Assembly (NCBI GenBank): GCA_026984935.1
Contig: JALSRD010000002.1
Span: 1-64,000 of the forward strand
Direction: 5' to 3'
Source of the DNA: Desulfobacterales bacterium
GTDB taxonomy: Bacteria > Desulfobacterota > Desulfobacteria > Desulfobacterales > JALSRD01
DNA length: 64,000 bases
Shown here: positions 1 through 64,000 of the stretch, one piece after another
Numbering within the stretch: the stretch's first letter is position 1
Layout of the letters: the number at the start of each line of letters is the position of its first letter
Position numbers and translations under genes: made by a program
The notes under the pieces: model-generated
Told to the model about the DNA's origin: nothing
Seen by the model: the letters and a program-made list of their open reading frames with translations, nothing else
Database searches by the model: none

Positions 1-37
1 CCATCCTGCGCGATGCCCTGCCGTACAGACGGCAGTT

Positions 38-1129
38 TCAGGCCGCTTGGGCTTCAGGCGATGGCGATGCGACTATATCTCCCCCTTGGTCATAAACGAA
101 GAACAGCTCCGGGTTCAGGTAAATCCTGACTTGCGCGCCGATGGAGCGGGGGTGAATGCCGTTTTCCTGGACAACCAGGCGCACAGCGCCATAGTCTACG
201 TGCAGAAACGTTTCCGATCCGTTGATCTCCGACAGCTCGACCCTGGCCTGAATTTCAATATCCTGCGCACCGGTTCTCGACAGGCCGAAATGATTCGACC
301 GCACGGCAAACTGGTATTTTCCGGCGCTCAATGACCGCATGTGCCCCGGCAGCGGAATTTCAAGGCCGCCCGCCAAATAGACCCGGTTTTCGGCAATCGT
401 CCCGCCGATGCAGTTGATGGGCGGATCGCTGAACACCTCGGCTACTTTGAGTCTGGCCGGGTTGCGGTATACTTCCGGCGTCGGCCCGGTCTGCAGGACG
501 CGCCCCTCATCGATCACCACAATATTTCCGCCGATCATCAGGGCCTCGGCCGGTTCGGTGGTCGTATAGACCACGATGGCCCGGCGGCGTTTGAAAATCT
601 GCTGAAGCTCGAATCTCAATTCCTCGCGCAATTTGAAATCCAGATTCACCAGGGGTTCATCCATCAACAGCAGGTCGGTTTCCTTGACCAGGGCACGGGC
701 GATCGCCACACGCTGCTGCTGGCCGCCGGAAAGTTCCGCCGGCAGGCGGTCGAGCAGATCCTCGATGTGCAGCATGGCGGCTGTTTCGCGTACACGCTGC
801 TCAATTTCTTTTTTTTGGACGCCGGCAATTTTCAAGGGCGATGCGATATTTTTGTAAACTGTCAGGGACGGGTAGTTGATGAACTGCTGGTAGACCATGG
901 CCACGCTGCGTCTGCGCACCGACACCCCGGTGACATCCCGCCCGTCGATCAGAATCCTGCCGTGGCTGGGACGGTCCAGGCCGGCCATGATCCGCAGCAG
1001 CGAGGTTTTGCCCGCCAAGGTGCGGCCCAGCAACACATTGCAGCTTCCGGATTGCAGGTCAAGGTTGATGCCTTTCAGATGAAATTCTCCGTGAACGATT
1101 TTGTCGACTTCCTGCAAACACAGGCTCAT
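38..1129 (-). CDS. ABC transporter ATP-binding protein, GlpS-like, atypical H-loop
   Basis: A 363-residue ATPase of the MalK/UgpC class that would energise import of a small polyol or sugar at the inner membrane. Walker A is GRTLAGKT (residues 35-42), the Q-loop is Q81, the signature LSGGQ is at 133-137, and Walker B ends in DE at 157-158. After residue 230 comes a C-terminal regulatory (TOBE-like) region. The H-loop is abnormal: where relatives have THDQ this protein reads TTEP (190-193), so the switch histidine is a threonine. From memory, the ATPase pair of the glycerol transporter GlpSTPQV carries this kind of TTEP motif, hence GlpS-like. The start at 1129 is chosen for its GGGGAGG ribosome site; an upstream in-frame start at 1231 has none. 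Partner genes would lie left of the window. Confidence 0.85.
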   Translation of the reverse strand: MSLCLQEVDKIVHGEFHLKGINLDLQSGSCNVLLGRTLAGKTSLLRIMAGLDRPSHGRILIDGRDVTGVSVRRRSVAMVYQQFINYPSLTVYKNIASPLKIAGVQKKEIEQRVRETAAMLHIEDLLDRLPAELSGGQQQRVAIARALVKETDLLLMDEPLVNLDFKLREELRFELQQIFKRRRAIVVYTTTEPAEALMIGGNIVVIDEGRVLQTGPTPEVYRNPARLKVAEVFSDPPINCIGGTIAENRVYLAGGLEIPLPGHMRSLSAGKYQFAVRSNHFGLSRTGAQDIEIQARVELSEINGSETFLHVDYGAVRLVVQENGIHPRSIGAQVRIYLNPELFFVYDQGGDIVASPSPEAQAA

Positions 1130-1264
1130 CCGGCCTCCCCATGTGTCCTCGTTCCAGGCCGGTGCAATCCATTTTGGCCCGGTGTCTTTTGTTCTAGGGT
1201 TCAGCGTTCCCCGCATACCATTGGCAGGCAAATCTTTGCAAAGGATTTTTCAGAAATTTTCACG

Positions 1265-1308
1265 TCCGGCAGTGCCGGATTGTTTTTGCGCCGCTGTTTG
1301 TGTATAGT
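1265..1308 (+). promoter_or_regulatory. Candidate promoter of the MscS gene with adjoining palindrome
   Basis: TTGTTT at 1280-1285 and TATAGT at 1303-1308 are separated by 17 bases, a plausible sigma-70 promoter for the channel gene at 1395. Immediately upstream, 1265-1279 is a perfect inverted repeat with 7-base arms (TCCGGCA / TGCCGGA) around one base. This could be an operator. The region is the divergent spacer between the ABC ATPase and the channel gene. Confidence 0.45.
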
Positions 1309-1394
1309 TGGCTGCCGGCCGGCCGCATCGCGCTGTCAGGAGATTCAGCGCCCTCTGCCGGACGACCAACGAAAAATGACCGTGGAGGCGGGAA

Positions 1395-2471
1395 ATGCAT
1401 AATTGGCAGGAACCGGCAGGCTTGGGCGCCTACCTTCCGGTTCTGATCACGATGGTGGCCGGCGCCGGCATCCTCTGGCTGGCCAACTGGTGGCTGCTGC
1501 GCCGCCGTCCCGACCTGGGGGCGGAAGCCAGACTGCCGCGCCAGCTGCTGATGCTGGGGCTGGCCGCAGCCGCACTGCTGGCCATCCTGCTGCTGAACCC
1601 CATGTCGGAAAACACCCGCGGACAGATTCTCAGCCTCGTGGGTATCGTGCTCACCGGTGTGATCGCCCTGTCTTCCACCAGCTTCATCGCCAACATCATG
1701 GCCGGCCTGATGCTGCGAGTGGTCAGAAGTTTCCGCCCCGGAGACTTTATCGGCATCGCCGAAAAATTCGGCCGCGTGACCGAGCGGGGCCTTTTCCATA
1801 CCGAAATCCAGACCGAAGACCGCGACCTGACCACGTTCCCGAACTTCTACATAGCGACCCACCCGGTTACCGTGGTACGCAGCTCCGGCACCATCGTGTC
1901 CGCTTCGCTGTCTTTGGGATACGACATCCCGCGCATCCGTGTGGAAGAACTCCTGAAAACCGCTGCCGAAGAGGCCGGACTGCACGAACCTTTTGTGCAC
2001 ATCACGGCCCTGAACGACTTTTCGGTTGCCTACCGCATCGCCGGCTTCCTGCCGGATGTCAAGCACCTTCTGACAGTACGCTCGGACCTGCGCAAACGCA
2101 TTATCGATGTGCTGCACGCCGACGGTGTCGAAATCGTCTCGCCGGCTTTCATGAACCAGCGCCGGCTGCCGGAAGAAAAGAAGATCATCCCCCGCCCACA
2201 GACCGGCAGACCCGCCGTCCCGGACGCCCTGGCAGGCCAGACCCCGGAAAACCTGATCTTCGACAAGGCGGACAAGGCCGAGGCGCTGGAAAAGCTGCGC
2301 GACCGTTTCGAAGCCCTGCAGCGGGAAATCGACGCGCTCAACAAGGCCCGCAAAGACGCACCGGAAGCGGCGCTGCCCGGCCTGAAAGCCCGCATCGAGT
2401 CCCGCGAAGCCCGCAAAAACCAACTGGCACAGCTGCTGGAAAAGGCCCGGGAAAAGGGAGATACCAAGTAA
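1395..2471 (+). CDS. Small-conductance mechanosensitive channel (MscS family)
   Basis: A 358-residue MscS-family channel that would open on membrane tension and release solutes on hypo-osmotic shock. Hydrophobic segments lie near residues 13-34 and 49-66. A third, pore-lining segment runs from about 77 to 105 and passes into the sequence RSFRPGDFI, typical of the MscS pore-to-beta-domain junction. The alpha/beta vestibule domain follows to about 255. The last 70 residues are highly charged and predicted coiled coil (repeated EALEKLRDR / ALQREID heptads), an extension beyond the E. coli MscS length. The ATG is preceded by GGAGGCGGGA. Its 3' end faces azlD. Gating properties cannot be read from sequence. 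Confidence 0.9.
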   Translation: MHNWQEPAGLGAYLPVLITMVAGAGILWLANWWLLRRRPDLGAEARLPRQLLMLGLAAAALLAILLLNPMSENTRGQILSLVGIVLTGVIALSSTSFIANIMAGLMLRVVRSFRPGDFIGIAEKFGRVTERGLFHTEIQTEDRDLTTFPNFYIATHPVTVVRSSGTIVSASLSLGYDIPRIRVEELLKTAAEEAGLHEPFVHITALNDFSVAYRIAGFLPDVKHLLTVRSDLRKRIIDVLHADGVEIVSPAFMNQRRLPEEKKIIPRPQTGRPAVPDALAGQTPENLIFDKADKAEALEKLRDRFEALQREIDALNKARKDAPEAALPGLKARIESREARKNQLAQLLEKAREKGDTK

Positions 2472-2518
2472 GGCGCCGGGGTCTTTCGGGGCGCGCGGCC
2501 GCCATCTGCACCGTCGCC

Positions 2519-2845
2519 TTAAAATGCGCCGACGGCCCATTGCCACAGCATGAAAGCCGCCATGCCGCCCACAATGGTCACCAGCATGTTGCGGCTCAAG
2601 CGGCCCAACAGAACGGTCAGCAAGGCACCGATCAGGTAGGGATTACGCCACGACAGATGCATTTGGCGGCCGTCGGGCATCAGCACGGCCGGCACGACAA
2701 TCGCCGTCAGCACCGCCGGCGGCACATAGCCCAAAGCCTTTTGAAAAGCGGCCGGAAAGCGGATACGCGCGGGGAGCATCAACAGACTGTAGCGGATGAA
2801 AAAGGTCACCAGCATCATGCCGCCCACCAGGTATACGGTCTGCAC
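2519..2845 (-). CDS. azlD: AzlD family small subunit of branched-chain amino acid exporter
   Basis: A 108-residue, almost wholly hydrophobic protein with three to four membrane segments, matching the AzlD family in length and in its conserved core (VGGMMLVTFFIRYSLL near the N-terminus and NPYLIGALLTVLLGRLSRN in the middle). AzlD forms a complex with AzlC and exports branched-chain or related amino acids. It starts with GTG at 2845, one base after the azlC stop, so the pair is almost certainly translated from one message. Substrate is inferred from the family. Confidence 0.88.
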   Translation of the reverse strand: MQTVYLVGGMMLVTFFIRYSLLMLPARIRFPAAFQKALGYVPPAVLTAIVVPAVLMPDGRQMHLSWRNPYLIGALLTVLLGRLSRNMLVTIVGGMAAFMLWQWAVGAF

Positions 2846-2846
2846 G

Positions 2847-3578
2847 TCAACCCTCTCTTTCGGTGACCGGCGGCGAGAAACGGGCCGCCAGCATGTCCGC
2901 CGCCAGGCCGGCGGCGACTCCCGCCAGGGCGGCCAGCATCAGGCCGATCTTATGCGGCAGTCCATTGAACAGCAGGGCGCCGGCACCGGCCACAATCACG
3001 GCGCAATAATTGGGGCGGTCCTTCAGATAGGGCAACACCATGGCGATAAAGGCGGCCACCATGGCAAAATCCAGCCCCCAGCTGCCGACGCCCTGGAGCA
3101 GGCGACCCGCCACCAGCCCGATCAGGGTGCACAGGTTCCAGTTGACGTACATGAAAACCGCCGAGCCCAATTGATACCAGTGTTTGTCGGGGCTGTCGTC
3201 CGGCTGTCGGTAGCGTCCGACAGTTACGGCAAAGGTTTCGTCTGTCAGGCCGAAGGCCAGTATGATCTGCCACAGGCGCGGCAGGCGCCGCAGGTGGTTC
3301 CGCAGCGTCGCCGTGTAGAGCATGTGGCGGAAATTGACCACGAAGGTCGTCACCACGATCATGGGCCAAAGCGTGCCGGCGCCCACCAGCCCCATGGCGA
3401 TAAACTGGGCCGAACCGGCGAAGACCAGCAGGCTCATGGCCATGGTCCCGGCCGCCGACAAGCCGCAGCTGCCGGACAGCGTGCCGAAGATGATGCCGAA
3501 GGGCACCGCTCCGATCACCAGAGGCAGCGTGTCCCGGGCTCCCTTGAAAAACTCCCGGCGTCGATTGGCCGTACGCAT
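2847..3578 (-). CDS. azlC: AzlC family permease, branched-chain amino acid exporter large subunit
   Basis: A 243-residue polytopic membrane protein of the AzlC family. Typical features are the N-terminal GARDTLPLVIGAVPFGIIFG stretch, FAGSAQF, a central FVVNFRHMLYT motif and LTDETFA. It pairs with the AzlD subunit encoded just downstream to export branched-chain amino acids. I chose the ATG at 3578 because AGGGAG lies five bases upstream. A TTG five codons further upstream (3593) is less likely. Together with azlD it forms a two-gene minus-strand unit. Confidence 0.88.
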   Translation of the reverse strand: MRTANRRREFFKGARDTLPLVIGAVPFGIIFGTLSGSCGLSAAGTMAMSLLVFAGSAQFIAMGLVGAGTLWPMIVVTTFVVNFRHMLYTATLRNHLRRLPRLWQIILAFGLTDETFAVTVGRYRQPDDSPDKHWYQLGSAVFMYVNWNLCTLIGLVAGRLLQGVGSWGLDFAMVAAFIAMVLPYLKDRPNYCAVIVAGAGALLFNGLPHKIGLMLAALAGVAAGLAADMLAARFSPPVTEREG

Positions 3579-3938
3579 GGTGCTCCCTGACAAAGTTTCG
3601 GACCGGCGGAAAGCGCCGGCCGCTGTCCAGGCGGCATATCATATCTGCACACCATGGCAAAGATCGTTTTCCGCAGACCAGCTATCACGGAAACAGGCCT
3701 TTTACCGCGAAATACCAGGATTGTCCGGTCATCGCAGCACCCGGCAATCCGCTGCTGCGGTCAAGATCGGCAAAATCTTCTCATGAGAAAGCGTGCACCG
3801 GCGGCTGAAAAGCGGTTGATATCCTGGAACCAACGGGTATATATACCGGAATCGGTAAAATTTCACCGTAACGCGCCGCTGCAACCAACAGGACAAACAT
3901 ATTTTCCGGACCTTTGCGCTGTTTTTGAATTGAAAAAC
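3579..3938. other. Divergent intergenic region between azlC and the unknown gene at 3939
   Basis: These 360 bases hold no convincing gene. An in-frame upward extension of the 3939 gene exists, but the sequence becomes AT-rich and promoter-like. A 6-base-pair hairpin (CCGGCG / CGCCGG, 3603-3619) lies just upstream of azlC, and the promoter described separately lies at 3816-3845. Confidence 0.6.
3816..3847 (+). promoter_or_regulatory. Candidate sigma-70 promoter overlapping a TATA palindrome
   Basis: TTGATA at 3816-3821 is followed after 16 to 18 bases by TATATA (3838-3843 or 3840-3845). The -10 region is embedded in the perfect 12-base palindrome GGTATATATACC (3836-3847), which could be bound by a dimeric regulator. 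The predicted transcript would begin near 3850, which supports the ATG at 3939 rather than any of the in-frame starts further upstream. Confidence 0.45.
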
Positions 3939-5468
3939 ATGACGACCATTACTGCCGATGAAGGATTTTTAGGGAAAATCGACGTCCATGACCGCCTGCG
4001 TTTTGAAACCAAATTCGATTACCCTTTTGTGGAGGGGGAAAAAACCAGCCGCTATGCCGTCGAAGCCTATTTTTTCATTCCCGCCTCCCTGCAGTTGAAC
4101 GCGCACTCCTATCCCATCGATGATTTCTACGCGGACATCAAGGGCTACGTGCGCTTCAAGACGCCGCAGATGACACTGGAGCAGCTGCTTTCCGAAAAGA
4201 ACGCGAACTCGCCCTTAAAACGCATCCGTGATGATGTGCAGGCACTGCTCGTAGCCGGCCGGGACCGCCGCGACGCCATCATTTACGAAAGCAAGATGCT
4301 GGTGGCCATCATGCGGGCCGCACTGCGCGATGTCACCCTGTTGATCCGCAAACTCGGCAGCGCCCGTTATCAATCCGGGCCGCACGACGCGCAAAAGGTG
4401 CTCCACCGCGCGCTGGAGCACATCCAGCAGATAATGAATGCGTTCCGACAGCAACTGCAGCTTGCGCTTTCACCGGCTTCCACGGAGGATTTCCGCCTTT
4501 CACTCAACTTCGCCGATGAGTACCTGAGCCTGACCGTCGAGTCCTTTGCGGTGATGGCCTATGATGAGCTGGCGCGTATTCCGGACTGTGAGTCCAGCTG
4601 CGACGAGCTGCTGGCGCTGATCGTCCAGGAGCGCAAGCACCGCAAAAACCGCGGGTACCCGTCGCTGCCCGAACCGGAAAGCGATAACGAGCAGTTTATT
4701 TACCGGGTGAGCATGCTGAAAAAGTACGTCTCCAGCATCCTCTTTCTGGAAATCGCCAGAACCTCGGCGCGCAAAAAATACGAAACGACTTTTTTTGCCC
4801 TCGGCGCGGGTCTGGCCATGCTCTTTTCCACCCTGGTGGTGTTTTTCGCCCAAGCGCACCTGGTGCGTTTCAGCTGGGCGCTGGTAGTCGTGTTCGTCTG
4901 CAGCTACATGGTCAAAGACCGCCTGAAAGAATACCTGCGACTGACCTTCGACCGTTTCATTTCGGACCATTTCTGCGATTTTGAAACGCATATTTATGAC
5001 CCCAACCGCAACGGTCACAAACTGGGCAGCAGCCGGCAGAAAGCGCTTTACCTGCCCAACAGCGAACTGCCGCGGGATGTTCTGAAGGTGCGCAACCGGG
5101 GGCGGACGGAGCTTCTGGTGGAACGGGAATTCGAAGAACAGGTGATCCGCTATCAGAAACAGATCGTCCTGTTGCCTCAGGAGCTGGAGGAAATCCACGG
5201 GCGTGTGCGTGCGGTGACCGACATCATCCGCTTCAATGTACGCCATTTTCTGGGAAACATGGACGAACCCGTAAAAGAGGTGCGCATACTGGATCCCGAA
5301 ACGCACCGGCCCCAGGTCAGACCCGCCTCAAAAGTGTATCACCTGAACGTCATCCTGCGTTTCAAAAAAGAACGCGACAGCAGCTATACGCTCAAAAAAC
5401 TGCGGGTGATCCTCGACCGTAACGGGATCAAGCGCGTCGAGCGTTTCGACGGCCGCAAAGCGCCATGA
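3939..5468 (+). CDS. Unrecognised two-membrane-segment protein, 509 residues
   Basis: I do not recognise the family. From the chosen ATG the protein has 509 residues. A mixed N-terminal domain (about 1-110) is followed by a helical region rich in charged residues (115-270). Two adjacent hydrophobic segments at about 285-305 and 309-327 (LGAGLAMLFSTLVVFFA; WALVVVFVCSYMV) form a hairpin in the membrane. About 180 cytosolic residues follow, containing a beta-rich tail (YHLNVILRFKK). There is no signal peptide and no obvious catalytic motif. The start is uncertain: the track extends in frame to 3654, but that part lies upstream of the predicted promoter. No strong ribosome site is visible. It is a stand-alone gene between azlCD and the his operon. 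Confidence 0.6.
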   Translation: MTTITADEGFLGKIDVHDRLRFETKFDYPFVEGEKTSRYAVEAYFFIPASLQLNAHSYPIDDFYADIKGYVRFKTPQMTLEQLLSEKNANSPLKRIRDDVQALLVAGRDRRDAIIYESKMLVAIMRAALRDVTLLIRKLGSARYQSGPHDAQKVLHRALEHIQQIMNAFRQQLQLALSPASTEDFRLSLNFADEYLSLTVESFAVMAYDELARIPDCESSCDELLALIVQERKHRKNRGYPSLPEPESDNEQFIYRVSMLKKYVSSILFLEIARTSARKKYETTFFALGAGLAMLFSTLVVFFAQAHLVRFSWALVVVFVCSYMVKDRLKEYLRLTFDRFISDHFCDFETHIYDPNRNGHKLGSSRQKALYLPNSELPRDVLKVRNRGRTELLVEREFEEQVIRYQKQIVLLPQELEEIHGRVRAVTDIIRFNVRHFLGNMDEPVKEVRILDPETHRPQVRPASKVYHLNVILRFKKERDSSYTLKKLRVILDRNGIKRVERFDGRKAP

Positions 5469-5521
5469 AGCCGGTTTGCACCTTGAGTGGCTGCCGACAG
5501 GTTTTCCCGGAAAATAAGGAA

Positions 5522-5550
5522 TTGACAAAATCGGCCTGCAAAGGTATTTT
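5522..5550 (+). promoter_or_regulatory. Promoter of the hisI-hisG operon
   Basis: TTGACA (5522-5527, consensus) and TATTTT (5545-5550) are separated by exactly 17 bases and lie 50 bases upstream of hisI. This is the only good promoter before a run of seven overlapping or closely spaced plus-strand genes, so it probably drives hisI through the HNH gene. Confidence 0.6.
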
Positions 5551-5599
5551 TATGAATTTTAAGCAACATACCGGTTAAGGATTAGAAAAAGGATTTTTG

Positions 5600-5977
5600 A
5601 TGATCGAACTGAATTTCGACAAGATGGGCGGCCTTGTTCCGGCCGTCATCCAGGACCACCGCAGCGGCGAGGTGTTGATGCTGGGTTTCATGAACCGCGA
5701 GGCTTGGCGGACGACGCTGGAAACGGGCCGTGCCACCTTTTTCAGCCGTACGCGCAACAAGCTGTGGGTCAAGGGCGAAACATCCGGGCACACCCAGGAG
5801 GTCAAGGAGATCTTCGTGGACTGTGATGACGACACGGTTTTGCTCAAAATCGAGCAGCGCGGAGGCGCTGCCTGTCACACCGGCCAGCGCAGCTGTTTTT
5901 ACCGCCAGGTCGACGGCGGCCGCCTGAAAACCATCGCCGCGCCGGTCTTCGATCCCAGAAAGGTTTATCAGAAATGA
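5600..5977 (+). CDS. hisI: Phosphoribosyl-AMP cyclohydrolase
   Basis: A 125-residue HisI that opens the purine ring of phosphoribosyl-AMP, the third step of histidine biosynthesis. The family core is present: [11 protein letters not shown] near the N-terminus, [24 protein letters not shown] in the middle, the metal-binding DCDDD at about 74-78, and the zinc cysteines in GAACHTG and SCFYR. It is the stand-alone form without a fused HisE domain. The ATG at 5600 follows AAGGA; a TTG one codon earlier is unlikely. The stop overlaps the hisG start (ATGA), so the two are translationally coupled. No other his genes are in the window. Confidence 0.95.
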
Positions 5978-6849
5978 CAGATGCGCTGAAACTCGGCCTT
6001 CCCAAGGGCAGCCTGCAGAATGCCACCATCGCCCTGTTCAAACGCTCGGGGTGGGACATCAACGTCAACGGGCGGAGTTATTTTCCCGAGATTAACGACC
6101 CGTCCATCTCCTGTGCGCTGTGCCGGGCCCAGGAGATGTCGCGCTACGTGGAAAACGGCACCCTGGACGCCGGCTTGACCGGCAAAGACTGGATTGCCGA
6201 AAACCAGTCCGATGTTCACGTGGTGGCCGACCTGGTCTACTCCAAGGTCAGCGCGCGTCCGGCCCGCTGGGTACTGGCGGTGCCTTTCGATTCGCCCATC
6301 CGCGACCTGTCCGGAATGGCCGGCAAAAAGATCTCCACCGAACTGGTCTCCTTCACCCGGCGCTACTTCGCCGAGCGTGACATCGCCGTCGAGGTGGAGT
6401 TTTCCTGGGGCGCTACCGAGGCTAAAGTCGTATCGGGCCTGGCCGACGCCATTGTTGAAGTCACCGAAACCGGCAGCACCATCAAGGCGCATGGCCTGCG
6501 CATCATCCACGAACTCATGCAGACCAATACGCGCCTGATCGCCAACCACGATGCCTGGCGAAACCCGCCGAAGCGGGAAAAAATCGAACAGATCGCCCAG
6601 CTGTTGCAAGGTGCGCTGCTGGGAGAAAAACTGGTCGGTCTGAAAATGAACGTGCCCCAGTCGCATCTGGAGCGCGTTATCGCGCTGCTGCCCAGCCTCA
6701 ACCGGCCGACGGTGGCCCCGCTTTACAATTCGGACTGGTTCGCCGTCGAAATCGTGGCCGAGATCCAGATCCTGCGGGACCTGATCCCCAGGCTGCTGAA
6801 AAACGGCGCCGAAGGCATCATCGAATACCCGTTGAACAAGGTGGTCTGA
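5974..6849 (+). CDS. hisG: ATP phosphoribosyltransferase, long form
   Basis: A 291-residue HisG, the first and feedback-controlled enzyme of histidine synthesis, joining ATP and PRPP. The N-terminal periplasmic-binding-like catalytic fold shows LGLPKGSLQ, a central DAGLTGKDW and the PRPP-binding stretch [13 protein letters not shown]. Residues after about 215 form the extra C-terminal ACT-like regulatory domain. The length therefore identifies the long, homohexameric type that works without HisZ and is inhibited directly by histidine. The start overlaps the hisI stop (ATGA). Confidence 0.95.
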
Positions 6850-6853
6850 ACCC

Positions 6854-8068
6854 ATGCCAACGCAACGCTCCAAAGGCACCTGCGAGCCATTGGCGGCGGA
6901 TTCCGGCAATAACCTGCACGCCGGCTGGAAGGCTTCCAAACGCACCCGCGAGATGACTTCCTTCATCGTCATGGACGTTCTCGAACGGGCCTGTGAACTG
7001 GAGCGCCGGGGCAAGGACGTCATTCACCTGGAGGTGGGCGAGCCGGACTTCGACACGCCGGCCTGCGTCAAGGCGGCGGCCTGCCGGGCGCTGGAAGATG
7101 GGTTTACCCACTACACCCACAGCCTGGGGCTGCTGGAACTGAGGGAGGCGGTGTGCGAACACTACCAGCGGGCCTACGGTGTCTCGGTGGATCCCGGCCA
7201 GGTGGTCATCGCTTCGGGCACCTCGCCGGCCATGTTTCTGCTGTTTGCGACCCTGTTGGACCCAGGTGACGAAGTCATCATCTCCGATCCGCATTACGCC
7301 TGCTATCCCAATTTCATCCGCTTCGTCCAGGGACGGCCGGTGGAGGTACCGGTTTTTGAAGAAGACGGCTTTCAATACCGGCCCGAGGCCATCCAGGCGC
7401 AACTTTCTTCACGCACCAAGGCGGTTTTCATCAATTCGCCGTCCAACCCCACCGGCAACCTGCTGTCGGCCGCCCGCATGCGGGCCATCGCGCAGCTGGC
7501 GCCTTTCGTGGTTTCCGACGAGATCTACCACGGACTGGTCTACGAGGGGCAGGCGCACTCCATCCTCGAGTTTACCGACCGCGCTTTCGTGCTCAACGGT
7601 TTTTCCAAGCTGTACGCCATGACCGGCCTGCGGCTGGGCTATCTCATCGCCCCCAAAGCCTTCATCCGCCCCATGCAGAAGCTCAACCAGAATTTCTTCA
7701 TCTCGGCCAACGCCATGGTACAAAAAGCCGGCATCGCCGCCCTCCGGGAAGCCGGCGACGACGTCCGGCGCATGCGTGCGACCTACGACCGGCGCCGCCG
7801 GTTCATGATCGACGGCCTGCGCCGACTGGGCTTCGGCATCCGCGTGGAACCCACCGGGGCCTTCTACGTTTTCGCCAACGCCCGGCACCTGGGACAGGAC
7901 TCCTACCAGCTGGCCTTCGACATCCTGGAAAGAGCCCGCGTGGGGGTGACGCCGGGCATCGATTTCGGCAAAAACGGCGAGGGCTATCTGCGATTTTCAT
8001 ACGCCAACTCCATCGAGAACATCCGCGCGGGATTGAAGCGCATCGAAAACTACCTGAAGACCCGATGA
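6854..8068 (+). CDS. Class I/II pyridoxal-phosphate aminotransferase
   Basis: A 404-residue fold-type I aminotransferase of the aspartate/alanine type. Visible motifs are LEVGEPDFDTP, the PLP-phosphate loop SGTSPAMFL, the NPTGN motif, DEIYHGL, and the Schiff-base lysine K252 in FSKLYAMTGLRLGYL. The substrate is not fixed by sequence. Its position right after hisG might suggest histidinol-phosphate transamination, but the sequence looks like the AspC/AlaA-type subgroup rather than HisC. It starts four bases after hisG behind AAGGTGG. The ATG at residue 34 would be an alternative start. The stop overlaps the engB start. Confidence 0.88.
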   Translation: MPTQRSKGTCEPLAADSGNNLHAGWKASKRTREMTSFIVMDVLERACELERRGKDVIHLEVGEPDFDTPACVKAAACRALEDGFTHYTHSLGLLELREAVCEHYQRAYGVSVDPGQVVIASGTSPAMFLLFATLLDPGDEVIISDPHYACYPNFIRFVQGRPVEVPVFEEDGFQYRPEAIQAQLSSRTKAVFINSPSNPTGNLLSAARMRAIAQLAPFVVSDEIYHGLVYEGQAHSILEFTDRAFVLNGFSKLYAMTGLRLGYLIAPKAFIRPMQKLNQNFFISANAMVQKAGIAALREAGDDVRRMRATYDRRRRFMIDGLRRLGFGIRVEPTGAFYVFANARHLGQDSYQLAFDILERARVGVTPGIDFGKNGEGYLRFSYANSIENIRAGLKRIENYLKTR

Positions 8069-8655
8069 TCATCAAGTCCGCCGAGTTTGTGACCAGCGCG
8101 CCCGGCATTGCCCAATGTCCACCGGATGATCTGCCGGAAATCGCCTTCGTGGGGCGTTCCAACGTGGGCAAGTCGTCGCTGATCAACCGCCTGCTCAACC
8201 GCCGCCGCCTGGCGCGCACCAGTTCCACCCCGGGCCGCACCCAGCTGCTCAACTTTTTCCTGATCAACGGGGCTTTCCGGTTCGCCGACCTGCCCGGATA
8301 CGGCTATGCGCGCGTGCCGGCTTCCGTTCGACGGCAGTGGGGGCCCATGATCGAAGGCTACCTGAGCGGGCGCGCCAATCTGCGTGCCATCGTGCTGATC
8401 ATGGACATCCGGCGCACCCCCGAAGCCCAGGAGCGTTATTTGATGGACTGGTTCCGGCAGCTGCAGCGCTCCTGCGTCGCGGTGCTCACCAAGACCGACA
8501 AACTCAAACGCAGCCGTCTGGCCGGCAGGCGGCAGGCGGCCGCCGCCGCGCTGGACTGCAGCCTGCAGGAAATGGTCCTGTTTTCGGCCAAGTCCGGCCA
8601 GGGAAAAGACGACATCTGGTGCCGCATCCAATCGCTGCTGGCGCCAGCCGCATAG
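8065..8655 (+). CDS. engB: Ribosome biogenesis GTP-binding protein EngB/YsxC
   Basis: A 196-residue small GTPase required for 50S subunit assembly. The P-loop GRSNVGKS is at residues 30-37. The switch I threonine region SSTPGRT, G3 DLPGYG and G4 TKTD follow in order, and the length is typical of the YihA/YsxC family. Its ATG overlaps the stop of the aminotransferase gene (ATGA). Era follows six bases downstream, so two ribosome-assembly GTPases are produced together. Confidence 0.96.
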   Translation: MIIKSAEFVTSAPGIAQCPPDDLPEIAFVGRSNVGKSSLINRLLNRRRLARTSSTPGRTQLLNFFLINGAFRFADLPGYGYARVPASVRRQWGPMIEGYLSGRANLRAIVLIMDIRRTPEAQERYLMDWFRQLQRSCVAVLTKTDKLKRSRLAGRRQAAAAALDCSLQEMVLFSAKSGQGKDDIWCRIQSLLAPAA

Positions 8656-8661
8656 GGAAAA

Positions 8662-9579
8662 ATGCACATGTCCGAGCCCGCCGCCCCTTCTGCCGCCTTC
8701 CGCTCCGGTTTCATCGCCATCGCCGGCGCACCCAACGTGGGCAAATCCACGCTGCTCAACCGCATCCTGGGCGAAAAACTTTCGATCACCTCCAAGAAGC
8801 CGCAAACCACGCGCCACCGCATCCTCGGCATCCTGCACCGGCCGGCGGCCCAGCTGGTTTTCGTGGATACGCCCGGTGTGCACACCGCCGCCGGCCTGCT
8901 CAACCGCCGCATCGTCGATGCGGCCATGGCGGCCCTGGGCGATGCGGATGTGCTGCTGGCCATGATCGATGCCGCCAATCCCGATCCGGACGCGGAAAGG
9001 ATCCTGCTGGCCGCACTGGCCCGAAGCGGCCGGCCGGTGGTGCTGGCTATCAATAAAATCGACCTGTTGGCCGATAAAACAGACCTGTTGACACTCATCG
9101 ACAGATGGTCCGGCCGCCGCCTGTTCGAAGCCCTGGTACCCATCAGCGCGCGGCGCGGCACGCAGGTGCCGCGGCTGATTGAGGTCATGGAAGGCCTGCT
9201 GCCCGCCGGCCCGCCGCTGTTTCCGGCCGACAGCCTGACCGACCGCTCGCAGCGCTTTCTGGTGGCGGAGATAATCCGCGAAAAGGTCTTTCGCCTGACC
9301 GGCGCCGAGATCCCATACGCCAGCGCCGTAACCATCGACAAATTTTCACGCCGTGCGCAACGGCCCATCCATATCTTCGCTTCCATCCACGTCGAACGGG
9401 CCTCCCAGAAGGGCATCGTCATCGGCAAAAAAGGGGCCAAGCTGCGCCAGATCGGCGAAGCCGCGCGCAGGGACATCGAACGCCTGCTGCAATCACGGGT
9501 CTTCCTGAAGCTGCACGTCAAAGTCCAGAAAAACTGGAGCCGGGACAGCCGTGCGCTGCAACGCCTGGGCTACGAATGA
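8662..9579 (+). CDS. era: GTPase Era
   Basis: A 305-residue Era, an essential GTPase that binds the 3' end of 16S rRNA during 30S maturation. It shows the P-loop GAPNVGKS (22-29), effector region KPQTTRHRI, G3 DTPGVH, G4 NKID, and a C-terminal KH domain with the GxxG-type loop GKKGAKLRQIG. The ATG at 8662 lies behind AGGGAAAA; M3 is an alternative start. It is sandwiched between engB and an ATP-grasp gene with which it overlaps by four bases, an unusual partner (Era is more often beside rnc or recO). Confidence 0.96.
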   Translation: MHMSEPAAPSAAFRSGFIAIAGAPNVGKSTLLNRILGEKLSITSKKPQTTRHRILGILHRPAAQLVFVDTPGVHTAAGLLNRRIVDAAMAALGDADVLLAMIDAANPDPDAERILLAALARSGRPVVLAINKIDLLADKTDLLTLIDRWSGRRLFEALVPISARRGTQVPRLIEVMEGLLPAGPPLFPADSLTDRSQRFLVAEIIREKVFRLTGAEIPYASAVTIDKFSRRAQRPIHIFASIHVERASQKGIVIGKKGAKLRQIGEAARRDIERLLQSRVFLKLHVKVQKNWSRDSRALQRLGYE

Positions 9580-10397
9580 TTCTCTCCTTTCACCCCTGCA
9601 TCGTGGCCGACGAAAACCGCATCTGCGCCGGCCGCAAACCGGACCACCAGGACCAGGCGGCCATGCGGCGCGCGGCGGCCGTAATCCTGCCCCAGGGATG
9701 CCCGCAGGATCTGTACCACATGGCGCGCGGCTGCTGCCGGCATGTATTTCCCAACTACGATGCGCGCTTTGCCTACCCGGGCAAAACCGGACAGGCGCGC
9801 CTGTTTGAGCGCTGCGGGGCACCATGTCCGCCGACCGCCGTGCTGACCGATGCGCGCGACCTGACCAGCGCCCGGCTGCCCTTCGATTTCCCCTATATGG
9901 TCAAACTCGACTGGGGCGGCGAGGGCCGCACCACCTTTCCCGTTTCGGGTCGCGCCGATCTTGACCGACGGCTTCTCGATGTTCTACAATCGGAGTGCGC
10001 CAAGGGGCGCGCTTTCGTGGTGCAGCGTTTCGTGCCCTGCGGCGGGCGCGTGCTGCGGGTGGCCGTTATCGGCGGACAGCGCTTTTCCTACTGGCGCACG
10101 CTGCCCGGAAACGGCGGCCAGCTGGTCGGTCTGCGCCAGGGTGCCGGGATCGACCGGCATGCGGATCCCCGGCTGCAGCGTGCGGCCGTGGATGCGGTGG
10201 ATGCGCTCTGCCGGTGCGCGGCCATCGACCTGGCCGGATTCGACCTGATTTTCGACGACCGGCACCACCCCCTTTTCCTGGAGATCAATTACTTTTTCGG
10301 CCGCTACGGACTGGGCGGATCGGCCGCCTTTTACCGCATCCTGAAGCGCGAAGTGCTCAACTGGCTGCGCAACCGCGGCATAGAGGTGCCAGAGTGA
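9576..10397 (+). CDS. ATP-grasp domain protein, RimK/glutathione-synthetase-like
   Basis: A 273-residue protein with an ATP-grasp fold. The lid segment YMVKLDWGGEGRTTFPV carries the ATP-binding lysine, VVQRFVPCGGRVLRVAVIGG resembles the glutathione-synthetase/RimK substrate-binding strand, and FDLIF plus LEINYFFG supplies the metal-ligating acidic and asparagine residues. Such enzymes ligate an amine or amino acid to a carboxylate; the substrate here is unknown. The N-terminal quarter is cysteine-rich (GCCRH, CGAPC). The ATG overlaps the era stop, and the stop overlaps the GTG of the next gene, so production is strictly coupled to the GTPases. Confidence 0.78.
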   Translation: MILSFHPCIVADENRICAGRKPDHQDQAAMRRAAAVILPQGCPQDLYHMARGCCRHVFPNYDARFAYPGKTGQARLFERCGAPCPPTAVLTDARDLTSARLPFDFPYMVKLDWGGEGRTTFPVSGRADLDRRLLDVLQSECAKGRAFVVQRFVPCGGRVLRVAVIGGQRFSYWRTLPGNGGQLVGLRQGAGIDRHADPRLQRAAVDAVDALCRCAAIDLAGFDLIFDDRHHPLFLEINYFFGRYGLGGSAAFYRILKREVLNWLRNRGIEVPE

Positions 10398-10696
10398 CCA
10401 TGGAACCCTACGCACTGGACCTGGATGAAGCGATGATCCGGCGGGAACGGCGCAAGGCACGCGCGCTGCGGGCCACCCAGTGGTGGAAGCGGCGCATCGC
10501 CAAGGGCGTCTGCGGCTACTGCGGCCGGCCCACGCCTCCGAAAGACCTGACCATGGACCACATCGTACCCATTGCGCGCGGCGGCCGCACCACCCGCGGC
10601 AATGTGGTGCCGGCCTGCAAGTCCTGCAACACGCGCAAAAAACAGCTGCTGCCCATGGAATGGGAAGCCTACCTCGAGGACCGTTTCGAAGGCTGA
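10394..10696 (+). CDS. Small HNH endonuclease-family protein
   Basis: About 100 residues with a complete zinc-binding HNH core: CGYCGRP, then DHIVPIARGG (the H of HNH and metal ligands), GNVVPACKSCNTRKK. The two CxxC pairs frame the beta-beta-alpha-metal motif. A basic N-terminal helix precedes it. Family members are nicking or homing-type nucleases, but stand-alone small HNH proteins of this kind mostly have no established target. The start is GTG at 10394 (overlapping the previous stop, behind AGAGGTG) or ATG at 10400. It ends the his-era operon; the nearby hallmarks of a phage or intron are absent. Confidence 0.8.
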   Translation: MTMEPYALDLDEAMIRRERRKARALRATQWWKRRIAKGVCGYCGRPTPPKDLTMDHIVPIARGGRTTRGNVVPACKSCNTRKKQLLPMEWEAYLEDRFEG

Positions 10697-10750
10697 CTTT
10701 CCCCCGGCGCGAAGGCGCAGTCGGAAGCGCCCGCGGCCGGGACTTTTTCC

Positions 10751-10850
10751 TTGACACCCGGAATAGGCAACCCTATTGTGATGCGCATTTCCAGGCAAAG
10801 ACCCGGCCGGGCGACGCCTTGGCAACACGCCGTGCGCAGCCTGCTACAAT
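10751..10850 (+). promoter_or_regulatory. Tandem candidate promoters of the purine-transport operon
   Basis: A consensus TTGACA (10751-10756) with TATTGT 17 bases downstream (10774-10779) forms one promoter. A second start signal is the extended -10 TGCTACAAT (10842-10850), close to the gene at 10894. No riboswitch-like structure was recognised in the 197-base spacer. Confidence 0.5.
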
Positions 10851-10893
10851 CCCGGAAACATGCAACACCTCCAAAAAAGAAAGGAATCGCGCC

Positions 10894-11994
10894 ATGAACC
10901 GTCGAACTTTACTGGCCATCACCGCCATCCTTTCGATTCTGCTGGCTTTCCCCCCGGCCGGACGCGCCCAGGCGAAGAGAATCAAAGTCGCCTTTGCACT
11001 CCTGTGGACCATCGACGACCAGGGCTGGACCACAGCGGCCTACAACGGCATTGAATACCTGAAAAAACAGCTCGGCGACCAGATAACCGTCAGTTACACC
11101 GAAAAAGTCCGCGCCGCCGATGCCGAACGGGTGATCCGGGGATACGCACGCAAGGGCTACGACATCATCTTCGGCACGACCTTCGAACACATGGATCCCA
11201 TGCTGATGGTGGCGCGCGATTTTCCCAAAACGGTCTTCGAACACTGTTCAGGATACAAGACCGCGCCCAACATGGGCAACTACTTTGCCCGCATGTACCA
11301 GGGCGAATTTCTCTCGGGTTATCTGGCCGGCCTGATGGGGTTCAAGAACGTCGGTACCGTGGCGACCAACCCCATCCCCGAACCGATCCGCGGCATCAAT
11401 GCCTTTACCATCGGCCTGCTGAAAGGGCTCAGAGAATCCGGCCGCTCCTATGATGCCGGACACGTGAACACCGTGGTCTGGCTCAAAGCCTGGCGCGACC
11501 CCATCAACGAAACCACGCTGGCGGAAACCCTGATCAGCCGCAAACACGATCTGATCCGCCAGATGGCCGATACGCCCGACAGCAGCCTGGCAGCCTGCGC
11601 CAAGGGCGTACCGGCCATCGGCTACGGGGCGGATGCCGCCAAATACGGTGCCAAGTGCGTGCTGGTCTCGCCCGTCTGGAACTGGGGGCCGTATTTCGTT
11701 AAAGTCGTGCGCCAGGTTCAGCAGCACACCTGGAAACCCGAGGCCTACTGGGGCGGATTCGATCACCATGACATCCTGCTGACGGCTTTCAACCCCTCCG
11801 TACCGCCGGCGGTGCGCCAGAAAGTCCTGGCACAAAAGGCGCTGCTGGAAAAGGGCATCGACACGATCTTTGCCGGACCGTTGTACGATCAGCATGGCAA
11901 ACTCAGAGTTCCGGCCGGCAGCAAGGCCAGTGACAAGGAGTTGCTGACCATGCGTTGGCTGGTCAAAGGCGTGCGCGGCAGCATCCCGGACTAG
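10894..11994 (+). CDS. BMP-family ABC transporter substrate-binding protein (copy 1)
   Basis: A 366-residue periplasmic binding protein of the BMP/PnrA family, whose studied members bind purine nucleosides. A signal peptide is clear: an RR-containing N-terminus, a hydrophobic core to about residue 20 and an AQA cleavage site near 27. There is no lipobox cysteine. The mature part begins IKVAFALLWTIDDQGW and holds the family motifs GTTFEHMDP, FEHCSGYKTAPNMGNYFARMYQ and ALWNWGPYF-like VSPVWNWGPYF. The ATG is preceded by AAAGGAA. It opens the operon of two transporter sets; its paralogue starts at 16313. Purine specificity is inferred from the family and the neighbouring phosphoribosyltransferases. 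Confidence 0.9.
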   Translation: MNRRTLLAITAILSILLAFPPAGRAQAKRIKVAFALLWTIDDQGWTTAAYNGIEYLKKQLGDQITVSYTEKVRAADAERVIRGYARKGYDIIFGTTFEHMDPMLMVARDFPKTVFEHCSGYKTAPNMGNYFARMYQGEFLSGYLAGLMGFKNVGTVATNPIPEPIRGINAFTIGLLKGLRESGRSYDAGHVNTVVWLKAWRDPINETTLAETLISRKHDLIRQMADTPDSSLAACAKGVPAIGYGADAAKYGAKCVLVSPVWNWGPYFVKVVRQVQQHTWKPEAYWGGFDHHDILLTAFNPSVPPAVRQKVLAQKALLEKGIDTIFAGPLYDQHGKLRVPAGSKASDKELLTMRWLVKGVRGSIPD

Positions 11995-12018
11995 CCGGAT
12001 TTCAAGGATTTGGACAAC

Positions 12019-12675
12019 ATGGCCGATACGCTGGGATCACTGGAATCGGGAAAGAAATATACACTGCGGGTTCCCGGCCTGGCGTATACCCTCGAGCTGC
12101 CCTGGGTTACCCTGGCGGTAAACGGCCGCCGACTGGACATCGTTTCCCTGAATCTGGTGGGCCAGATCCGTTTCAACCATGACCTGGGACGGCTGCTGGC
12201 GCAACGCATCCGCACCGAAATTCCCGACCTTGCGGGCATCGTTCTGCTGACCGTGGTGGAAAAGGCCCTGCAGCTGACCCAGGCGGCAGCCCACGATCTC
12301 GGCGTGGATACAGTGGCCGTGGCCTACAACCGGATCAAGCCGCACATGGAGCCGGACCGCCGGCCGGTGATCCAGGCCGGTACGGACTCCGTCACCAGCG
12401 GGGGAAAATTTCTGGCCTTCTATGAACGCGACCTCAACCTGCTGGCCCACGCCCGCAGGGGAATCATCATCATTGACGATGTGGTCAGCACCGGCGGCAC
12501 CATTTACGGTCTGGCCACACTGATTGAGGAGGCGGCCCGCTGGCGGAAAATGCCCCGCATACCGCAGATTCTGGGCGTATTCTGCGTCGCCCGTGAAGGC
12601 CGTGAACACCCCCTGCTGCCGGTTCCTCTGTACAGTCTGACACAATTGCCGGCACCCCAGCCGCGCGACACCTGA
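12019..12675 (+). CDS. Adenine-phosphoribosyltransferase-like protein
   Basis: A 218-residue type I phosphoribosyltransferase. The PRPP-binding signature IIIIDDVVSTGGT is intact and is followed by a helix, as in Apt. Apt-type enzymes convert a purine base and PRPP to the nucleotide in the cytosol, trapping imported base. The N-terminal domain (first 70 residues) is longer than in E. coli Apt, and the substrate is therefore not certain. The ATG at 12019 lies ten bases after AAGGA; an upstream in-frame TTG at 12010 is less likely. It lies between the copy-1 binding protein and the copy-1 ATPase, so a link to uptake is probable. Confidence 0.8.
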   Translation: MADTLGSLESGKKYTLRVPGLAYTLELPWVTLAVNGRRLDIVSLNLVGQIRFNHDLGRLLAQRIRTEIPDLAGIVLLTVVEKALQLTQAAAHDLGVDTVAVAYNRIKPHMEPDRRPVIQAGTDSVTSGGKFLAFYERDLNLLAHARRGIIIIDDVVSTGGTIYGLATLIEEAARWRKMPRIPQILGVFCVAREGREHPLLPVPLYSLTQLPAPQPRDT

Positions 12676-12690
12676 CCGGACACGGGTCCC

Positions 12691-14247
12691 ATGAGCCTGC
12701 CATCTTCCGCGCCTGCCGCACCCATCCTGGAGCTTGACGGCATCAGCAAACGTTTCGGACCCGTCGTGGCCAACCGCCGCATCCAGCTTAAGGTATATCC
12801 CGGAGAAATACACGCCGTTTTAGGGGAAAACGGCGCCGGCAAAAGCACCCTGATGTCCATTCTGGCCGGCCGCTACCGTCCCGATACCGGCCGCATTCTC
12901 CTGGACGGACAGCCGGTTTCCTTCGCTTCCCCCGCCCAGGCACTGGCCAGGGGCATCGGCATGGTCTACCAGCGTTTCATGCTGGTGGACGCCTTGAGCG
13001 TCGTTGAAAACCTCCTTTTGGGGCATGCACGGGGCCGCTTTCGGTTGGATATCGACGCCGCCTGCCGCAAAATCGCATCCTTCTCCCAAGCTTACGGGCT
13101 GGCGGTCGACCCCCGCAAGACCGTTCGCCAGCTCTCCATGGGGGAACGGCAGCGCGTGGAGATCCTGAAACTGCTCTTGCGACAGGCGCGCATCCTGATA
13201 TTCGACGAACCGACGGCCGTTCTGGCACCGCCGGAAGTCGAGTCCTTCTTCCGCGTCCTGCGTCGGCTTTCACGCAAAGGCCACACCATTTTGTTTATCA
13301 CCCACAAACTGGAAGAGGTGCTGCAGATGGCCCAGCGCATTTCCATCATGCGCCAGGGTGCGCTGGTGGCCACGCTGACACCACGGCAGGTCAGCTCGCG
13401 GCGTGAGCTGGCGCGCCTGATGGTGGGACGCGAAATCGTGCTGAATGTGCACAAGCAACCCTCAAATGCCGGAGAAGTCATTCTGGCCGCCGAAGGACTT
13501 CGCGCCAGGGACGACACCGGACAGGTGCTTTTTGAAGACATCCGGCTGCACCTGAAAAAGGGCGAAATCCTGGCCTTAACCGGTGTGGCCGGAAACGGGC
13601 AGTCCCCTCTGGCCGCCGCCCTGGCCGGCATGCCGCCCGCTTTCGAGGGCCGTATCACGTATCGCGGCAGGCCGTTTGAAAATTCCCGCTGGCAGCGCCG
13701 ACCCAAACCGAACATGGTTTACATTCCGGAGGACCGCCATACCACCGCCAGCGTCGGGCCGCTCAGCCTGACGGACAACTTCCTGCTCACGCGCCTGAAA
13801 AACTTTCGCCGCCAAGCGCACCTGGCACGCGGCCGCGCACGGCTGGCCACGGGCGACATCCTGACGCGCTACGGCATCAACGCGCCGGCCGGTCCACAGA
13901 GTCTGGCGCGGCAGCTCTCGGGCGGCAACCTGCAGAAGTTTATCCTGGCACGCGAACTGGACCGCCGGCCGGACGTCATCATTGCCGAGTCCCCCACCAG
14001 CGGCCTGGACGTCCGCGCCACCGAGGAAATCTGGCGTCTCCTGCTGCAGCAACGGGAGCAGGCCGGCGTGCTGCTGGTTTCCGGAGACTTGCGGGAAGTG
14101 CTCGCACTGGCCGACCGCGTGGCCGTCATGTTTCGCGGCCGGATTCTGGCAACCCTCTCCACGGCCCGGGCAGAACAGGTCGCGCGCATCGGCCTGCTGA
14201 TGGCCGGCGTCCCGGAAAAAGCCAACCGTCATGCGATTGAAGCTTGA
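12691..14247 (+). CDS. BMP-type nucleoside ABC transporter, double ATPase (copy 1)
   Basis: A 518-residue protein with two ATPase domains, as in the NupO/YufO family. Domain 1 has Walker A GENGAGKST, signature LSMGE and Walker B ILIFDEP. Its Q-loop is followed by RFMLVD where the paralogue at 19930 has HFKLVD. Domain 2 has the degenerate P-loop GVAGNGQ, signature LSGGN and AESPTSGLD, and lacks a canonical H-loop (VSGDL), which is usual for this family. It would power uptake through the two permeases encoded directly downstream. The 3' end overlaps the next gene by 17 bases. Confidence 0.92.
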   Translation: MSLPSSAPAAPILELDGISKRFGPVVANRRIQLKVYPGEIHAVLGENGAGKSTLMSILAGRYRPDTGRILLDGQPVSFASPAQALARGIGMVYQRFMLVDALSVVENLLLGHARGRFRLDIDAACRKIASFSQAYGLAVDPRKTVRQLSMGERQRVEILKLLLRQARILIFDEPTAVLAPPEVESFFRVLRRLSRKGHTILFITHKLEEVLQMAQRISIMRQGALVATLTPRQVSSRRELARLMVGREIVLNVHKQPSNAGEVILAAEGLRARDDTGQVLFEDIRLHLKKGEILALTGVAGNGQSPLAAALAGMPPAFEGRITYRGRPFENSRWQRRPKPNMVYIPEDRHTTASVGPLSLTDNFLLTRLKNFRRQAHLARGRARLATGDILTRYGINAPAGPQSLARQLSGGNLQKFILARELDRRPDVIIAESPTSGLDVRATEEIWRLLLQQREQAGVLLVSGDLREVLALADRVAVMFRGRILATLSTARAEQVARIGLLMAGVPEKANRHAIEA

Positions 14248-15304
14248 AAAAAAAGCGCATTCAGGCCTGCGCATCGTTCCGCTGACACTGATGATCGCGG
14301 CACCCGTGCTGCTTGCCGGCGCCGTGCTCTTCGAGGCCGTGGGCGCCGACCCGCTGGCGGCCTATGCGGTCATGCTGCAGGGGGCTTTGGGCAACTGGTT
14401 CAACTGCTCCGAAGTGCTGGTCAAGGCCATTCCCCTGATGCTGACCGGGCTCGCAGTGGCTGTGGCCGCACGCATGCAGCTGTGGAACATCGGCTGTGAA
14501 GGCCAGCTGGTTTGCGGCGGCATATTTGCCGCCGGCTTCGCGCTGTACGCCGCCGATGCGCTGCCTGCACCGGCCGTCATCCCGATTCTGATACTGGCCG
14601 GCTTTGCCGGCGGCGCCCTCTGGGCGCTGATTCCGGCCCTGTTGAAAGCGCGCTGGAACGTCAATGAGATCATCTCCACTCTGATGTTCAACTACGTGGC
14701 CGTCATCCTCATGCAGCACCTCTACTTCGGGCCCTGGCGGGACCCCATGGGACGCGGCTTTCCGGGAACCGCCATGTTCGTCCGCTCTGCCTGGCTGCCC
14801 CGGTTTTTTCATACGCGCATCCACCTGGGACTTTTCATCGCGCTGGGAGCGGCCCTGCTGCTCTACTACAGCCTGGGGCACACCACCTGGGGCTATCGCG
14901 TTACGGTCATCGGGTTGAGCCCGCAGGCGGCGCGCTACGCGAACTTCGATGCCGGCCGTCAGCAGATCGCCGTTTTGCTGATCAGCGGCGGCCTGGCCGG
15001 CCTGGCGGGCATGGGTGAGGTCTGCGGTATCCACCTACGGCTGCAGCAGGGCCTGGCGGTGGGTTACGGTTACGACGGCATTATCGTGGCTTTCCTGGCA
15101 TATCTGAACCCGTTGGCCGTTCCGTTGGTTGCCCTTTTGCTGGCCGGGCTGATCGTGGGCGGAGAGCAGCTGCAGGCCGTCGCCCACCTGCCGGCCTCCA
15201 TCAGCATGGTGCTGGAAGGATGTCTGCTGCTGGCCATCCTGGCCGCAACGGTTTTCTCCACGCACCGGTTGCGGATCGTGCGTGACGACGAGGAAGGCCC
15301 ATAA
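14231..15304 (+). CDS. BMP-type nucleoside ABC transporter permease A (copy 1)
   Basis: A 357-residue polytopic permease of the BPD_transp_2 (LivHM-like) family with about eight to ten membrane segments. Diagnostic stretches are LWNIGCEGQL and NEIISTLMFNYVAV, shared with NupP/YufP. It pairs with the permease that begins at the very next base after its stop. The start lies inside the end of the ATPase gene, implying translational coupling. An N-terminal basic segment (RLKLEKKAH) precedes the first membrane helix. Confidence 0.92.
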   Translation: MRLKLEKKAHSGLRIVPLTLMIAAPVLLAGAVLFEAVGADPLAAYAVMLQGALGNWFNCSEVLVKAIPLMLTGLAVAVAARMQLWNIGCEGQLVCGGIFAAGFALYAADALPAPAVIPILILAGFAGGALWALIPALLKARWNVNEIISTLMFNYVAVILMQHLYFGPWRDPMGRGFPGTAMFVRSAWLPRFFHTRIHLGLFIALGAALLLYYSLGHTTWGYRVTVIGLSPQAARYANFDAGRQQIAVLLISGGLAGLAGMGEVCGIHLRLQQGLAVGYGYDGIIVAFLAYLNPLAVPLVALLLAGLIVGGEQLQAVAHLPASISMVLEGCLLLAILAATVFSTHRLRIVRDDEEGP

Positions 15305-16228
15305 ATGGACGATCTTATCTTTATCGTCGCCATTACCCTGAAATCCAGTCCGGCGGTGCTTTTGGCCAGCTTGGGCGAACTCATCAGTGAGCGCGGCGGC
15401 ATCCTCAATCTCGGGGTCGAAGGCATGATGCTGGTCGGTGCCCTGGCGGGATTCGTAACCGCCAGGCAAAGCGCATCCCTTGCGCTGGGCTTGTGCGGCG
15501 CCATGGCCGCCGCGGGCCTGCTGGCGCTGCTGCATGCCTTTTTGTGCGTTCATCTGCGCGCCGACCAGGTCATCAGCGGCCTGGCGGTCACCATCCTGGG
15601 CACGGGGCTTTCCAGTTTCCTGGGGCGACCCTTCATCGGGCAGACCGGTTTGCATTTCAGCTCTATCGGCGGAACCTGGATAGATGGGCTGCCGCTGATC
15701 GGACCGCTGCTGGCCCAACAGAATCTATTTGGGTTGCTCTGCCTGGCGGCGGTACCCGCGCTGATGTACCTGTTGGGCCGCACCTGGCTCGGCCTTTACA
15801 TCCGTGCGGCCGGACAGGATCCGGCCGCTGCGGATGCCGCCGGTGTGCCGGTGGCGGCCATTCGATACGGCTGCACGCTTTTCGGGGGATGCATGGCGGG
15901 CCTGGCCGGCGCCTATCTGTCGCTGGCGTACACGCCGGGCTGGAAAGAGGGCATGACCGGCGGTCAGGGCTGGATCGCCATCGCCATGGTGATTTTCGCC
16001 ACCTGGCACCCACTGCGCGCATTGCTGGGAGCCTTGCTGTTCGGACTCCTGAACGCCCTGCAGTTCTACTTTCAGGCCACCGGTATCGAACTCATTCCGG
16101 CGTACATCCTGCACATGCTGCCCTATCTGCTGACCGTCGGCGTCCTGGTGCTGGTGACCGTACTGGAAAAACCGGTGCTGGGCAGCGTGCCGGGGGCCCT
16201 GGGCAAGCCTTTTTCACGGGAGGAATGA
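15305..16228 (+). CDS. BMP-type nucleoside ABC transporter permease B (copy 1)
   Basis: A 307-residue BPD_transp_2 permease of the NupQ/YufQ type. It carries the conserved LGELISERGGILNLGVEGMML near the N-terminus and an ADQVISGLAVTILG loop, with [18 protein letters not shown] and GRGWIAIA-like GGQGWIAIAMVIF further on. It forms the heterodimeric channel with permease A. There is no spacer after the preceding stop. The third component, the binding protein of this set, opens the operon at 10894. Confidence 0.92.
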   Translation: MDDLIFIVAITLKSSPAVLLASLGELISERGGILNLGVEGMMLVGALAGFVTARQSASLALGLCGAMAAAGLLALLHAFLCVHLRADQVISGLAVTILGTGLSSFLGRPFIGQTGLHFSSIGGTWIDGLPLIGPLLAQQNLFGLLCLAAVPALMYLLGRTWLGLYIRAAGQDPAAADAAGVPVAAIRYGCTLFGGCMAGLAGAYLSLAYTPGWKEGMTGGQGWIAIAMVIFATWHPLRALLGALLFGLLNALQFYFQATGIELIPAYILHMLPYLLTVGVLVLVTVLEKPVLGSVPGALGKPFSREE

Positions 16229-16312
16229 ATTCCGCCGGCGCCCTTTGTGCTTGCCAACCGTGTTCAAATGGGATATGTAGCATACATTTACAAATAAAAT
16301 CAGGAGGATAAA

Positions 16313-17374
16313 ATGAAAAAACTCGCGGTGTGTCTCGTGTCGCTGATGATCTTGAGCGCCGGCCTGGCCATGGCCGCCTCGCAGGATTTCCAGGTCGGCT
16401 TCGTGTATGTATCGCCCGTGGGCAACGCCGGCTGGTCCTGGGCCCACGACCAGGGCCGCCTGGCCGTCGCCAAAATGCCCGGCGTCAAGACCGCCTACGT
16501 GGAAGCCGTCGCCGAAGGCCAGGATGCCGAACGCGTGATTCTGAACATGGCCCGCAAGGGCTACAACCTGATTTTCACAACCAGCTACGGCTACATGGAT
16601 CCTACGCTGAAGGTCGCCCGCAAATTCCCCCACACGGTCTTCATGCACTGCTCAGGGTTTAAAACCGCTAAAAACATGGGCAACTATTTCGGCCGCATGT
16701 ACCAGGCCCGCTATCTCACCGGCATGGTGGCCGGCGCCATGACCAAAAGCAGGATCATCGGCTATGTGGCCGCCTTTCCCATTCCCGAGGTGATCCGGGG
16801 CATCAATGCCTTTACCCTGGGGGTACAGCGCATGAACCCCGCCGCCCAGGTGCGCGTGGTGTGGACCAAGACGTGGTACGACCCGGCCACCGAAAAAGAA
16901 GCCGCCAAGAGCCTGCTGGACGTGGGCGCCGATGTGCTGACCCAGCACCAGGACTCCCCGGCCGTACAGGAAGCCGCCCAGGAAAAGGGCGTTTATTCCA
17001 TCGGCTACAACTCGGACATGTCCAAATTCGCGCCCCAGGCCCACCTGGTGGCGGCCGTGTGGCACTGGGGGCCGTTTTACCGGGAAATGGTCACCCAGGT
17101 ACGCCGGGGAACCTGGAAGCCCAAAGCCTACTGGTACGGTCTGAAAAAGGGCATCGTGGACATCTCCCCCATGGCCAAAACGGTGCCGGCGGCCGTGCAG
17201 CAGAAGGTCATGGCCGTCCGGCAGGCCATTTCCGACGGCAAACTGAAAATCTTCGCCGGTCCTCTGTCGGATCAGGCCGGCAAAGTGCGGCTGACCGCCG
17301 GACAGGCACTCACGGACAAACAGCTGCTGGGCATGACCTGGTTCGTCAAAGGCGTGGTCGGTTCGACGCAGTAG
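16313..17374 (+). CDS. BMP-family ABC transporter substrate-binding protein (copy 2)
   Basis: A 353-residue BMP/PnrA-family periplasmic binding protein, paralogous to the one at 10894. The signal peptide ends at an AMA site near residue 21. The mature protein begins with FQVGFVYVSPVGNAGW, and continues with TTSYGYMDP, FMHCSGFKTAKNMGNYFGRMYQ and AAVWHWGPFY. The differing first motif (VSPVGNAGW here, LLWTIDDQGW in copy 1) lies in the ligand cleft region and suggests a different purine. A near-perfect AGGAGGATAAA site precedes the ATG. The 84-base spacer before it is AT-rich, with a possible weak internal promoter (TTGCCA at 16251). Confidence 0.92.
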   Translation: MKKLAVCLVSLMILSAGLAMAASQDFQVGFVYVSPVGNAGWSWAHDQGRLAVAKMPGVKTAYVEAVAEGQDAERVILNMARKGYNLIFTTSYGYMDPTLKVARKFPHTVFMHCSGFKTAKNMGNYFGRMYQARYLTGMVAGAMTKSRIIGYVAAFPIPEVIRGINAFTLGVQRMNPAAQVRVVWTKTWYDPATEKEAAKSLLDVGADVLTQHQDSPAVQEAAQEKGVYSIGYNSDMSKFAPQAHLVAAVWHWGPFYREMVTQVRRGTWKPKAYWYGLKKGIVDISPMAKTVPAAVQQKVMAVRQAISDGKLKIFAGPLSDQAGKVRLTAGQALTDKQLLGMTWFVKGVVGSTQ

Positions 17375-17439
17375 GTCTGTTTTGAAACATCTGAACGTGC
17401 CGCACCCTCCTTGCACTTCATTGACAGCCGGCGGCTTTC

Positions 17440-18507
17440 ATGGGCATGCGTTTTAAAATAAGCCGGCGCCAGAACCCGCGCCGGCTGCATTCCGGGCTGG
17501 TTCTGCTGGCGGCTGTGGGTCTGTCCCTTGTCATCTGTGCGCTTTTACTCGAGCAGCAGGGAAAACCCTCCCTGCGGGGCCTCATGCTCCTGTTCCAAGG
17601 CGCCTTCGGCTCCGGCTGGGCACTGCAGGATTCGCTGATCAAGGCCGTACCCATCTTTCTGTGTTCCCTGGGGGTTGCCATCGCCTTCCGGTTGCAGATC
17701 TGGAACATCGGTGCCGAGGGGCAGTATGCCCTGGGCGCGCTGGGGGCCTCCTGGGTGGCACTGCACTTTCCGGACCTGCCCTGGTTTGTGCTGCAGCCTG
17801 CCATGCTGGTCGCGGCCACGGTCTGCGGCGGCCTGTGGGGGCTGCTGCCGGCGGTGCTGAAGCTGCGCATGCGCGCCAACGAAATCATCATCACCCTGAT
17901 GCTGAATTATATCGCCATCTTTTTGCTCGACTACCTGGTGTACGGACCCTGGAAGGATCCTTCCAGCTTCGGTTTTCCCATGACGCGCATGTTTTCACAA
18001 AATGCCGTGGTGGCCAAAATCGGCGCCGGCGATCTGCACTGGGGAATTCTCCTGTGCCTGGTCATCGGCATGCTGGTATGGATCTTTCTGGGTTTCACCC
18101 GCCTGGGATATGAAATCCGGGCCTGCGGTGAAAATGTGCAGGCCGCCCGTTATGCCCGCATGCCGTACGCCGCGCTGGTCCTGCTGGTCATGGCCGCCAG
18201 CGGTGCGCTGGCCGGCTGGGCCGGGTTCCTGGAAGCCTCCGCCAGCCTCAACCGACTGGAGCCCAGCATCATGGCCGGCTACGGCTACACCGCCATCGTG
18301 GTCGCTTGGCTGGCCAGACTCAACCCGCTTTTCATCGGGCTGGCCGCTTTTCTGTTGGCCGGCCTGCGGGTCGGTGTGGAGCAGCTGCAGCTGGAACTCC
18401 AGATACCGGCGTCCTTTGGGCAGATCATGGAAGGCCTGATTCTGATGACCGTTCTGGGCGGCAGTTTTTTCGTCACCTACCAGATCAGGCTGCTGAAAAA
18501 AGAATGA
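17440..18507 (+). CDS. BMP-type nucleoside ABC transporter permease A (copy 2)
   Basis: A 355-residue BPD_transp_2 permease of the NupP/YufP type, paralogue of the one at 14231. It has the same LQIWNIGAEGQYALGA and NEIIITLMLNYIAIFLLDYLV stretches and a similar number of membrane helices. The start may be the ATG at 17440 or the one two codons later; neither has a strong ribosome site. Its stop overlaps the start of its partner permease (ATGA). Confidence 0.92.
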   Translation: MGMRFKISRRQNPRRLHSGLVLLAAVGLSLVICALLLEQQGKPSLRGLMLLFQGAFGSGWALQDSLIKAVPIFLCSLGVAIAFRLQIWNIGAEGQYALGALGASWVALHFPDLPWFVLQPAMLVAATVCGGLWGLLPAVLKLRMRANEIIITLMLNYIAIFLLDYLVYGPWKDPSSFGFPMTRMFSQNAVVAKIGAGDLHWGILLCLVIGMLVWIFLGFTRLGYEIRACGENVQAARYARMPYAALVLLVMAASGALAGWAGFLEASASLNRLEPSIMAGYGYTAIVVAWLARLNPLFIGLAAFLLAGLRVGVEQLQLELQIPASFGQIMEGLILMTVLGGSFFVTYQIRLLKKE

Positions 18508-19424
18508 CTGAGAACTTTGCGATATCCCTGCTGGCCGCCGCCGTACAGTCCGGTACGCCGATCCTGTATGCCACGCTGGGTGAAATTCTGTGCGAAAAAT
18601 CCGGCGTCCTGAACCTGGGTGTCGAAGGCATCATGATGATCGGCGCCCTGGCCGGTTTCATGGCGGCGGCATCCACCGGCAGCCCGCTGCTCGGATTTCT
18701 CGCCGGCGGGGCCTGCGGCGCACTGCTGGCCGCTGTCCACGGATGGGTATGTCTGAGCTTTCGCGGCAACCAGGTGGTTTCCGGACTGGCGCTGACCATT
18801 TTAGGAAGCGGTCTGGCCGATTACCTGGGCACCCCTTTCGTGGGGCGGCAGGCACCGGGATTCGACCCCTTTGCCCTGCCGCTTTTGTCGCGTGTGCCGC
18901 TGCTGGGAGATATTTTTTTCAACCAGGACCTGCTGGTGTACATTTCATATCTGATCGTGCCGCTGATGTGGATCTTTCTGCGCAACACCCGCTGGGGATT
19001 GTCCCTGCGCTGTGCCGGCGAGAACCCGGATGCTGCGGTGGCCAACGGCATTAGCGTAACGGCCTACCGCTGGATGGGGACCCTGGGCGGCGGGTTTCTG
19101 GGGGGCCTGGGAGGTGCCTACCTCTCTTTGGCCTACACCCATCTCTGGTCCAACGGCCTTTCGGCCGGACGCGGATGGATCGCCGTGGCGCTGGTAATTT
19201 TCGCCTTCTGGCGTCCGGAGCGTGCACTGATGGGCGCTTACCTGTTCGGCGGTGTTATGGCTTTTCAACTGCGCCTGCAGGCTGCCGGGACATCGATACC
19301 CTCCTCGATCCTGCTGATGCTGCCCTATGCCCTGACCATTTTCGTCATTGTGCTGGCCTCGTGGCGGCGCCCCCAGAGCGCCATGCCGACCAGCCTGGGT
19401 GTAAACGTTGAACCGACTGAATAA
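18504..19424 (+). CDS. BMP-type nucleoside ABC transporter permease B (copy 2)
   Basis: A 306-residue NupQ/YufQ-type permease, paralogue of the one at 15305. It shows [50 protein letters not shown] and [16 protein letters not shown]. The ATG overlaps the stop of permease A by four bases, which fixes the start although the reading frame is open further upstream. A spacer of only 14 bases with GGAG separates it from gpt. Confidence 0.92.
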
Positions 19425-19438
19425 AATGGAGATATCCC

Positions 19439-19927
19439 ATGGCTGATAACCGCTATCAAAAAACTTATCCCATCTCCTGGGAACAGCTGCACCGTGACTC
19501 CAAGGCCCTGGCATGGCGCCTGCTGGACCTTGATTTTTTCAAGGGCATTATCGCCATCACCCGCGGCGGACTGGTGCCGGCGGCCATTGTGGCCCGCGAA
19601 CTGGACATTCACCTGGTGGACACCGTGTGCGTATCCAGCTATAAATGGCAGGAGCAGGAGGGCGAACCCGAAATCCTGAAGGCTTTTGGCGGTGACGGGC
19701 AGGGCTGGCTGATCGTGGACGATCTGGTGGATACCGGCAAGACGGCCGCCATTGTACGCAAGCTGATTCCCGGAGCCCACTTTGCAACCGTCTATGCCAA
19801 ACCGGCCGGCCGGCCCCTGGTGGATACGTACATCACCGAGGTCAGCCAGCAGACCTGGATTTTATTTCCCTGGGATACCGAATCGCGTTTTGTCCAGCCG
19901 CTGGCCGGTACACGGCAGGAGCCCTGA
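19439..19927 (+). CDS. gpt: Xanthine-guanine phosphoribosyltransferase
   Basis: A 162-residue enzyme closely resembling E. coli Gpt in length and in sequence throughout: [16 protein letters not shown] at the N-terminus, [24 protein letters not shown], the PRPP loop [13 protein letters not shown] and [12 protein letters not shown]. It converts guanine, xanthine or hypoxanthine plus PRPP to the nucleotide. In the operon it sits between the copy-2 permeases and the copy-2 ATPase, so imported 6-oxopurine is probably captured at once. The start follows GGAGATATCCC. Confidence 0.95.
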
Positions 19928-19929
19928 CA

Positions 19930-21453
19930 GTGTCGCCCGACAGCGAAATCATCCGGCTGCAGGGTATCAGCAAGTCGTTTGGCCCCATCCATGCCAACCG
20001 CCACATCGACCTCAGGATCCATGCCGGCCGGATCAAGGCCATCCTCGGCGAAAACGGCGCCGGCAAAAGCACCCTGATGGCGATTCTCTCCGGCCTGCTG
20101 CAGCCGGACAGGGGCCGCATTTATGTGGCCGGCCGGCCCGTGCGCTTCTCCTCTACGCGCCAAGCCCTGAATATGGGTGTCGGTATGGTCTACCAGCATT
20201 TCAAACTGGTCGATGCCATGAGCGTAGCCGAGAATCTCTTTTTAAGCGCCCGTCAGGGCGTCTGGCTGAGCCCCGGGAAAATGGTCGCTGCCACACACCG
20301 TCTGGCTGCGCGCTACAAACTCGAAGTGGACCCCACCGCCAGGGTTGCGGACCTTTCCATGGGAGAGAGGCAGCGCATCGAAATTCTGAAGCTTCTGAAA
20401 CTGCAAAGCCGCGTTTTGATTTTCGATGAGCCCACCGCCGTACTGACGCCCCTGGAAAGTCAGCAGCTTTTCAAGGCCTTAAAGGAAATGCGGCGCCAGG
20501 GCAAGGCCATTGTGTTCATCAGCCACAAACTCGATGAAGTCATGGAAATCGCCGATGAAATCGCCATCTTGCGCCGCGGACGCATTGTCGGCCGGCTGGA
20601 TGCCGCCGCAGTAGCGTCCAAAGCGGAGCTGGCCCGGCTCATGGTGGGCCGCGAGATCCTGCTGAACGTCGAGAAAACGCCTTGTGAATCCAAACAGATC
20701 GTCCTGAAAGTCGAGCGTCTCAGTGGAGGGGGGCTCGGCGATGTTTCACTGCAGATACGACAAGGAGAGATTCTGGCCCTGGTAGGCGTGGCCGGGAACG
20801 GCCAGAAAGTGCTGGCAGAGACCCTCTGCGGCCTGCGGCCCCCTGCCGCCGGGCATGTGCGGATTCTGGGCGCCAGTTGGAAGCGTTTTTATGCCAACCC
20901 GGCCAGCAGCGATACCCTGAGCTACATTCCTGAAGACCGGCAGCGCCTGGCAACCTGCCTGGGCTTGAATATGGTCGACAACTTCCTGCTGACCACCCGT
21001 CTGCGATTCTGCCGCGGCATCTGGCTGAAGCGTGAACAGGCGCAAACCAGCACCCGGCACCTGGTCAAAACATTCGGCATTCAACCGGACAATATCGCGC
21101 TGCCGGTCGTGCAGCTTTCGGGCGGCAATCTTCAGAAGTTGGTTCTGGCGCGCGAATTCTACCGTCGACCCAGGCTGATCATCGCCGAACAGCCCACCCA
21201 GGGGTTGGACATCAGTGCCACCGAAGAAATCTGGGACCTGCTTTTAAAAGCACGCGAACGCGCCGGCATTCTTCTGATTACCAGTGATTTGGGTGAAGCC
21301 CTGTCGCTGGCCGACCACCTGGCGGTCATGTTTTCCGGCCGTATCGTCGGCGCCTTTGCTGCCGATGACGCGCAAAATATCGCTTCCATCGGCGCCCTGA
21401 TGGCCGGAATCCAGCCTGCCGCCGGGGAAAACTCCGTCCGCCGGGAATCCTAA
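19930..21453 (+). CDS. BMP-type nucleoside ABC transporter, double ATPase (copy 2)
   Basis: A 507-residue NupO/YufO-type protein with two ATPase domains. Domain 1 has Walker A GENGAGKST, VYQHFKLVD after the Q-loop, signature LSMGE and ILIFDEP. Domain 2 has GVAGNGQ, LSGGN and AEQPTQGLD, and the family's usual ISSDL-type H-loop replacement (ITSDL). It starts with GTG at 19930, two bases after the gpt stop. It ends the ten-gene salvage and uptake operon; no strong terminator was seen in the following 200 bases. Confidence 0.92.
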   Translation: MSPDSEIIRLQGISKSFGPIHANRHIDLRIHAGRIKAILGENGAGKSTLMAILSGLLQPDRGRIYVAGRPVRFSSTRQALNMGVGMVYQHFKLVDAMSVAENLFLSARQGVWLSPGKMVAATHRLAARYKLEVDPTARVADLSMGERQRIEILKLLKLQSRVLIFDEPTAVLTPLESQQLFKALKEMRRQGKAIVFISHKLDEVMEIADEIAILRRGRIVGRLDAAAVASKAELARLMVGREILLNVEKTPCESKQIVLKVERLSGGGLGDVSLQIRQGEILALVGVAGNGQKVLAETLCGLRPPAAGHVRILGASWKRFYANPASSDTLSYIPEDRQRLATCLGLNMVDNFLLTTRLRFCRGIWLKREQAQTSTRHLVKTFGIQPDNIALPVVQLSGGNLQKLVLAREFYRRPRLIIAEQPTQGLDISATEEIWDLLLKARERAGILLITSDLGEALSLADHLAVMFSGRIVGAFAADDAQNIASIGALMAGIQPAAGENSVRRES

Positions 21454-21651
21454 GCCGCAGTTTTCCGGAACGCTTTGCGCTGTGGCCCGGCCACTGCCGG
21501 CAGCCGCCCTCCGGCGTTGCAACCGGCCCATTATTTTGTTGACTTCTGCAATTTGCGTGCTATTGAAGCAGGTTCATAATCTTAACGCACCGGATCCCTC
21601 AGCCCGTTGCCGGGGGCCGGCATGCATCCCTTCCCATGAGGAGGAATCGTT

Positions 21652-22077
21652 TTGTACGGTTTGGAAGCGATCACCCATTACAATGGATGGGCCCAGGCCA
21701 TCATCGGCGCCACAATCGTTTTGGCCGGCCTGAGCGCCCTGTCATTCGCCATCTCCCAGATCCGTGTACTGGCCGAATACCTCGAACGGCGGAAAAGCGC
21801 ATCTGAAAACGGCGGGCCTCCCGGACTGGTGCGCCTGTCGCCGGAAGAACCGGCCCCCGGAGACCTCGCACAAACCATTCGAAAATACCAGCAGCTCGTC
21901 CAGCGCCTGGCAAGCCCGTTCAGCCTGCAGGACCTCTACGCCGCCTGTCGGAAACACGGCTTTCGGCATCCCCATCAGAGCATCAAAATGCTGCGCGAAG
22001 CCGGCGTCCTGCAAGCCACGGGAGATGGCACTTTCACCTGGAGGCCGGATGTTGTCTCTAACCCCATCTCACACTAA
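21652..22077 (+). CDS. OadG-like gamma subunit of a sodium-pumping decarboxylase, TTG start
   Basis: A 141-residue protein with one N-terminal membrane helix (about residues 12-36, WAQAIIGATIVLAGLSALSFAIS), as in OadG/MmdC subunits that assemble the decarboxylase pump. Beyond about residue 65 it carries an extra soluble domain (LASPFSLQDLYAACRKHGF and KMLREAGVL) that looks like a small winged helix and is not usual for OadG. It is identified mainly by the directly following oadB. The start is TTG, supported by a strong GAGGAGGAAT six bases upstream. No carboxyltransferase or biotin carrier gene is adjacent. Confidence 0.65.
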   Translation: MYGLEAITHYNGWAQAIIGATIVLAGLSALSFAISQIRVLAEYLERRKSASENGGPPGLVRLSPEEPAPGDLAQTIRKYQQLVQRLASPFSLQDLYAACRKHGFRHPHQSIKMLREAGVLQATGDGTFTWRPDVVSNPISH

Positions 22078-22091
22078 GGATCCTCGCACCG

Positions 22092-23219
22092 ATGCATCTC
22101 TTTATTCAGTTTCTGACCAATACCGGATACTACCTGGGCGATTACCGCAACTGGCTCATGATCGTGGTGGGATGTTTTTTCATCTACCTGGCCATCGCCA
22201 AGAATTACGAACCCCTGCTGCTGCTGCCCATCGGCTTCGGCGTGCTCGTCGGCAACGTGCCATTTTTTAAAGGGTTCGGTCTCGGCATCTACGAGAACAA
22301 CAGCGTTCTGCACTACCTGTACTTCGGCGTCACGTCCGGCGTATATCCCTCCATCATCTTTCTCGGGCTGGGCGCCATGACCGACTTCTCATCCCTGCTG
22401 GCGCGCCCCAGACTGATGCTGCTGGGGGCGGCTGCCCAGGTGGGCATCTTTTTCACGCTTCTGAGCGCCCTTGCATTGGGGTTTTTGCCCAAAGAGGCCG
22501 CCTCGGTGGCCATCATCGGCGGTGCGGACGGTCCGACTTCCATCTTTCTGACCGCCAAGCTGGCCCATCACCTGATCGGCCCTGTGGCCATTGCCGCCTA
22601 TTCCTACATGGCCCTGATTCCCATCATTCAGCCGCCTATCATGCGGCTTCTCACATCCCGCCAAGAGCGCCTGATCCGCATGCCGGAGCCGCGCGAGGTT
22701 TCGCGCACGGAGCTACTCATCTTTCCCATCGCCGGCGTTGTGCTGTGCTGCTTCCTGGCGCCGGCCTCCATTCCGCTGCTGGGTACCTTTTTCTTCGGCA
22801 ACATCATGAAAGTCAGCGGGGTAGTAGACCGCCTGGCTCAGACGGCGCGCACCGCCATCATCGATACGGCCACCATCCTGGTGGGGTTCTGCGTGGGGGC
22901 CAGCACCCAGGGCGACGTTTTCTTAACGCCCAAATCCGTCAAAATCTTCATCCTGGGCGCCGTGGCTTTCAGCATCGCCACGGCATCCGGTATCCTGTTT
23001 GGCAAAATCATGAACCTCTTTTTAAAGGAGAAAATCAATCCCCTGCTGGGCGCTGCCGGCGTCTCGGCGGTACCGGGGTCCGCCCGCGAAGTTCACATGA
23101 TGGGCCTCCATGAAGACCCGGAAAACTTCCTGCTGATGCACGCTATGGCCTGCAATTCATCCGGTGTCATCGGTTCGGCCATCGCCGCCGGCGTGCTCTG
23201 GAGTTTTAATGTCATTTAA
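22092..23219 (+). CDS. oadB: Sodium-translocating decarboxylase beta subunit
   Basis: A 375-residue integral membrane protein of the OadB/MmdB/GcdB family, the sodium channel subunit that couples decarboxylation of an acyl-CoA or oxaloacetate bound to biotin with export of sodium ions. It contains the family motifs GGADGPTSIF, which includes the key aspartate, GFCVGASTQGD and a C-terminal HMMGLHEDPENFLLMHAMACNSSGVIGS. About nine membrane segments are visible. The catalytic subunits must be elsewhere in the genome, so the substrate (methylmalonyl-CoA, oxaloacetate or glutaconyl-CoA) is open. Confidence 0.93.
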   Translation: MHLFIQFLTNTGYYLGDYRNWLMIVVGCFFIYLAIAKNYEPLLLLPIGFGVLVGNVPFFKGFGLGIYENNSVLHYLYFGVTSGVYPSIIFLGLGAMTDFSSLLARPRLMLLGAAAQVGIFFTLLSALALGFLPKEAASVAIIGGADGPTSIFLTAKLAHHLIGPVAIAAYSYMALIPIIQPPIMRLLTSRQERLIRMPEPREVSRTELLIFPIAGVVLCCFLAPASIPLLGTFFFGNIMKVSGVVDRLAQTARTAIIDTATILVGFCVGASTQGDVFLTPKSVKIFILGAVAFSIATASGILFGKIMNLFLKEKINPLLGAAGVSAVPGSAREVHMMGLHEDPENFLLMHAMACNSSGVIGSAIAAGVLWSFNVI

Positions 23220-23255
23220 ACCGGACCCGCGCACGATCCAAAATCCTGCCTCGGT

Positions 23256-23300
23256 GCCGGAGGGAAACCTGCGCTTCCCTCCGGCCGTTGCCACCTTTTT
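23256..23300 (+). terminator. Hairpin terminator candidate after oadB
   Basis: A perfect 11-base-pair stem (23256-23266 with 23275-23285, arms GCCGGAGGGAA / TTCCCTCCGGC) with an 8-base loop lies 37 bases after the oadB stop. A run of five T follows at 23296-23300, ten bases beyond the stem, so it may terminate less cleanly than a classical intrinsic terminator. Confidence 0.55.
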
Positions 23301-23594
23301 GCCCCCCTGCTTTTTCCTTGACCGTTTTGCCGTGTTATGCAACGATAATACCGTTTTGCAGCGCATCACTGCGCTTTTTCGCCTGAAAGACGGGCCTTGC
23401 ACCCCATAATACATTAATATACAATAAATTCAAATTGTTGCGTTGTGCCAGATGGCTTTGAGGCTTGCCCGGTGTGTGCACGCACCGCGTCGGAATGAGG
23501 ATTTTTTTACGATCTTACTGCCGCCTGTGAACCTCTCCGGGCCGCAACGGACTTGTTGTCCGCCAACCGCATTTTTCACTGCAAGGAGACAGTC
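23301..23594. other. Intergenic region before the ABM-domain gene
   Basis: No gene is supported between the oadB terminator and 23595. An AT-rich patch around 23400-23440 includes TTGCAC (23397-23402) and TACAAT (23420-23425) with 17-base spacing, a modest promoter candidate for the following gene. Confidence 0.4.
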
Positions 23595-23894
23595 ATGATC
23601 GCGAAAATCATCATCAAGAGAAAGTTTTTGAAGGGAAACGAAAAGCAAATCATCGCCCTGCTCAACAAAATTCGCACCGGCGCCATGAGCCAGCCGGGTT
23701 ACATCTCCGGCGAAACACTGGTACAGTACCATAAACCGCAACACCTGACGGTCATCGGCACATGGCAGACCATGGAAGACTGGCAGGCCTGGAAAAAAAG
23801 CCGGGAGCGCGAAAAGCTGGAAAATATGTTGCAGGTCTTTCAGGACGGCCCGACGCTGTATGAAGAGTACTATCTGGGGACGTCTTCCCAGTAA
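23595..23894 (+). CDS. Antibiotic biosynthesis monooxygenase (ABM)-fold protein
   Basis: A 99-residue protein with the ferredoxin-like ABM fold: an N-terminal strand IAKIIIKRKF, a helix with QIIALLNKIRTGAMSQPGYISGE, the strand LTVIGTWQTMEDWQAWKKS and a final helix. In such dimeric proteins the fold supports heme degradation, quinone oxidation or unknown functions, and the sequence gives no decisive residue. The start at 23595 follows AAGGAGA. The frame is open further upstream, but without a ribosome site. It is probably a single-gene unit. Confidence 0.8.
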   Translation: MIAKIIIKRKFLKGNEKQIIALLNKIRTGAMSQPGYISGETLVQYHKPQHLTVIGTWQTMEDWQAWKKSREREKLENMLQVFQDGPTLYEEYYLGTSSQ

Positions 23895-24065
23895 AGCTCG
23901 CTGGCGCGACCTTCAGTTGCACCCTCCACCACGATCCTGAACCAGCCTGGCGCCGCCGGTGTAGGACGTGGGACGGGATACGGTCGGGGTTTTTTCAATC
24001 GTTTCCGCCAGAGTCAGGCTGTCGACAAACTTCGAAAAATCCAAAAAAACGGGAGAAATTGTGTA

Positions 24066-24917
24066 ATGCAACAGTGGCAATGTACGGTTTGCGGCTACAT
24101 CCACACCGGCGATCAGCCTCCGGAAGCCTGCCCGGTCTGCGGTGCCGACCGCAGCCTGTTTATCGCGCTTAATTCACAGGGCCCCAAGGTCTCTGCCCCG
24201 GACAAGGCGTCTACCGCCCCGGACGGGCCCCAAGACCGATCCGACGGCCGGCAGTGGCAATGCGGCGTCTGCGGTTATGTCCACCAAGGCGCCCATGCGC
24301 CGGCGGCCTGCCCGGTCTGTGGCGCCGACCAGGACCAGTATGCCGCGGTACGCCACTTTGAACCGGCGTCGGCGCAAGAAATCGAAGAAAGACCTGGTCC
24401 CGGAGCCGCACCGCCGAACCACCGGCCTCCGCCCGCCGAATCAACATCAGCGGCTGTAAATCCCGGCCGCCTGGAGTGGATCCTGGGCAAAATGGTCGAC
24501 CTGCACGCCCACCCCATCGCGGTACACATCCCCAACGGGGTCTTGCCCATCGCCGTGATTTTTCTCCTGCTGGGCAGCCTTTTCCACTCCCGTTCCCTTC
24601 TCACGGCGTCCTTTTACAACCTGGCTTTCGTGGCCCTGGCCATGCCGGCCGTACTGTTCAGCGGATACAATGACTGGCAGCGGCGTTTCGGCGGCCGGCT
24701 GACCCATGTTTTTCTGACCAAGATGATCTGCGGTGCAGTGATTTTGACTGGAACTTGGGGCGGGGTGATCTGGCGGCTGTTCGATTCCGCGCTGGTTTTG
24801 CCCGGTGCGCCGGGCCGCGGGGGTTATATCGTGCTGCATCTGGTCGTGCTGGCAGCCGCTATCGTGGCCGGCTATTACGGCGGCAAGCTGGTCATTTTCC
24901 CCAAAAAGCCACGCTGA
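24066..24917 (+). CDS. Membrane protein with two rubredoxin-like domains and a DUF2231-type membrane domain
   Basis: A 283-residue fusion. Two rubredoxin-like knuckle pairs lie in tandem at the N-terminus: C6, C9, C22, C25 and C66, C69, C82, C85, each in the pattern WQCxVCGY followed by ACPVCGAD. After a proline-rich linker (about 105-140) come four hydrophobic segments beginning with DLHAHPIAVHIPNG, a histidine-containing motif typical of DUF2231 membrane proteins that may bind heme. The arrangement suggests electron transfer between cytosolic iron sites and a membrane component; this is inference. No signal peptide is present and the ATG follows CGGGAGAAATTG. It appears monocistronic. Confidence 0.8.
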   Translation: MQQWQCTVCGYIHTGDQPPEACPVCGADRSLFIALNSQGPKVSAPDKASTAPDGPQDRSDGRQWQCGVCGYVHQGAHAPAACPVCGADQDQYAAVRHFEPASAQEIEERPGPGAAPPNHRPPPAESTSAAVNPGRLEWILGKMVDLHAHPIAVHIPNGVLPIAVIFLLLGSLFHSRSLLTASFYNLAFVALAMPAVLFSGYNDWQRRFGGRLTHVFLTKMICGAVILTGTWGGVIWRLFDSALVLPGAPGRGGYIVLHLVVLAAAIVAGYYGGKLVIFPKKPR

Positions 24918-25043
24918 ACCAGCGCGGCGCGGCGCTTGAACTTCCGGGGACAAGAATATCGCCTCGCGGCGGCTTGCTTGCAACACCGAGCGTTTTGCAG
25001 GGCCGGCGAAGCATCTTAGGTTTCCCGCCGAGCATCCCTTTTC

Positions 25044-25391
25044 TCACTCAAAGCCTTCGCGCTGCAACAGTTCGCGGTACCAGCATGAAAAGTCGTACAT
25101 CCCGCGAAAACGCTCATCCTCGTTGATCAGGCCCAAAGCCATTTCGAGCGCACCTTGCTGATAGGCATCGGAATATTTTTCGCCAACATGGGCCTGCAGG
25201 AATTCCCGGACCAAGGTCTGCGTTGTACGCCGGCTCTTGTCCTTACGGATGTCGATAGGATCCTTGGGCTCCTGAAAGGGGTCCCAGTTCTGGTAGCCTT
25301 TTTTCAGAATGTGCCGCCTGCGCCGTGGAGACATGCTTTCCAAAACCGCCCGTTTGCGCGCTTCGGCTTCTTTCGCACTGAATTCATCCAC
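25044..25391 (-). CDS. Small conserved-looking hypothetical protein
   Basis: A 115-residue, strongly charged, soluble protein I do not recognise. The N-terminal part is basic (ARKRAVLESMSPRRRRHILKKGY), followed by WDPFQEPKDPIDIRKD and a helical C-terminal half ending in FSCWYREL. It starts with GTG at 25391 behind GGGGGAAG and overlaps the end of the YkgJ-family gene by eight bases, so the two are probably co-translated. An upstream ATG at 25442 would lie deep inside the preceding gene and is less likely. A role linked to its partner is only a guess. Confidence 0.6.
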   Translation of the reverse strand: MDEFSAKEAEARKRAVLESMSPRRRRHILKKGYQNWDPFQEPKDPIDIRKDKSRRTTQTLVREFLQAHVGEKYSDAYQQGALEMALGLINEDERFRGMYDFSCWYRELLQREGFE

Positions 25392-26064
25392 CGTTTTCTT
25401 CCCCCTTGCGGTTCTTATCGATCCCCAGGTACTGCGCATCATAGTCGGTCAACAATGCCATGGACAGCGGTACCAGTATCTCAGCCAGTTTCGGGTACCT
25501 GGATTGGATGCCGGCAACCAGCTGCTGCGAAATATCGTACAACTTTTGCTGGATGTTTCCAAGATTGACGGTCGGGTACGGCTCTCCGGGGACAAACGCC
25601 GACTTTCCGCAGGTGTGGCCCTTGCCGTCAATTGCGGTTGGAATGCCGTACAGCCTGCAGGTAATGGGGCGGTATTCGTACAATACGCACAAGTCATCGG
25701 CACCGAGCAGGGGACAGCGGGCCCGCTCGCTTGCCATTTTTTCCAGAATCTGGGCCTCACTCTGCTGTCCCTCCCTGAGTTTTTTATAAGCGTCCCTCTT
25801 CAGGCGGTAGATCTGGCGGTCAATCCGGCTGGCCGTTTCGAGAAGCTGCGCCTTGCGCTCGCCTGTAAATTTTTCGTGAAACCGGCGGTTCACATACAGG
25901 GCTTCGATCAGCGTCAAATCAAACAAGGCGTGGCAGCAGTCCGCGCACCCATGGTCGCAGCGTACACACTCAGGATAGGATTTTTTTACGCGATCGAATA
26001 CTTCGTCCGCCGTCCGGCACAAGGCTTCATAGGCTTTAATGTACTGATCAAGATCGTATTCCAT
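25384..26064 (-). CDS. YkgJ-family cysteine cluster protein
   Basis: A 226-residue protein of the YkgJ (UPF0153) family, which binds zinc or an iron-sulfur cluster through conserved cysteines. The N-terminal motif CVRCDHGCADCC and the later RCPLL, DLCVLYEYRPITCRLYG and TCGKS place at least eight cysteines in the family pattern. The biochemical role of the family is unsettled. The ATG at 26064 follows GGGAG. An upstream in-frame ATG at 26094 would place the parS palindrome inside the coding region and has no ribosome site. It follows mnmE on the same strand. Confidence 0.85.
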   Translation of the reverse strand: MEYDLDQYIKAYEALCRTADEVFDRVKKSYPECVRCDHGCADCCHALFDLTLIEALYVNRRFHEKFTGERKAQLLETASRIDRQIYRLKRDAYKKLREGQQSEAQILEKMASERARCPLLGADDLCVLYEYRPITCRLYGIPTAIDGKGHTCGKSAFVPGEPYPTVNLGNIQQKLYDISQQLVAGIQSRYPKLAEILVPLSMALLTDYDAQYLGIDKNRKGEENGG

Positions 26065-26077
26065 GATTGGCTCCCGT

Positions 26078-26093
26078 TGTTTCACGTGAAACA
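26078..26093. promoter_or_regulatory. parS centromere site (ParB-binding palindrome)
   Basis: The 16 bases are a perfect inverted repeat of the form TGTTTCACGTGAAACA, identical to the conserved bacterial parS consensus. It lies directly after the mnmE stop codon and ahead of the YkgJ-family gene, on the side of the rpmH-rnpA-yidC-jag-mnmE cluster where parAB and parS usually occur. ParB would load here and spread. No parA or parB gene is in the window. No second exact copy was found by eye. Confidence 0.9.
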
Positions 26094-27518
26094 TTATTTT
26101 CCGATACAGAATCGGCTGAAAAGCGCATCGATGGCCTCCTCGTTATAATGTTCACCGGTTATTTCCCCCAGATTTCTCAGTGCGGCCTCCAGATCGGCGG
26201 CGATGATTTCAGTCCACTCCTGATTCTGCATGCCGCGCAGCGCGTCCTGGCAGGCTCCGCGCGTTTTTTCCAGAATGTGCTTGTGCCGCAGGCCGGGGAC
26301 TATTTTTTGGCTGGCATCGGGAATCCGGCCATCTGTAACCTGCCCGACGATTTCTTCTTCGAGGAGTTCGATATGCTGCCCGTTGCGCGCAGAGATTTCG
26401 ACGCGTGGCAGGGAGTTTTCTAAACCCCGCAGGCTTTTTCGAAAAGGTGGTGTTTCAATATCGATTTTGTTGACCACCAGCAAAGCGCGGACCCCGCAGG
26501 CTGTGATGCGCTCGAACAGCCGGACGTCCCAATCGTTTAGCTCCCGGCTGGCGTCGATGAGTATCAGCACCAGGTCGGCGCCCGGTATTTTTTGCCAGGC
26601 TTTTGCCACACCGATGGTTTCGACCGGATCGCTGCTTTCGTGCAACCCGGCCGTGTCACTGAGCCGCACGCTCAACCCTTTGATCATAATCCGCTGTTCG
26701 ATGACATCACGTGTGGTCCCGGGCTGTGCGCTCACGATGCACCGATCGCCGCCTGCAAGCCGGTTCATCAGCGTCGATTTGCCGACATTCGGTGCGCCAG
26801 CGATGACAATGTCGATACCGCTGCGCAGGTACCCGAGCTCATGATGGTCCTGCACCAGCTTTGCCAGCGGATTCAGAACTTCCGCCTGAAGGCGCGCTGC
26901 GGCCGCCGTGCGATTTTCCGGGCCCTCGATCTCATCGCCAAAGTCGAGGCTGGCGTAGACATCCGAAAGTAATGATATCAAGACGCTACGCATGCGCTGG
27001 ATGCGTTCCCCGAGTTTTCCGCTAAGCTGCGCAGCGGCGATTTTAAGCGCGCTCGCCGATTCGGCACAGATCAGGTCGTTGACGGCTTCGGCGCGCGTCA
27101 GATCCATGCGTCCATTCAAAAAGGCGCGTTTGCTGAATTCTCCGGGACCGGCCAATTCGGCACCCTGCTGCAAAACCAGGTTCAGTACATGCTGCATCAG
27201 CAATGTGCCGGAATGCGAGTTGATTTCCACCACGTCCTCGCCGGTGTAGGAATGGGGCGCACGCATCCAGGAAAGAAGGACTTCGTCTACGACGTTTCCG
27301 TTGCGGGGGTCGACGATATGCCCGTGGTAGAGCCGGTGGGACAGAAACCCCGGATTTTTGACAACATCATTCTTGGCCGACTGCGCCGGACCGCCCGCCT
27401 TGCTTTTTCGGAAAAGCGCCGCCGCGATCTCCAGCGATCTTTTGCCGGATATTTTGATAATGCCGATGCCGCCGCTTCCCGGGGGGGTTGCGATGGCGGC
27501 GATGGTTGAGGCTGTCAT
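26094..27518 (-). CDS. mnmE: tRNA uridine-5-carboxymethylaminomethyl modification GTPase MnmE
   Basis: A 474-residue MnmE (TrmE). With MnmG it installs the carboxymethylaminomethyl group on the wobble uridine of several tRNAs. The N-terminal tetrahydrofolate-binding domain (IAAIATPPGSGGIGIIKISG) and helical domain are followed by an inserted G domain with P-loop GAPNVGKS, G3 DTAGL and G4 NKID. The C-terminal CIGK motif ends the protein, as expected. Its stop codon touches the parS site. It is the last gene of the origin-type cluster; a strong ribosome site is not visible before its ATG. Confidence 0.97.
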   Translation of the reverse strand: MTASTIAAIATPPGSGGIGIIKISGKRSLEIAAALFRKSKAGGPAQSAKNDVVKNPGFLSHRLYHGHIVDPRNGNVVDEVLLSWMRAPHSYTGEDVVEINSHSGTLLMQHVLNLVLQQGAELAGPGEFSKRAFLNGRMDLTRAEAVNDLICAESASALKIAAAQLSGKLGERIQRMRSVLISLLSDVYASLDFGDEIEGPENRTAAAARLQAEVLNPLAKLVQDHHELGYLRSGIDIVIAGAPNVGKSTLMNRLAGGDRCIVSAQPGTTRDVIEQRIMIKGLSVRLSDTAGLHESSDPVETIGVAKAWQKIPGADLVLILIDASRELNDWDVRLFERITACGVRALLVVNKIDIETPPFRKSLRGLENSLPRVEISARNGQHIELLEEEIVGQVTDGRIPDASQKIVPGLRHKHILEKTRGACQDALRGMQNQEWTEIIAADLEAALRNLGEITGEHYNEEAIDALFSRFCIGK

Positions 27519-27549
27519 TTTTTCCGGATCGGGGTTTGCATGGGCGCAT

Positions 27550-28359
27550 TCAGCGCGCCGTTTTGCGCGGCGTTTCGGGACGATTCTTCTTACGGGGGAT
27601 GATGATCAGCTTGCGGACAAAGCCGTCGCCGACGCTCTGTGTGCGCAGGTTTTGGTCTTCTTTGAGCTCCAGGTGAACAATACGCCGTTCCTGTGGTTTA
27701 AGTTGCCCGATGGTCACCGGCTTGCCGTTTTTTTTGGCCTTGGCGGCCATGCGCCGTGCCAGGCTGCGCAGGTTTTTCCTGCGGTTTTCAAGATATCCAC
27801 CGACATCGATCTGCAGATGAACCCGGCTTTCCGCACGCCGATTGACAATTTTTTCCACAAGGTATTGTATGGCTTCCAATGTCTGCCCGTGTTTGCCGAT
27901 TAAAATGGCGGCATTTCCGCCCTGGATTCTGAACAGAATGTGGTCGCCGTTCAGGTGGCCGTCAATGCTGGCGTCGCTGGTGATGGCATCCACCATTTTT
28001 TGCAGGGCCTGACGCCCCAGGTCAAGCACGGCCGCGTCCGGCGATTGTTCTCCTGCCGCGCCATCTTCGGCGCGGGAAACGTTTTCCGCTGCAGGCGTTT
28101 CGCCGGCGTCGGTCTTCTTCTGATCAACGCGCCCCACAGCTGCCGGTGCAGCCTCTGGCACGGAATCTAGGCGTGCATCCCCGGGAGCGTGCTTCACCCG
28201 GATTCTGGCCTTACGCACACCCACAATGCCAAAAATTCCGCTGGAACCATGCGTGATGATTTCGTAAGTCAGCGCATCCCTTACAACATTGAGCCTGTCA
28301 CAGGCTTTCTGAATGGCGTCTTCAATGGTTTTGCCCTCAAATTCCTGGACCACCGACAT
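27550..28359 (-). CDS. jag: Jag/KhpB RNA-binding protein
   Basis: A 269-residue protein of the SpoIIIJ-associated (Jag/KhpB) family. It has an N-terminal Jag-N domain (EFEGKTIEDAIQKACDRL to about residue 50), a variable acidic and alanine-rich linker (55-120), a KH domain with IGKHGQTLEAIQYLV and a C-terminal R3H domain ending in KPQERRIVHLELKED and SVGDGFVRKLIIIPRKK. It binds RNA and is linked to cell-envelope control. The ATG at 28359 has the ideal AAGGAGGT site. It lies between yidC and mnmE, its normal place. Confidence 0.95.
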   Translation of the reverse strand: MSVVQEFEGKTIEDAIQKACDRLNVVRDALTYEIITHGSSGIFGIVGVRKARIRVKHAPGDARLDSVPEAAPAAVGRVDQKKTDAGETPAAENVSRAEDGAAGEQSPDAAVLDLGRQALQKMVDAITSDASIDGHLNGDHILFRIQGGNAAILIGKHGQTLEAIQYLVEKIVNRRAESRVHLQIDVGGYLENRRKNLRSLARRMAAKAKKNGKPVTIGQLKPQERRIVHLELKEDQNLRTQSVGDGFVRKLIIIPRKKNRPETPRKTAR

Positions 28360-28594
28360 GCCGGACCTCCTTGCGCTTTGACCTGGATTTGTGTTCAGGG
28401 CTCCGAAAAGACGCAACAACGCCGTTGCCCCGCGCAGATTATAGCTTGGCGGCGGAGTGCCTCGCGTTGGCGTTGTTGCATTCGCCTTGCACGCACGGGT
28501 CCACCGAACACTGACGCCGTTTCAGCAGGGCCGGAAGGCCGGCAAAAGATGGGGTTTTTCTATCCGGAACCCTGATCCCGGGATCGACCGCAGG

Positions 28595-30280
28595 TCACGC
28601 GTATTTCTTTTGAATGTAATACTGCTGTCCGATGGACAGAACATTGTTCACCAGCCAGTAGAGCACCAGGCCGGAGGAAAAGTTAATGAAAATAACGGTA
28701 AAGATGACCGGCATCATCATCATCATCTTTGCCTGCGACGGATCGCCGACCGGCGGCGACATTTTCTGCTGCCAGAACATGGTGGCGCCCATAATGATGG
28801 TCAGCACCGGAATACCATAAGGCGGCTGCATGAAAGGTATCGAAAAATGAAACCGCAACAGTCTGTCCGGCGCGGACAGGTCGTTTATCCACAGGAAAAA
28901 AGGTGCATGCCGCAACTCAATCGCCTGGTAAAGCATGCGGTAAAGCGCGAAAAACACCGGTATCTGCACAACCATCGGCAGGCACCCGCCCATGGGATTA
29001 ATCTTGTAGGTCTTGTAGAGCCCCATAAGCTCTTCGTTCATCTTCTTTTTGTCGCCCTTGTATTTCTGGCGGATCTCGGCCATCAACGGTTGCAGCTTTT
29101 TCATCTCGCTCATGGAGCGGTAACTTTTGGTGCCCAGCGGCCACAGCACAATTTTAATCAGAATGGTGAGAATGATAATGGCCACACCGTAGTTGGGGAT
29201 CACACGGTAAAGCTGATTCATCAGCCACAGGCAGGGCTTGGCCAGAATATCGAACCAGCCGAAGTTGACGGCTTTGTCCAGTTGATTGTCCAGTGCCCGC
29301 AAAACATGCAGACTTTTGGGGCCTACAAAGAGATTGAAATCAAATGTCTGCTGGGCGCCGGGCGCGATACTCAGGGCCGGGCTGATATAACGGCTTTCCA
29401 CCAGATTCTTGGGGTGCAGAAAAAGGCGCATGTCCGCCTGCGGCGCATCGGGGAAAACCAGGCTGGTCATGAAGTATTGGCTCTCAATGGCGAGCCACTG
29501 CACGTTGCCGCTCAAGGCGTGCTTTTTCTTGATCTTTCCCGTTGCGATCTGTTTGAGCTTCCCGTTGACATAGGCGCTGGCCCCCTCAAATCCGTAACGC
29601 GACCGCTTGGCGCTCAACCGATTGAAAAGCGACAGGTACAGATTATCCTCGATGGGCTGCGCCGATTGGTTTTTCAGGGTAACTTTCACCTGAATCAGGT
29701 AGCTTTTTGCATCAAAGCGGTAAGATTTTTCGACCACCAGGCCTTGTGGTGACCTCCATAAAAAATGGGTGACCTGCGAACCGGCTGCAACGTCAATGCG
29801 GTCCCGGGCTAGGGGGCTGTTAAATACGGCGCTTTTCAGGTCGATCTGTTTGTGGTGCAGCAGGCCGATCTGCGGGTTGCCTTCCGGCAGGCCGGGAGCC
29901 AGCACCGTCTTTAACGGAGAATTAGGATCTACTTTCTCTCGATACTTTTTCAATACGAAATCTTTGATGACCGCTCCCCGGGTGGACAGCTTGGCAATAT
30001 ACAGGGGTGTCTGAACTGTCAGCATGCGGGCGGGCAGCGCTGGTTCAGGCGGCACCTCTGCCGCCGGCGCCCGCACCGGCTCAGCCTGCTTCTCTGCATG
30101 CGACACTGTTTTTTCTACTTGCGGCGTTTTGGCAATTTTCTTGGGTGTCGTTGCCGGTTCTGTTTTTTCGGTGGGGTGAAGCGGTTTTTTCAGTGCATTT
30201 TTATCCACAAACATAAATTGCCATACGAGAAAAACAACAAATGACAATGCGATTGCAAGCACAACACGACCCATTTCCAT
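28595..30280 (-). CDS. yidC: Membrane protein insertase YidC
   Basis: A 561-residue Gram-negative type YidC that inserts and folds inner-membrane proteins alone or with SecYEG. It has the N-terminal anchor helix (about residues 5-21), a proline/lysine-rich linker, the large periplasmic beta domain (to about 340), and the conserved C-terminal core with the five-helix bundle. Core motifs are NYGVAIIILTILIKIVLWPLG, MSEMKKLQPLM and NPMGGCLPMVVQIPVFFALYRML, including the charged hairpin KYKGDKKKMNEELM. The ATG follows AGGAGAGAG. The usual upstream yidD is not present. Confidence 0.97.
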   Translation of the reverse strand: MEMGRVVLAIALSFVVFLVWQFMFVDKNALKKPLHPTEKTEPATTPKKIAKTPQVEKTVSHAEKQAEPVRAPAAEVPPEPALPARMLTVQTPLYIAKLSTRGAVIKDFVLKKYREKVDPNSPLKTVLAPGLPEGNPQIGLLHHKQIDLKSAVFNSPLARDRIDVAAGSQVTHFLWRSPQGLVVEKSYRFDAKSYLIQVKVTLKNQSAQPIEDNLYLSLFNRLSAKRSRYGFEGASAYVNGKLKQIATGKIKKKHALSGNVQWLAIESQYFMTSLVFPDAPQADMRLFLHPKNLVESRYISPALSIAPGAQQTFDFNLFVGPKSLHVLRALDNQLDKAVNFGWFDILAKPCLWLMNQLYRVIPNYGVAIIILTILIKIVLWPLGTKSYRSMSEMKKLQPLMAEIRQKYKGDKKKMNEELMGLYKTYKINPMGGCLPMVVQIPVFFALYRMLYQAIELRHAPFFLWINDLSAPDRLLRFHFSIPFMQPPYGIPVLTIIMGATMFWQQKMSPPVGDPSQAKMMMMMPVIFTVIFINFSSGLVLYWLVNNVLSIGQQYYIQKKYA

Positions 30281-30415
30281 AACTCTCTCCTGAAACCAGT
30301 CGGCGGAATGTTACGGTTTACAAAAGCGGGATTTTCCCCCTTTATCTTTCCGCCTGGCCTGAAACTCTTTTTGAAAGACGCTGGCATGCCGGACACCTTT
30401 CCGCTGCCGGTTTTT

Positions 30416-30443
30416 GGCTCCAGCGGGTAAGCCCGCCGGAGCC
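30416..30443 (-). other. Strong hairpin in the rnpA-yidC spacer
   Basis: Twelve-base arms with one mismatch (GGCTCCAGCGGG / CCCGCCGGAGCC) close on a TAAG tetraloop. No T-run follows on the minus strand, so it is more likely an RNA-processing or stability element than a terminator. The 237-base spacer (30281-30517) has no YidD signature such as CRFxPSCSxY in any frame I read. Confidence 0.5.
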
Positions 30444-30517
30444 GTCTTTACCCTCACCTGGCACAGAAACCGCCGAACTGAGACCGCATCCGGCATGGCA
30501 CCTGCCGTCAGCCCCTG

Positions 30518-30928
30518 TTATCGCACGGCCTTCCGACTGGCGGCACGCCCGCTCGACCGTGCGTCGCATGTATCCGTCGAATTGGATTCGGGCAGTTGGT
30601 TGAATAGTTCTAGCAGGGAAGAAAAAATACGGTGGGAGTTCAGGCTTCCGGTATGCTTTTTGGCAATAACATAAACATCGAAGCATCCCTTCCACTGTGC
30701 ATGGTTCAGCCTGAAAAATTCGCGCACCAGCCGCTTGACCCGATTCCTGACGACCGCATTGCCCACCTTGCGGGAAACAGCCACTCCCAACCGCCAGCGC
30801 CTGGCCGAGCTGGCCTGCACGAAGGCGATAAAATCGACATTCTGAATTTTTTTCCCCGTTTCCGCCAGCCGTAAAAAGTCAGCTCGTTTTAAAATGCGGT
30901 CTGCTTTAGGGAACCGGAAGCCGCCCAA
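30518..30928 (-). CDS. rnpA: Ribonuclease P protein component
   Basis: A 136-residue RnpA that assists the RNase P RNA in 5' maturation of tRNA. The conserved basic core is present: FPKADRILKRADFLRL, the central RRWRLGVAVSRKVGNAVVRNRVKRLVREFFR motif and DVYVIAKK. The start is a TTG codon at 30928, behind AAGG, giving the typical MGxFxFPK-like N-terminus. The last 25 residues are an unusual polar tail. It lies 57 bases after rpmH in the usual order. Confidence 0.93.
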   Translation of the reverse strand: MGGFRFPKADRILKRADFLRLAETGKKIQNVDFIAFVQASSARRWRLGVAVSRKVGNAVVRNRVKRLVREFFRLNHAQWKGCFDVYVIAKKHTGSLNSHRIFSSLLELFNQLPESNSTDTCDARSSGRAASRKAVR

Positions 30929-30985
30929 CTGGTTATACCTTCAAAATAAAACTATCCCGCGCGCGATCGGAGGCTGTGCATGTTT

Positions 30986-31120
30986 CTATACCGCCAGCCG
31001 TTTGCGTCCCCGCGCCCTGCGCCGATTGATGATGCGCCTGCCGTTTTTGGTCGACATGCGCTTTAAAAAGCCATGGGTTCTTGCCCGCTTGATCCGACTT
31101 GGCTGATAGGTCCTTTTCAT
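30986..31120 (-). CDS. rpmH: 50S ribosomal protein L34
   Basis: A 44-residue protein too short to appear in the supplied list. Its sequence is [18 protein letters not shown], then [22 protein letters not shown] and RLAV, unmistakably bacterial L34 with its arginine-rich core. It is the first gene of the rpmH-rnpA-yidC-jag-mnmE cluster and is transcribed from the promoter at 31201-31230. The ribosome site (AAGGGA) is twelve bases away, rather distant. Confidence 0.97.
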
Positions 31121-31200
31121 GATGATTATTTTCCCTTAACGCTTGTTTTTAATCAGACGCCAAACATGCCGCTTGCCCGGCACCAAATTTACAATCTATT

Positions 31201-31230
31201 ATTATGAACACTTTTGAATGAGGCTGTCAA
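31201..31230 (-). promoter_or_regulatory. Promoter of rpmH-rnpA
   Basis: On the minus strand, consensus TTGACA (31225-31230) and CATAAT (31201-31206, five of six) are separated by 18 bases. The -35 element overlaps the last codon region of the upstream ribonuclease gene (stop at 31227), so the cluster has its own start inside a head-to-tail arrangement. Confidence 0.65.
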
Positions 31231-32798
31231 TGATATTTATGCTGCACCTGGCGGCTTGCCCGCGGCGTGCTTTCGATAATGTCGAACTCCTCGATATGAA
31301 ATTTCATGTATGGATAGACCACGATTTCTTTTTGAATTTTCTTTTCCAGTGCCTCGATCAGGTGGCTTTGTTCATCGTGCAGGTACTCGGCGATGCGCGG
31401 ATTCACCCGCAGGGTCAATCGGCTGGCATCGCTCTCCAGCGCACTGTTGCGTATCCGTCGCGCAATATCGTGGCAAACCGTCTGGCGGGAAATGACAAAT
31501 CCCTCTCCATCACAGTAAAAACATGGCTCGCAGAGTATTTCGGCCAGCGGTCGGCGAACCCGCTTGCGGGTCATCTGAACCAGCCCCAACTCAGAAATAG
31601 GCAGTACGTGCGTTTTGCTGCGGTCTTTCTTCAAGGCCTCCCGGAATGCACTGAACACCTTTTCCTGGTTGGATTTTTTCTGCATATCGATAAAATCGAT
31701 GATAATGATGCCGCCGATGTCCCGCAGCCGGATCTGATAAGCGATTTCGCGCACGGCTTCCAGGTTGGTCTTTAAAATGGTTTCGTCAAGATTGTGTTTT
31801 CCCACATAGCGGCCGGTATTGACATCGATGGCCGCCAGTGCTTCCGTCTGTTCGATGACGATGTAACCTCCCGATTTAAGCCATACTTTGCGCGCCAGCA
31901 CCCGCGAGATATCGCCCTCCAGGTTAAAGGCCTCAAAAATGGGTTCATTCTCACTATACAGCTCGACCGAATCCTTGAGAACCGGCATGCAGGTATCCAG
32001 AAATGCCAGCACATCTTCGTAAACCCGCTGCGAATCCGTGACCAGTTTCTGTGCTTCATGCGTCAACAGGTCTCTCACCGCCCGCAGGCTGACACTCAGT
32101 TCCTTGTGCAACAGCGCCGGTGCCGATGTGGTTTGATATTTGGCCTGAATATCCTGCCACAGTTTATTCAAAAATCCCATCTCATACGCTATTTTCTCCT
32201 GTTGCTCACCGTCTGCGGCCGTCCGTACGATGTACCCGAAATTTTCACAGCGTAGGGATTCCACGATTTCCCGCAACCTGGCGCGTTCGACTTCATCTTC
32301 AATTTTTCTGGAGACGCCGATATGTTCGGAAAAAGGCATCAGCACCAGAAAACGGCCCGGCAGGGAAACATAAGTTGTCACACGCGCCCCCTTGGTTCCC
32401 ATAGGTGCTTTGGCGACATGCACCATAATTTCCTGGCCCTCTGCAAGCAGGTCTTCTATGGCGGTGCCGGAGCCGCCAATCAGCGCCGCCGGCGCAACCT
32501 CGCCCAGATCATAACATGGACTTTCGCTGTATGAATGCAAAAGGAAATTTTCGACAAGGTCGGTATCATATTCTTCCACAACGTCGCTGACATGGATAAA
32601 AGCCGCGCGCTCGAGCCCGATATCGACAAAGGCCGCCTGCATGCCGGGCAAAACCCGCTGGACCCGACCTTTATATATGTTGCCGGCGATGTCATTTAAA
32701 TCGCGCCTTTCGATGAAAAGCTCGGCCAGGTTCCCATCTTCAATTACCGCGACCCGTGTTTCACGCTCCGAGTCATTGATCACCAGTTTTCTGAACAT
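31227..32798 (-). CDS. rng: Ribonuclease E/G family endoribonuclease
   Basis: A 523-residue RNase G-type enzyme that cuts AU-rich single-stranded RNA for rRNA and mRNA processing. The N-terminal S1 domain (NIYKGRVQRVLPGMQAAFVDIGLERAAFIHVSD) is followed by the catalytic DNase I-like region with the metal aspartates in AIDVNTGRYVGK and IIIIDFIDM. The zinc-link cysteines are in CEPCFYC. It lacks the long RNase E scaffold tail, so it is closer to RNase G. It lies directly upstream of rpmH on the same strand. Confidence 0.94.
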   Translation of the reverse strand: MFRKLVINDSERETRVAVIEDGNLAELFIERRDLNDIAGNIYKGRVQRVLPGMQAAFVDIGLERAAFIHVSDVVEEYDTDLVENFLLHSYSESPCYDLGEVAPAALIGGSGTAIEDLLAEGQEIMVHVAKAPMGTKGARVTTYVSLPGRFLVLMPFSEHIGVSRKIEDEVERARLREIVESLRCENFGYIVRTAADGEQQEKIAYEMGFLNKLWQDIQAKYQTTSAPALLHKELSVSLRAVRDLLTHEAQKLVTDSQRVYEDVLAFLDTCMPVLKDSVELYSENEPIFEAFNLEGDISRVLARKVWLKSGGYIVIEQTEALAAIDVNTGRYVGKHNLDETILKTNLEAVREIAYQIRLRDIGGIIIIDFIDMQKKSNQEKVFSAFREALKKDRSKTHVLPISELGLVQMTRKRVRRPLAEILCEPCFYCDGEGFVISRQTVCHDIARRIRNSALESDASRLTLRVNPRIAEYLHDEQSHLIEALEKKIQKEIVVYPYMKFHIEEFDIIESTPRASRQVQHKYH

Positions 32799-32826
32799 AT
32801 TCAGGGCACATCCTGTAATCTAGGCT

Positions 32827-32854
32827 TTGACAGTGGCAGACTTATGGATATTTT
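32827..32854 (+). promoter_or_regulatory. Promoter of the yceI gene
   Basis: TTGACA (32827-32832) and TATTTT (32849-32854) with a 16-base spacer lie 63 bases upstream of the YceI start, in the divergent spacer with the ribonuclease gene. Confidence 0.5.
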
Positions 32855-32917
32855 ATGAATAATATCATCAAAACGGCCGCTGCACAATAGCGCCGCTGGA
32901 CTGGAAAGGAAAAGGAC

Positions 32918-33502
32918 ATGCAGACCATCAAAACTGTTTCAAAATTATTGTTTTGTATGACCATTGTCGCCCTTGTGGCCGTACCGGCCGCTTCGGCCGC
33001 CACATACGGCGTGGACCCCGTTCACACCTCGGTGGTCTTCCGTATCCGGCACCTTAACATCTCCTATCTCTATGGCCGCTTCACCGGTGTAACCGGCACC
33101 CTGCGCTTTGATGAAAAAATGCCGGCTAAAAGCACGTTGACGATCAAGATCAAGTCCGCCAATGTAGACACGGCCAACACCAAGCGGGACCGGGATTTGA
33201 AAAGCGCTAATTTCTTCAATGCCGCCAAGTACCCCGATATCGTCTTTAAAAGCGACAGCTTCGCGCCAACCGGCAAAGACAGTTACGAAGTCAAGGGGCA
33301 TCTGACCCTGCTAGGGGTCACCCAGCCGCTGACGGTAACCCTTCACAAAATCGGCAGCGGCAAAGATCCCTGGGGAAACTACCGCATCGGCTTTGAATCC
33401 CGCTTTACCCTCAAAAGAAGTGCCTTTGGCATGAACTACCTGTTAAAGGGGGTAGGCGACCGTGTCAATCTCATGGTGGCCATTGAGGCCATACGCAAGT
33501 GA
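32918..33502 (+). CDS. YceI-family periplasmic lipid-binding protein
   Basis: A 194-residue YceI-family lipocalin-like protein. A signal peptide is followed by a PAASA cleavage site near residue 27. The mature part has the family hallmarks YGVDPVHTSVVFRIRHLNISYLYGRF, DLKSANFFNAAKYPDIVFKS and GHLTLLGVTQPLTVTLHK. It probably binds an isoprenoid or similar hydrophobic ligand in the periplasm. The ATG follows GGAAAGGAAAAGGAC, and it is a single-gene unit. Confidence 0.93.
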   Translation: MQTIKTVSKLLFCMTIVALVAVPAASAATYGVDPVHTSVVFRIRHLNISYLYGRFTGVTGTLRFDEKMPAKSTLTIKIKSANVDTANTKRDRDLKSANFFNAAKYPDIVFKSDSFAPTGKDSYEVKGHLTLLGVTQPLTVTLHKIGSGKDPWGNYRIGFESRFTLKRSAFGMNYLLKGVGDRVNLMVAIEAIRK

Positions 33503-33730
33503 AGACTCCAGGAGATGCGGTTTTCCCCGGCGGCGGCAGTGCCGCAGCACCGGTCATACGCGCCTTGGTGGTCAGATTCGGAAATACGCTGACGCACCGC
33601 AGCCGTCGAGGCACCCGTCCGGCGCGGCGCGAAAATTTCGGCATATCGGGAAGATGTCGTGGTTTGCGCGCTGCATCCGGACTTCGAGGCCCTGCCGGAT
33701 GAATGCCAGCGTATGTATAAATCGGTCCAC

Positions 33731-35524
33731 TTAGTGCCAGACCTGCCGGACCCGGTCGCGCGGCGCCGACCGCAGCCGCTGGTTTTCGGCATAGGGCGGA
33801 ATCCGGATCCACTGTTCGTCAGCAATACGGCGCTGCATCGCAGCCCAGAACTCGGTTTCCAGCACATCGGCGTGGTACTTCATGAAAAGACTTTTTAAAT
33901 CGCTATCCAACCCCATTGTGACGCGAAACGCTTCCGGGTAGACCGTTTCTTCGAACGCAGTGGACAGGGCGGCGGACGGTCCCTTCCAGCTCGAGACGGC
34001 AGGAGGCGCCTCCAGGGAATCGAAACGGCAGGCGTGCAGCGGGCAGAGCTCGTCGTAATCATAAAAAACGATGCGCCCCAGGCGTGTGACGCCGAAGTTC
34101 TTCAGCAGCATATCTCCGGGAAAGATATCGCTCTTGGCGAGATCCTTGATGGCATTGCCGTAATCGATTACCGCGCGATGCGCCGCCACGGTATCGGCGC
34201 GTTTCAGGTAAATGTTCAGGGGTGTCACACGCCGCTCGATGTACGCATGTTTCAGCACCACGTGGCTGGCGTCCACCTCCACCGAGGTCGCGGCATGCTG
34301 TTGCAGCTCGGCAAGCAGCTTTTCGGAAAAACAGGCCCGCGGAAATTTGAGCTGCTCAAATGCCTGTACATCCAGCAGGCGCCCGGCCCGGTCATGGCGG
34401 AAAACGTACTCGTATTTCTGCATCACCCGCTGACGGGTTGTTTTCTTGGGGTATGCGAAACGGTCGCGGATAATTTTGAACACCAGATCATCCGTCGGGC
34501 TGTTGAAAACAATCATCACCATGCCGGGCTCGCCTTCGGACAATTCAAAAGGTGCATTACAAAGATCCGTATGGCTGAGCAGCTCGCGGTAAAGCTCGGT
34601 TTTGCCGTGGCGGTCGAACCCCAGCACCGTGTAAAGCTCAGAAACCCGTTTTCCCGGCAGGATGCTCCGCAGAAATCCCACCCAGTCGGCTGGTCGTTCT
34701 ATTTCAACGTGAAAACAGGATCTTGTGTAGCTAAAGAGAATGCTGGCCTGATCCTGGTCCAAGAGGATGCCGTCGATGACGAGCCCTTCGGCGGGGTGTA
34801 GCAGTGACAGAATCAACGGCACGCTGCGGGTGCCGCAAACCAGCCGCCCCACAAGGTATGCGCCGTTGTCCCGAAACAGGGGGTGGTGCAGCATGTCAAC
34901 GCGCTCGAAATTCCGCAGCAACCCCAGAATGTGAAGTTGCTGTTCCACGCGGGCAGCCGACAGCCGGATGTCCCGCTGCAGATTTTTGAATTCGGCCTGC
35001 AGCTGAAAATCCAGCACCAGGCGCTCGAAAAGCCCAATGGTCAAATTCGATTGAAAGTAGCTCCGGTAGGACTGTTCACGGACACCCTCGTCTCTGGCGC
35101 TCAGCGGCAGGTTGACAAATTCAACGCGCGGATCCACACCGACGGTCACCAGCATGCGGCGCGTGACGGAATTAAAAAATGTTTCGGCCAGTTCTGTATC
35201 CAAACGGTTTTCAAGCCAGCGCCTGTAGGAGCGCTTGACCGCCGACCAGAACCATTTGTCCTGCAGGTTTTCGGCGATGCGTCCCCGGATGCGGTCAACA
35301 ATCCCGGAAAGAACATGGTGGTACAAATCCAGCCGTGCCGCGCATACGGACCGCATCTGCGCCCAGTCGCGAATTTCGAAACATACCCGCGTCTGCCGCG
35401 TCAGCTGCCCGAAGCGTTCGCAATAGCTTTCAAAACCCCGGAAAATAATTTCCGCGCAACGCTCGACAGATCGGCCGTGAATCATGGGCCCTGGACCACC
35501 CCCGCTTTTTCGGTTTATGTCCAT
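33731..35524 (-). CDS. aceK: Isocitrate dehydrogenase kinase/phosphatase
   Basis: About 597 residues of AceK, which phosphorylates and dephosphorylates isocitrate dehydrogenase to control flow between the TCA cycle and the glyoxylate bypass. The regulatory N-terminal helical domain begins around CAEIIFRGFESYCERF. The kinase-like domain has VFKIIRDRFAYPKKTTR (with the nucleotide-binding lysine) and DMLLKNFGVTRLGRIVFYDYDEL (catalytic and metal aspartates), all strongly AceK-like. The start is uncertain: 35524 is used here, while 35485 and 35617 are alternatives, none with a clear ribosome site. No aceA, aceB or icd is in the window. AceK is mainly known in Beta- and Gammaproteobacteria. Confidence 0.9.
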   Translation of the reverse strand: MDINRKSGGGPGPMIHGRSVERCAEIIFRGFESYCERFGQLTRQTRVCFEIRDWAQMRSVCAARLDLYHHVLSGIVDRIRGRIAENLQDKWFWSAVKRSYRRWLENRLDTELAETFFNSVTRRMLVTVGVDPRVEFVNLPLSARDEGVREQSYRSYFQSNLTIGLFERLVLDFQLQAEFKNLQRDIRLSAARVEQQLHILGLLRNFERVDMLHHPLFRDNGAYLVGRLVCGTRSVPLILSLLHPAEGLVIDGILLDQDQASILFSYTRSCFHVEIERPADWVGFLRSILPGKRVSELYTVLGFDRHGKTELYRELLSHTDLCNAPFELSEGEPGMVMIVFNSPTDDLVFKIIRDRFAYPKKTTRQRVMQKYEYVFRHDRAGRLLDVQAFEQLKFPRACFSEKLLAELQQHAATSVEVDASHVVLKHAYIERRVTPLNIYLKRADTVAAHRAVIDYGNAIKDLAKSDIFPGDMLLKNFGVTRLGRIVFYDYDELCPLHACRFDSLEAPPAVSSWKGPSAALSTAFEETVYPEAFRVTMGLDSDLKSLFMKYHADVLETEFWAAMQRRIADEQWIRIPPYAENQRLRSAPRDRVRQVWH

Positions 35525-35724
35525 CCGGCTTCCGGTCAGCTTTTCAAGATAACCGGCTTCCAGCCGGACGTCAACGGCAATCAGCGGGTGTCTCCGCAAA
35601 CGCATGCCGCAACCCAAGCGGCACGGCTTGACAGCCCGGTTGATTTTCTATAGTCAGTAGCGAGGCTGGCGCGGCCCTTAAAACCGGCCAGCCAACGCCA
35701 ACCCTTTGCGAAAGACCGGAAATT

Positions 35725-37077
35725 ATGGAACTCTCCCCGCTGACCGCCGTGTCACCCATCGACGGCCGCTACCACCGCAGCACGGCGGTGCTGGCAGATT
35801 TTTTCTCGGAAAGCGCGCTGATGAAATACCGCGTACAAGTGGAAATCGAGTACTTTATCGCGCTCTGCGGCCTGCCGCTGCCCCAGCTCAACGAGGTTGA
35901 CCCACACCTGTTTACGGAGCTGCGCCGGTGCTACCGTGAATTTACACCCCGGGATGCGGCCCGCATCAAAGCCATCGAAAAGGTTACCAACCACGACGTC
36001 AAGGCGGTGGAATACGATGTCAAAGACCACTTCGAACGTCTCGGCCTGGGCGCCGTGAAGGAATTCGTACATTTCGGCCTGACATCCCAGGACATCAACA
36101 ACACCGCTATGCCGCTCGCGCTCAAAGACTGCTGCCGGCAGGTGTTACGCCCCGCCATAGATGCTGTCGTCAGCGCCCTGAAAACACGCGCCGGTGAGTG
36201 GCGCGAAATCCCCATGCTGGCCCGCACCCACGGACAGCCCGCCTCTCCGACACGCCTGGGCAAAGAGATTTACGTGTTTGTCGAGCGCCTGCAGCACCAG
36301 CGAGCAATGCTCGACGGCATCCCTTTTTCCGCCAAGTTCGGAGGTGCCACCGGCAATTTCAACGCCCATTGCGCGGCCTATCCCGACGTCGACTGGCCGG
36401 CCTTTGCCGACCGTTTCGTCAACCATACGCTGGGTCTTCGCCGTTCACAAGTCACCACCCAGATCGACCACTACGACAGCCTGGCCGCCTTTTGCGACAA
36501 TTTCAAACGCATCAATACGATTCTGATCGATCTGGACCGCGACCTGTGGGCCTATATCTCGCTGAATTACTTCCGGCAGAAGATCCGCGCCGGCGAGGTG
36601 GGTTCTTCGGCCATGCCCCACAAGGTCAACCCCATCGACTTCGAAAACTCTGAAGGCAACCTGGGGCTGGCCAATGCCATTTTCGAACACCTGTCCGCCA
36701 AACTGCCCATCTCACGGCTGCAGCGCGACCTGACCGACTCAACGGTCAGCCGCAACCTGGGTGTTCCCCTGGCCCACACCCTTATCGGCTTCAGCGCGTT
36801 GATCCGCGGACTGGACAAGCTGATTCTCAACCCGCAGGCCCTGCGCGCCGATCTGGCCGCCAACTGGGCCGTGGTGGCCGAGGCCATTCAGACCATTTTG
36901 CGGCGTGAACGCTATCCCGAACCCTACGAGGCGCTAAAAACCCTGACGCGTACCAACCGGCCGGTGGGCCGGCCGGAAATGGAGGCATTCATCCGCCAAC
37001 TGGACATTCCCCGGCGGGTCAAGCAGGAACTCTTGGCCATCACGCCGGAGAACTATACGGGCGTGTGTAACTTTTAA
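35725..37077 (+). CDS. purB: Adenylosuccinate lyase
   Basis: A 450-residue PurB of the E. coli type that cleaves SAICAR and adenylosuccinate in purine synthesis. Motifs are SPLTAVSPIDGRY at the N-terminus, HFGLTSQDINNTA, RTHGQPASPT and the fumarase-superfamily signature GSSAMPHKVNP. Its 3' end overlaps the end of the convergent asparaginase gene by 38 bases. It belongs with the purine salvage genes only functionally, not in an operon. Confidence 0.97.
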   Translation: MELSPLTAVSPIDGRYHRSTAVLADFFSESALMKYRVQVEIEYFIALCGLPLPQLNEVDPHLFTELRRCYREFTPRDAARIKAIEKVTNHDVKAVEYDVKDHFERLGLGAVKEFVHFGLTSQDINNTAMPLALKDCCRQVLRPAIDAVVSALKTRAGEWREIPMLARTHGQPASPTRLGKEIYVFVERLQHQRAMLDGIPFSAKFGGATGNFNAHCAAYPDVDWPAFADRFVNHTLGLRRSQVTTQIDHYDSLAAFCDNFKRINTILIDLDRDLWAYISLNYFRQKIRAGEVGSSAMPHKVNPIDFENSEGNLGLANAIFEHLSAKLPISRLQRDLTDSTVSRNLGVPLAHTLIGFSALIRGLDKLILNPQALRADLAANWAVVAEAIQTILRRERYPEPYEALKTLTRTNRPVGRPEMEAFIRQLDIPRRVKQELLAITPENYTGVCNF

Positions 37078-38074
37078 ACACCTCCCGAATGGCCTCCAGA
37101 CGGCGAGTTTCCCCCAGCGCCACCATCAGCAGGATGCGTGCCTTGGCCCCTGAAAGGCACCCGCCCAGGATCACCCCCTTTTTCTCCAGGTCGGCCCCGC
37201 CGCCGGCATAGCCGTAAATGGGCCAGACGCCGCCCTGAGGGCACTGGGTGGTGAGCACCACCGGAACGCCGTCCGCCAGCATCCGATCCAACGGTGCGAC
37301 GATCTGCGGCGGCACGTTGCCGGCCCCAAAACCTTCGATCACCAGACCGGCCGTCTTCTGTTGCCGCAGATGGTCAATGAGCGTCGCCGGCATGCCGGTG
37401 TAGCACTGTATCAGCGCCACATGCGGCTCGATGGCCGCAGGCCTTGCCGCCGGCTGGCGGCGGTCCGCGCACCCGGAAGAACAGCGCGTCAGCAGCACCG
37501 CGTCACCCGCCACGTACCCTATGGGCCCGCTCTCCGGGGCCTCGAAAGCGTCAATATTCAGCGCGTTGACTTTAATGACTTCCCGGGCCGCAAAGAGGCG
37601 GTCGGTCATCAGCAGCACGACCCCGCTATCGGCGGGTATGGGCAGCAGGCAGGCCTTGATGGCATTGAGCAGGTTGCGGATGCCGTCGTACCCGCTCTCG
37701 CTGTAAAACCGCATCGAGCCGGTGTAAACCACCGGTTTCCCGGAGCGGATAATCAGGTCCGCCATGAAAGCCGACTCCACCAGCACATCGGTGCCGTGCA
37801 GCACGACAGCGCCCAGGACCTCCGGATCGGCCAGGGCGGCATCGATGTCCACAGCCAGGCGGAACATGCGCTGTGGCGTCATGTGGGGGCTGGGCAGGTT
37901 GGACCAGTGTACCGCCTCCAACTCAACGTTGGGCATGTGCGGGCCCAGTTCAGACAGAAACCGTTCGACTTCCCGGCTGGGGCCCACACCGCGGCGGCCG
38001 GCCAAAGGCTTCATGGAAATGGTGCCGCCGGTAAAAAACAGTTTGATTTTGCTCTGTAAACGCAACTTCGGCAT
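37040..38074 (-). CDS. L-asparaginase family protein
   Basis: A 344-residue asparaginase of the bacterial I/II fold. The first catalytic threonine lies in LFFTGGTISM (about residue 15), and the second motif is VVLHGTDVLVESAFMAD, followed by PVVYTGSMRF. No signal peptide is visible, so it is probably a cytosolic enzyme releasing ammonia and aspartate from asparagine, though related amidases share the motifs. The ATG follows AGAGGGGA. It lies 86 bases downstream of the octaheme cytochrome gene on the same strand. Confidence 0.88.
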   Translation of the reverse strand: MPKLRLQSKIKLFFTGGTISMKPLAGRRGVGPSREVERFLSELGPHMPNVELEAVHWSNLPSPHMTPQRMFRLAVDIDAALADPEVLGAVVLHGTDVLVESAFMADLIIRSGKPVVYTGSMRFYSESGYDGIRNLLNAIKACLLPIPADSGVVLLMTDRLFAAREVIKVNALNIDAFEAPESGPIGYVAGDAVLLTRCSSGCADRRQPAARPAAIEPHVALIQCYTGMPATLIDHLRQQKTAGLVIEGFGAGNVPPQIVAPLDRMLADGVPVVLTTQCPQGGVWPIYGYAGGGADLEKKGVILGGCLSGAKARILLMVALGETRRLEAIREVFKSYTRPYSSPA

Positions 38075-38160
38075 CTTTTCCCCTCTGGATCAAGCACACG
38101 GCAATGCATTTCGAATGTGCGCCGCCGCCGGCTCCAGGTTGAAACGCGGCTGTCGGGAAA

Positions 38161-39654
38161 TCAGGGCTTGCAGCGCGCAGCCGCATCGGCCCGAACGGCC
38201 AGTTCAGACAGCCGGCGGCTCAGTTGAAAGCGGCCGTTGGCGAAAACGCCGTAGTCGCCGCCGCCGGCCATGGCGGCGGCAAAGCGGGTTGAGTTGGCGA
38301 AAAAGAGCCATCCCTCGGTCCAGGCTTTTTCCACGGCTTCGTCAAAAGGGTTGACCCCGGCCGCCAGCCCGTGGGCAGCGCCGGAGCGCCAGATCCGCTG
38401 CATGAGCGTGGTCGACAGCTTAATGCTGGCGTTGGTCTGTCCGATGGTGTTTTCGAACCGCTTCCAATGGCCGTTTACCCAGGACGTACTGTGGCATCCC
38501 CGGCAGACCGCTTGCATGGCCTGGCGGCGCTTTTCCTGCTGCAGTGCCCCGATCAGAAAAGCGCTGGCCGGCTCTCCGCCCAGGCTGGTGGGCAAGGGCC
38601 GTCCCTCGCGGTTGCGGATGATGCGGGTGTCGGCCTTTTTGGGGTGCGGGTGGGCATAGACCAGCCCGTAGATGCGCCAGGGCAGGCGGTCGTTCATGCG
38701 GTGGGTCCGGGGGGCGATGACCTCACCGTCATCGTCCGCCAGCAGGCTCACGTGACAGGCCGCGCAGGTGGGGGCGCTGAAATCCCGGCCCACGATCCAG
38801 GGAACAGCGGTAAAATCCCAGTGTCCGCCCAGGGCTGCGTAAAGCCCGCCGTGTTTGCTGGCAGCGTAAATTTTAAAGGCCGGCACGTCCGGCCCCACAT
38901 GGCACTGTCTGCAGGTAGCGGGCTTGCGGGCCATTTCGATGGCAAAACCGTGACGGGGATGGCAGGCCGTACAGGCACCCCGGCTGCCGTCCAGGTTGAT
39001 GCGCCCGACACCCTGGCTGGGCCAACCGCCGATTTTGGGAAAGATCATCTCACCGGCATCGGTTTCACGGGTCTCCAGCCCTTGGAACGTCAACCGCGTG
39101 CCGTGGCAGGAGTAGCAGGCCTCCGCCCGCGTTTTTTCACCGGCCGGCCGAAAGGTCAATACGCGGTTTTCAAGTTGCGCAGCGCCGATAACCGACACCT
39201 GCAGCTGGCGATACAAGGTGTTGTCATGCAGGTTGCCGTATGCGTGGGACATCAGGTTCTGGGCGTACTGCGCGTCTTCCTTGGCATGGCAGACCGCGCA
39301 GTCCCTGGGGCTGACCACCACGTGAACGTCATAGCCGTTGTGCTCGAAGGTGTCAGCGTGCCGGCCGGGCCGCAAAGTGTGGCATTCGGCGCAGCCCACG
39401 GCCACTTTGCTGAGGCGCGCCGGAATGGCCGTGGCTGAAATGCGACGGGTGTTTTGCTGCCCGGCGAGCGCTGTGGCGACGGTCATGGCGGCATGGCGAC
39501 CGGAGCGCCAGTCGCCCACGATCCCGGGTGTCACCGATGCATGGCAGTCGATGCACTCCCGGGTGGCTTCGCTGAGGGGCGCCGCCGCCTGCACGGCCAC
39601 GCTCCACGGCCCGAAAAACACCATTGCCAAACAGACCACCAACTGGTATCGCAT
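38161..39654 (-). CDS. Octaheme cytochrome c, hydroxylamine oxidoreductase-like
   Basis: A 497-residue secreted cytochrome. After a signal peptide (AVQAAA site near residue 24) eight CxxCH motifs follow: CIDCH (34-38), CAECH, CAVCH, CYSCH, CTACH, CRQCH, CAACH and CRGCH. The surrounding sequence, including SPRDCAVCH with NLMSHAYGNL, ASKHGGLYAALGG and STSWVNGHW, fits the HAO family. All heme motifs are standard; there is no CxxCK. The C-terminal part (FFANSTRFAAAMAGGGDYGVFANG) resembles the reductive HAO-like proteins more than ammonia-oxidiser HAO; whether the crosslinking tyrosine is present needs an alignment. A nitrite or hydroxylamine reaction is likely. The ATG follows GGGAGG. Confidence 0.85.
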   Translation of the reverse strand: MRYQLVVCLAMVFFGPWSVAVQAAAPLSEATRECIDCHASVTPGIVGDWRSGRHAAMTVATALAGQQNTRRISATAIPARLSKVAVGCAECHTLRPGRHADTFEHNGYDVHVVVSPRDCAVCHAKEDAQYAQNLMSHAYGNLHDNTLYRQLQVSVIGAAQLENRVLTFRPAGEKTRAEACYSCHGTRLTFQGLETRETDAGEMIFPKIGGWPSQGVGRINLDGSRGACTACHPRHGFAIEMARKPATCRQCHVGPDVPAFKIYAASKHGGLYAALGGHWDFTAVPWIVGRDFSAPTCAACHVSLLADDDGEVIAPRTHRMNDRLPWRIYGLVYAHPHPKKADTRIIRNREGRPLPTSLGGEPASAFLIGALQQEKRRQAMQAVCRGCHSTSWVNGHWKRFENTIGQTNASIKLSTTLMQRIWRSGAAHGLAAGVNPFDEAVEKAWTEGWLFFANSTRFAAAMAGGGDYGVFANGRFQLSRRLSELAVRADAAARCKP

Positions 39655-39866
39655 TGCAACCTCCCGGGCAGATCTTGCCTTGAAGGAATTCGTTTTCTAA
39701 GTGCCGACCCGTTGCTGGATTCCCCCGCGCAAGCCCGGATACTTACCGTGAGCCCTGTGGGCTGGACTGCATGGCGGGACCCCTCGGCAGGCAGAAATTT
39801 GGGGGAATGCCGCCTTCGAACGCATAGTAGACCCGACCAACCCGAGTGATCCCGTAATCGCGTCGC

Positions 39867-40634
39867 TCAGGAGCGCCGCAGGCAGATCCTGCCCGGACCG
39901 GGCAGTGGGTCCGCACCGTTTTTTCGACCGGCGCCGGCCGGCGGTTCTTCCGTCGGGCCCCTGTCCAGCATGATCCGGGCATCGGCCACGGTGCAGCGCC
40001 GGGCATCGCAGATCACGGGGTTTAAGTCGATGGAGGCAAAACGTCCCGCAAGGTGCATCACCAGCGCCGAAAAATCGAGGAGCAGACAAGACAGCTTTTC
40101 CATATTGACGGGTTCTGTGCCCCGAAAACCCGAAATCAGCCGGCGGCCCTTGAGGCAATCGATCATCGACGGGATGTCGTGCGCCTCCAGGGGCGCCATG
40201 CGCACACTGACATCCTGGTATACTTCGACGGCGATACCGCCGATACCCAGCAACACAACCGGCCCGAATTGGTCGTCCATCTTGGCACCGACGATCAGCT
40301 CGACGCCCGCAAGGGTTTCCTCCACCAGAATTCCCTCGAACCCGTCCATGGCATAAAAACGCCGAAACACCCTTTCCAGTTCCGTGTCTCCACCGATACC
40401 GGTGACAACACCGCCGACCTCGGTCTTATGAATGACCTGGGACGACACGATTTTGGCCACCACGGGATATCCGATACGGCGGGCAAAGCGCTTGGCTTCC
40501 GGCAGGTCCCGCGTCCAGATAAAAGCCGGCGTATCCAGGCCGGCGGTTTTGAGCAGGCGCTTGGCTTCCGGCTCGAACACCCATCCGGCGGTTGCGGCCT
40601 GCGTAAGAATGGCATCAATGGATGGATCTAGCAT
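39867..40634 (-). CDS. ADP-forming acyl-CoA synthetase, ATP-grasp (beta) subunit
   Basis: A 255-residue beta subunit of acetate-CoA ligase (ADP-forming) type. The ATP-grasp fold shows YPVVAKIVSSQVIHKTEVGGVVTGIGG with the nucleotide lysine, EGILVEETLAGVELIVGAKMD and the C-terminal DLNPVI metal-binding motif. With the alpha subunit encoded just upstream it makes ATP from an acyl-CoA, or activates the acid. The last 30 residues are a proline/glycine-rich tail. The ATG at 40634 follows GGAGGTG and overlaps the alpha stop by seven bases. The GTG at 40643 is a possible alternative. Confidence 0.9.
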   Translation of the reverse strand: MLDPSIDAILTQAATAGWVFEPEAKRLLKTAGLDTPAFIWTRDLPEAKRFARRIGYPVVAKIVSSQVIHKTEVGGVVTGIGGDTELERVFRRFYAMDGFEGILVEETLAGVELIVGAKMDDQFGPVVLLGIGGIAVEVYQDVSVRMAPLEAHDIPSMIDCLKGRRLISGFRGTEPVNMEKLSCLLLDFSALVMHLAGRFASIDLNPVICDARRCTVADARIMLDRGPTEEPPAGAGRKNGADPLPGPGRICLRRS

Positions 40635-41995
40635 GGCTGGCACCTCCGCATGGCATCGGCCATCTCGATGGCACCTTCGATGGAAGGGGAAACCGGAATA
40701 CCGTTAAGCTCAAACCCCTCGATGAGCATCCGGTAGCGCTCCACATGGGGGACATAGGCGACCAAGGGCTTTTTCTGGCGCCGGCAGAGCTCGCTCAGAC
40801 GTGCCCCCAGATCGGACGTAATCCCCGGGGAATACGGCAGCAGCAGGATGATGACACACTCGATTTGCTCTAAGCCGCTCAATCCGGCCGCCGCTTCGAC
40901 AAAGTCGTCGTCGGTGGCGCTGCCCGTCAGGTCGATGGGGTTTTTCAAAGAGGCGATTTGGCGGATGTTGCCCGCCAGTCGGCTGCGCAGCCGTTCCTGC
41001 TCTTCGGCGGAAAGCTCGGGAACGGTCAACCCGTGCGCCGCGCACACGTCGACGGACAAAACACCGTGACCGCCACTGCCGGTCAGAATACCCACCCGGC
41101 CGCTGATGCCCCGGGGGTACGCGCTGAGGACTTCACAACAGGAGACCAGTTGGTATTCGTTGACGGCCTCCACGATGCCGTGCTGGGCCAGAACGGCTGA
41201 AAAAACCCTGTAATCGCCGGCGACAGACGCCGTGTGGCTGGAGGCGGCACGGCGTCCACCGGCGCTTTTGCCCGACTTCAGCACGACCACCGGTTTGGGG
41301 CACTCCCTGGCCAGGCGCACAAACCTGCGGCCTTCTCCCTTGGCAAACCCTTCAATATAAAAAGCGATCACGCCGGTTTTGGGATCGTCGGCCAGATAGT
41401 TGAGCAGATCGATTTCACGAATCAAGGCCTTGTTGCCGATACTCACTGCCAGCGCCAGCCCGACGCCTTCTCCGGCGAATTTGACCATCTGGTCCACCAG
41501 TACGCCGCCGGACTGGCTGACGAAAGCCACTTTGCCGGATTCCGGCCGCACAAGGCGCTCGGCCGGCAGGAAAAAGGTGTCCACCACCTCCGGCACATAG
41601 ATTCCGAGGCAGTTGGGTCCGATAAACGGAAAATCCGCCGCACGCGCCATTTCCACCAACTGCTGCTGAAGATCGTGGCGCCCCACTTCGGCAAATCCGC
41701 CCGAGATGATGGTAGCCCCGCCGGCGCCGGCCTCGATGCAGGCGGCCAGCACGCCGGGGACCTGCCCGGCGCGCACCGCGATGACCACCAGGTCGACTTT
41801 ATCCGGAATTTCGGAGAGGTTTTGGAACACACGGTTGCCCTGCAACCGGCCGCCGCGGGGGTTGACCGGGTAGACCGTCGCCGGGTAGCGGTGCAGCGCC
41901 TTATTGTAAATCACGTTTGCCGGGTGGCGATGATTGCCCAGGGAAACCCCCACCACCGCCATGGTTTTCGGCGCGAACATCGGTTTAAAATTCAA
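40628..41995 (-). CDS. ADP-forming acyl-CoA synthetase, CoA-binding (alpha) subunit
   Basis: A 455-residue alpha subunit. The CoA-binding Rossmann domain (VVGVSLGNHRHPANVIYN near the start) is followed by two succinyl-CoA ligase-like domains; the phosphohistidine region reads FPFIGPNCLGIYVPEVVD and SSHTASVAGD. It transfers the acyl group and passes phosphate through a histidine. It starts with TTG at 41995 behind AGAGGA, or with ATG five codons further on. It is translated ahead of the beta subunit, the reverse of a fused enzyme. Confidence 0.9.
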   Translation of the reverse strand: MNFKPMFAPKTMAVVGVSLGNHRHPANVIYNKALHRYPATVYPVNPRGGRLQGNRVFQNLSEIPDKVDLVVIAVRAGQVPGVLAACIEAGAGGATIISGGFAEVGRHDLQQQLVEMARAADFPFIGPNCLGIYVPEVVDTFFLPAERLVRPESGKVAFVSQSGGVLVDQMVKFAGEGVGLALAVSIGNKALIREIDLLNYLADDPKTGVIAFYIEGFAKGEGRRFVRLARECPKPVVVLKSGKSAGGRRAASSHTASVAGDYRVFSAVLAQHGIVEAVNEYQLVSCCEVLSAYPRGISGRVGILTGSGGHGVLSVDVCAAHGLTVPELSAEEQERLRSRLAGNIRQIASLKNPIDLTGSATDDDFVEAAAGLSGLEQIECVIILLLPYSPGITSDLGARLSELCRRQKKPLVAYVPHVERYRMLIEGFELNGIPVSPSIEGAIEMADAMRRCQPC

Positions 41996-42186
41996 GGTCG
42001 ACTTCCTCTACCGTCGAATCTGTCCGGCAACACGCTGCCGGTCAGGTTCGCGCACGGCAACGCTCCGAAGACGCCGGGTCACGCGGCCGGCGGGGCACGA
42101 GAATCCCAGCATGTCTGGAATCCGCCACGGTTGGCGCAACACAGCCAGTTCCGCCGGCGTGCCGCCGTAAGGGATGAACCCGGCCA

Positions 42187-42483
42187 TTAGGCCGGAGTCA
42201 CGGTAATGACGTTGTTGAAAGACCCGAAGCAGTTTTTACAAAGCTCCTGGTTTTGCGGATCCTGCACCCACTGGCCGTCGACCTGAAAACGGTATTCGTA
42301 GCGTCCGGGGGGAATCATGACGATCTTCTTCCACCTCCCGGATTTTTCTTTGCGCATGGGGTGCTTTTTGGGGTCCCACTGGTTGAAATCTCCCAGCAGC
42401 GTGACTTCCCGCGCTTCGGGACGGTCCAGGTAAAAAGTCACACGCCGGCGTTTCACGCGTGGTTTGAGATGATGTGTGGCCAT
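42187..42483 (-). CDS. Stand-alone CBM48/isoamylase-N-type glycogen-binding domain protein
   Basis: A 98-residue protein that is little more than one carbohydrate-binding fold. After a basic N-terminus (HHLKPRVKRRRV) it reads VTFYLDRPEAREVTLLGDFNQWDPKKHPMRK and then GRYEYRFQVDGQW, the hallmarks of the early-set CBM48 of glycogen-branching enzymes and AMPK-beta. No catalytic domain is attached. The ATG follows AAGGAG. It lies downstream of the UDP-sugar pyrophosphorylase gene on the same strand, which supports a link to alpha-glucan metabolism. Confidence 0.85.
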   Translation of the reverse strand: MATHHLKPRVKRRRVTFYLDRPEAREVTLLGDFNQWDPKKHPMRKEKSGRWKKIVMIPPGRYEYRFQVDGQWVQDPQNQELCKNCFGSFNNVITVTPA

Positions 42484-42569
42484 GGCATTCTCCTTGACTG
42501 CATGAGCGGTTTGCGTTTCATTCGGCAACCGGCCGTTCAATGGCCCGCACGGGTTCTCTGCTTTTCCGA

Positions 42570-43946
42570 TCACAATACCCGGTCACCGTCGATAACGCTG
42601 CCGCTCTTAATAACGGCCGGGGTGCTGCGGGGATTCGAAAGCCGCACTTTTCCGATAATCGTCACGTCGCTTTCGAAGCGCACGTCACCGTGCACGGTCA
42701 GCGCCTCGCAGGCCAGAAGCGAAGGCACCCCCTGGCTGAAACGCATATCAAAATCATCGATTTTCTCATAGTAGCGCGGGTCCAGATCGATGCGGATGGC
42801 ACCGATCCGGCGGGCAGGATTGACCTGCAGCCCCTGCTCCCGGGTGTAGATGTAACAGTCCGACCGCAGCGCCAGCAGCTGGTTGCACTTTTTCACCGGG
42901 AAAAAGCGACTGCGCGGCACACGCACGGCCGTGGCGCCCTCGAACACCGATATCGCCGCTCCCATGGCGGTTTCCAGTTGAAAAACGGCGGGACTGCGCT
43001 TGTCCCGTGGATCGAGGGTCTTGGGATTCAGGATCATGGCAAGGGGTACCGTATGCCGCGATTCGATCAGTTCCTTCAGGCGGGTCAGGTCCAGCCAGAG
43101 GGTGTTGGTGTTGAAATAGCGATAGCGCCGGGCATCGCGGAAGGCATCCAGTTCGTTTGCCGGGCACTGGGACACTTCCCGCAGGATCAGGCGGCCGTCC
43201 GATCTGCGCCGGGCCAGATGTCCGCCTTTCAGGTCTGCCGGGGTTCTCTCGGCAACTTCCATCATGAAGGGAAAGCCCTTTTCACAGAAATAGCCCAGCA
43301 GCGCCGGATCCAGCACGGCCCCCAGGTTATCGGAGTTGCAGATAAAGGCGTAGCGCCGGCCGGACGCAAGCAGTTTGGCCAGCATGCCCGATGAGACCAG
43401 AGCCGTATAGATATCGCCGTGTCCGGGTGGATTCCACTCCAGGGCGGGATCCTTGGGCCAGATCGCCGGTGAAAGGTCCTGTTGCAGAATTTTGGGAAAC
43501 TTGTGCTGCAAAAAAATCGCGGGCCGCCGCTTTGGTGCAATTTTACGCAGCATTTTGCGGGTGGGGGCATCCGTTCTGAAGCTGTTCATCAGCATCAGTT
43601 CGACACCCATGCGTTCGGCCTGTTCGATGATGATCTGCAGAAAAGTCCTGTCTCCTTTGGCCGGCAGCAGGGATTTGGGGCCCGTAAGCCCCATGCTGGT
43701 GCCCAGGCCGCCGTTCAAGACGATCATGACGGCCTGATTCAGCACGCGCGCGCCCCTGTCGGCAAAATATGCCAGATCCCCGGCGGCGGGAATTTCTGAT
43801 TCTGTAACCGGTAGCAGCTCCCGATCGCACAACAGGCCCTTTTCTCCCCGCACCACTGACCGGTAGTAGCCGGCGAAAGTGTCCATGACGATGGCCGGCA
43901 GCCCTTCGGTGCGCATTTTTTCAAGAAAGGCAGACAGATGCCCCAC
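42570..43946 (-). CDS. UTP-glucose-1-phosphate uridylyltransferase, eukaryote-type UDPGP family
   Basis: A 458-residue enzyme of the UDPGP family (PF01704 type), which makes UDP-sugars from UTP and a sugar-1-phosphate. The nucleotide-binding loop reads VLNGGLGTSMG and GPKSLLP. Later motifs are WNPPGHGDIY, CNSDNLGA and a C-terminal beta-helix with HGDVRFESDVTIIGKV. The length and motif set differ from the short bacterial GalU type. It starts with GTG at 43946 behind a strong AAGGAGA site. It precedes the small CBM48 gene on the same strand. Confidence 0.88.
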   Translation of the reverse strand: MGHLSAFLEKMRTEGLPAIVMDTFAGYYRSVVRGEKGLLCDRELLPVTESEIPAAGDLAYFADRGARVLNQAVMIVLNGGLGTSMGLTGPKSLLPAKGDRTFLQIIIEQAERMGVELMLMNSFRTDAPTRKMLRKIAPKRRPAIFLQHKFPKILQQDLSPAIWPKDPALEWNPPGHGDIYTALVSSGMLAKLLASGRRYAFICNSDNLGAVLDPALLGYFCEKGFPFMMEVAERTPADLKGGHLARRRSDGRLILREVSQCPANELDAFRDARRYRYFNTNTLWLDLTRLKELIESRHTVPLAMILNPKTLDPRDKRSPAVFQLETAMGAAISVFEGATAVRVPRSRFFPVKKCNQLLALRSDCYIYTREQGLQVNPARRIGAIRIDLDPRYYEKIDDFDMRFSQGVPSLLACEALTVHGDVRFESDVTIIGKVRLSNPRSTPAVIKSGSVIDGDRVL

Positions 43947-44058
43947 TATGCGGTCTCCTTTTTTACCCCCACCTGCCGCCTTTCAGTTTTGCCGGCGCTT
44001 TTCCCGGATTTTAGGTTTTCTGAACCCTGCAAGCAAGGTTTGTTTTCCGTAAAAAACC

Positions 44059-45120
44059 TTATATCGGCTCGATCCAGCCGTATGCATCGTCATCCTTGCC
44101 GTACTGAATGTTCGTAATGGCATCGAAGAATTTTTGCGCCACAGGCCCCACCCGCCCGTCGCCGATACGGATCACCTGGTCACCGTATTTCAGCTCACCC
44201 ACCGGCGAAATGACAGCGGCGGTGCCGGAACCGAAAATTTCCCTGAGCGCACCACTCTGATGGGCATCCATGACCTCATCGATACTGATCTTACGCTCGC
44301 TGACGTTCATATTCCAGGCGGCGGCCAAAAAAAGCACCGCATCACGGGTGATGCCCGGCAGGATACTGCCGTTGAGTTCCGGCGTAATGAGTTCATCGCC
44401 GATTACGAAAAAAATATTCATGGATCCCACTTCTTCAACATATTTTCTCTCGACACCGTCGAGCCACAACACCTGGGTATACCCCTCGCGGTGCGCTTTT
44501 TCCCCGGCCAGCAGGCTGGCCGCGTAATTCCCGGCGGTTTTGGCGTCGCCCACGCCACCGCGCACGGCGCGCACATGATCCCTGCTGACCATGATCTTAA
44601 CAGGGTTGAATCCCTCGGCGTAATAGGCGCCCACCGGCGACAGAATGATAAAAAAGCGGTACGTGTATGAAGCCCGCACCCCCAGAAAAGGGTCGGTGGC
44701 AATTATCGTCGGCCGCACGTAGAGCGATGTACCCGCAGCGCCCGGGACCCATTCCTTTTCAATTTCCACCAGCTTTTTCAGCGCCTGGAGTGTAAAATCC
44801 AGGTCCACGGGTGGAATGCAGAGCTTTTTGCATGAGCGGTTGAGGCGTTTCAAATTGTCTTTGGGGCGAAATAGCTGCACCGCACCGTCCTGGCGTCGAA
44901 AGGCCTTCAGCCCTTCAAAAACCTCCTGTCCGTAATGCAGCACCATGGTGGCCGGATCCATCTCGATGGGGCCGTAAGGCTCGATGCGCGGGTTGTGCCA
45001 GCCTTTCTCGGGATCGTAATCCATGTTGAACATGTGATCCGTAAATATGTTGCCGAAACCGAGGTTGGTTTCGTCCGGCCGCGGTTTCAACTGGTCCGCT
45101 ATGTTGATGGTAAGTTGCAT
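44059..45120 (-). CDS. ilvE: Branched-chain amino acid aminotransferase
   Basis: A 353-residue fold-type IV (class IV) aminotransferase that finishes or opens valine, leucine and isoleucine metabolism. Its pattern is EVFEGLKAFRRQDGAVQLFRP with RLNRSCKKLCIPP. The PLP lysine lies in the GGVGDAKTAGNYAASL region, and EEVGSMNIFFV, LNGSILPGITRDAVL and GSGTAAVISPVG follow. The length and C-terminus (ITNIQYG) match the type II family. The ATG has an AAGGAGG site. The preceding ugpC gene lies 115 bases upstream on the same strand. Confidence 0.95.
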   Translation of the reverse strand: MQLTINIADQLKPRPDETNLGFGNIFTDHMFNMDYDPEKGWHNPRIEPYGPIEMDPATMVLHYGQEVFEGLKAFRRQDGAVQLFRPKDNLKRLNRSCKKLCIPPVDLDFTLQALKKLVEIEKEWVPGAAGTSLYVRPTIIATDPFLGVRASYTYRFFIILSPVGAYYAEGFNPVKIMVSRDHVRAVRGGVGDAKTAGNYAASLLAGEKAHREGYTQVLWLDGVERKYVEEVGSMNIFFVIGDELITPELNGSILPGITRDAVLFLAAAWNMNVSERKISIDEVMDAHQSGALREIFGSGTAAVISPVGELKYGDQVIRIGDGRVGPVAQKFFDAITNIQYGKDDDAYGWIEPI

Positions 45121-45235
45121 GGGGCCTCCTTTGATGAGAAAAGTATGTGTACCTTAAACAGCCACAGGGTTACGCCGCCGCCGGAAATGCAAACCGCTTT
45201 CCGGTTCCCGCACCCTGTGCGTTGAGCAATGTTTT

Positions 45236-46327
45236 TCAGTATATCGACTCGCCGGTCTCTGCATCAAAGAGGTGCAGGTGCTCCAGGTTCATGGCCAGAG
45301 AAAGCCGGTCGCCGCGTCGTATACGCCGGTGTCCCTCAATTTTGGCGGTAAAAGAGACGCCTTTCAGGTCCAGGTGCATGAGCGTTTCGCTGCCCAACGG
45401 TTCAACCACTTCAACCCGGCTGTCCACCCGCCAGTCTTCGGGCAGGTGCCGGCTGTCGGCGTGCAGGTCTTCGGGCCGCAACCCCATGGTCACATCCATT
45501 TCTTCCCGGACCTGTGCGCCGCTTTTTTCCGGAAGCGGTACACCAAAAGCCTCACCGACATTCAGCCGCAAATGCCCCTTGCGGCGCTCGATCCGGGCCG
45601 GCACCAGGTTCATGGGGGGACTTCCGATGAATCCGGCGACAAAGGTGTTGCGCGGCTTTTCAAACACTTCCAGGGGAGATCCGATCTGCTCGATATAGCC
45701 GTCCTGCATAATAACGATCCGATCCGCCAGACTCATGGCCTCTACCTGATCATGGGTGACATAGATGATGGTTGCCCGCACCTTGTGGTGCAGGAGCTTG
45801 ATTTCCGTACGCATCTGCGTGCGCAGCTTGGCATCCAGGTTGGACAGCGGTTCATCAAAGAGAAAAACCGACGGCTCACGCACGATAGCCCTTCCCATGG
45901 CCACGCGCTGGCGCTGGCCGCCGGAGAGTTCATAGGGTTTGCGCTGTAAAAATTCCTCCAGCCCTAGAATCTTGGCGGCGCCGGCAACGCGTTCCTGTAT
46001 CTCGGCCCTGGGAACCTTCTGCAGTTTCAGACCAAAGGACATGTTCCCAAAAACACTCATGTGGGGATAGAGCGCATAATTCTGAAAGACCATGGCCACG
46101 TCGCGGTCTTTGGGCGCCACATCATTGACAACCCGGCTGCCGATCCGGATGGTGCCGGCAGACACGCTTTCGAGTCCGGCAACCAGGCGCAGGGTCGTCG
46201 ATTTTCCGCAACCCGAAGGTCCCACCAGCACGGCAAACTCATTGTCTCCGATTTCAAGGTTGATGCGGTGCAAAACTTCGGTTTTCCCGAAGCGTTTGAT
46301 CACGTTTTCTAAAGTTACCCCGGCCAT
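45236..46327 (-). CDS. ugpC: sn-Glycerol-3-phosphate ABC transporter ATP-binding protein
   Basis: A 363-residue UgpC/MalK-family ATPase with a complete set of motifs: Walker A GPSGCGKST (36-44), LSGGQRQR, FLFDEPLSNLD and the H-loop THDQVEA, followed by a C-terminal TOBE-type regulatory part. It is divergent from ugpB-ugpA-ugpE, and therefore almost certainly serves them. It contrasts with the H-loop-altered ATPase at 38-1129. The start at 46327 follows AGGA; an upstream in-frame start at 46360 has none. Regulation by a shared divergent promoter region is likely. Confidence 0.92.
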   Translation of the reverse strand: MAGVTLENVIKRFGKTEVLHRINLEIGDNEFAVLVGPSGCGKSTTLRLVAGLESVSAGTIRIGSRVVNDVAPKDRDVAMVFQNYALYPHMSVFGNMSFGLKLQKVPRAEIQERVAGAAKILGLEEFLQRKPYELSGGQRQRVAMGRAIVREPSVFLFDEPLSNLDAKLRTQMRTEIKLLHHKVRATIIYVTHDQVEAMSLADRIVIMQDGYIEQIGSPLEVFEKPRNTFVAGFIGSPPMNLVPARIERRKGHLRLNVGEAFGVPLPEKSGAQVREEMDVTMGLRPEDLHADSRHLPEDWRVDSRVEVVEPLGSETLMHLDLKGVSFTAKIEGHRRIRRGDRLSLAMNLEHLHLFDAETGESIY

Positions 46328-46638
46328 GTATATTGTCCTGCCTGCTGCATGTACACGCAAAGCCGCCCAACGCGCGCTTTACAAAATTTTATTAAGACCA
46401 TGATGTCCGGCGCAAGTCAAGCGATCCGAAAAAGTTTTTGCGGGTGATGCCAGAAAGTTTCCGGGGTACTGAACGGCAGCGGCAAAGGGCCCGGGGGAAA
46501 GTGGTTTGCAGGAATTTAACGCTTGACTCATCGATCAATCGCTTCTACCTTTACTCCTGTTGATCTGCATTGAGAAACGGTCATGTTTTCCAATTCCGGT
46601 GCAGTGTTGCCAATCATCAGACAGACAGGAGGGAATCA
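46328..46638. other. Divergent promoter region between ugpC and ugpB
   Basis: This 311-base spacer has no gene. TTGACT at 46523-46528 with TACCTT 17 bases further is a weak plus-strand promoter candidate for ugpB. No palindromic operator was recognised with confidence. A TTG-started extension of ugpB (46570) is open but lacks a ribosome site. Confidence 0.4.
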
Positions 46639-47970
46639 ATGAAAATCAAAAAAGGGTTCACGGTGCTCGGCTTGCTGGTGCTTTCGGTTTTTTTGGCCGG
46701 ACAGGTACTGGCCAAACCGATTACGATCAACTGGTGGCATGCCATGCGCAGTGCCCGGGGCAAGGTCGTCAATGAAATGATCAAACAGTTTAACGCGTCC
46801 CAGGACAAGTATGTGGTCGTGGGAACCAACAAGGGCAACTACGATGAAACCGTAAACGCCGGCATCGCGGCTATTCGGGCCGGCAAGCAACCGCACATCC
46901 TGCAGTCCTTCGAAGTCGGCACCCAGACCATGATGCTCTCCGGTGCTGTTTATCCGGTTTACAAGCTGATGAAGGACATGGGCTACAATGTCAACTGGAA
47001 GGACTATCTGCAGCCCGTGCTGTCCTATTATATGAACGCCGACGGCAATCTGATGTCCATGCCGTTCAATTCTTCCACGCCGGTGATGTACTACAACGTG
47101 GATTTGTTTAAAAAAATCGGTGTCGGCCGGCTCTCCAAAACCCAACCCATCACCTGGGATCAACTGGGCGAAATCTGCGCCAAACTGGTGAAAGCCGGCG
47201 TCCAGGAAGGCATGGTGACGGCCTGGCAGTCTTGGATCCAGATTGAAAATTACAGCGCCATCCACGATCTCCCACTGGCCACGCGTGCCAATGGATACGA
47301 GGGGCTGGACTGCAAACTGACGATCAACAACCCCAAGGTAGTGCATCATATCGCCCAACTCAAAGCCTGGATGGCCGACAAGCGCTTCTTTTACGCCGGC
47401 CAGAAATACCAGGGCCCCAAGTCCGAATTTATCGCCCAGAAGGCCGGGGTTTACATGGACTCCATCAGTGCCATTGCCAAGCTGCAGAAAGCAGTCAAGG
47501 ACTTTGAATGGGATGCAGCGCCCCTGCCGGTGGAATCCTGGATGAAAAAACCCCAGAACAGCATCATCGGCGGTGCCTCCAACTGGGTGCTCAAGGGACA
47601 CAGCAAGGCCGAGTACAAGGGTGTGGCCGCTTTTCTGGCTTTTTTGGCCACCAACAAAATGCAGGAGTACTGGCACGAACACACCGGATACTTTCCCATC
47701 ACTCTGACGGCCTACCGGGATCTGAAAGCCAAGGGATACTATGCCAAACACCCCTATCAGGAAGTCGGCATCCATCAGATGACGCGGCGCGACCCCACCA
47801 AGAATTCCAGGGGAATCCGCCTGGGTTACTTTATCCAGATCCGCAACATCATCAACGAGGAACTGGAACTGGTGTGGAACGGCAGCAAGACCGCCCAGGC
47901 GGCGCTGGACAGCGCCGTCAAACGCAGCAACATCAAGCTGCGCGAATTTGAAAAAACCTATAAGCAGTAA
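46639..47970 (+). CDS. ugpB: sn-Glycerol-3-phosphate-binding periplasmic protein
   Basis: A 443-residue solute-binding protein strongly matching E. coli UgpB along its length: ITINWWHAM after a signal peptide (VLA site near residue 25), GNYDETVNAGIAAIRAGKQPHILQ, EVGTQTMM, MPFNSSTPVMYYN, QSWIQIENYSAIHDLP, NSIIGGASNWV, and HTGYFPITLTAY. It binds glycerol-3-phosphate or its diesters in the periplasm. The ATG is preceded by AGGAGGGAA. Two strong inverted repeats follow its stop before ugpA. Confidence 0.94.
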   Translation: MKIKKGFTVLGLLVLSVFLAGQVLAKPITINWWHAMRSARGKVVNEMIKQFNASQDKYVVVGTNKGNYDETVNAGIAAIRAGKQPHILQSFEVGTQTMMLSGAVYPVYKLMKDMGYNVNWKDYLQPVLSYYMNADGNLMSMPFNSSTPVMYYNVDLFKKIGVGRLSKTQPITWDQLGEICAKLVKAGVQEGMVTAWQSWIQIENYSAIHDLPLATRANGYEGLDCKLTINNPKVVHHIAQLKAWMADKRFFYAGQKYQGPKSEFIAQKAGVYMDSISAIAKLQKAVKDFEWDAAPLPVESWMKKPQNSIIGGASNWVLKGHSKAEYKGVAAFLAFLATNKMQEYWHEHTGYFPITLTAYRDLKAKGYYAKHPYQEVGIHQMTRRDPTKNSRGIRLGYFIQIRNIINEELELVWNGSKTAQAALDSAVKRSNIKLREFEKTYKQ

Positions 47971-47980
47971 CAGTTAAAAA

Positions 47981-48038
47981 CCCCGGCAAACGGCGCCATC
48001 GACAAAGCCGGAACACGTCGAGCCCCTATTTGCCGGGG
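47981..48038 (+). repeat. Long-range inverted repeat downstream of ugpB
   Basis: Perfect 10-base arms CCCCGGCAAA (47981-47990) and TTTGCCGGGG (48029-48038) enclose 38 bases. It begins ten bases after the ugpB stop. In mRNA it would form a hairpin that could protect the ugpB message from 3' exonucleases. Confidence 0.55.
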
Positions 48039-48071
48039 CTGATCGAGAACACGCGAAATGCAATAGCAACG

Positions 48072-48106
48072 GCGCGCGCTTTCCCGCAGGCCGGGAAAGC
48101 GCGCGC
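48072..48106 (+). repeat. Perfect 15-bp hairpin in the ugpB-ugpA spacer
   Basis: Arms 48072-48086 and 48092-48106 are perfectly complementary (GCGCGCGCTTTCCCG and its complement) around a 5-base loop. No T-run follows, so it is not a standard intrinsic terminator. It ends 20 bases before the ugpA start, which lacks a good ribosome site, and resembles the stabilising or attenuating hairpins after binding-protein genes such as malE. Confidence 0.7.
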
Positions 48107-48126
48107 TGTTCGCGGTCATACGCGTT

Positions 48127-49017
48127 ATGATTAAACGCTCCATTTTCAAATCCAAGCTGTTGCCCTACCTGCTGATCGGCCCGCAGATTCTGGTAACGGC
48201 GGCGTTTTTTTACTGGCCGGCGGCCCAGGGTGTCGTGCAGTCCATGATGCGCAGTGATCCCTTTGGACTGCACAACCGATTTATCTGGTTTGACAATTTC
48301 AGCGCCCTTTTTTCCGATCCGCTTTACCTGAAATCCATTGCGATCACCCTGACTTTCAGTGGGGCCACGGCATTGACCTCGATTTCCCTGGGCCTGTTCA
48401 TTGCCGCCATGGCCAACCGGGTCTTTAAGGCCAAAACCGCCATCCGCACCCTGCTGATCTGGCCCTACGCCGTGGCGCCGGCCATATCAGGCATCCTGTG
48501 GCTCTTTCTCCTGCACCCTTCCTACGGCATCATTGCGCTGGCCATCAAACGCTGGCTGGGTGTGAACTGGAACCCGGTGTTAAACGGCAACGATGCACTG
48601 GCCATGGTGGTCATGGCCAGCGCCTGGAAGGAGATCAGCTACAACTTTGTCTTTTTTCTGGCCGGCATGCAATCCATTCCCCATTCCCTGATCGAGGCCG
48701 CCGCCATGGATGGAGCCAGCCCTTTCCGGCGTTTTTGGGCCATTACCATGCCCCTGCTTTCACCCACCTTGTTTTTCGTGACCGTGATGAACATCATCTA
48801 TTCGTTTTTCGACACCTTTGGTGTCATTCACACCGTCACCCAGGGTGGCCCCGGCGGGGCTACCAATATTCTGGTCTACAAGGTTTACCAGGATGGCTTC
48901 ATCGGCTTGAACCTGGGTTCGTCAGCCGCCCAGTCCATCGTCCTGATGACTCTGATTATCATCATCACCGTACTGCAGTTTAAATATGTTGAAAAAAAGG
49001 TGCACTATACCATCTGA
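48127..49017 (+). CDS. ugpA: sn-Glycerol-3-phosphate ABC transporter permease A
   Basis: A 296-residue permease of the MalF/UgpA type with six membrane segments. The first is KLLPYLLIGPQILVTAAFFYWPA, and the cytoplasmic EAA loop reads EAAAMDGASPFRRFWAITMPLLSPT. It forms the channel with UgpE. The start ATG has no evident ribosome site and lies 156 bases after ugpB, behind two hairpins, so it is probably made in lower amounts than the binding protein. Confidence 0.92.
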   Translation: MIKRSIFKSKLLPYLLIGPQILVTAAFFYWPAAQGVVQSMMRSDPFGLHNRFIWFDNFSALFSDPLYLKSIAITLTFSGATALTSISLGLFIAAMANRVFKAKTAIRTLLIWPYAVAPAISGILWLFLLHPSYGIIALAIKRWLGVNWNPVLNGNDALAMVVMASAWKEISYNFVFFLAGMQSIPHSLIEAAAMDGASPFRRFWAITMPLLSPTLFFVTVMNIIYSFFDTFGVIHTVTQGGPGGATNILVYKVYQDGFIGLNLGSSAAQSIVLMTLIIIITVLQFKYVEKKVHYTI

Positions 49018-49067
49018 GGCGACCATCTCCAAGGAACCGTCGGGCAGGTAAAATTCACTGAACGATC

Positions 49068-49988
49068 ATGGTTGAAAAAACACCCATTCTGGACACACTG
49101 ACTTACGTTTTTCTCATGCTGGGCATCGGGATCGTTTGTTTCCCGATTCTGTACGCCATCATCGCGGCCACCCTGCCCCTGGACCAGGTCAGCCGGGTAC
49201 CCATGCCGATGATACCGGGAAATCAGTTCTGGGTGAACATTCAGGCGGCCTGGGCACGGGGGAACCTGGGAACGCAGCTGTTTAACTCCTTTATCATGGC
49301 CGGCGGTATCACAGCGGGCAAGATCGTGGTTTCCATGCTGGGAGCCTATTCCATCGTCTACTTCGACTACCGATTCCGCACCGTGGCTTTTGTCACCGTT
49401 TTCTGCACCCTGATGCTGCCGGTGGAAGTGCGCATTCTGCCCACCTATGAAATGGCTTCCAATCTGCTGGGCCCTGTGCAGCCACTGTGGAATTTCCTGC
49501 ATCTCAACGCCCTGGCCAGTTGGATTGCCGGCCACCATGTCAAGGTGACACTGGAGCTGAGCCTGCTGGACAGCTATGCCGGCCTGATCCTGCCGCTGGT
49601 GGCTTCGGCCACCTGCACCTTCCTGTTCCGCCAGTTTTTTCTGACCATCCCCGAAGAGCTCTGCGAAGCCGCCAAAATGGACGGTGCATCGGCCATGACA
49701 TTTTTCCGAAAGATTCTGCTGCCGCTCTCCAAGACCAACATCGCCGCGCTGGTTGTCATCGAATTCGTCTACGGCTGGAACCAATACCTGTGGCCGCTGC
49801 TGATCACCACCAACCCAAAAATGACCACGGCGGTAATCGGCCTGCAGAACCTCATCCCCCAGGCCGACGATCTGCCCGAGTGGAACGTCGCCATGGCGGC
49901 CGCCCTGATCGTGATGCTGCCGCCGGTACTGGTGGTCCTGTTCATGCAGCGCTGGTTTGTAAAGGGATTGGTGGAAAGGGATAAGTAG
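49068..49988 (+). CDS. ugpE: sn-Glycerol-3-phosphate ABC transporter permease E
   Basis: A 306-residue MalG/UgpE-type permease. It has an N-terminal membrane helix (DTLTYVFLMLGIGIVCFPILYAI), six segments overall and the EAA loop EAAKMDGASAMTFFRKILLPLSKTN near residue 200. It pairs with UgpA. The start lies 50 bases after the ugpA stop. The gene ends the ugpBAE unit; a small 7-base-pair hairpin follows its stop. Confidence 0.92.
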   Translation: MVEKTPILDTLTYVFLMLGIGIVCFPILYAIIAATLPLDQVSRVPMPMIPGNQFWVNIQAAWARGNLGTQLFNSFIMAGGITAGKIVVSMLGAYSIVYFDYRFRTVAFVTVFCTLMLPVEVRILPTYEMASNLLGPVQPLWNFLHLNALASWIAGHHVKVTLELSLLDSYAGLILPLVASATCTFLFRQFFLTIPEELCEAAKMDGASAMTFFRKILLPLSKTNIAALVVIEFVYGWNQYLWPLLITTNPKMTTAVIGLQNLIPQADDLPEWNVAMAAALIVMLPPVLVVLFMQRWFVKGLVERDK

Positions 49989-50003
49989 GCCGGAACGGCG
50001 GGC

Positions 50004-50022
50004 GCAACCGAACAGCGGTTGC
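50004..50022 (+). terminator. Weak hairpin after ugpE
   Basis: GCAACCG (50004-50010) and CGGTTGC (50016-50022) form a 7-base-pair stem with a 5-base loop between convergent ugpE and the HAD gene. There is no T-run, so termination is uncertain. Confidence 0.3.
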
Positions 50023-50084
50023 CAATGGCCGAAAACGTGCGCGTGTCTTCTTCCGGATGGAACACATGGACTGCGGCCGGCGCT

Positions 50085-50873
50085 TTACGCGAGCAGGTGC
50101 ATCGTCATTTCGGCAAAGCCGAAGCCGCCTTCCTCTTCGGTCACCCATACCGGTTCTGAAGCCAGTGCATGGGCAAATTTCAAAATGTTGGCCACCCCCA
50201 CCGAGTGTCGGAAAAAGGCGAACATGGGGCTGTCGTTGGGCGAGTCGCCGATGAAGAGCATCCGGTCATTTTCACGATCGATGTCCACACCGAAAACTTC
50301 CGCAAACAGTTTGCGCGTCATGGCCAGCTTGTCGTAGTCGCCGAACCAGCCGTTGACATGGATGGAGCTGATCTTGGCCTGTGCGCCGGCCTGTGAGAAA
50401 ATCGCGACGATGCGCTCGACCGAGGCCGGCGGCAGGGGGGGCACGTCTTCACAGAAGTCGATGGCCAGGTCCGCCTCGCGAAAAGCCTGGTCGGCCGACA
50501 CGCGGCAGCCGTCAACCTCCTGTAAAATGCGCTTGCGGATGGCGTCCAACCTGGTGCGGTCCTGCCGGCGCTGCGTTTCGGTTTTCCAGTACCGCCGCCG
50601 CATTTTCCTGTTTTTACCGTCATAGCAAAAATAAAAGGCGCCGTTTTCGCCCACCACGCCGTCGGCCGGCCACATGCGGGCGATGTGGTCGCACCAGCCG
50701 GCCGGCCGGCCGGTGATAGGTACCACGGCAATACCGGCCTTTTGCAGATTCTCCATGGCCGCCAAGGCCGCCGAGGGCAGCTTTCCGTTGACGGTCAGGG
50801 TATCGTCGATGTCGGTCAGTACGAACCGGATTTCCCGGGCAACTGTTTTTGGAAACAGGGAAAAGGGTTTCAT
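50085..50873 (-). CDS. HAD-IIB family phosphatase (sucrose-phosphate/mannosyl-phosphoglycerate phosphatase-like)
   Basis: A 262-residue cytosolic HAD hydrolase of the IIB (Cof-type cap) class. Motif I reads VLTDIDDTLT with the nucleophile and acid aspartates, motif II is PITGRP, the motif III lysine is in YDKLAM, and motif IV is GDSPNDSPMF. The C2-type cap lies between about residues 85 and 185. Enzymes of this class remove phosphate from sugar phosphates. The substrate is unknown; its position near ugp and glucan genes hints at carbohydrates. ATG at 50873 is used; the ribosome site is weak. Confidence 0.85.
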   Translation of the reverse strand: MKPFSLFPKTVAREIRFVLTDIDDTLTVNGKLPSAALAAMENLQKAGIAVVPITGRPAGWCDHIARMWPADGVVGENGAFYFCYDGKNRKMRRRYWKTETQRRQDRTRLDAIRKRILQEVDGCRVSADQAFREADLAIDFCEDVPPLPPASVERIVAIFSQAGAQAKISSIHVNGWFGDYDKLAMTRKLFAEVFGVDIDRENDRMLFIGDSPNDSPMFAFFRHSVGVANILKFAHALASEPVWVTEEEGGFGFAEMTMHLLA

Positions 50874-51031
50874 GTCGGACGCTCTTTCACATGCAGCGCC
50901 AGGCAGCGCACAGACACCCCGTTGCGTGCTGGCAGTCAAACATCTCCATTTCAGCCACCCCGCGGTCACTCCTTTTACGTCCCATGCAAAGCCCGCCAGT
51001 GACTCAGTGAGACCATCTACACTTCAGCATA

Positions 51032-52327
51032 TCACAACAAATCGGCCGCTGGAATCCCGTGAGCGGACAGCTTTGCCTTGCGGGGTGAAAGCCAGTCAAA
51101 GGCCCCTTTGGCAGCCCGACGGTTGGCTTTACGGCCGGTCCTGCTGCCTGGCCGTTGCTGCGCACGGCGGCCTCTGCAAGGATTTGCTTTGACACGTGCA
51201 GAAGCATGATAATTGAAATCCGCCAAAACGCGTTGCTCCACCGGCACTCCAATGACCCGCTGAATGGCCTTCACCATCTGCCGGTCTTCATCGGTGATCA
51301 TCGTAAAAGCCTCTCCCCGGCGCTCGGCCCGGCCGGTTCTCCCGATGCGGTGGATATAAGCTTCGGGCGTACCGGGTATATCGTAATTGATGACATGCGA
51401 AACCTTGGAGACGTCAATGCCGCGCGCTGCAATGTCGGTCGCCACCAGCACCTGATATTTGCCCGACTTGAAGCCGTTCATGGCGTTCTGACGCCGCGCC
51501 TGCGACAGGTTCCCCTGGAGGGAGGTCGAACGATAACCGGCTTTGGCCAGTTTTTCTCCCAACTGCCGGGCGCGATGTTTGGTGCGCGTGAAAACCAGGA
51601 CGGCACCGATGTGCGTATTGCCAAGCAACTCGAGCAAAAGCGCCGTCTTCAAATGCCTGGCAACAGGATAAAAGGCGTGGTTGACCGTGTCCGCAGGTGC
51701 CTCGTGCCCGGCCTGTACCCGGACATGCTTCTTCTCTAAAAGGTCACCAGCCAGACGACGAATTTGAATGGGCATGGTGGCCGAAAACAATAAAGTCTGG
51801 CGATGCGATTGTGGCAGGTGGGACAAAATCCGCCGGATATCCGGCAAAAAACCCATATCAAACATCTGGTCGGCTTCGTCGAGCACCAGCACTTCCAGGT
51901 GGGAAAGATCCACGGTCTGCCGGTGGATATGGTCGAGAAGCCGCCCCGGGCAGGCAACCACAATATCCGCGCTTTTCAGCAACTGCACCTGGCGCTGAAT
52001 GCCAACGCCACCATAAACCGTGGCACTGCGCAAGCCGGTTTTGATTCCCAGCATTTCAATGTCCTGGTGAATCTGCTCAGCCAATTCACGGGTGGGGGCA
52101 AGAATCAGGGCGCGCACAGCTCTCCGTCGCCCATGCAACAGCCGATGTAAGATCGGCAACACAAAGGCGGCGGTTTTTCCGGTGCCGGTCTGGGCCAATC
52201 CCATTACATCACAACCCTGCATGACTCTTGGAATAGCGCGGGTCTGAATGGGCGTGGGGGTGGAATAGCCTGCAGCGGCAACGCCGGCTGCAATCGGGGG
52301 GTGAAATGAAAAGTCTTTAAAATTCAA
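51032..52327 (-). CDS. rhlE: DEAD-box RNA helicase, RhlE type
   Basis: A 431-residue DEAD-box helicase. The Q motif (FHPPIAAGVAAAGYSTPTPIQ), motif I AQTGTGKTA, DEAD in VLDEADQMFDMGF, motif III SAT, VATDIAARGIDV and HRIGRTGRAERRG are all complete. The basic C-terminal tail (RVKANPCRGRRAQQRPGSRTGRKANRR) is short and RNA-binding in appearance. RhlE-type enzymes unwind rRNA and mRNA and help growth in the cold. It starts with TTG at 52327, supported by AAGGA and by the family N-terminus. It lies 259 bases downstream of csp. Confidence 0.94.
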   Translation of the reverse strand: MNFKDFSFHPPIAAGVAAAGYSTPTPIQTRAIPRVMQGCDVMGLAQTGTGKTAAFVLPILHRLLHGRRRAVRALILAPTRELAEQIHQDIEMLGIKTGLRSATVYGGVGIQRQVQLLKSADIVVACPGRLLDHIHRQTVDLSHLEVLVLDEADQMFDMGFLPDIRRILSHLPQSHRQTLLFSATMPIQIRRLAGDLLEKKHVRVQAGHEAPADTVNHAFYPVARHLKTALLLELLGNTHIGAVLVFTRTKHRARQLGEKLAKAGYRSTSLQGNLSQARRQNAMNGFKSGKYQVLVATDIAARGIDVSKVSHVINYDIPGTPEAYIHRIGRTGRAERRGEAFTMITDEDRQMVKAIQRVIGVPVEQRVLADFNYHASARVKANPCRGRRAQQRPGSRTGRKANRRAAKGAFDWLSPRKAKLSAHGIPAADLL

Positions 52328-52586
52328 GCGATATAATTCCTTGTAGTTTCAACGACCCTTTGGCAGCAGGGCCGGTTGGTTGTTATCTGTCCGGTAAAAG
52401 CGGGGAAACGCCGCTTGCGATGGACGTATCGGGTTGTAAACCCGAAAAAAGGGTAAGAGTGAAACACCCGAAGGGGGTACAAGAGGCATGAGCAGGCGTG
52501 CGGCCATTTTAGCCGGAAATCACTCTAAACGGCAAAGAGCATCTCCCCAAGCCCTGGAGACATGCCCTTTTTACAGGTCTTAAAAT
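52328..52586 (-). other. Structured spacer and possible leader between csp and rhlE
   Basis: No gene. Several small hairpins are visible: CGGGTT/AACCCG (52430-52444), AAGCGG/CCGCTT (52398-52416) and ACCC/GGGT (about 52466-52478). A long structured leader is common for cold-induced helicase messages. No clear promoter was picked out, so csp-rhlE read-through is possible. Confidence 0.35.
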
Positions 52587-52787
52587 TTAAATCCCATTGA
52601 CATTCGCTGCACCCGGACCTTTTGGCCCCTGTAAGATGTCAAAGGAAACCCGGTCGCCTTCACTGAGGCTTTTAAAACCACTTGCATGAATCGCGGAATG
52701 GTGAACGCACACATCGGGTCCGTCTTTCTGCTCAATAAAGCCAAACCCTTTTGCGTCGTTAAACCATTTAACAGTTCCTTCGGCCAT
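52587..52787 (-). CDS. CspA-family cold-shock protein
   Basis: A 66-residue cold-shock domain protein that binds single-stranded RNA or DNA. RNP1 is KGFGFIE; RNP2 reads VCVHHSAI where almost all relatives have VFVHHSAI, so one stacking phenylalanine is replaced by cysteine. The remainder ([26 protein letters not shown]) is standard. The ATG follows an ideal AAGGAGG. An intrinsic terminator and promoter lie upstream at 52864-52940. It precedes the helicase gene on the same strand. Confidence 0.95.
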
Positions 52788-52863
52788 GGTGACATCCTCC
52801 TTTCTATAAAATATTCAAAATCTTAGACTGGAGGATGTAAGGCTGAAAACGATTTGCTCCTTC

Positions 52864-52897
52864 AGAAAAAAACCGCCCCGCAATATGCACGCGGGGC
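52864..52897 (-). terminator. Intrinsic terminator upstream of csp (possible attenuator)
   Basis: On the minus strand GCCCCGC (52891-52897 complement), a 9-base loop and GCGGGGC form a perfect 7-base-pair stem, followed by GG and a run of eight T near 52864-52873. It is about 75 bases upstream of the csp start codon. It could end transcription from the chemoreceptor remnant, or act as an attenuator in the csp leader, because a promoter candidate lies immediately upstream of it. Confidence 0.75.
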
Positions 52898-52912
52898 CAT
52901 GTTGACAAGCAC

Positions 52913-52940
52913 ATAATAACTCTTTTTATGGCGAAAGCAA
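52913..52940 (-). promoter_or_regulatory. Candidate csp promoter upstream of the terminator
   Basis: On the minus strand TTGCTT (52935-52940) and TATTAT (52913-52918) are 16 bases apart. Transcription would start near 52906 and run at once through the terminator at 52864-52897 into csp. Confidence 0.45.
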
Positions 52941-53048
52941 GCGATTTATTTTTAAATACCCCTCCAGACACCGGATCGACGTATGTGGCCCGAAAAATAG
53001 CGGCATCTCTCTTGGCGATTTCAGATGGAATTTGTTGCAATTCTGTTT

Positions 53049-53456
53049 TCAGGCTTTGAACCGGCCGACCAGTTGATTGAGCTTGCACGACAGCTTGGAC
53101 AGATCGTTGGAGCGGCGCAGGTTAACATGACTGCTGGAATTGACCATCTCTCCTGCTGCATGGGTCACCTCGGTGATGTCTTTTGCAATCTCCGAGGCAC
53201 GGCGGAGGTTTGCACCACATTCTGGTTGACTTCCCCGATCCCGTCCGCAGCGTGGTTGACATTGGCGGCAATTTTCTTTACCTTGCCGATTTCCTGTGCC
53301 GCCTGTCCCCGTTTCCCCACCTGCACGCCGGCATTGGCCGACTGGCTGACCGCGTGTCCCTTGATTTCGCGCGCTTTTTCCGTGTTCGCGGCTGTCCCGC
53401 CGATTACCCTGGTCATCTCCCCGGCCGCCGAGGCCACCATATGGTCTGCTCAGTCG
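53049..53456 (-). pseudogene. Frameshifted C-terminal fragment of a methyl-accepting chemotaxis protein
   Basis: The minus strand encodes a chemoreceptor signalling-domain tail starting ADHMVASAAGEM and running to NQNVVQTSA. One base is missing near 53195 (GTGGCC expected, GTGCC present), and the reading continues in another frame as SEIAKDITEVTHAAGEM to a typical end in LVGRFKA and stop at 53049. The upstream part, including sensor, membrane segments and the hairpin tip, is absent; an in-frame stop lies two codons before the recognisable homology. It is therefore a doubly damaged remnant. Confidence 0.8.
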
Positions 53457-53790
53457 GTATCCTTCCTATAACCGTATCAGTATGGAAGCAGCGGACTTTA
53501 ATGGTTTTGTGACCCAACATAAAGAACGCACGATAACAACACTTGTCTTGACGGCGATTGTGAAATCATGCTTAATGAAAATAAAAAGGTGAAGCCTGAC
53601 AGAATCGTAAAAGGTCGTTTTCGGGCCGGTTTCAAGCCTCTTCGGTAAGAAAGCGCTGCACATCTCCCGAAAAGGTTTGCACAAGCGACAACTCCGGACT
53701 TTTTACGAACGCATCCGCCTTAAAGCCCAGAAAAATATTCAACCGCCGGCCTCCGCCGGAAATATTGCTCGAATAGAAAACGTGACGACC
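53457..53790. other. Intergenic region before nadA with a dispersed inverted repeat
   Basis: No gene is supported in these 334 bases. An open frame continuing upstream of nadA to 53677 is not convincing. The main visible feature is the imperfect inverted repeat at 53604-53709, which matches the one at 55270-55315. Confidence 0.4.
53604..53709. repeat. Imperfect inverted repeat, family copy B
   Basis: The right arm is GGACTTTTTACGAA (53696-53709). The left arm ATCGTAAAAGGTCG (53604-53617) is complementary at about 11 of 14 positions. The right-arm sequence and the preceding ACTCC are shared with copy A at 55270-55315, indicating a dispersed short element. Confidence 0.5.
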
Positions 53791-54882
53791 ATGAAAACCA
53801 TACAATCCATAGCCATTGATAAAGACCGTATTCAAAATCTGGCCGCACAGGCGCGCGCAGCAATTCCGCCCGTCGGCGCACAAAAGGAAAAGCTTGTTGC
53901 CCGTATCAAGGAACTGCTCAAGGAAAAAAACGCGGTTCTGCTGGCCCACTATTATGTGGACGAAGACCTTCAGGTTCTGGCGGATGAAACCGGCGGCTGC
54001 GTTTCGGACTCGCTGGAAATGGCGCGTTTCGGCCATGACCATCCGGCTGCAACCATCGTGGTGGCAGGCGTGCGCTTCATGGGCGAAACCGCCAAGATTC
54101 TCAATCCGGAAAAAAGGGTGCTGATGCCCTCTTTAGAGGCGGAATGCTCCCTGGACCTGAGCTGTAATGCAGAAGTGTTCAGGCGTTTTTGTGACCGGCA
54201 TCCCGATCGCACCAGTGTCGTTTACGCCAATACCAGTGCCGAGGTCAAGGCCTGCGCCGACTGGGTCGTGACGTCGAGCATCGGCACCAGGATCGTTGCG
54301 CACCTGCAGGCAAAGGGTGAAAAGATCCTCTGGGCGCCCGACCGCTACCTGGGGGCCTACATCCAAAAGGTCACTGGTGCGGACATGCTGCTCTGGCCGG
54401 GATACTGCGTGGTTCACGACGCCTTCAAAGCAGACGCGTTACTGCGCCTGCGCAAAAAATATCCGGCTGCCGCCGTGCTGGTGCACCCGGAATCGCCCAT
54501 GGAAGTGATCGATCAGGCCGACGCGGTGGGCTCCACGACCCAGCTGATCCGCGCGGTGACAAAACTGCCGCACGAGCTTTTCATCGTGGCCACCGACCAC
54601 GGCATTTTTCACAAAATGCGCCAGGCCGCTCCGCAAAAGCGCTTTATCGAAGCCCCCCTGGGCGGTACCGGCGCCAGCTGCCTGAGCTGTGCCCACTGCC
54701 CGTGGATGGCCACAAACGGCCTGGTCAACCTGGCGCACACCCTGGAAACGGGTGAAAACGAAGTGTTGGTGGATCCTGAGGTGGGGCGCCGGGCCATGGT
54801 ACCTGTCCGGCGCATGCTCGACTTCGCCCGCCGCATCAAAACACGGGCCACCGGTGAAGCAAACATTGCTTCACCGGCCTGA
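53791..54882 (+). CDS. nadA: Quinolinate synthase
   Basis: A 363-residue NadA that condenses iminoaspartate with dihydroxyacetone phosphate to quinolinate in NAD synthesis, using a 4Fe-4S cluster. Motifs include [20 protein letters not shown] with [20 protein letters not shown], and the C-terminal [20 protein letters not shown]; three cluster cysteines are expected among these and the middle region. The ATG at 53791 is used; the frame extends upstream to 53677 and a GTG lies at 53782, but no ribosome site distinguishes them. No nadB or nadC is adjacent. A perfect hairpin covers its last codons. Confidence 0.94.
54851..54877 (+). terminator. Perfect 12-bp hairpin at the nadA 3' end
   Basis: CCGGTGAAGCAA (54851-54862) and its exact complement (54866-54877) with a 3-base loop lie within the last codons of nadA, just before the stop. 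There is no T-run. It sits between convergent nadA and hpt genes and may stabilise or terminate the message. Confidence 0.45.
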
Positions 54883-54920
54883 ACGTGAATGATTGCGTTT
54901 CACAACCGTCAACGTCAACT

Positions 54921-55235
54921 TCACGGTCTCTCCGATTCCAGTTGTTGCATCTGCGCTTCTATGCGTTGCACGGAATTTTTCATGTTTTCATAATCCCGCG
55001 ATGCACACTGATCTTCTATTTTCTTGGCCATCTCGGAGATTGTCATCAGTCCCAAGTTTCCGGACGCGCCTTTGAGTGAATGCGCGACACGGCGGATTTC
55101 AGTTTCATCTTTTGCTTCGACGGCTTCTTTGAGTTGCTCAAGCTGGGGTTTTCCGGTTTCCACAAAAAGATCGACCAGTTCCATGAATTCGTCTTTTTCC
55201 AGCCCCAGGTTTTCAGCCAGTTCGTTAAAATTCAT
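54921..55235 (-). CDS. Histidine phosphotransfer (Hpt) domain protein
   Basis: A 104-residue single Hpt domain. The phospho-acceptor histidine lies in RRVAHSLKGASGNLG, with the surrounding four-helix pattern (FMELVDLFVETGKPQLEQLKEAV, IEDQCASRDYENMKNSVQRIEAQMQQL). It would relay phosphate between a hybrid kinase and a response regulator encoded elsewhere. The ATG follows AGGGGA. It is alone; a chemoreceptor remnant about 1.5 kb away is the only nearby signalling gene. Confidence 0.93.
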   Translation of the reverse strand: MNFNELAENLGLEKDEFMELVDLFVETGKPQLEQLKEAVEAKDETEIRRVAHSLKGASGNLGLMTISEMAKKIEDQCASRDYENMKNSVQRIEAQMQQLESERP

Positions 55236-55697
55236 TTAAACTTCCCCTTCAGTATACAAAATTGATGATTTCGTAAAAACTCCGGACTTCTCGCTGCTGC
55301 AGGACTTTTTACGAACCTGTTAAAATTAAATGGCCCCCGTCCGGATTAAAGCCCGGGAAGGAATAAATCCACAGATCACGGCGTATTTTGGTTCGGCGGC
55401 AGGGCGCGCCGGTAGTTTCATACTGGTTGTAGGGAACAATCGGCCGGACTCGGTAACCGGGCCAAAAGACAAGTCAGATCGGTACTTTTATTATTCCGGC
55501 GGGGGCTTCAGTATAACCCGTTTTTCAAAAAACAGAGGACCGTAAATACTGCCGGGCCACCGCGTAGGTTTTTGCTTATATGGTTTTCATCGGCCGCGTA
55601 TGCCATCGGCCCCGTAATCATCTATCTTCTTGGCGTTATTATCCGGTTTTTTTTCAACGAACTTTAGCCAATTCCCCGGCGCTAAAAAAATGATAAA
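55236..55697. other. Intergenic region between hpt and gyrB
   Basis: These 462 bases contain no convincing gene. A 71-codon plus-strand frame (55330-55545) lacks a ribosome site and similarity. The inverted repeat at 55270-55315 is the only clear structure; an obvious terminator for gyrB was not found. Confidence 0.5.
55270..55315. repeat. Inverted repeat, family copy A
   Basis: Arms TTCGTAAAAACTCC (55270-55283) and GGACTTTTTACGAA (55302-55315) are complementary at 13 of 14 positions with an 18-base loop. The right arm is identical to that of copy B at 53696-53709. Confidence 0.65.
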
Positions 55698-58184
<2,487 letters not shown>

Positions 58185-59303
58185 TTATATTCGCATGGGC
58201 ATCACGACGCTCAGGTAGCTCTTGTCCTGCGCGCCCTGAATGTAGCAGGGTTTTTCGTTGTTCTTGATGCTGACAATCACCTGGTCATCTTCAATGACAT
58301 TGAGTGAATCGATAAAAAAGCGTGGGTTGAAGGCTGCTTCCACGGGATCACCCGTAAAACCGATAGGCATGTCCTCCTTGGATTCGCCAATTTCCGGATT
58401 CGTGGAGTTGATCAGCAGAACATCATCTTTAAAATTAAATATCACACACTTATAGCTATCCGTGGAGAGAATGGACATGCGTTTCAACATCATCAAAAAC
58501 AAATTTCGATCCATAACGATTTCGGTATAGCCGGATTGATCGACAATCTCGCTGTAGTCCGGAAATTCTCCTTCCAGCAGGCGAATCACTAAAGTTTCCT
58601 TTTCCTTTTTCACCACCAGGTGATTGTCCATGAACCCCATCTGCACGAACTCGTCGCCTTCCAGAAATTTTCCGACTTCAACCAACTCCTTTTTGGAAAT
58701 CAGCACCCCTTTTTCAAAGGGAACCTGCATTTCTTCTTTGAGTGCATAATCGACTTTGGACAAACGGCTGCCGTCTGTTGAAACCATTCGGATATAGTGT
58801 TTGTCGCCTTGTCGCAGGCATTCGAAAAAAACACCGATAACGTGGGCCCGTTTATCATCGCCGGCACCGGTGATAACCACGGACCGTTCAATCATTTTCT
58901 TAAGTGCGGAAGACTTCATTTCAAAAAAGGGAATATCCTGGATTTCCGGGTTGCCGGGAAAATCTTCCGGATTCATACCGACAATATGATAGAGCACTTT
59001 TTCGTTGCCGATCTCGATCCAGTGATTTTCAAGCTCATTGATTCGGATTTCTTCACTGGGAAAATCTCTTACAATTTCAAAAAGTTTCTTGGCATTAATC
59101 ACCACCATACCTTCGGAGCGCACTTTTGCGGTAAAATGTCCCTCATACCCGGTTTCAAGATCGGTTGCCGCCAGTACGACGCCGGTATCGCTGGTTTTCA
59201 TCAGCAGGGACGATGTAATGGCCAGGCTGCTCTTTCTGCCGGTCAACCCCTGTATCTTGGACAATACATCCAAAAAATCGCTTCGTTTGATGGCAATGTT
59301 CAT
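58185..59303 (-). CDS. dnaN: DNA polymerase III beta subunit (sliding clamp)
   Basis: A 372-residue DnaN, the ring clamp that gives the replicative polymerase its processivity. The three repeated clamp domains are recognisable by MNIAIKRSDFLDVLSKIQGLTGRKSSLAI, NPEDFPGNPE, EFPDYSEIVD and the C-terminal SYLSVVMPMRI. The length is typical. ATG at 59303 follows GAGGT; a GTG one codon earlier is an alternative. It is upstream of gyrB on the minus strand. No dnaA gene is present before it; instead two RdgC-like genes lie upstream. Confidence 0.97.
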   Translation of the reverse strand: MNIAIKRSDFLDVLSKIQGLTGRKSSLAITSSLLMKTSDTGVVLAATDLETGYEGHFTAKVRSEGMVVINAKKLFEIVRDFPSEEIRINELENHWIEIGNEKVLYHIVGMNPEDFPGNPEIQDIPFFEMKSSALKKMIERSVVITGAGDDKRAHVIGVFFECLRQGDKHYIRMVSTDGSRLSKVDYALKEEMQVPFEKGVLISKKELVEVGKFLEGDEFVQMGFMDNHLVVKKEKETLVIRLLEGEFPDYSEIVDQSGYTEIVMDRNLFLMMLKRMSILSTDSYKCVIFNFKDDVLLINSTNPEIGESKEDMPIGFTGDPVEAAFNPRFFIDSLNVIEDDQVIVSIKNNEKPCYIQGAQDKSYLSVVMPMRI

Positions 59304-59343
59304 CACAACCTCTTTTTTCTTTTTTTATTTAAAAACAAGGGAG

Positions 59344-59371
59344 ATTATAATGGCTTGTCAATAAATCCAAT
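59344..59371 (-). promoter_or_regulatory. Candidate dnaN promoter
   Basis: The minus strand carries a consensus TATAAT (59344-59349). TTGGAT (59365-59370) or ATTGGA (59366-59371) lies 15 to 16 bases upstream. The region is AT-rich, but no cluster of DnaA boxes was seen. Confidence 0.5.
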
Positions 59372-59482
59372 AAGCTTTCAATACTGTGTTTTAAAAAGAA
59401 AAAAAGATTCAATTCTGATTCCATAAGAAAAGGCTTCCGCCATTGATAAAGGCCTGTTTGAAAACATGCCGTGCAAGTATGT

Positions 59483-59502
59483 CAATAACCGCAGGGTTAT
59501 TG
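59483..59502. other. Perfect 8-bp hairpin upstream of dnaN
   Basis: CAATAACC (59483-59490) and GGTTATTG (59495-59502) enclose GCAG. It lies 20 bases after the stop of the RdgC-like operon. On the plus strand it is followed by TATTTTTG. It may terminate the RdgC unit or serve as a binding site. Confidence 0.4.
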
Positions 59503-59521
59503 TATTTTTGTAAACGCGTTA

Positions 59522-60040
59522 TCAACGGTCCATCCAGCGACTGATCTGCGGGCGTGTTTTGGTTTCCCAGGCATCCGACAGGCGCTCTTTGACGAAGACT
59601 TGAAAAAGCGTTTCGATTTTTGCAATGATTTGCTCGCAAAGATAAATCCGGTTCAAGGCGGCGCCCTCGAGATCTTCTTTGGTTTCAACGAGCTCGGTTT
59701 CCGGAAAACTGAGGTTGGATATGGCCAGGCTCTCGGCTTTGAGGGTAAAACGCCATTTCAGGTTTGCCTGGCTGTAAGTAAGGTTGGCCTCGGAAACCCC
59801 GGCGCCCTTGCGAAGGGCGATGAAGGCCTCTTCAAAGCCGGCGTCATCTCCCTTGATGGTGATGGTTTCCAGTCCCTCGCGGGATCGGTTTTCCAAAACG
59901 ATGCGGTTTCCCATCTGAAAGACGCCATCGTCCGGTGAATCCGTTTCGTGGTTCTGGGTGTCGATTCGATGCCAAAGCCATGTTAAAAATTCGTATCCCA
60001 AAAATTTATAGCGGTTATAGGCGACTGCCAGATCAAGCAT
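59522..60040 (-). CDS. RdgC-like protein, C-terminal half (separate gene)
   Basis: A 172-residue protein whose N-terminus contains FLGYEFLTWLWHRID, matching the GxEFLTWLW stretch in RdgC-family proteins, followed by an acidic and beta-rich part (VLENRSREGLETITIKGDDAGFEEAFIALRKGAGV) typical of the RdgC C-terminal half. Together with the preceding gene it would make a complete RdgC. It starts with its own ATG, overlapping the upstream stop by eight bases, so it appears a translationally coupled separate polypeptide rather than a simple frameshift. RdgC binds DNA and limits RecA. Assignment rests on pattern recognition. Confidence 0.65.
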   Translation of the reverse strand: MLDLAVAYNRYKFLGYEFLTWLWHRIDTQNHETDSPDDGVFQMGNRIVLENRSREGLETITIKGDDAGFEEAFIALRKGAGVSEANLTYSQANLKWRFTLKAESLAISNLSFPETELVETKEDLEGAALNRIYLCEQIIAKIETLFQVFVKERLSDAWETKTRPQISRWMDR

Positions 60041-60659
60041 GCGACCCCTCCCGAAAAGAAACCGGCGAAAGTTGGAGCAGCCTGTCTTGCTCTGAATGAC
60101 TGAGTTCCGATGCCAGTACCGCCTGGGTATAGGGAAAGAGCCTGACCAGCGACAGGTTGAAGGACTTTAAAAACAGGGCTTCCAATTCTTCATTGGCCGA
60201 TTTTAGGGTCGAAAAGAGCCAGAGGCGTTCCTTTTCATAGTCCCATATCAGATCGTAGATATTGGGGGTGGCCGGAATCTGGCGGCAAAGGTTCTGCACG
60301 ATCTGTTCTTTCAGCAGTTTTTTTTCGTTACTGGAAAGAAAACCGCGGCCGTTTTCACGTTTGCGTTTCTCGATTTCGAGACTGCAATGTTTGCGGATGG
60401 TTTTGGCCGCAAGCGTTTTTTTGTCGATTCGAAGGGCAAACAGAAAATACGTACCGATCATAAAGGAAGATCCGCGGAAGTCGGGCTGAAAGGGCGTCTG
60501 CCAGGATGTCCAGCCGGCACTTTTTTCATCAGTCTGCTGATCAATTTCCATAATACAGTTTTTACGAAGGCCCGTGAAAACGGATTCCACCGCTGAAGAT
60601 TCAAATTTACCGTTTACTTTGTAGCGGCTGACCGATACGCTGGAAGACAGCAATCCCAT
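60033..60659 (-). CDS. RdgC-like protein, N-terminal half (separate gene)
   Basis: A 208-residue protein resembling the first two-thirds of RdgC: a beta N-terminus (MGLLSSSVSVSRYKVNG), FMIGTYFLFALRIDKKTLAAKTIRKHCSLEIEKRKRE, then FLSSNEKKLLKEQIVQNLCRQIPATPNIYDLIWDYEKERLWLFST, which parallels the KDEVLHSLLPRAF and IDTVNGLI region of E. coli RdgC. It overlaps the following gene by eight bases. It lies divergent from the EndoQ-UvrD gene, with a 112-base AT-rich spacer that could hold promoters for both. Confidence 0.7.
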   Translation of the reverse strand: MGLLSSSVSVSRYKVNGKFESSAVESVFTGLRKNCIMEIDQQTDEKSAGWTSWQTPFQPDFRGSSFMIGTYFLFALRIDKKTLAAKTIRKHCSLEIEKRKRENGRGFLSSNEKKLLKEQIVQNLCRQIPATPNIYDLIWDYEKERLWLFSTLKSANEELEALFLKSFNLSLVRLFPYTQAVLASELSHSEQDRLLQLSPVSFREGSHA

Positions 60660-60771
60660 GCGGCAACCCCCGTTATTTTAAATAGTTTTATTAAATTCCG
60701 ACTATACGCCGTTTCGGTCAAATAAACAAGTAAATATTTATTATTAAAGCAATAAAAAGACAGCTTGACCC

Positions 60772-63700
60772 ATGAAATTTATCGCGGATCTGCATGTGCA
60801 TTCAAAGTTTTCCAGGGCGACTTCCAAAACCCTGGATCTCGCAAGCATCTTTGTGGCGGCGCGCCTGAAGGGAATTGGCGTCGTCGCCACCGGTGATTTT
60901 ACGCATCCGGCCTGGTTTGCGGAAATTAACGCCAAACTGGTTGCGGCCGAACCCGGCTTCTTTCGGCTGGAAGATGAACTTTGGGCAGCCTGTGAAGAAA
61001 AAATACCGCCGGGAATCCATGGAGAGGTCCGGTTCGTGCTGGTTGCGGAAATCAGCAACATCTATAAAAAAGATGGCCGGGTGCGCAAGAATCACAACCT
61101 GGTTTTCATGCCGGACCTGGAAAGCTGTGCGCGTTTTAATCAAAAACTTGAAAAAATCGGTAACATCCAATCGGACGGCCGGCCCATCCTGGGCCTGGAT
61201 GCGCGCAACCTGCTCGAAATCGTAATGGAAGTTTCCGAAGATGCTTTTCTGATACCCGCCCACATCTGGACCCCCTGGTTTTCGGTGCTGGGGTCCAAAT
61301 CCGGTTTCGAGTCGCTGCAGGCGTGTTTCGAAGACCTGACCAAATACATTTTTGCCGTCGAAACCGGGCTTTCTTCGGATCCGGGAATGAACTGGCAGGT
61401 ATCCGAACTGGACCGCATGACCCTGGTTTCAAATTCCGACGCCCATTCCGCCGACAAACTGGGGCGCGAAGCCAATTGGTTCGACACCGATTATAACTAC
61501 TTCGGCATCCGCAGGGCCCTGGAATTTCCGGAGAGAAAGGAATTGCTGGGAACATTTGAATTCTACGCCCAGGAGGGAAAGTATCATTTTGACGGTCACC
61601 GCAAATGCGGCGTGAGTCTCAGCCCGGCGGAAACCCGATCTCTCGACGGAAAATGCCCGGAATGCGGAAAACCGCTGACCCTGGGAGTCCTGAATCGCGT
61701 TATGCAGCTGGCGGACCGCCGGCCTGGTTTCGAGCCACCCGATGCACGCCCCTATTTCAGTATCTTGCCGCTGCGCGAAGTCCTGTCGCAGATCCTGCGC
61801 GTGGGGCCCAATTCCAAGAAAGTTGCGCGATACTACCGTCGGGCGCTGGAAAAATTCGGCAGCGAGTTTGACATCCTGCACCACATAAAGCCTCAGCACC
61901 TGAACAGTACGGAAATACCGCTTTTGGGAAAAGCCATCGAAAAAATGCGCCGCGGCCGGATCAAGATACTTCCCGGGTTTGACGGGCAATTCGGCAAACT
62001 CCAGCTCTTTGACGACCAGGAACGCGAACAGCTGCTGGGCCAGGCCAGCCTTTTTGCGGTTCCGCCGGCGTTGGAACATACGCTTAGCAGCCGGACGGTC
62101 CCGGTCGCGGCCACCGCCGGCACAATGGCGCCGGAAAAGCGCAGAAGCATATCGCAAGCTCCCGGACATCAGCGCAAAGCGGAAATTGGCCGGGATTTAA
62201 ACGCGGCCCAGCGCCAGGCAGTTTTATGCGTCCGCGAACCGCTGCTGATCGTGGCCGGTCCGGGTACGGGAAAAACCCGCACCCTGACACACAAGGCCGC
62301 CTACCTGATGGTCGACAAAAAAATCGCCGCGGAGCAGATTCTGGCCCTGACCTTTACCAAACGGGCGGCGACGGAAATGCAGACCCGCCTGGAAAGGCTC
62401 GCCGGAGCGCGCTGCAGATCTGCAACGGTAACCACTTTTCACGGCCTCTGCCGGCAGCTTCTGGCGGGTTCCGGGAGCTATCTGCTCGACGCGCTGGCGC
62501 AGCGCAACTGGGTCAGAGAAGCGCTGGCGATGGTCAAAAAGAGAAGCGAAAAATTATCCTCGCGTGATTTGGAGCGGGCACTGTCCACTATCGCTTCGGC
62601 CAAACAGCAGCTGTTGTCGCCGGCGCGGTTTTTTGAAAAAAGAGGGCGCCTCCAGGCGGCAGATGCACAGCATAAAGTCTATGCCGCCTATCAGCGGCTG
62701 TTGGACAGCCAGAATATCGTGGACTATGAGGATCTGATTTTTAATGTGGTGCATGATCTGGAAGAGAATGCCGTTTTGCGCAAGACACTCCGGCAGCGGT
62801 TTCGATATATCCTTGTCGATGAATACCAGGACATCAATTACGCGCAGTACCGCCTGATTCGGCTGCTGGGTGCAACTGCCGAACAGGTGTGCGCCATTGG
62901 AGACCCGAATCAGTCCATCTATGGCTTCAGGGGGTCGAATCCGCAGTATTTCCTCAATTTCATGCAGGATTATCCCAACGCCAGGCTGGTTGTGCTTAAC
63001 AGAAATTATCGTTCCACGCGCACCATTTTGAGCGCAGCGGCACAGGTCATCAAGGGATACGAACTGGCTGTCGACACGGCATCGGATTTTCGGTCCAGAC
63101 AGGTAAAAGCCGTGGATTCCGGCATCCGGGGTTATCCGCAGGTGGATCTCATCGAAGCTTCCTCACCGCGGGCGGAAGCCGTTGCAGTGGGCAGGGTCAT
63201 TGAAAATATGGTCGGCGGCCTGTCGCTGCATTCCATTGACAGCGGCAAGGTCTCGCCTTACACCAAGTCCGCCAACAGGAGTTTTGCCGACTTTGCGGTG
63301 CTGTACCGCACGGCTGAGGACGGCAGGCTTTTTTCCGATGTTTTCCGCCGGGCGGGCATCCCGCACCAGGTATCTGCCCGTGAACATGCGCTGGACCGCG
63401 GAGGCGTGCGCGACCTGCTGGACCTGTTGAAGCTGGTTGAACGACAGGCCAGTCTGCTCGATTTTGAGAAAGTCGCCGGCCTGCATGTGAGCGGCCGGAG
63501 AATCAGCCGGCATTCCTGGCGATGCTTCAAGTCCTGGTGTTTTGATCGCAAATTGGATTTACAGGCAGCCGCCGCGCACCTGCAGCGTTTTCCGGTCCCC
63601 GGGTTAAGCACGGCCCAGCAGCGCGAATTGAACACGTTTGCAGCGGCCGTCGAGGACGTAAGGGCACAGATTAAAGACCTGCCCGTGGCCCGCAAACTGG

Positions 63701-64000
63701 TGCATTTGAGCCGTCATGATGACTTTCCGCACCTGAAAAGCGTCTTTGAATCCGACGAAGGTGCGTGCCGGGAATTGAAAAACCTGCTTGCGGAAGCCGG
63801 GCAAGCCGGATTCAAGGCCGATGCTTTTCTGGCCGATATTAGCTTAAGGACCGACGCGGACCTGCTTAAAGCCGGTGTTGAAAAGGTTGCCCTCATGACC
63901 ATGCACGCGGCCAAGGGCCTCGAATTTCCGGTGGTTTTTATTGCAGGCTGCAGCCAGGGAAATATTCCCTATATCCGCGAAAAAGATGAGGCCGACGTGG
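60772..64000 (+). CDS. Endonuclease Q-type PHP domain fused to a UvrD-family helicase (truncated by window edge)
   Basis: An uninterrupted frame of more than 1,076 codons with no stop before the window ends; it was not in the supplied list because it is open-ended. Residues 1-260 are a PHP phosphoesterase with DLHVHSKFSRATSK (H8, H10), GDFTHP (41-46) and NSDAHS (221-226). A zinc-binding knuckle (H276, C279, C295, C298) follows and then a helical region to about 400, matching Endonuclease Q, which nicks DNA beside deaminated bases. From about 475 it is a superfamily 1 helicase: Walker A GPGTGKT (496-502), VDEYQD (682-687), GDPNQSIYGFRG (710-721) and HAAKGLEF (1045-1052). No strong ribosome site is visible. 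It lies divergent from the RdgC-like pair. Confidence 0.88.
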   Translation, partial: MKFIADLHVHSKFSRATSKTLDLASIFVAARLKGIGVVATGDFTHPAWFAEINAKLVAAEPGFFRLEDELWAACEEKIPPGIHGEVRFVLVAEISNIYKKDGRVRKNHNLVFMPDLESCARFNQKLEKIGNIQSDGRPILGLDARNLLEIVMEVSEDAFLIPAHIWTPWFSVLGSKSGFESLQACFEDLTKYIFAVETGLSSDPGMNWQVSELDRMTLVSNSDAHSADKLGREANWFDTDYNYFGIRRALEFPERKELLGTFEFYAQEGKYHFDGHRKCGVSLSPAETRSLDGKCPECGKPLTLGVLNRVMQLADRRPGFEPPDARPYFSILPLREVLSQILRVGPNSKKVARYYRRALEKFGSEFDILHHIKPQHLNSTEIPLLGKAIEKMRRGRIKILPGFDGQFGKLQLFDDQEREQLLGQASLFAVPPALEHTLSSRTVPVAATAGTMAPEKRRSISQAPGHQRKAEIGRDLNAAQRQAVLCVREPLLIVAGPGTGKTRTLTHKAAYLMVDKKIAAEQILALTFTKRAATEMQTRLERLAGARCRSATVTTFHGLCRQLLAGSGSYLLDALAQRNWVREALAMVKKRSEKLSSRDLERALSTIASAKQQLLSPARFFEKRGRLQAADAQHKVYAAYQRLLDSQNIVDYEDLIFNVVHDLEENAVLRKTLRQRFRYILVDEYQDINYAQYRLIRLLGATAEQVCAIGDPNQSIYGFRGSNPQYFLNFMQDYPNARLVVLNRNYRSTRTILSAAAQVIKGYELAVDTASDFRSRQVKAVDSGIRGYPQVDLIEASSPRAEAVAVGRVIENMVGGLSLHSIDSGKVSPYTKSANRSFADFAVLYRTAEDGRLFSDVFRRAGIPHQVSAREHALDRGGVRDLLDLLKLVERQASLLDFEKVAGLHVSGRRISRHSWRCFKSWCFDRKLDLQAAAAHLQRFPVPGLSTAQQRELNTFAAAVEDVRAQIKDLPVARKLVHLSRHDDFPHLKSVFESDEGACRELKNLLAEAGQAGFKADAFLADISLRTDADLLKAGVEKVALMTMHAAKGLEFPVVFIAGCSQGNIPYIREKDEADV

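Follow-up and report, generated by a model that had tools for sequence, protein, structure and literature searches.

The window is a stretch of 64,000 nucleotides, C2:1-64000, from one contig of a Desulfobacterales draft genome (G000; 3,888,041 bases in 112 contigs, 99.45% complete and 0.22% contaminated). A scan of the window located TGTTTCACGTGAAACA, a perfect palindrome with 0 mismatches, at 26078-26093. The TAA stop codon of mnmE, which encodes a tRNA modification GTPase on the minus strand (26094-27518; TIGR00450 match above cut-off), directly abuts the palindrome, as the initial annotation had described. The window holds no second match at up to three mismatches, a tolerance at which shuffled sequence averages 0.14 matches. 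In the whole draft genome, the palindrome is the sole match at up to two mismatches and the backwards control pattern has 0, so there are not the many scattered copies that could have made this one a chance match. The 16-bp parS palindrome is given as mainly TGTTNCACGTGAAACA in an excerpt of a review (PMC7022226), and the window site is a 16-bp parS palindrome of the kind found in chromosomal ParABS systems. From its uniqueness in the genome and the position kept in relatives, we annotate 26078-26093 as parS, a putative ParB-loading centromere.

All genes described around the site are on the minus strand. Beyond parS lie a ykgJ-type CxxCxxCC gene (25384-26094 as the longest ORF; PF03692, 27.9 bits) and a 132-aa gene of unknown function without a Pfam match (25044-25442), which is conserved beside ykgJ in 52 of the 53 parS loci having ykgJ. 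On the other side of mnmE are jag (KhpB; 27550-28419; Pfam Jag_N, KH, and R3H), an ORF that we take to be yidC from its translation and place (28595-30280), and an ORF whose translation reads as rnpA (30518-30928). Further along the contig are an ORF recognized by its translation as gyrB (55698-58142) and dnaN (58185-59306; TIGR00663 match at C2:58191-59303). Neither parA nor parB was found within about 1.5 kb of parS. The proposal that the parAB neighbors were replaced is thus borne out in that the ykgJ-type and 132-aa genes stand next to the site without parAB, but direct displacement by ykgJ is not required, as parAB would have been separated from that position by mnmG and rsmG.

GC skew is below zero in each of the first 15 four-kb bins of C2 (up to 60 kb) and above zero in 8 of the 9 bins beyond, with the turn at gyrB-dnaN (55698-59306), about 33 kb from parS. 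The lowest G+C content in a 500-base profile lies at 59001-59500. On the basis of the skew turn in 4-kb bins and the 500-base profile, we place the putative oriC in the zone upstream of dnaN (59307-60771). Since the skew turns at dnaN-gyrB, parS is probably origin-proximal, as had been proposed and as is usual for ParABS systems. Scans for DnaA boxes returned no cluster at the putative origin, and the three perfect boxes (28885, 30201, and 57985) all lie inside genes. In this genome dnaA, like parAB, is away from dnaN: it occupies 31859-33178 of contig C106, which also carries parAB and on which 22 of 25 bins have negative skew and no turn is seen. As bounded from the contig ends (C2, 95,098 bases; C106, 101,917 bases), at least about 74 kb separate parS from parAB. 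The skew of the sister genome G053 likewise switches from negative to positive across dnaN, with the positive part being the final ~3.5 kb of the contig. Two genes lie upstream of dnaN at the skew turn of C2 (59522-60659), one matching RdgC (PF04381) and the other without a Pfam match; a similar RdgC-like gene was seen by eye upstream of dnaN in G053 (L220:5832-6512).

The genome encodes a single strong ParB (C106:53484-54008; TIGR00180, 185.9 bits), and the suspicion that a genome with this site might have no parB is thereby removed. parA (L004:10146-10934; PF13614, 218.6 bits) is directly upstream of parB, and Smc is encoded on contig C61 (TIGR02168, 999.4 bits). ParB comprises ParB_N (PF02195), HTH_ParB (PF17762), and ParB_C (PF23552), with the N-terminal, HTH, and C-terminal dimer regions all present, and the solved proteins that match it best are named ParB family protein, Spo0J, ParB, and Noc. 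Its translation contains GERR, a motif with a role involving CTP. The parS contacts of Caulobacter ParB are listed in an excerpt of PMC7383237 as Q162, G170, K171, S172, R173, N178, G201, and R204, and all eight of the residues listed there are identical in our ParB, with positions counted on the premise that the GKSR motif corresponds to Caulobacter G170-R173 and not from an alignment of the Caulobacter sequence itself. R173 and G201 are invariant across the 30 rows of the ParB alignment (27 distinct genomes). With a canonical ParB and matching parS-contact residues in the genome, the palindrome is likely a ParB-loading site, in agreement with the initial annotation. Noc, a ParB-like protein, has an NBS site described as near-identical to parS in an excerpt of PMC7333895. 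Unlike Noc, which has Q173, K179, K184, and R201, our ParB has R173, M179, Q184, and G201 at these four positions, and we regard it as ParB-type and reject its membership in the Noc/NBS system.

Some further ParB-like sequences deserve mention. The contact residue R204 is Lys in the ParB of G010, G116, G076, and G145 (L243-L246), which belong to a single family (f11), and all four genomes carry a TGTTCC...GGAACA-type site. In G000, a lone ParB-like gene of 327 aa (C41:192228-193211; L005:7229-8212) came into consideration as a second partner of the site; it scores 31.7 bits, below the family cut-off, and has no Pfam match, and the gene beside it is presumably purC. The best ParB match of G049 (C1:192020-192535) has an in-frame TAG and may reflect a sequencing error or a decayed gene.

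Conservation of the site was followed in 146 genomes of the order. TGTTTCACGTGAAACA is present at up to one mismatch in 104 of them, and the backwards control in 4. In 76 of the 104, parS lies 0-200 bp 3' of the mnmE match end, and 41 of these share an offset of 4. The remaining 42 genomes might have been taken to be without parS, which is wrong for 20: these hold a TGTTYCACGTGRAACA-type site at up to one mismatch. The background of this looser Y/R pattern is sizeable, its control matching 7 of the 42. The variant site is within 108 bp 3' of mnmE in 17 of the 20 genomes, a proximity that would not be expected by chance. Combined, a parS-like site is found in 124 of 146 genomes and just 3' of mnmE (up to 200 bp) in 93, which represent at least 46 families; no site of either type was detected in 22, of which 16 are under 90% complete and 6 at least 90%. 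Both arms are changed (T to C and A to G; TGTTCCACGTGGAACA or close) in 15 of the 20 variant genomes, from 9 families, and such a paired change is as expected if the site is read by a dimer. A change in one arm only occurs in the other five (G004, G022, G073, G092, and G113) and in at least four genomes of the first set (G045, G046, G059, and G067).

Of the 124 site-bearing genomes, 81 had their parS locus read for gene content, over a span of up to about 1.5 kb to either side. mnmE is present in 55 of these loci, ykgJ in 53, and both in 49, and parA or parB in none of the 81 within that range. The initial annotation had concluded that the locus was rearranged while the site stayed. The evidence supports a site that stayed while parAB left, but with the site just 3' of mnmE in so many families, this is not a rearrangement of this locus alone.

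Linkage to the replication and segregation genes was counted in the 104-genome set, using the strongest gene matches and distances that were not made circular. parS and mnmE are within 20 kb in 86 of the 101 genomes with both. dnaN is on the parS contig in 51 of 97 genomes and within 60 kb of the site in 43, in contrast to dnaA, which shares a contig with parS in 7 of 96 and never lies within 60 kb. Similarly, parB is on the parS contig in 11 of 102 genomes and within 60 kb only in G018 (15.7 kb). The remaining 91 genomes have parS and parB on different contigs. The contrast between dnaN on the one hand and parB and dnaA on the other is informative since contigs limit all pairs alike.

Near-complete chromosomes allow these distances to be related to the skew. 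In G070 (3.94 Mb), the skew turns at 102-103 kb, at dnaN (103,072), with parS at 117,510 and dnaA at 62; parB (1,940,862) is beside the opposite skew turn, between 1.95 and 2.1 Mb, and thus near the terminus. The skew of G070 is weak and mixed from 20 to 80 kb and slightly negative again from 120 to 140 kb. In G010 (4.46 Mb), positive skew extends from base 1 to 2.1 Mb and mostly negative skew from 2.4 Mb to the end of the contig, which would place the origin near the contig join if the chromosome is circular, 35 kb from dnaN (4,419,981). Variant parS sites of G010 are at 4,359,984, beside mnmE, and at 4,265,493, with another of one mismatch at 4,339,774, while parB is at 1,186,606 and dnaA at 1,231,719. 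In the single-contig chromosomes with clean skew (n = 2), parS is near the origin and parAB are 1.2 and 1.8 Mb away. G116 (6.91 Mb) has a local skew turn at dnaN (277,164), a one-mismatch variant parS at 381,424, and dnaA at 2,866,401; its parB (6,862,258) is ~0.3 Mb from the local turn if the chromosome is circular. The origin call in G116 is weaker because the samples are mostly positive to 5.6 Mb, so that the arms would be very uneven. Accordingly, parAB are not near the origin in G070 and G010, and they are in G116 if the local turn is the origin.

Two near-complete chromosomes run counter to this arrangement. parS and dnaN are 998 kb apart in G066, and in G049 the distance is ~0.6 Mb if the chromosome is circular. 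The coarsely sampled skew of G049, G054, and G066 has no readable single minimum, G061 gives no clear turn, and G128, sampled only around dnaN, has no skew turn there; we count none of these five as support. The sole one-mismatch site of G114, at a distance of 0.48 Mb from mnmE, may be a chance match. Across the order, the origin (dnaN-gyrB) and parS (mnmE) seem to be mostly together, with dnaA and parAB unlinked, in at least one chromosome out to the terminus, and linkage of parAB to parS would then be dispensable. We lean toward this order-wide reading, tempered by the different contigs on which parS and parB mostly lie and by the uneven skew arms of G116.

Other explanations of the palindrome itself have to be weighed. 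Placed between two genes, where it could control ykgJ, the site might belong to another transcription factor that shares the parS sequence by chance. This is very unlikely, though the least so of the alternatives, since the full 16-bp parS is present in one to four copies per genome, mostly beside one gene, in genomes such as ours in which a ParB with matching contact residues exists; moreover, G139 keeps the variant 3' of mnmE, at ~20 kb from dnaN, and the 4.3 kb fetched there contain no ykgJ match. The palindrome might also be preserved for coding reasons, as the N-terminus of YkgJ (MFHVKQ), or as a device of translational coupling between mnmE and ykgJ. In the window, the ATG of parS and the mnmE stop codon form TAATG and open the ykgJ frame, and the longest ykgJ ORF begins inside parS (MFHVKQ...), with an alternative ATG at 26064. 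At the locus L071, a TTG takes the place of this ATG and is likewise in frame, without interruption in the stretch shown. However, 2 of the 53 ykgJ loci, the window among them, have the parS ATG open and in the ykgJ frame, and in the sister genome G053 two perfect parS copies, 119 bases apart, lie between the mnmE ORF and that of ykgJ. The both-arm changes, furthermore, preserve the palindrome yet alter the would-be peptide. We thus reject the palindrome as a coding element, an explanation that we find highly improbable, and the overlap of parS with the ykgJ ORF in the window looks incidental in light of the two in-frame loci and the two intergenic copies of G053.

The separation of parS from parAB can be questioned as well. 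dnaA and oriC are adjacent in many bacteria, and with perfect DnaA boxes unclustered at dnaN, the true origin could be at dnaA on C106 and parS a stranded, non-working relic. Against this, the skew of C2 turns at dnaN, whereas C106 has no turn; a turn at dnaN is also found in G070 and, as a local one, in G116 and G053. Nor would a relic be expected to keep its palindromic form next to mnmE across at least 46 families, and we give this explanation as little credence as the coding one. Least probable of all is that the separation is an artifact, with C106 being foreign or contigs wrongly split. The 112-contig state of the draft leaves room for such errors, but completeness is high and contamination low, and near-complete chromosomes have the same separation. 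In G053, parAB are also on a contig without a parS site, beside a gene that matches the neighbor of our parAB with 63% identity, which argues against a binning error.

The arrangement that may have preceded the present one can be traced in named relatives. From an mnmE alignment, 80 named mnmE loci were compiled, with fetched stretches of up to 10 kb on each side; the YkgJ protein as a query for named close relatives yielded no loci. mnmG, parA, and parB are all in the fetched stretch in 28 of the 80 loci, all Bacillota by title, and 26 of these 28 have parS at up to one mismatch. The Bacillota ParABS cluster (mnmE-mnmG-rsmG-parA-parB) thus resembles our system in the same 16-bp parS, in ParA and ParB, and in its place on the mnmE side of the origin. 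It differs in that parS lies in or beside the parAB cluster, whereas mnmG, rsmG, and parAB are absent from our locus and parAB are unlinked. Two loci have a different composition. In L135 (Deltaproteobacteria bacterium), the order is dnaA-like, dnaN, rnpA-like, yidC-like, mnmE, parS (at +8 of mnmE, one mismatch), mnmG, and rsmG, where we take the dnaA-, rnpA-, and yidC-like genes to be such from their translations. L185 (Proteobacteria bacterium) has mnmE, a perfect variant parS at +51, mnmG, and rsmG. The 10 kb downstream revealed parAB in neither locus. Both are like our locus in having parS directly 3' of mnmE and unlike it in that mnmG and rsmG still follow and, in L135, the dnaA-like gene still adjoins dnaN. 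The order mnmE-parS-mnmG-rsmG in L135 and L185 suggests that parS was already 3' of mnmE before mnmG and rsmG departed. Among the five named mnmE-ykgJ relatives, L124 and L127 carry parS at +4, and L125 (Desulfobacula), L128 (Desulfobacter), and L136 (Desulfococcaceae) have no site at up to two mismatches in the fetched stretch. In L185, a second perfect parS variant (8807-8822) abuts the rsmG stop codon, mirroring the copy 3' of mnmE.

The best reading of the window site, judged from sequence, is an ordinary ParB-loading centromere whose trans-acting genes are unlinked. ParB, produced from the parA-parB operon elsewhere in the genome, would load at the single parS and spread over the origin side (dnaN-gyrB ... 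rnpA-yidC-jag-mnmE), where it would engage ParA and Smc, as ParB does elsewhere among ParABS systems, and thereby lead to separation of the origins. We consider that an older cluster of the kind mnmE-parS-mnmG-rsmG-parA-parB, with parS 3' of mnmE, may have lost parAB together with mnmG and rsmG from the mnmE locus, in this order of bacteria, and that dnaA may have left the dnaN-gyrB cluster, while the cis-acting parS would mostly have stayed with mnmE near the origin. To this full account, with a single recognized parS, ParB loading from distant parAB, and a site that stayed near the origin with mnmE, we assign a probability of about 0.86.

The components of this system are known, and their arrangement across an order is new. 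We found no description of it in titles and the openings of abstracts, a scope outside which the parS survey of Livny et al. 2007 lies. According to an excerpt of the review PMC7022226, par operons and the majority of parS sites lie together in the origin domain. If our order-wide reading is correct, selection would act on the position of parS and not on that of the parAB genes, and parAB-parS linkage, usually taken as a hallmark, could be dispensed with. In Bacillus subtilis, the control of initiation by ParA is kept after parS is separated from oriC, as stated in an excerpt of PMC7614844; the separation described there concerns the site and not the genes. If the order keeps parS near the origin while parAB wander, the placement of the site and the placement of the genes have already been separated by nature, and one can ask whether the dosage of parAB or their distance from the origin affects segregation. 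Methods that locate origins by means of dnaA could also be misled by an origin that has dnaN but not dnaA beside it.

Genomes with a site have one to four parS-like copies, mostly beside mnmE. A single parS near oriC is said to suffice in an excerpt of PMC7022226, and the chromosome of Xanthomonas campestris has a single parS according to an excerpt of PMC7333895. Our genome is like that of X. campestris in that one parS would serve the chromosome, a comparison limited to the number of parS sites. Where several copies occur, some form tandem groups with a spacing of ~38-48 bp, as in G076 (C277:66030-66159; four copies, 38 bp) and in L010 and L011 (1501-1594). Further tandem groups are found at G044:C297:13072-13126 and G090:C16:159410-159473, and these groups suggest local multiplication of the site.

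Follow-up and report, generated by a model that had tools for sequence, protein, structure and literature searches.

The window analyzed here (64,000 nucleotides of a Desulfobacterales contig) ends within a long open reading frame that encodes an endonuclease Q (EndoQ) and a UvrD-like helicase. This frame extends from 60772 to 64212 on the plus strand (1,146 aa, window plus continuation in the same contig); it runs open through the window end, and its final 212 bases lie beyond. The source genome is 3.9 Mb long and 99% complete; it encodes EndoQ once and, apart from the fusion, a canonical UvrD/Rep-type helicase (650 aa). The nearest named relatives of the fusion are Desulfobacterales. The features of the locus are as follows.

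58185..59306 (-): dnaN, beta sliding clamp; three Pfam beta-clamp domains; recurrent neighbor
59522..60040 (-): conserved 172-aa gene, no Pfam match; recurrent neighbor
60033..60659 (-): RdgC-like gene, 208 aa, divergent neighbor; PF04381, E 2e-9; conserved in Desulfobacterales
60772..64000 (+) in the window: EndoQ-UvrD fusion gene, 1,146 codons; motif VI (64003-64053), QLKLF (64195-64209) and stop (to 64212) outside
60772..62022 (+): EndoQ domain, residues 1-417, with PHP nuclease, zinc site and C-terminal region; PfuEndoQ, TIGR00375, fold match of a homolog model to 5zb8
60793..61446 (+): equivalents of the Pfu metal and lesion-pocket residues, H8, H10, D42, E93, H108, H164, E197, G199, S201, D223 and H225; alignment
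61597..61665 (+): zinc site H276-C279-C295-C298 (Pfu C249, C252, C268, C271); alignment with PfuEndoQ
62023..62193 (+): linker, residues 418-474; low-confidence region of a homolog model
62041..62055 (+): first predicted beta-clamp motif, QASLF, residues 424-428, directly after EndoQ; present in 19/28 fused loci
62194..64000 (+), cut by the window end: UvrD-like SF1A helicase, residues 475 to ~1136; PcrA/UvrD profile matches
62257-62277 (+): helicase motif I; sequence motif
62815-62832 (+): helicase motif II; sequence motif
62896-62937 (+): helicase motif III; sequence motif
63895-63939 (+): helicase motif V; sequence motif
64003-64053 (+), beyond the window: helicase motif VI (EERRLLYVAMTRARERL, residues 1078-1094)
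64195-64209 (+), outside the window: C-terminal predicted beta-clamp motif, QLKLF; sequence pattern

The fusion is found near the RdgC-like gene, the 172-aa gene and dnaN in about 12 Desulfobacterales loci. The RdgC-like and 172-aa genes lie between dnaN and the fusion (59522-60659), and this pair recurs in those ~12 loci. Other neighbors include gyrB and a lytic transglycosylase; no GajA and no defense island were found at the locus.

The initial annotation described an EndoQ and a UvrD-like helicase in a single chain, and separate profile matches to each part bear this out. It also reported all core helicase motifs as seen, which is correct for the whole gene and impossible within the window, because motif VI sits past the window end. 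That an assembly or frameshift error joins two genes is extremely improbable. Two separate genes do exist in some relatives, but no stop or frameshift separates the domains here, and the same architecture is encoded in one uninterrupted frame at 94 loci; these come from independent assemblies, among them a complete chromosome (Desulfonema magnum, L114). We rejected an artifact for the family on this basis. Both parts are also under selection: dN/dS in scorable close pairs was 0.06-0.12 for EndoQ and 0.10-0.21 for the helicase, and the linker was usually under weaker constraint. Purifying selection on EndoQ and helicase indicates that both halves are maintained.

The EndoQ part, the helicase part and the clamp motifs

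Residues 5-412 align to PfuEndoQ residues 5-382 (5zb8/7k30) with an E value of ~2e-50, which covers the whole EndoQ length and extends beyond the PHP domain. The N-terminal part also matches TIGR00375 at 156 bits, below the cutoff of 326.6; TIGR00375 is a hypothetical-equivalog model with a strict cutoff, so the shortfall concerns the label more than the homology. Pfam PHP models of polymerases or histidinol phosphatases gave no match to this part at E values up to 1, with weak PHP_C the only hit. An identity as either of those PHP types was rejected on these grounds, and the original assignment to EndoQ holds.

Glu76, His84 and His139 are essential in Pfu EndoQ, and His139, Gly169 and Ser171 exclude normal T and A (PMC8307549). 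The corresponding residues of the fusion (E93, H108, H164, G199 and S201 for Pfu E76, H84, H139, G169 and S171) are invariant across 141 bacterial domains, 94 fused and 47 unfused. H8, H10, D42, E197, D223 and H225 are likewise kept in these domains, save one row truncated before H8/H10. These conserved residues argue for EndoQ chemistry and substrate range. A zinc knuckle had been noted, and a four-ligand site is present as H-C-C-C, with the first Pfu Cys replaced by His. Set beside the known enzymes (PfuEndoQ, TkoEndoQ and those of M. acetivorans and B. pumilus), the N-terminal 412 residues thus align full length, keep the catalytic and pocket residues and are followed by a clamp-type motif. 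The known enzymes are single enzymes, whereas the fusion adds a helicase and a second clamp motif, has H-C-C-C in place of C4 and scores under the TIGR00375 cutoff.

Residues 475-1136 match PcrA/UvrD in profile searches, and motifs I, II, III, V and VI together with a UvrD fold (taken from a homolog model) place this part in SF1A. Motifs I, II and V are found in all 86 full-length fusions, motif III in 85 and motif VI in 82. The core motifs and fold are common to UvrD/PcrA/Rep, but the fusion helicase scores far under the PcrA/UvrD/Rep equivalog cutoffs (411.8 versus 911.2 bits for PcrA, a cutoff that the canonical helicases of this phylum also miss), groups apart and ends in a QLxLF clamp motif. 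The partner helicases, whether fused, adjacent or unlinked with a clamp tail, stand apart from canonical UvrD/PcrA/Rep in a tree in which 42 canonical helicases form one group (SH-aLRT 98); the tree was made with a quick search, and one long-branch row (L228) lies outside the group and breaks perfect separation. An identity as a UvrD/PcrA/Rep ortholog was rejected because of the sub-cutoff scores and separate placement.

Some genomes with unfused EndoQ contain a free-standing UvrD-like helicase, mostly ~500-680 aa and mostly with a QxxLF-type clamp ending (L223-L227, L231, L243-L253, L256-L258 and L262). These free-standing partner helicases appear to form an undescribed helicase group. In genome G038, a 936-aa UvrD-related frame (L261, 579-3389, plus strand) has about equally low scores against both helicase groups.

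The fold comparisons use an AlphaFold model of the Desulfonema magnum homolog rather than of the source protein, with the domains read singly (pTM 0.59). The mean pLDDT is 85. The EndoQ part matches 5zb8 with an rmsd of ~3, and the UvrD part reaches a target-normalized TM score of 0.89 to UvrD/PcrA. Confidence is low for the linker (427-473) and the last 13 residues.

QASLF and QLKLF both read as putative clamp-client pentapeptides, located at a chain end or within a disordered region. The pattern Qxx[LFM][FL] is present at the C terminus in 24/28 fused loci, against a shuffled mean of 0.4, and directly behind EndoQ in 19 of the 28, against a shuffled mean of 0.8. It ends lone EndoQ in 20/33, a group including four EndoQ genes with an adjacent helicase, and it also ends all four adjacent helicases, versus 1/453 other ORFs of the same loci as a control. 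The wider pattern Qxx[LFMI][FLI] falls in the last 20 residues of 81/86 full fusions. The motifs are predicted to hold the fusion on the beta clamp. TkoEndoQ binds PCNA and is stimulated through a C-terminal PIP box (Shiraishi et al., PMC4858679). The same study remarked on beta-clamp motifs in bacterial EndoQ homologs, so the motif that follows EndoQ was already known; the candidate helicase clamp motif, and the pair of motifs in one chain, are new as far as the searched literature shows.

Replisome work is another role that the clamp motifs would fit. The PHP part might then proofread or trim ends as an exonuclease while the helicase clears obstacles in front of it; PolIII alpha PHP domains have such activity, which was once suggested for the Pyrococcus homolog (PMC3820547). 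We consider this very improbable, as later biochemistry of the EndoQ family describes lesion-specific nicking, the lesion-pocket residues are all kept and no polymerase-PHP model matches.

Distribution of EndoQ, its helicase and other deamination-repair genes

EndoQ has been placed in "some bacteria" (PMC4357722), and the initial annotation likewise spoke of archaea and some bacteria. It is far more common in bacteria than this annotation implied: 132/198 genomes drawn from the source phylum contain it, and its bacterial range is wider than that phrase implies. Complete EndoQ ORFs in this phylum are bimodal in length, mostly ~410-560 and ~880-1190 aa (long class, n=51). A scan of species representatives returned at least 590 relatives, and the best 80 of these are mostly fusions. 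Among the matches listed, 94 fused loci span about a dozen phyla, and fusions are present in Thermodesulfobacteriota, Myxococcota, Chloroflexota, Gemmatimonadota, Elusimicrobiota, Melainabacteria, Actinomycetota, Balneolota, Fibrobacterota, Planctomycetota, Binatota and others; many of the fusion-bearing species listed are metagenome-assembled.

The EndoQ tree contains 142 rows (141 bacterial plus Pfu), with 94 fused, 8 adjacent and 39 lone loci; the lone class was set by a short flank, and two loci called lone (G071 and G125) proved adjacent. Fusion status switches at least 11 times on this tree. Lone EndoQ of the source phylum forms the deepest branches, with the root unsure because the Pfu outgroup is very long. 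L064 and L103, very close to the fused L099, have lost the helicase half with EndoQ intact. Since lone EndoQ is kept both where the helicase was lost (L064 and L103) and where it was never joined (the deep branches), the helicase is not indispensable for EndoQ.

EndoQ is linked to one helicase lineage. A partner helicase is present in at least 23/68 lone-EndoQ genomes (two of them adjoining EndoQ) versus 1/66 EndoQ-less genomes (Fisher 4e-7, kinship ignored); the remaining 45/68 have no verified partner helicase. Partner helicases were picked by profile and then by a sequence check, with the C-terminal-end cut set after the first results, and three (G028, G083 and G155) were counted on sequence despite missing that cut. 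The EndoQ-less genome with a partner is G003, where a contig edge truncates the helicase to 194 aa and its 5' part is absent from the assembly. A second EndoQ-less candidate, G154, was rejected because its helicase is canonical.

The source genome contains two UDG-superfamily genes and no EndoV. UDG is present in 174/198 genomes of the phylum and in most fusion genomes, the source genome included, and a general loss of UDG among EndoQ genomes was rejected accordingly; the pattern stands out in one family only (f46, centered on G076). There, EndoQ is present in 36/39 genomes and 32/32 good ones, nearly all ORFs being of fused length, and PF03167 is present in 16/39 and 14/32. Eighteen of the 32 good genomes have EndoQ with no UDG detected by the PF03167 search, which leaves room for UDGs outside PF03167. 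EndoV is present in 16/51 fused-type versus 35/66 EndoQ-less genomes (p 0.02, uncorrected), and the comparison with EndoQ of any form gives p 0.13. An EndoQ-EndoV anticorrelation was set aside as weak and confounded by phylogeny.

The constancy of EndoQ in f46 (32/32 good genomes), the clamp motifs and the gyrB, dnaN and RdgC-like neighbors kept over ~12 loci are unlike a patchy defense gene, and make it highly improbable that the fusion serves in antiviral defense by cutting and unwinding invading DNA with uracil or modified bases. A possible antiviral role of bacterial EndoQ is mentioned in a review (PMC8307549), and the PADLOC GajB models match the helicase. Those models match any UvrD-like helicase, however, and a defense-system identity was rejected because the matches are generic helicase matches only. 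Gabija GajB shares the UvrD-like helicase domain, but its partner is the TOPRIM nuclease GajA, whereas the fusion has an EndoQ domain, a housekeeping context and broad conservation.

Proposed function and its meaning

We propose that the fusion is a clamp-tethered, nick-and-unwind repair endonuclease-helicase for deaminated bases and AP sites, with a probability of roughly two in three. The EndoQ part would act on deaminated bases (uracil, hypoxanthine or xanthine) and AP sites, by analogy with PfuEndoQ and with the B. pumilus enzyme as reported. It would flip the lesion out and nick on its 5' side, which would produce a 3'-OH and a 5'-phosphate end bearing the lesion. After an EndoQ nick the lesion sits on the downstream 5' end, and this end has to be displaced. 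With the linker holding it at the nick, a motor with the polarity of UvrD/PcrA would move 3'-to-5' along the intact strand, displacing exactly the lesion-bearing end and peeling it off. A polymerase would then probably extend the 3'-OH, a flap nuclease cut the flap and a ligase seal the strand, while both predicted clamp motifs, the one behind EndoQ and the C-terminal one, would tether the enzyme to the beta clamp. The published archaeal model has polymerase strand displacement and Fen1 act after EndoQ (PMC4858679).

This reading is supported by the EndoQ and motor residues; the fused, adjacent and unlinked pairing; the helicase grouping and co-occurrence; the clamp motifs; the dnaN neighbor; selection; and family f46. 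Weighing against it are lone EndoQ without a helicase, UDG in most fusion genomes, the 45/68 genomes lacking a verified partner and L228. The initial annotation had joined damage recognition, nicking and strand removal in one enzyme, which at the level of sequence stands. Its term "self-contained repair" goes too far, because the protein has no part for flap cutting, synthesis (gap filling) or ligation; the clamp motifs suggest that these come from other clamp clients.

The nick might instead be the entry point for long-patch excision like that of mismatch repair, with the helicase unwinding a long tract for an exonuclease to degrade. Methylation-independent mismatch repair is built on clamp-linked nicking together with a UvrD helicase (PMC8744996), and the partner helicase has the complete make-up of a UvrD-like motor; the endonuclease form of MutL with UvrD on the beta clamp shares with the fusion the putative order of clamp-linked nicking and then UvrD-type unwinding. 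That system, however, uses separate proteins, MutS mismatch sensing and a nuclease domain unrelated to EndoQ, and profile searches found neither an exonuclease domain nor a MutS/MutL-like part in the fusion. EndoQ recognizes damaged bases unaided, so a search from a distant nick is unneeded, and no recurrent exonuclease neighbor was found except the RdgC-like gene in one order. Long-patch excision is therefore unlikely.

No description of an EndoQ-helicase fusion was found in the literature searched; subscription papers, including the B. pumilus EndoQ study, and figures were outside the search. Figure 9A of PMC4357722 presents bacterial EndoQ proteins, including Desulfovibrio, and may include a drawing of a fused one. 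Why EndoQ persists in bacteria has been described as unclear (PMC4357722).

Several bacterial phyla commonly contain EndoQ, which has been described as mainly archaeal. To our knowledge, it is not established how repair in bacteria continues after the EndoQ nick; a helicase that is fused, adjacent or co-occurring and has its own putative clamp motif names the likely next step. The fusion would bring recognition, nicking, unwinding and clamp binding together in one protein. It is conceivable, though doubtful, that bacteria widely use clamp-tethered, glycosylase-free repair in which one polypeptide recognizes, nicks and unwinds, and that this is the main uracil route where no UDG is detectable. 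Lineages with the fusion and no detectable UDG may offer genetic access to glycosylase-free uracil repair.
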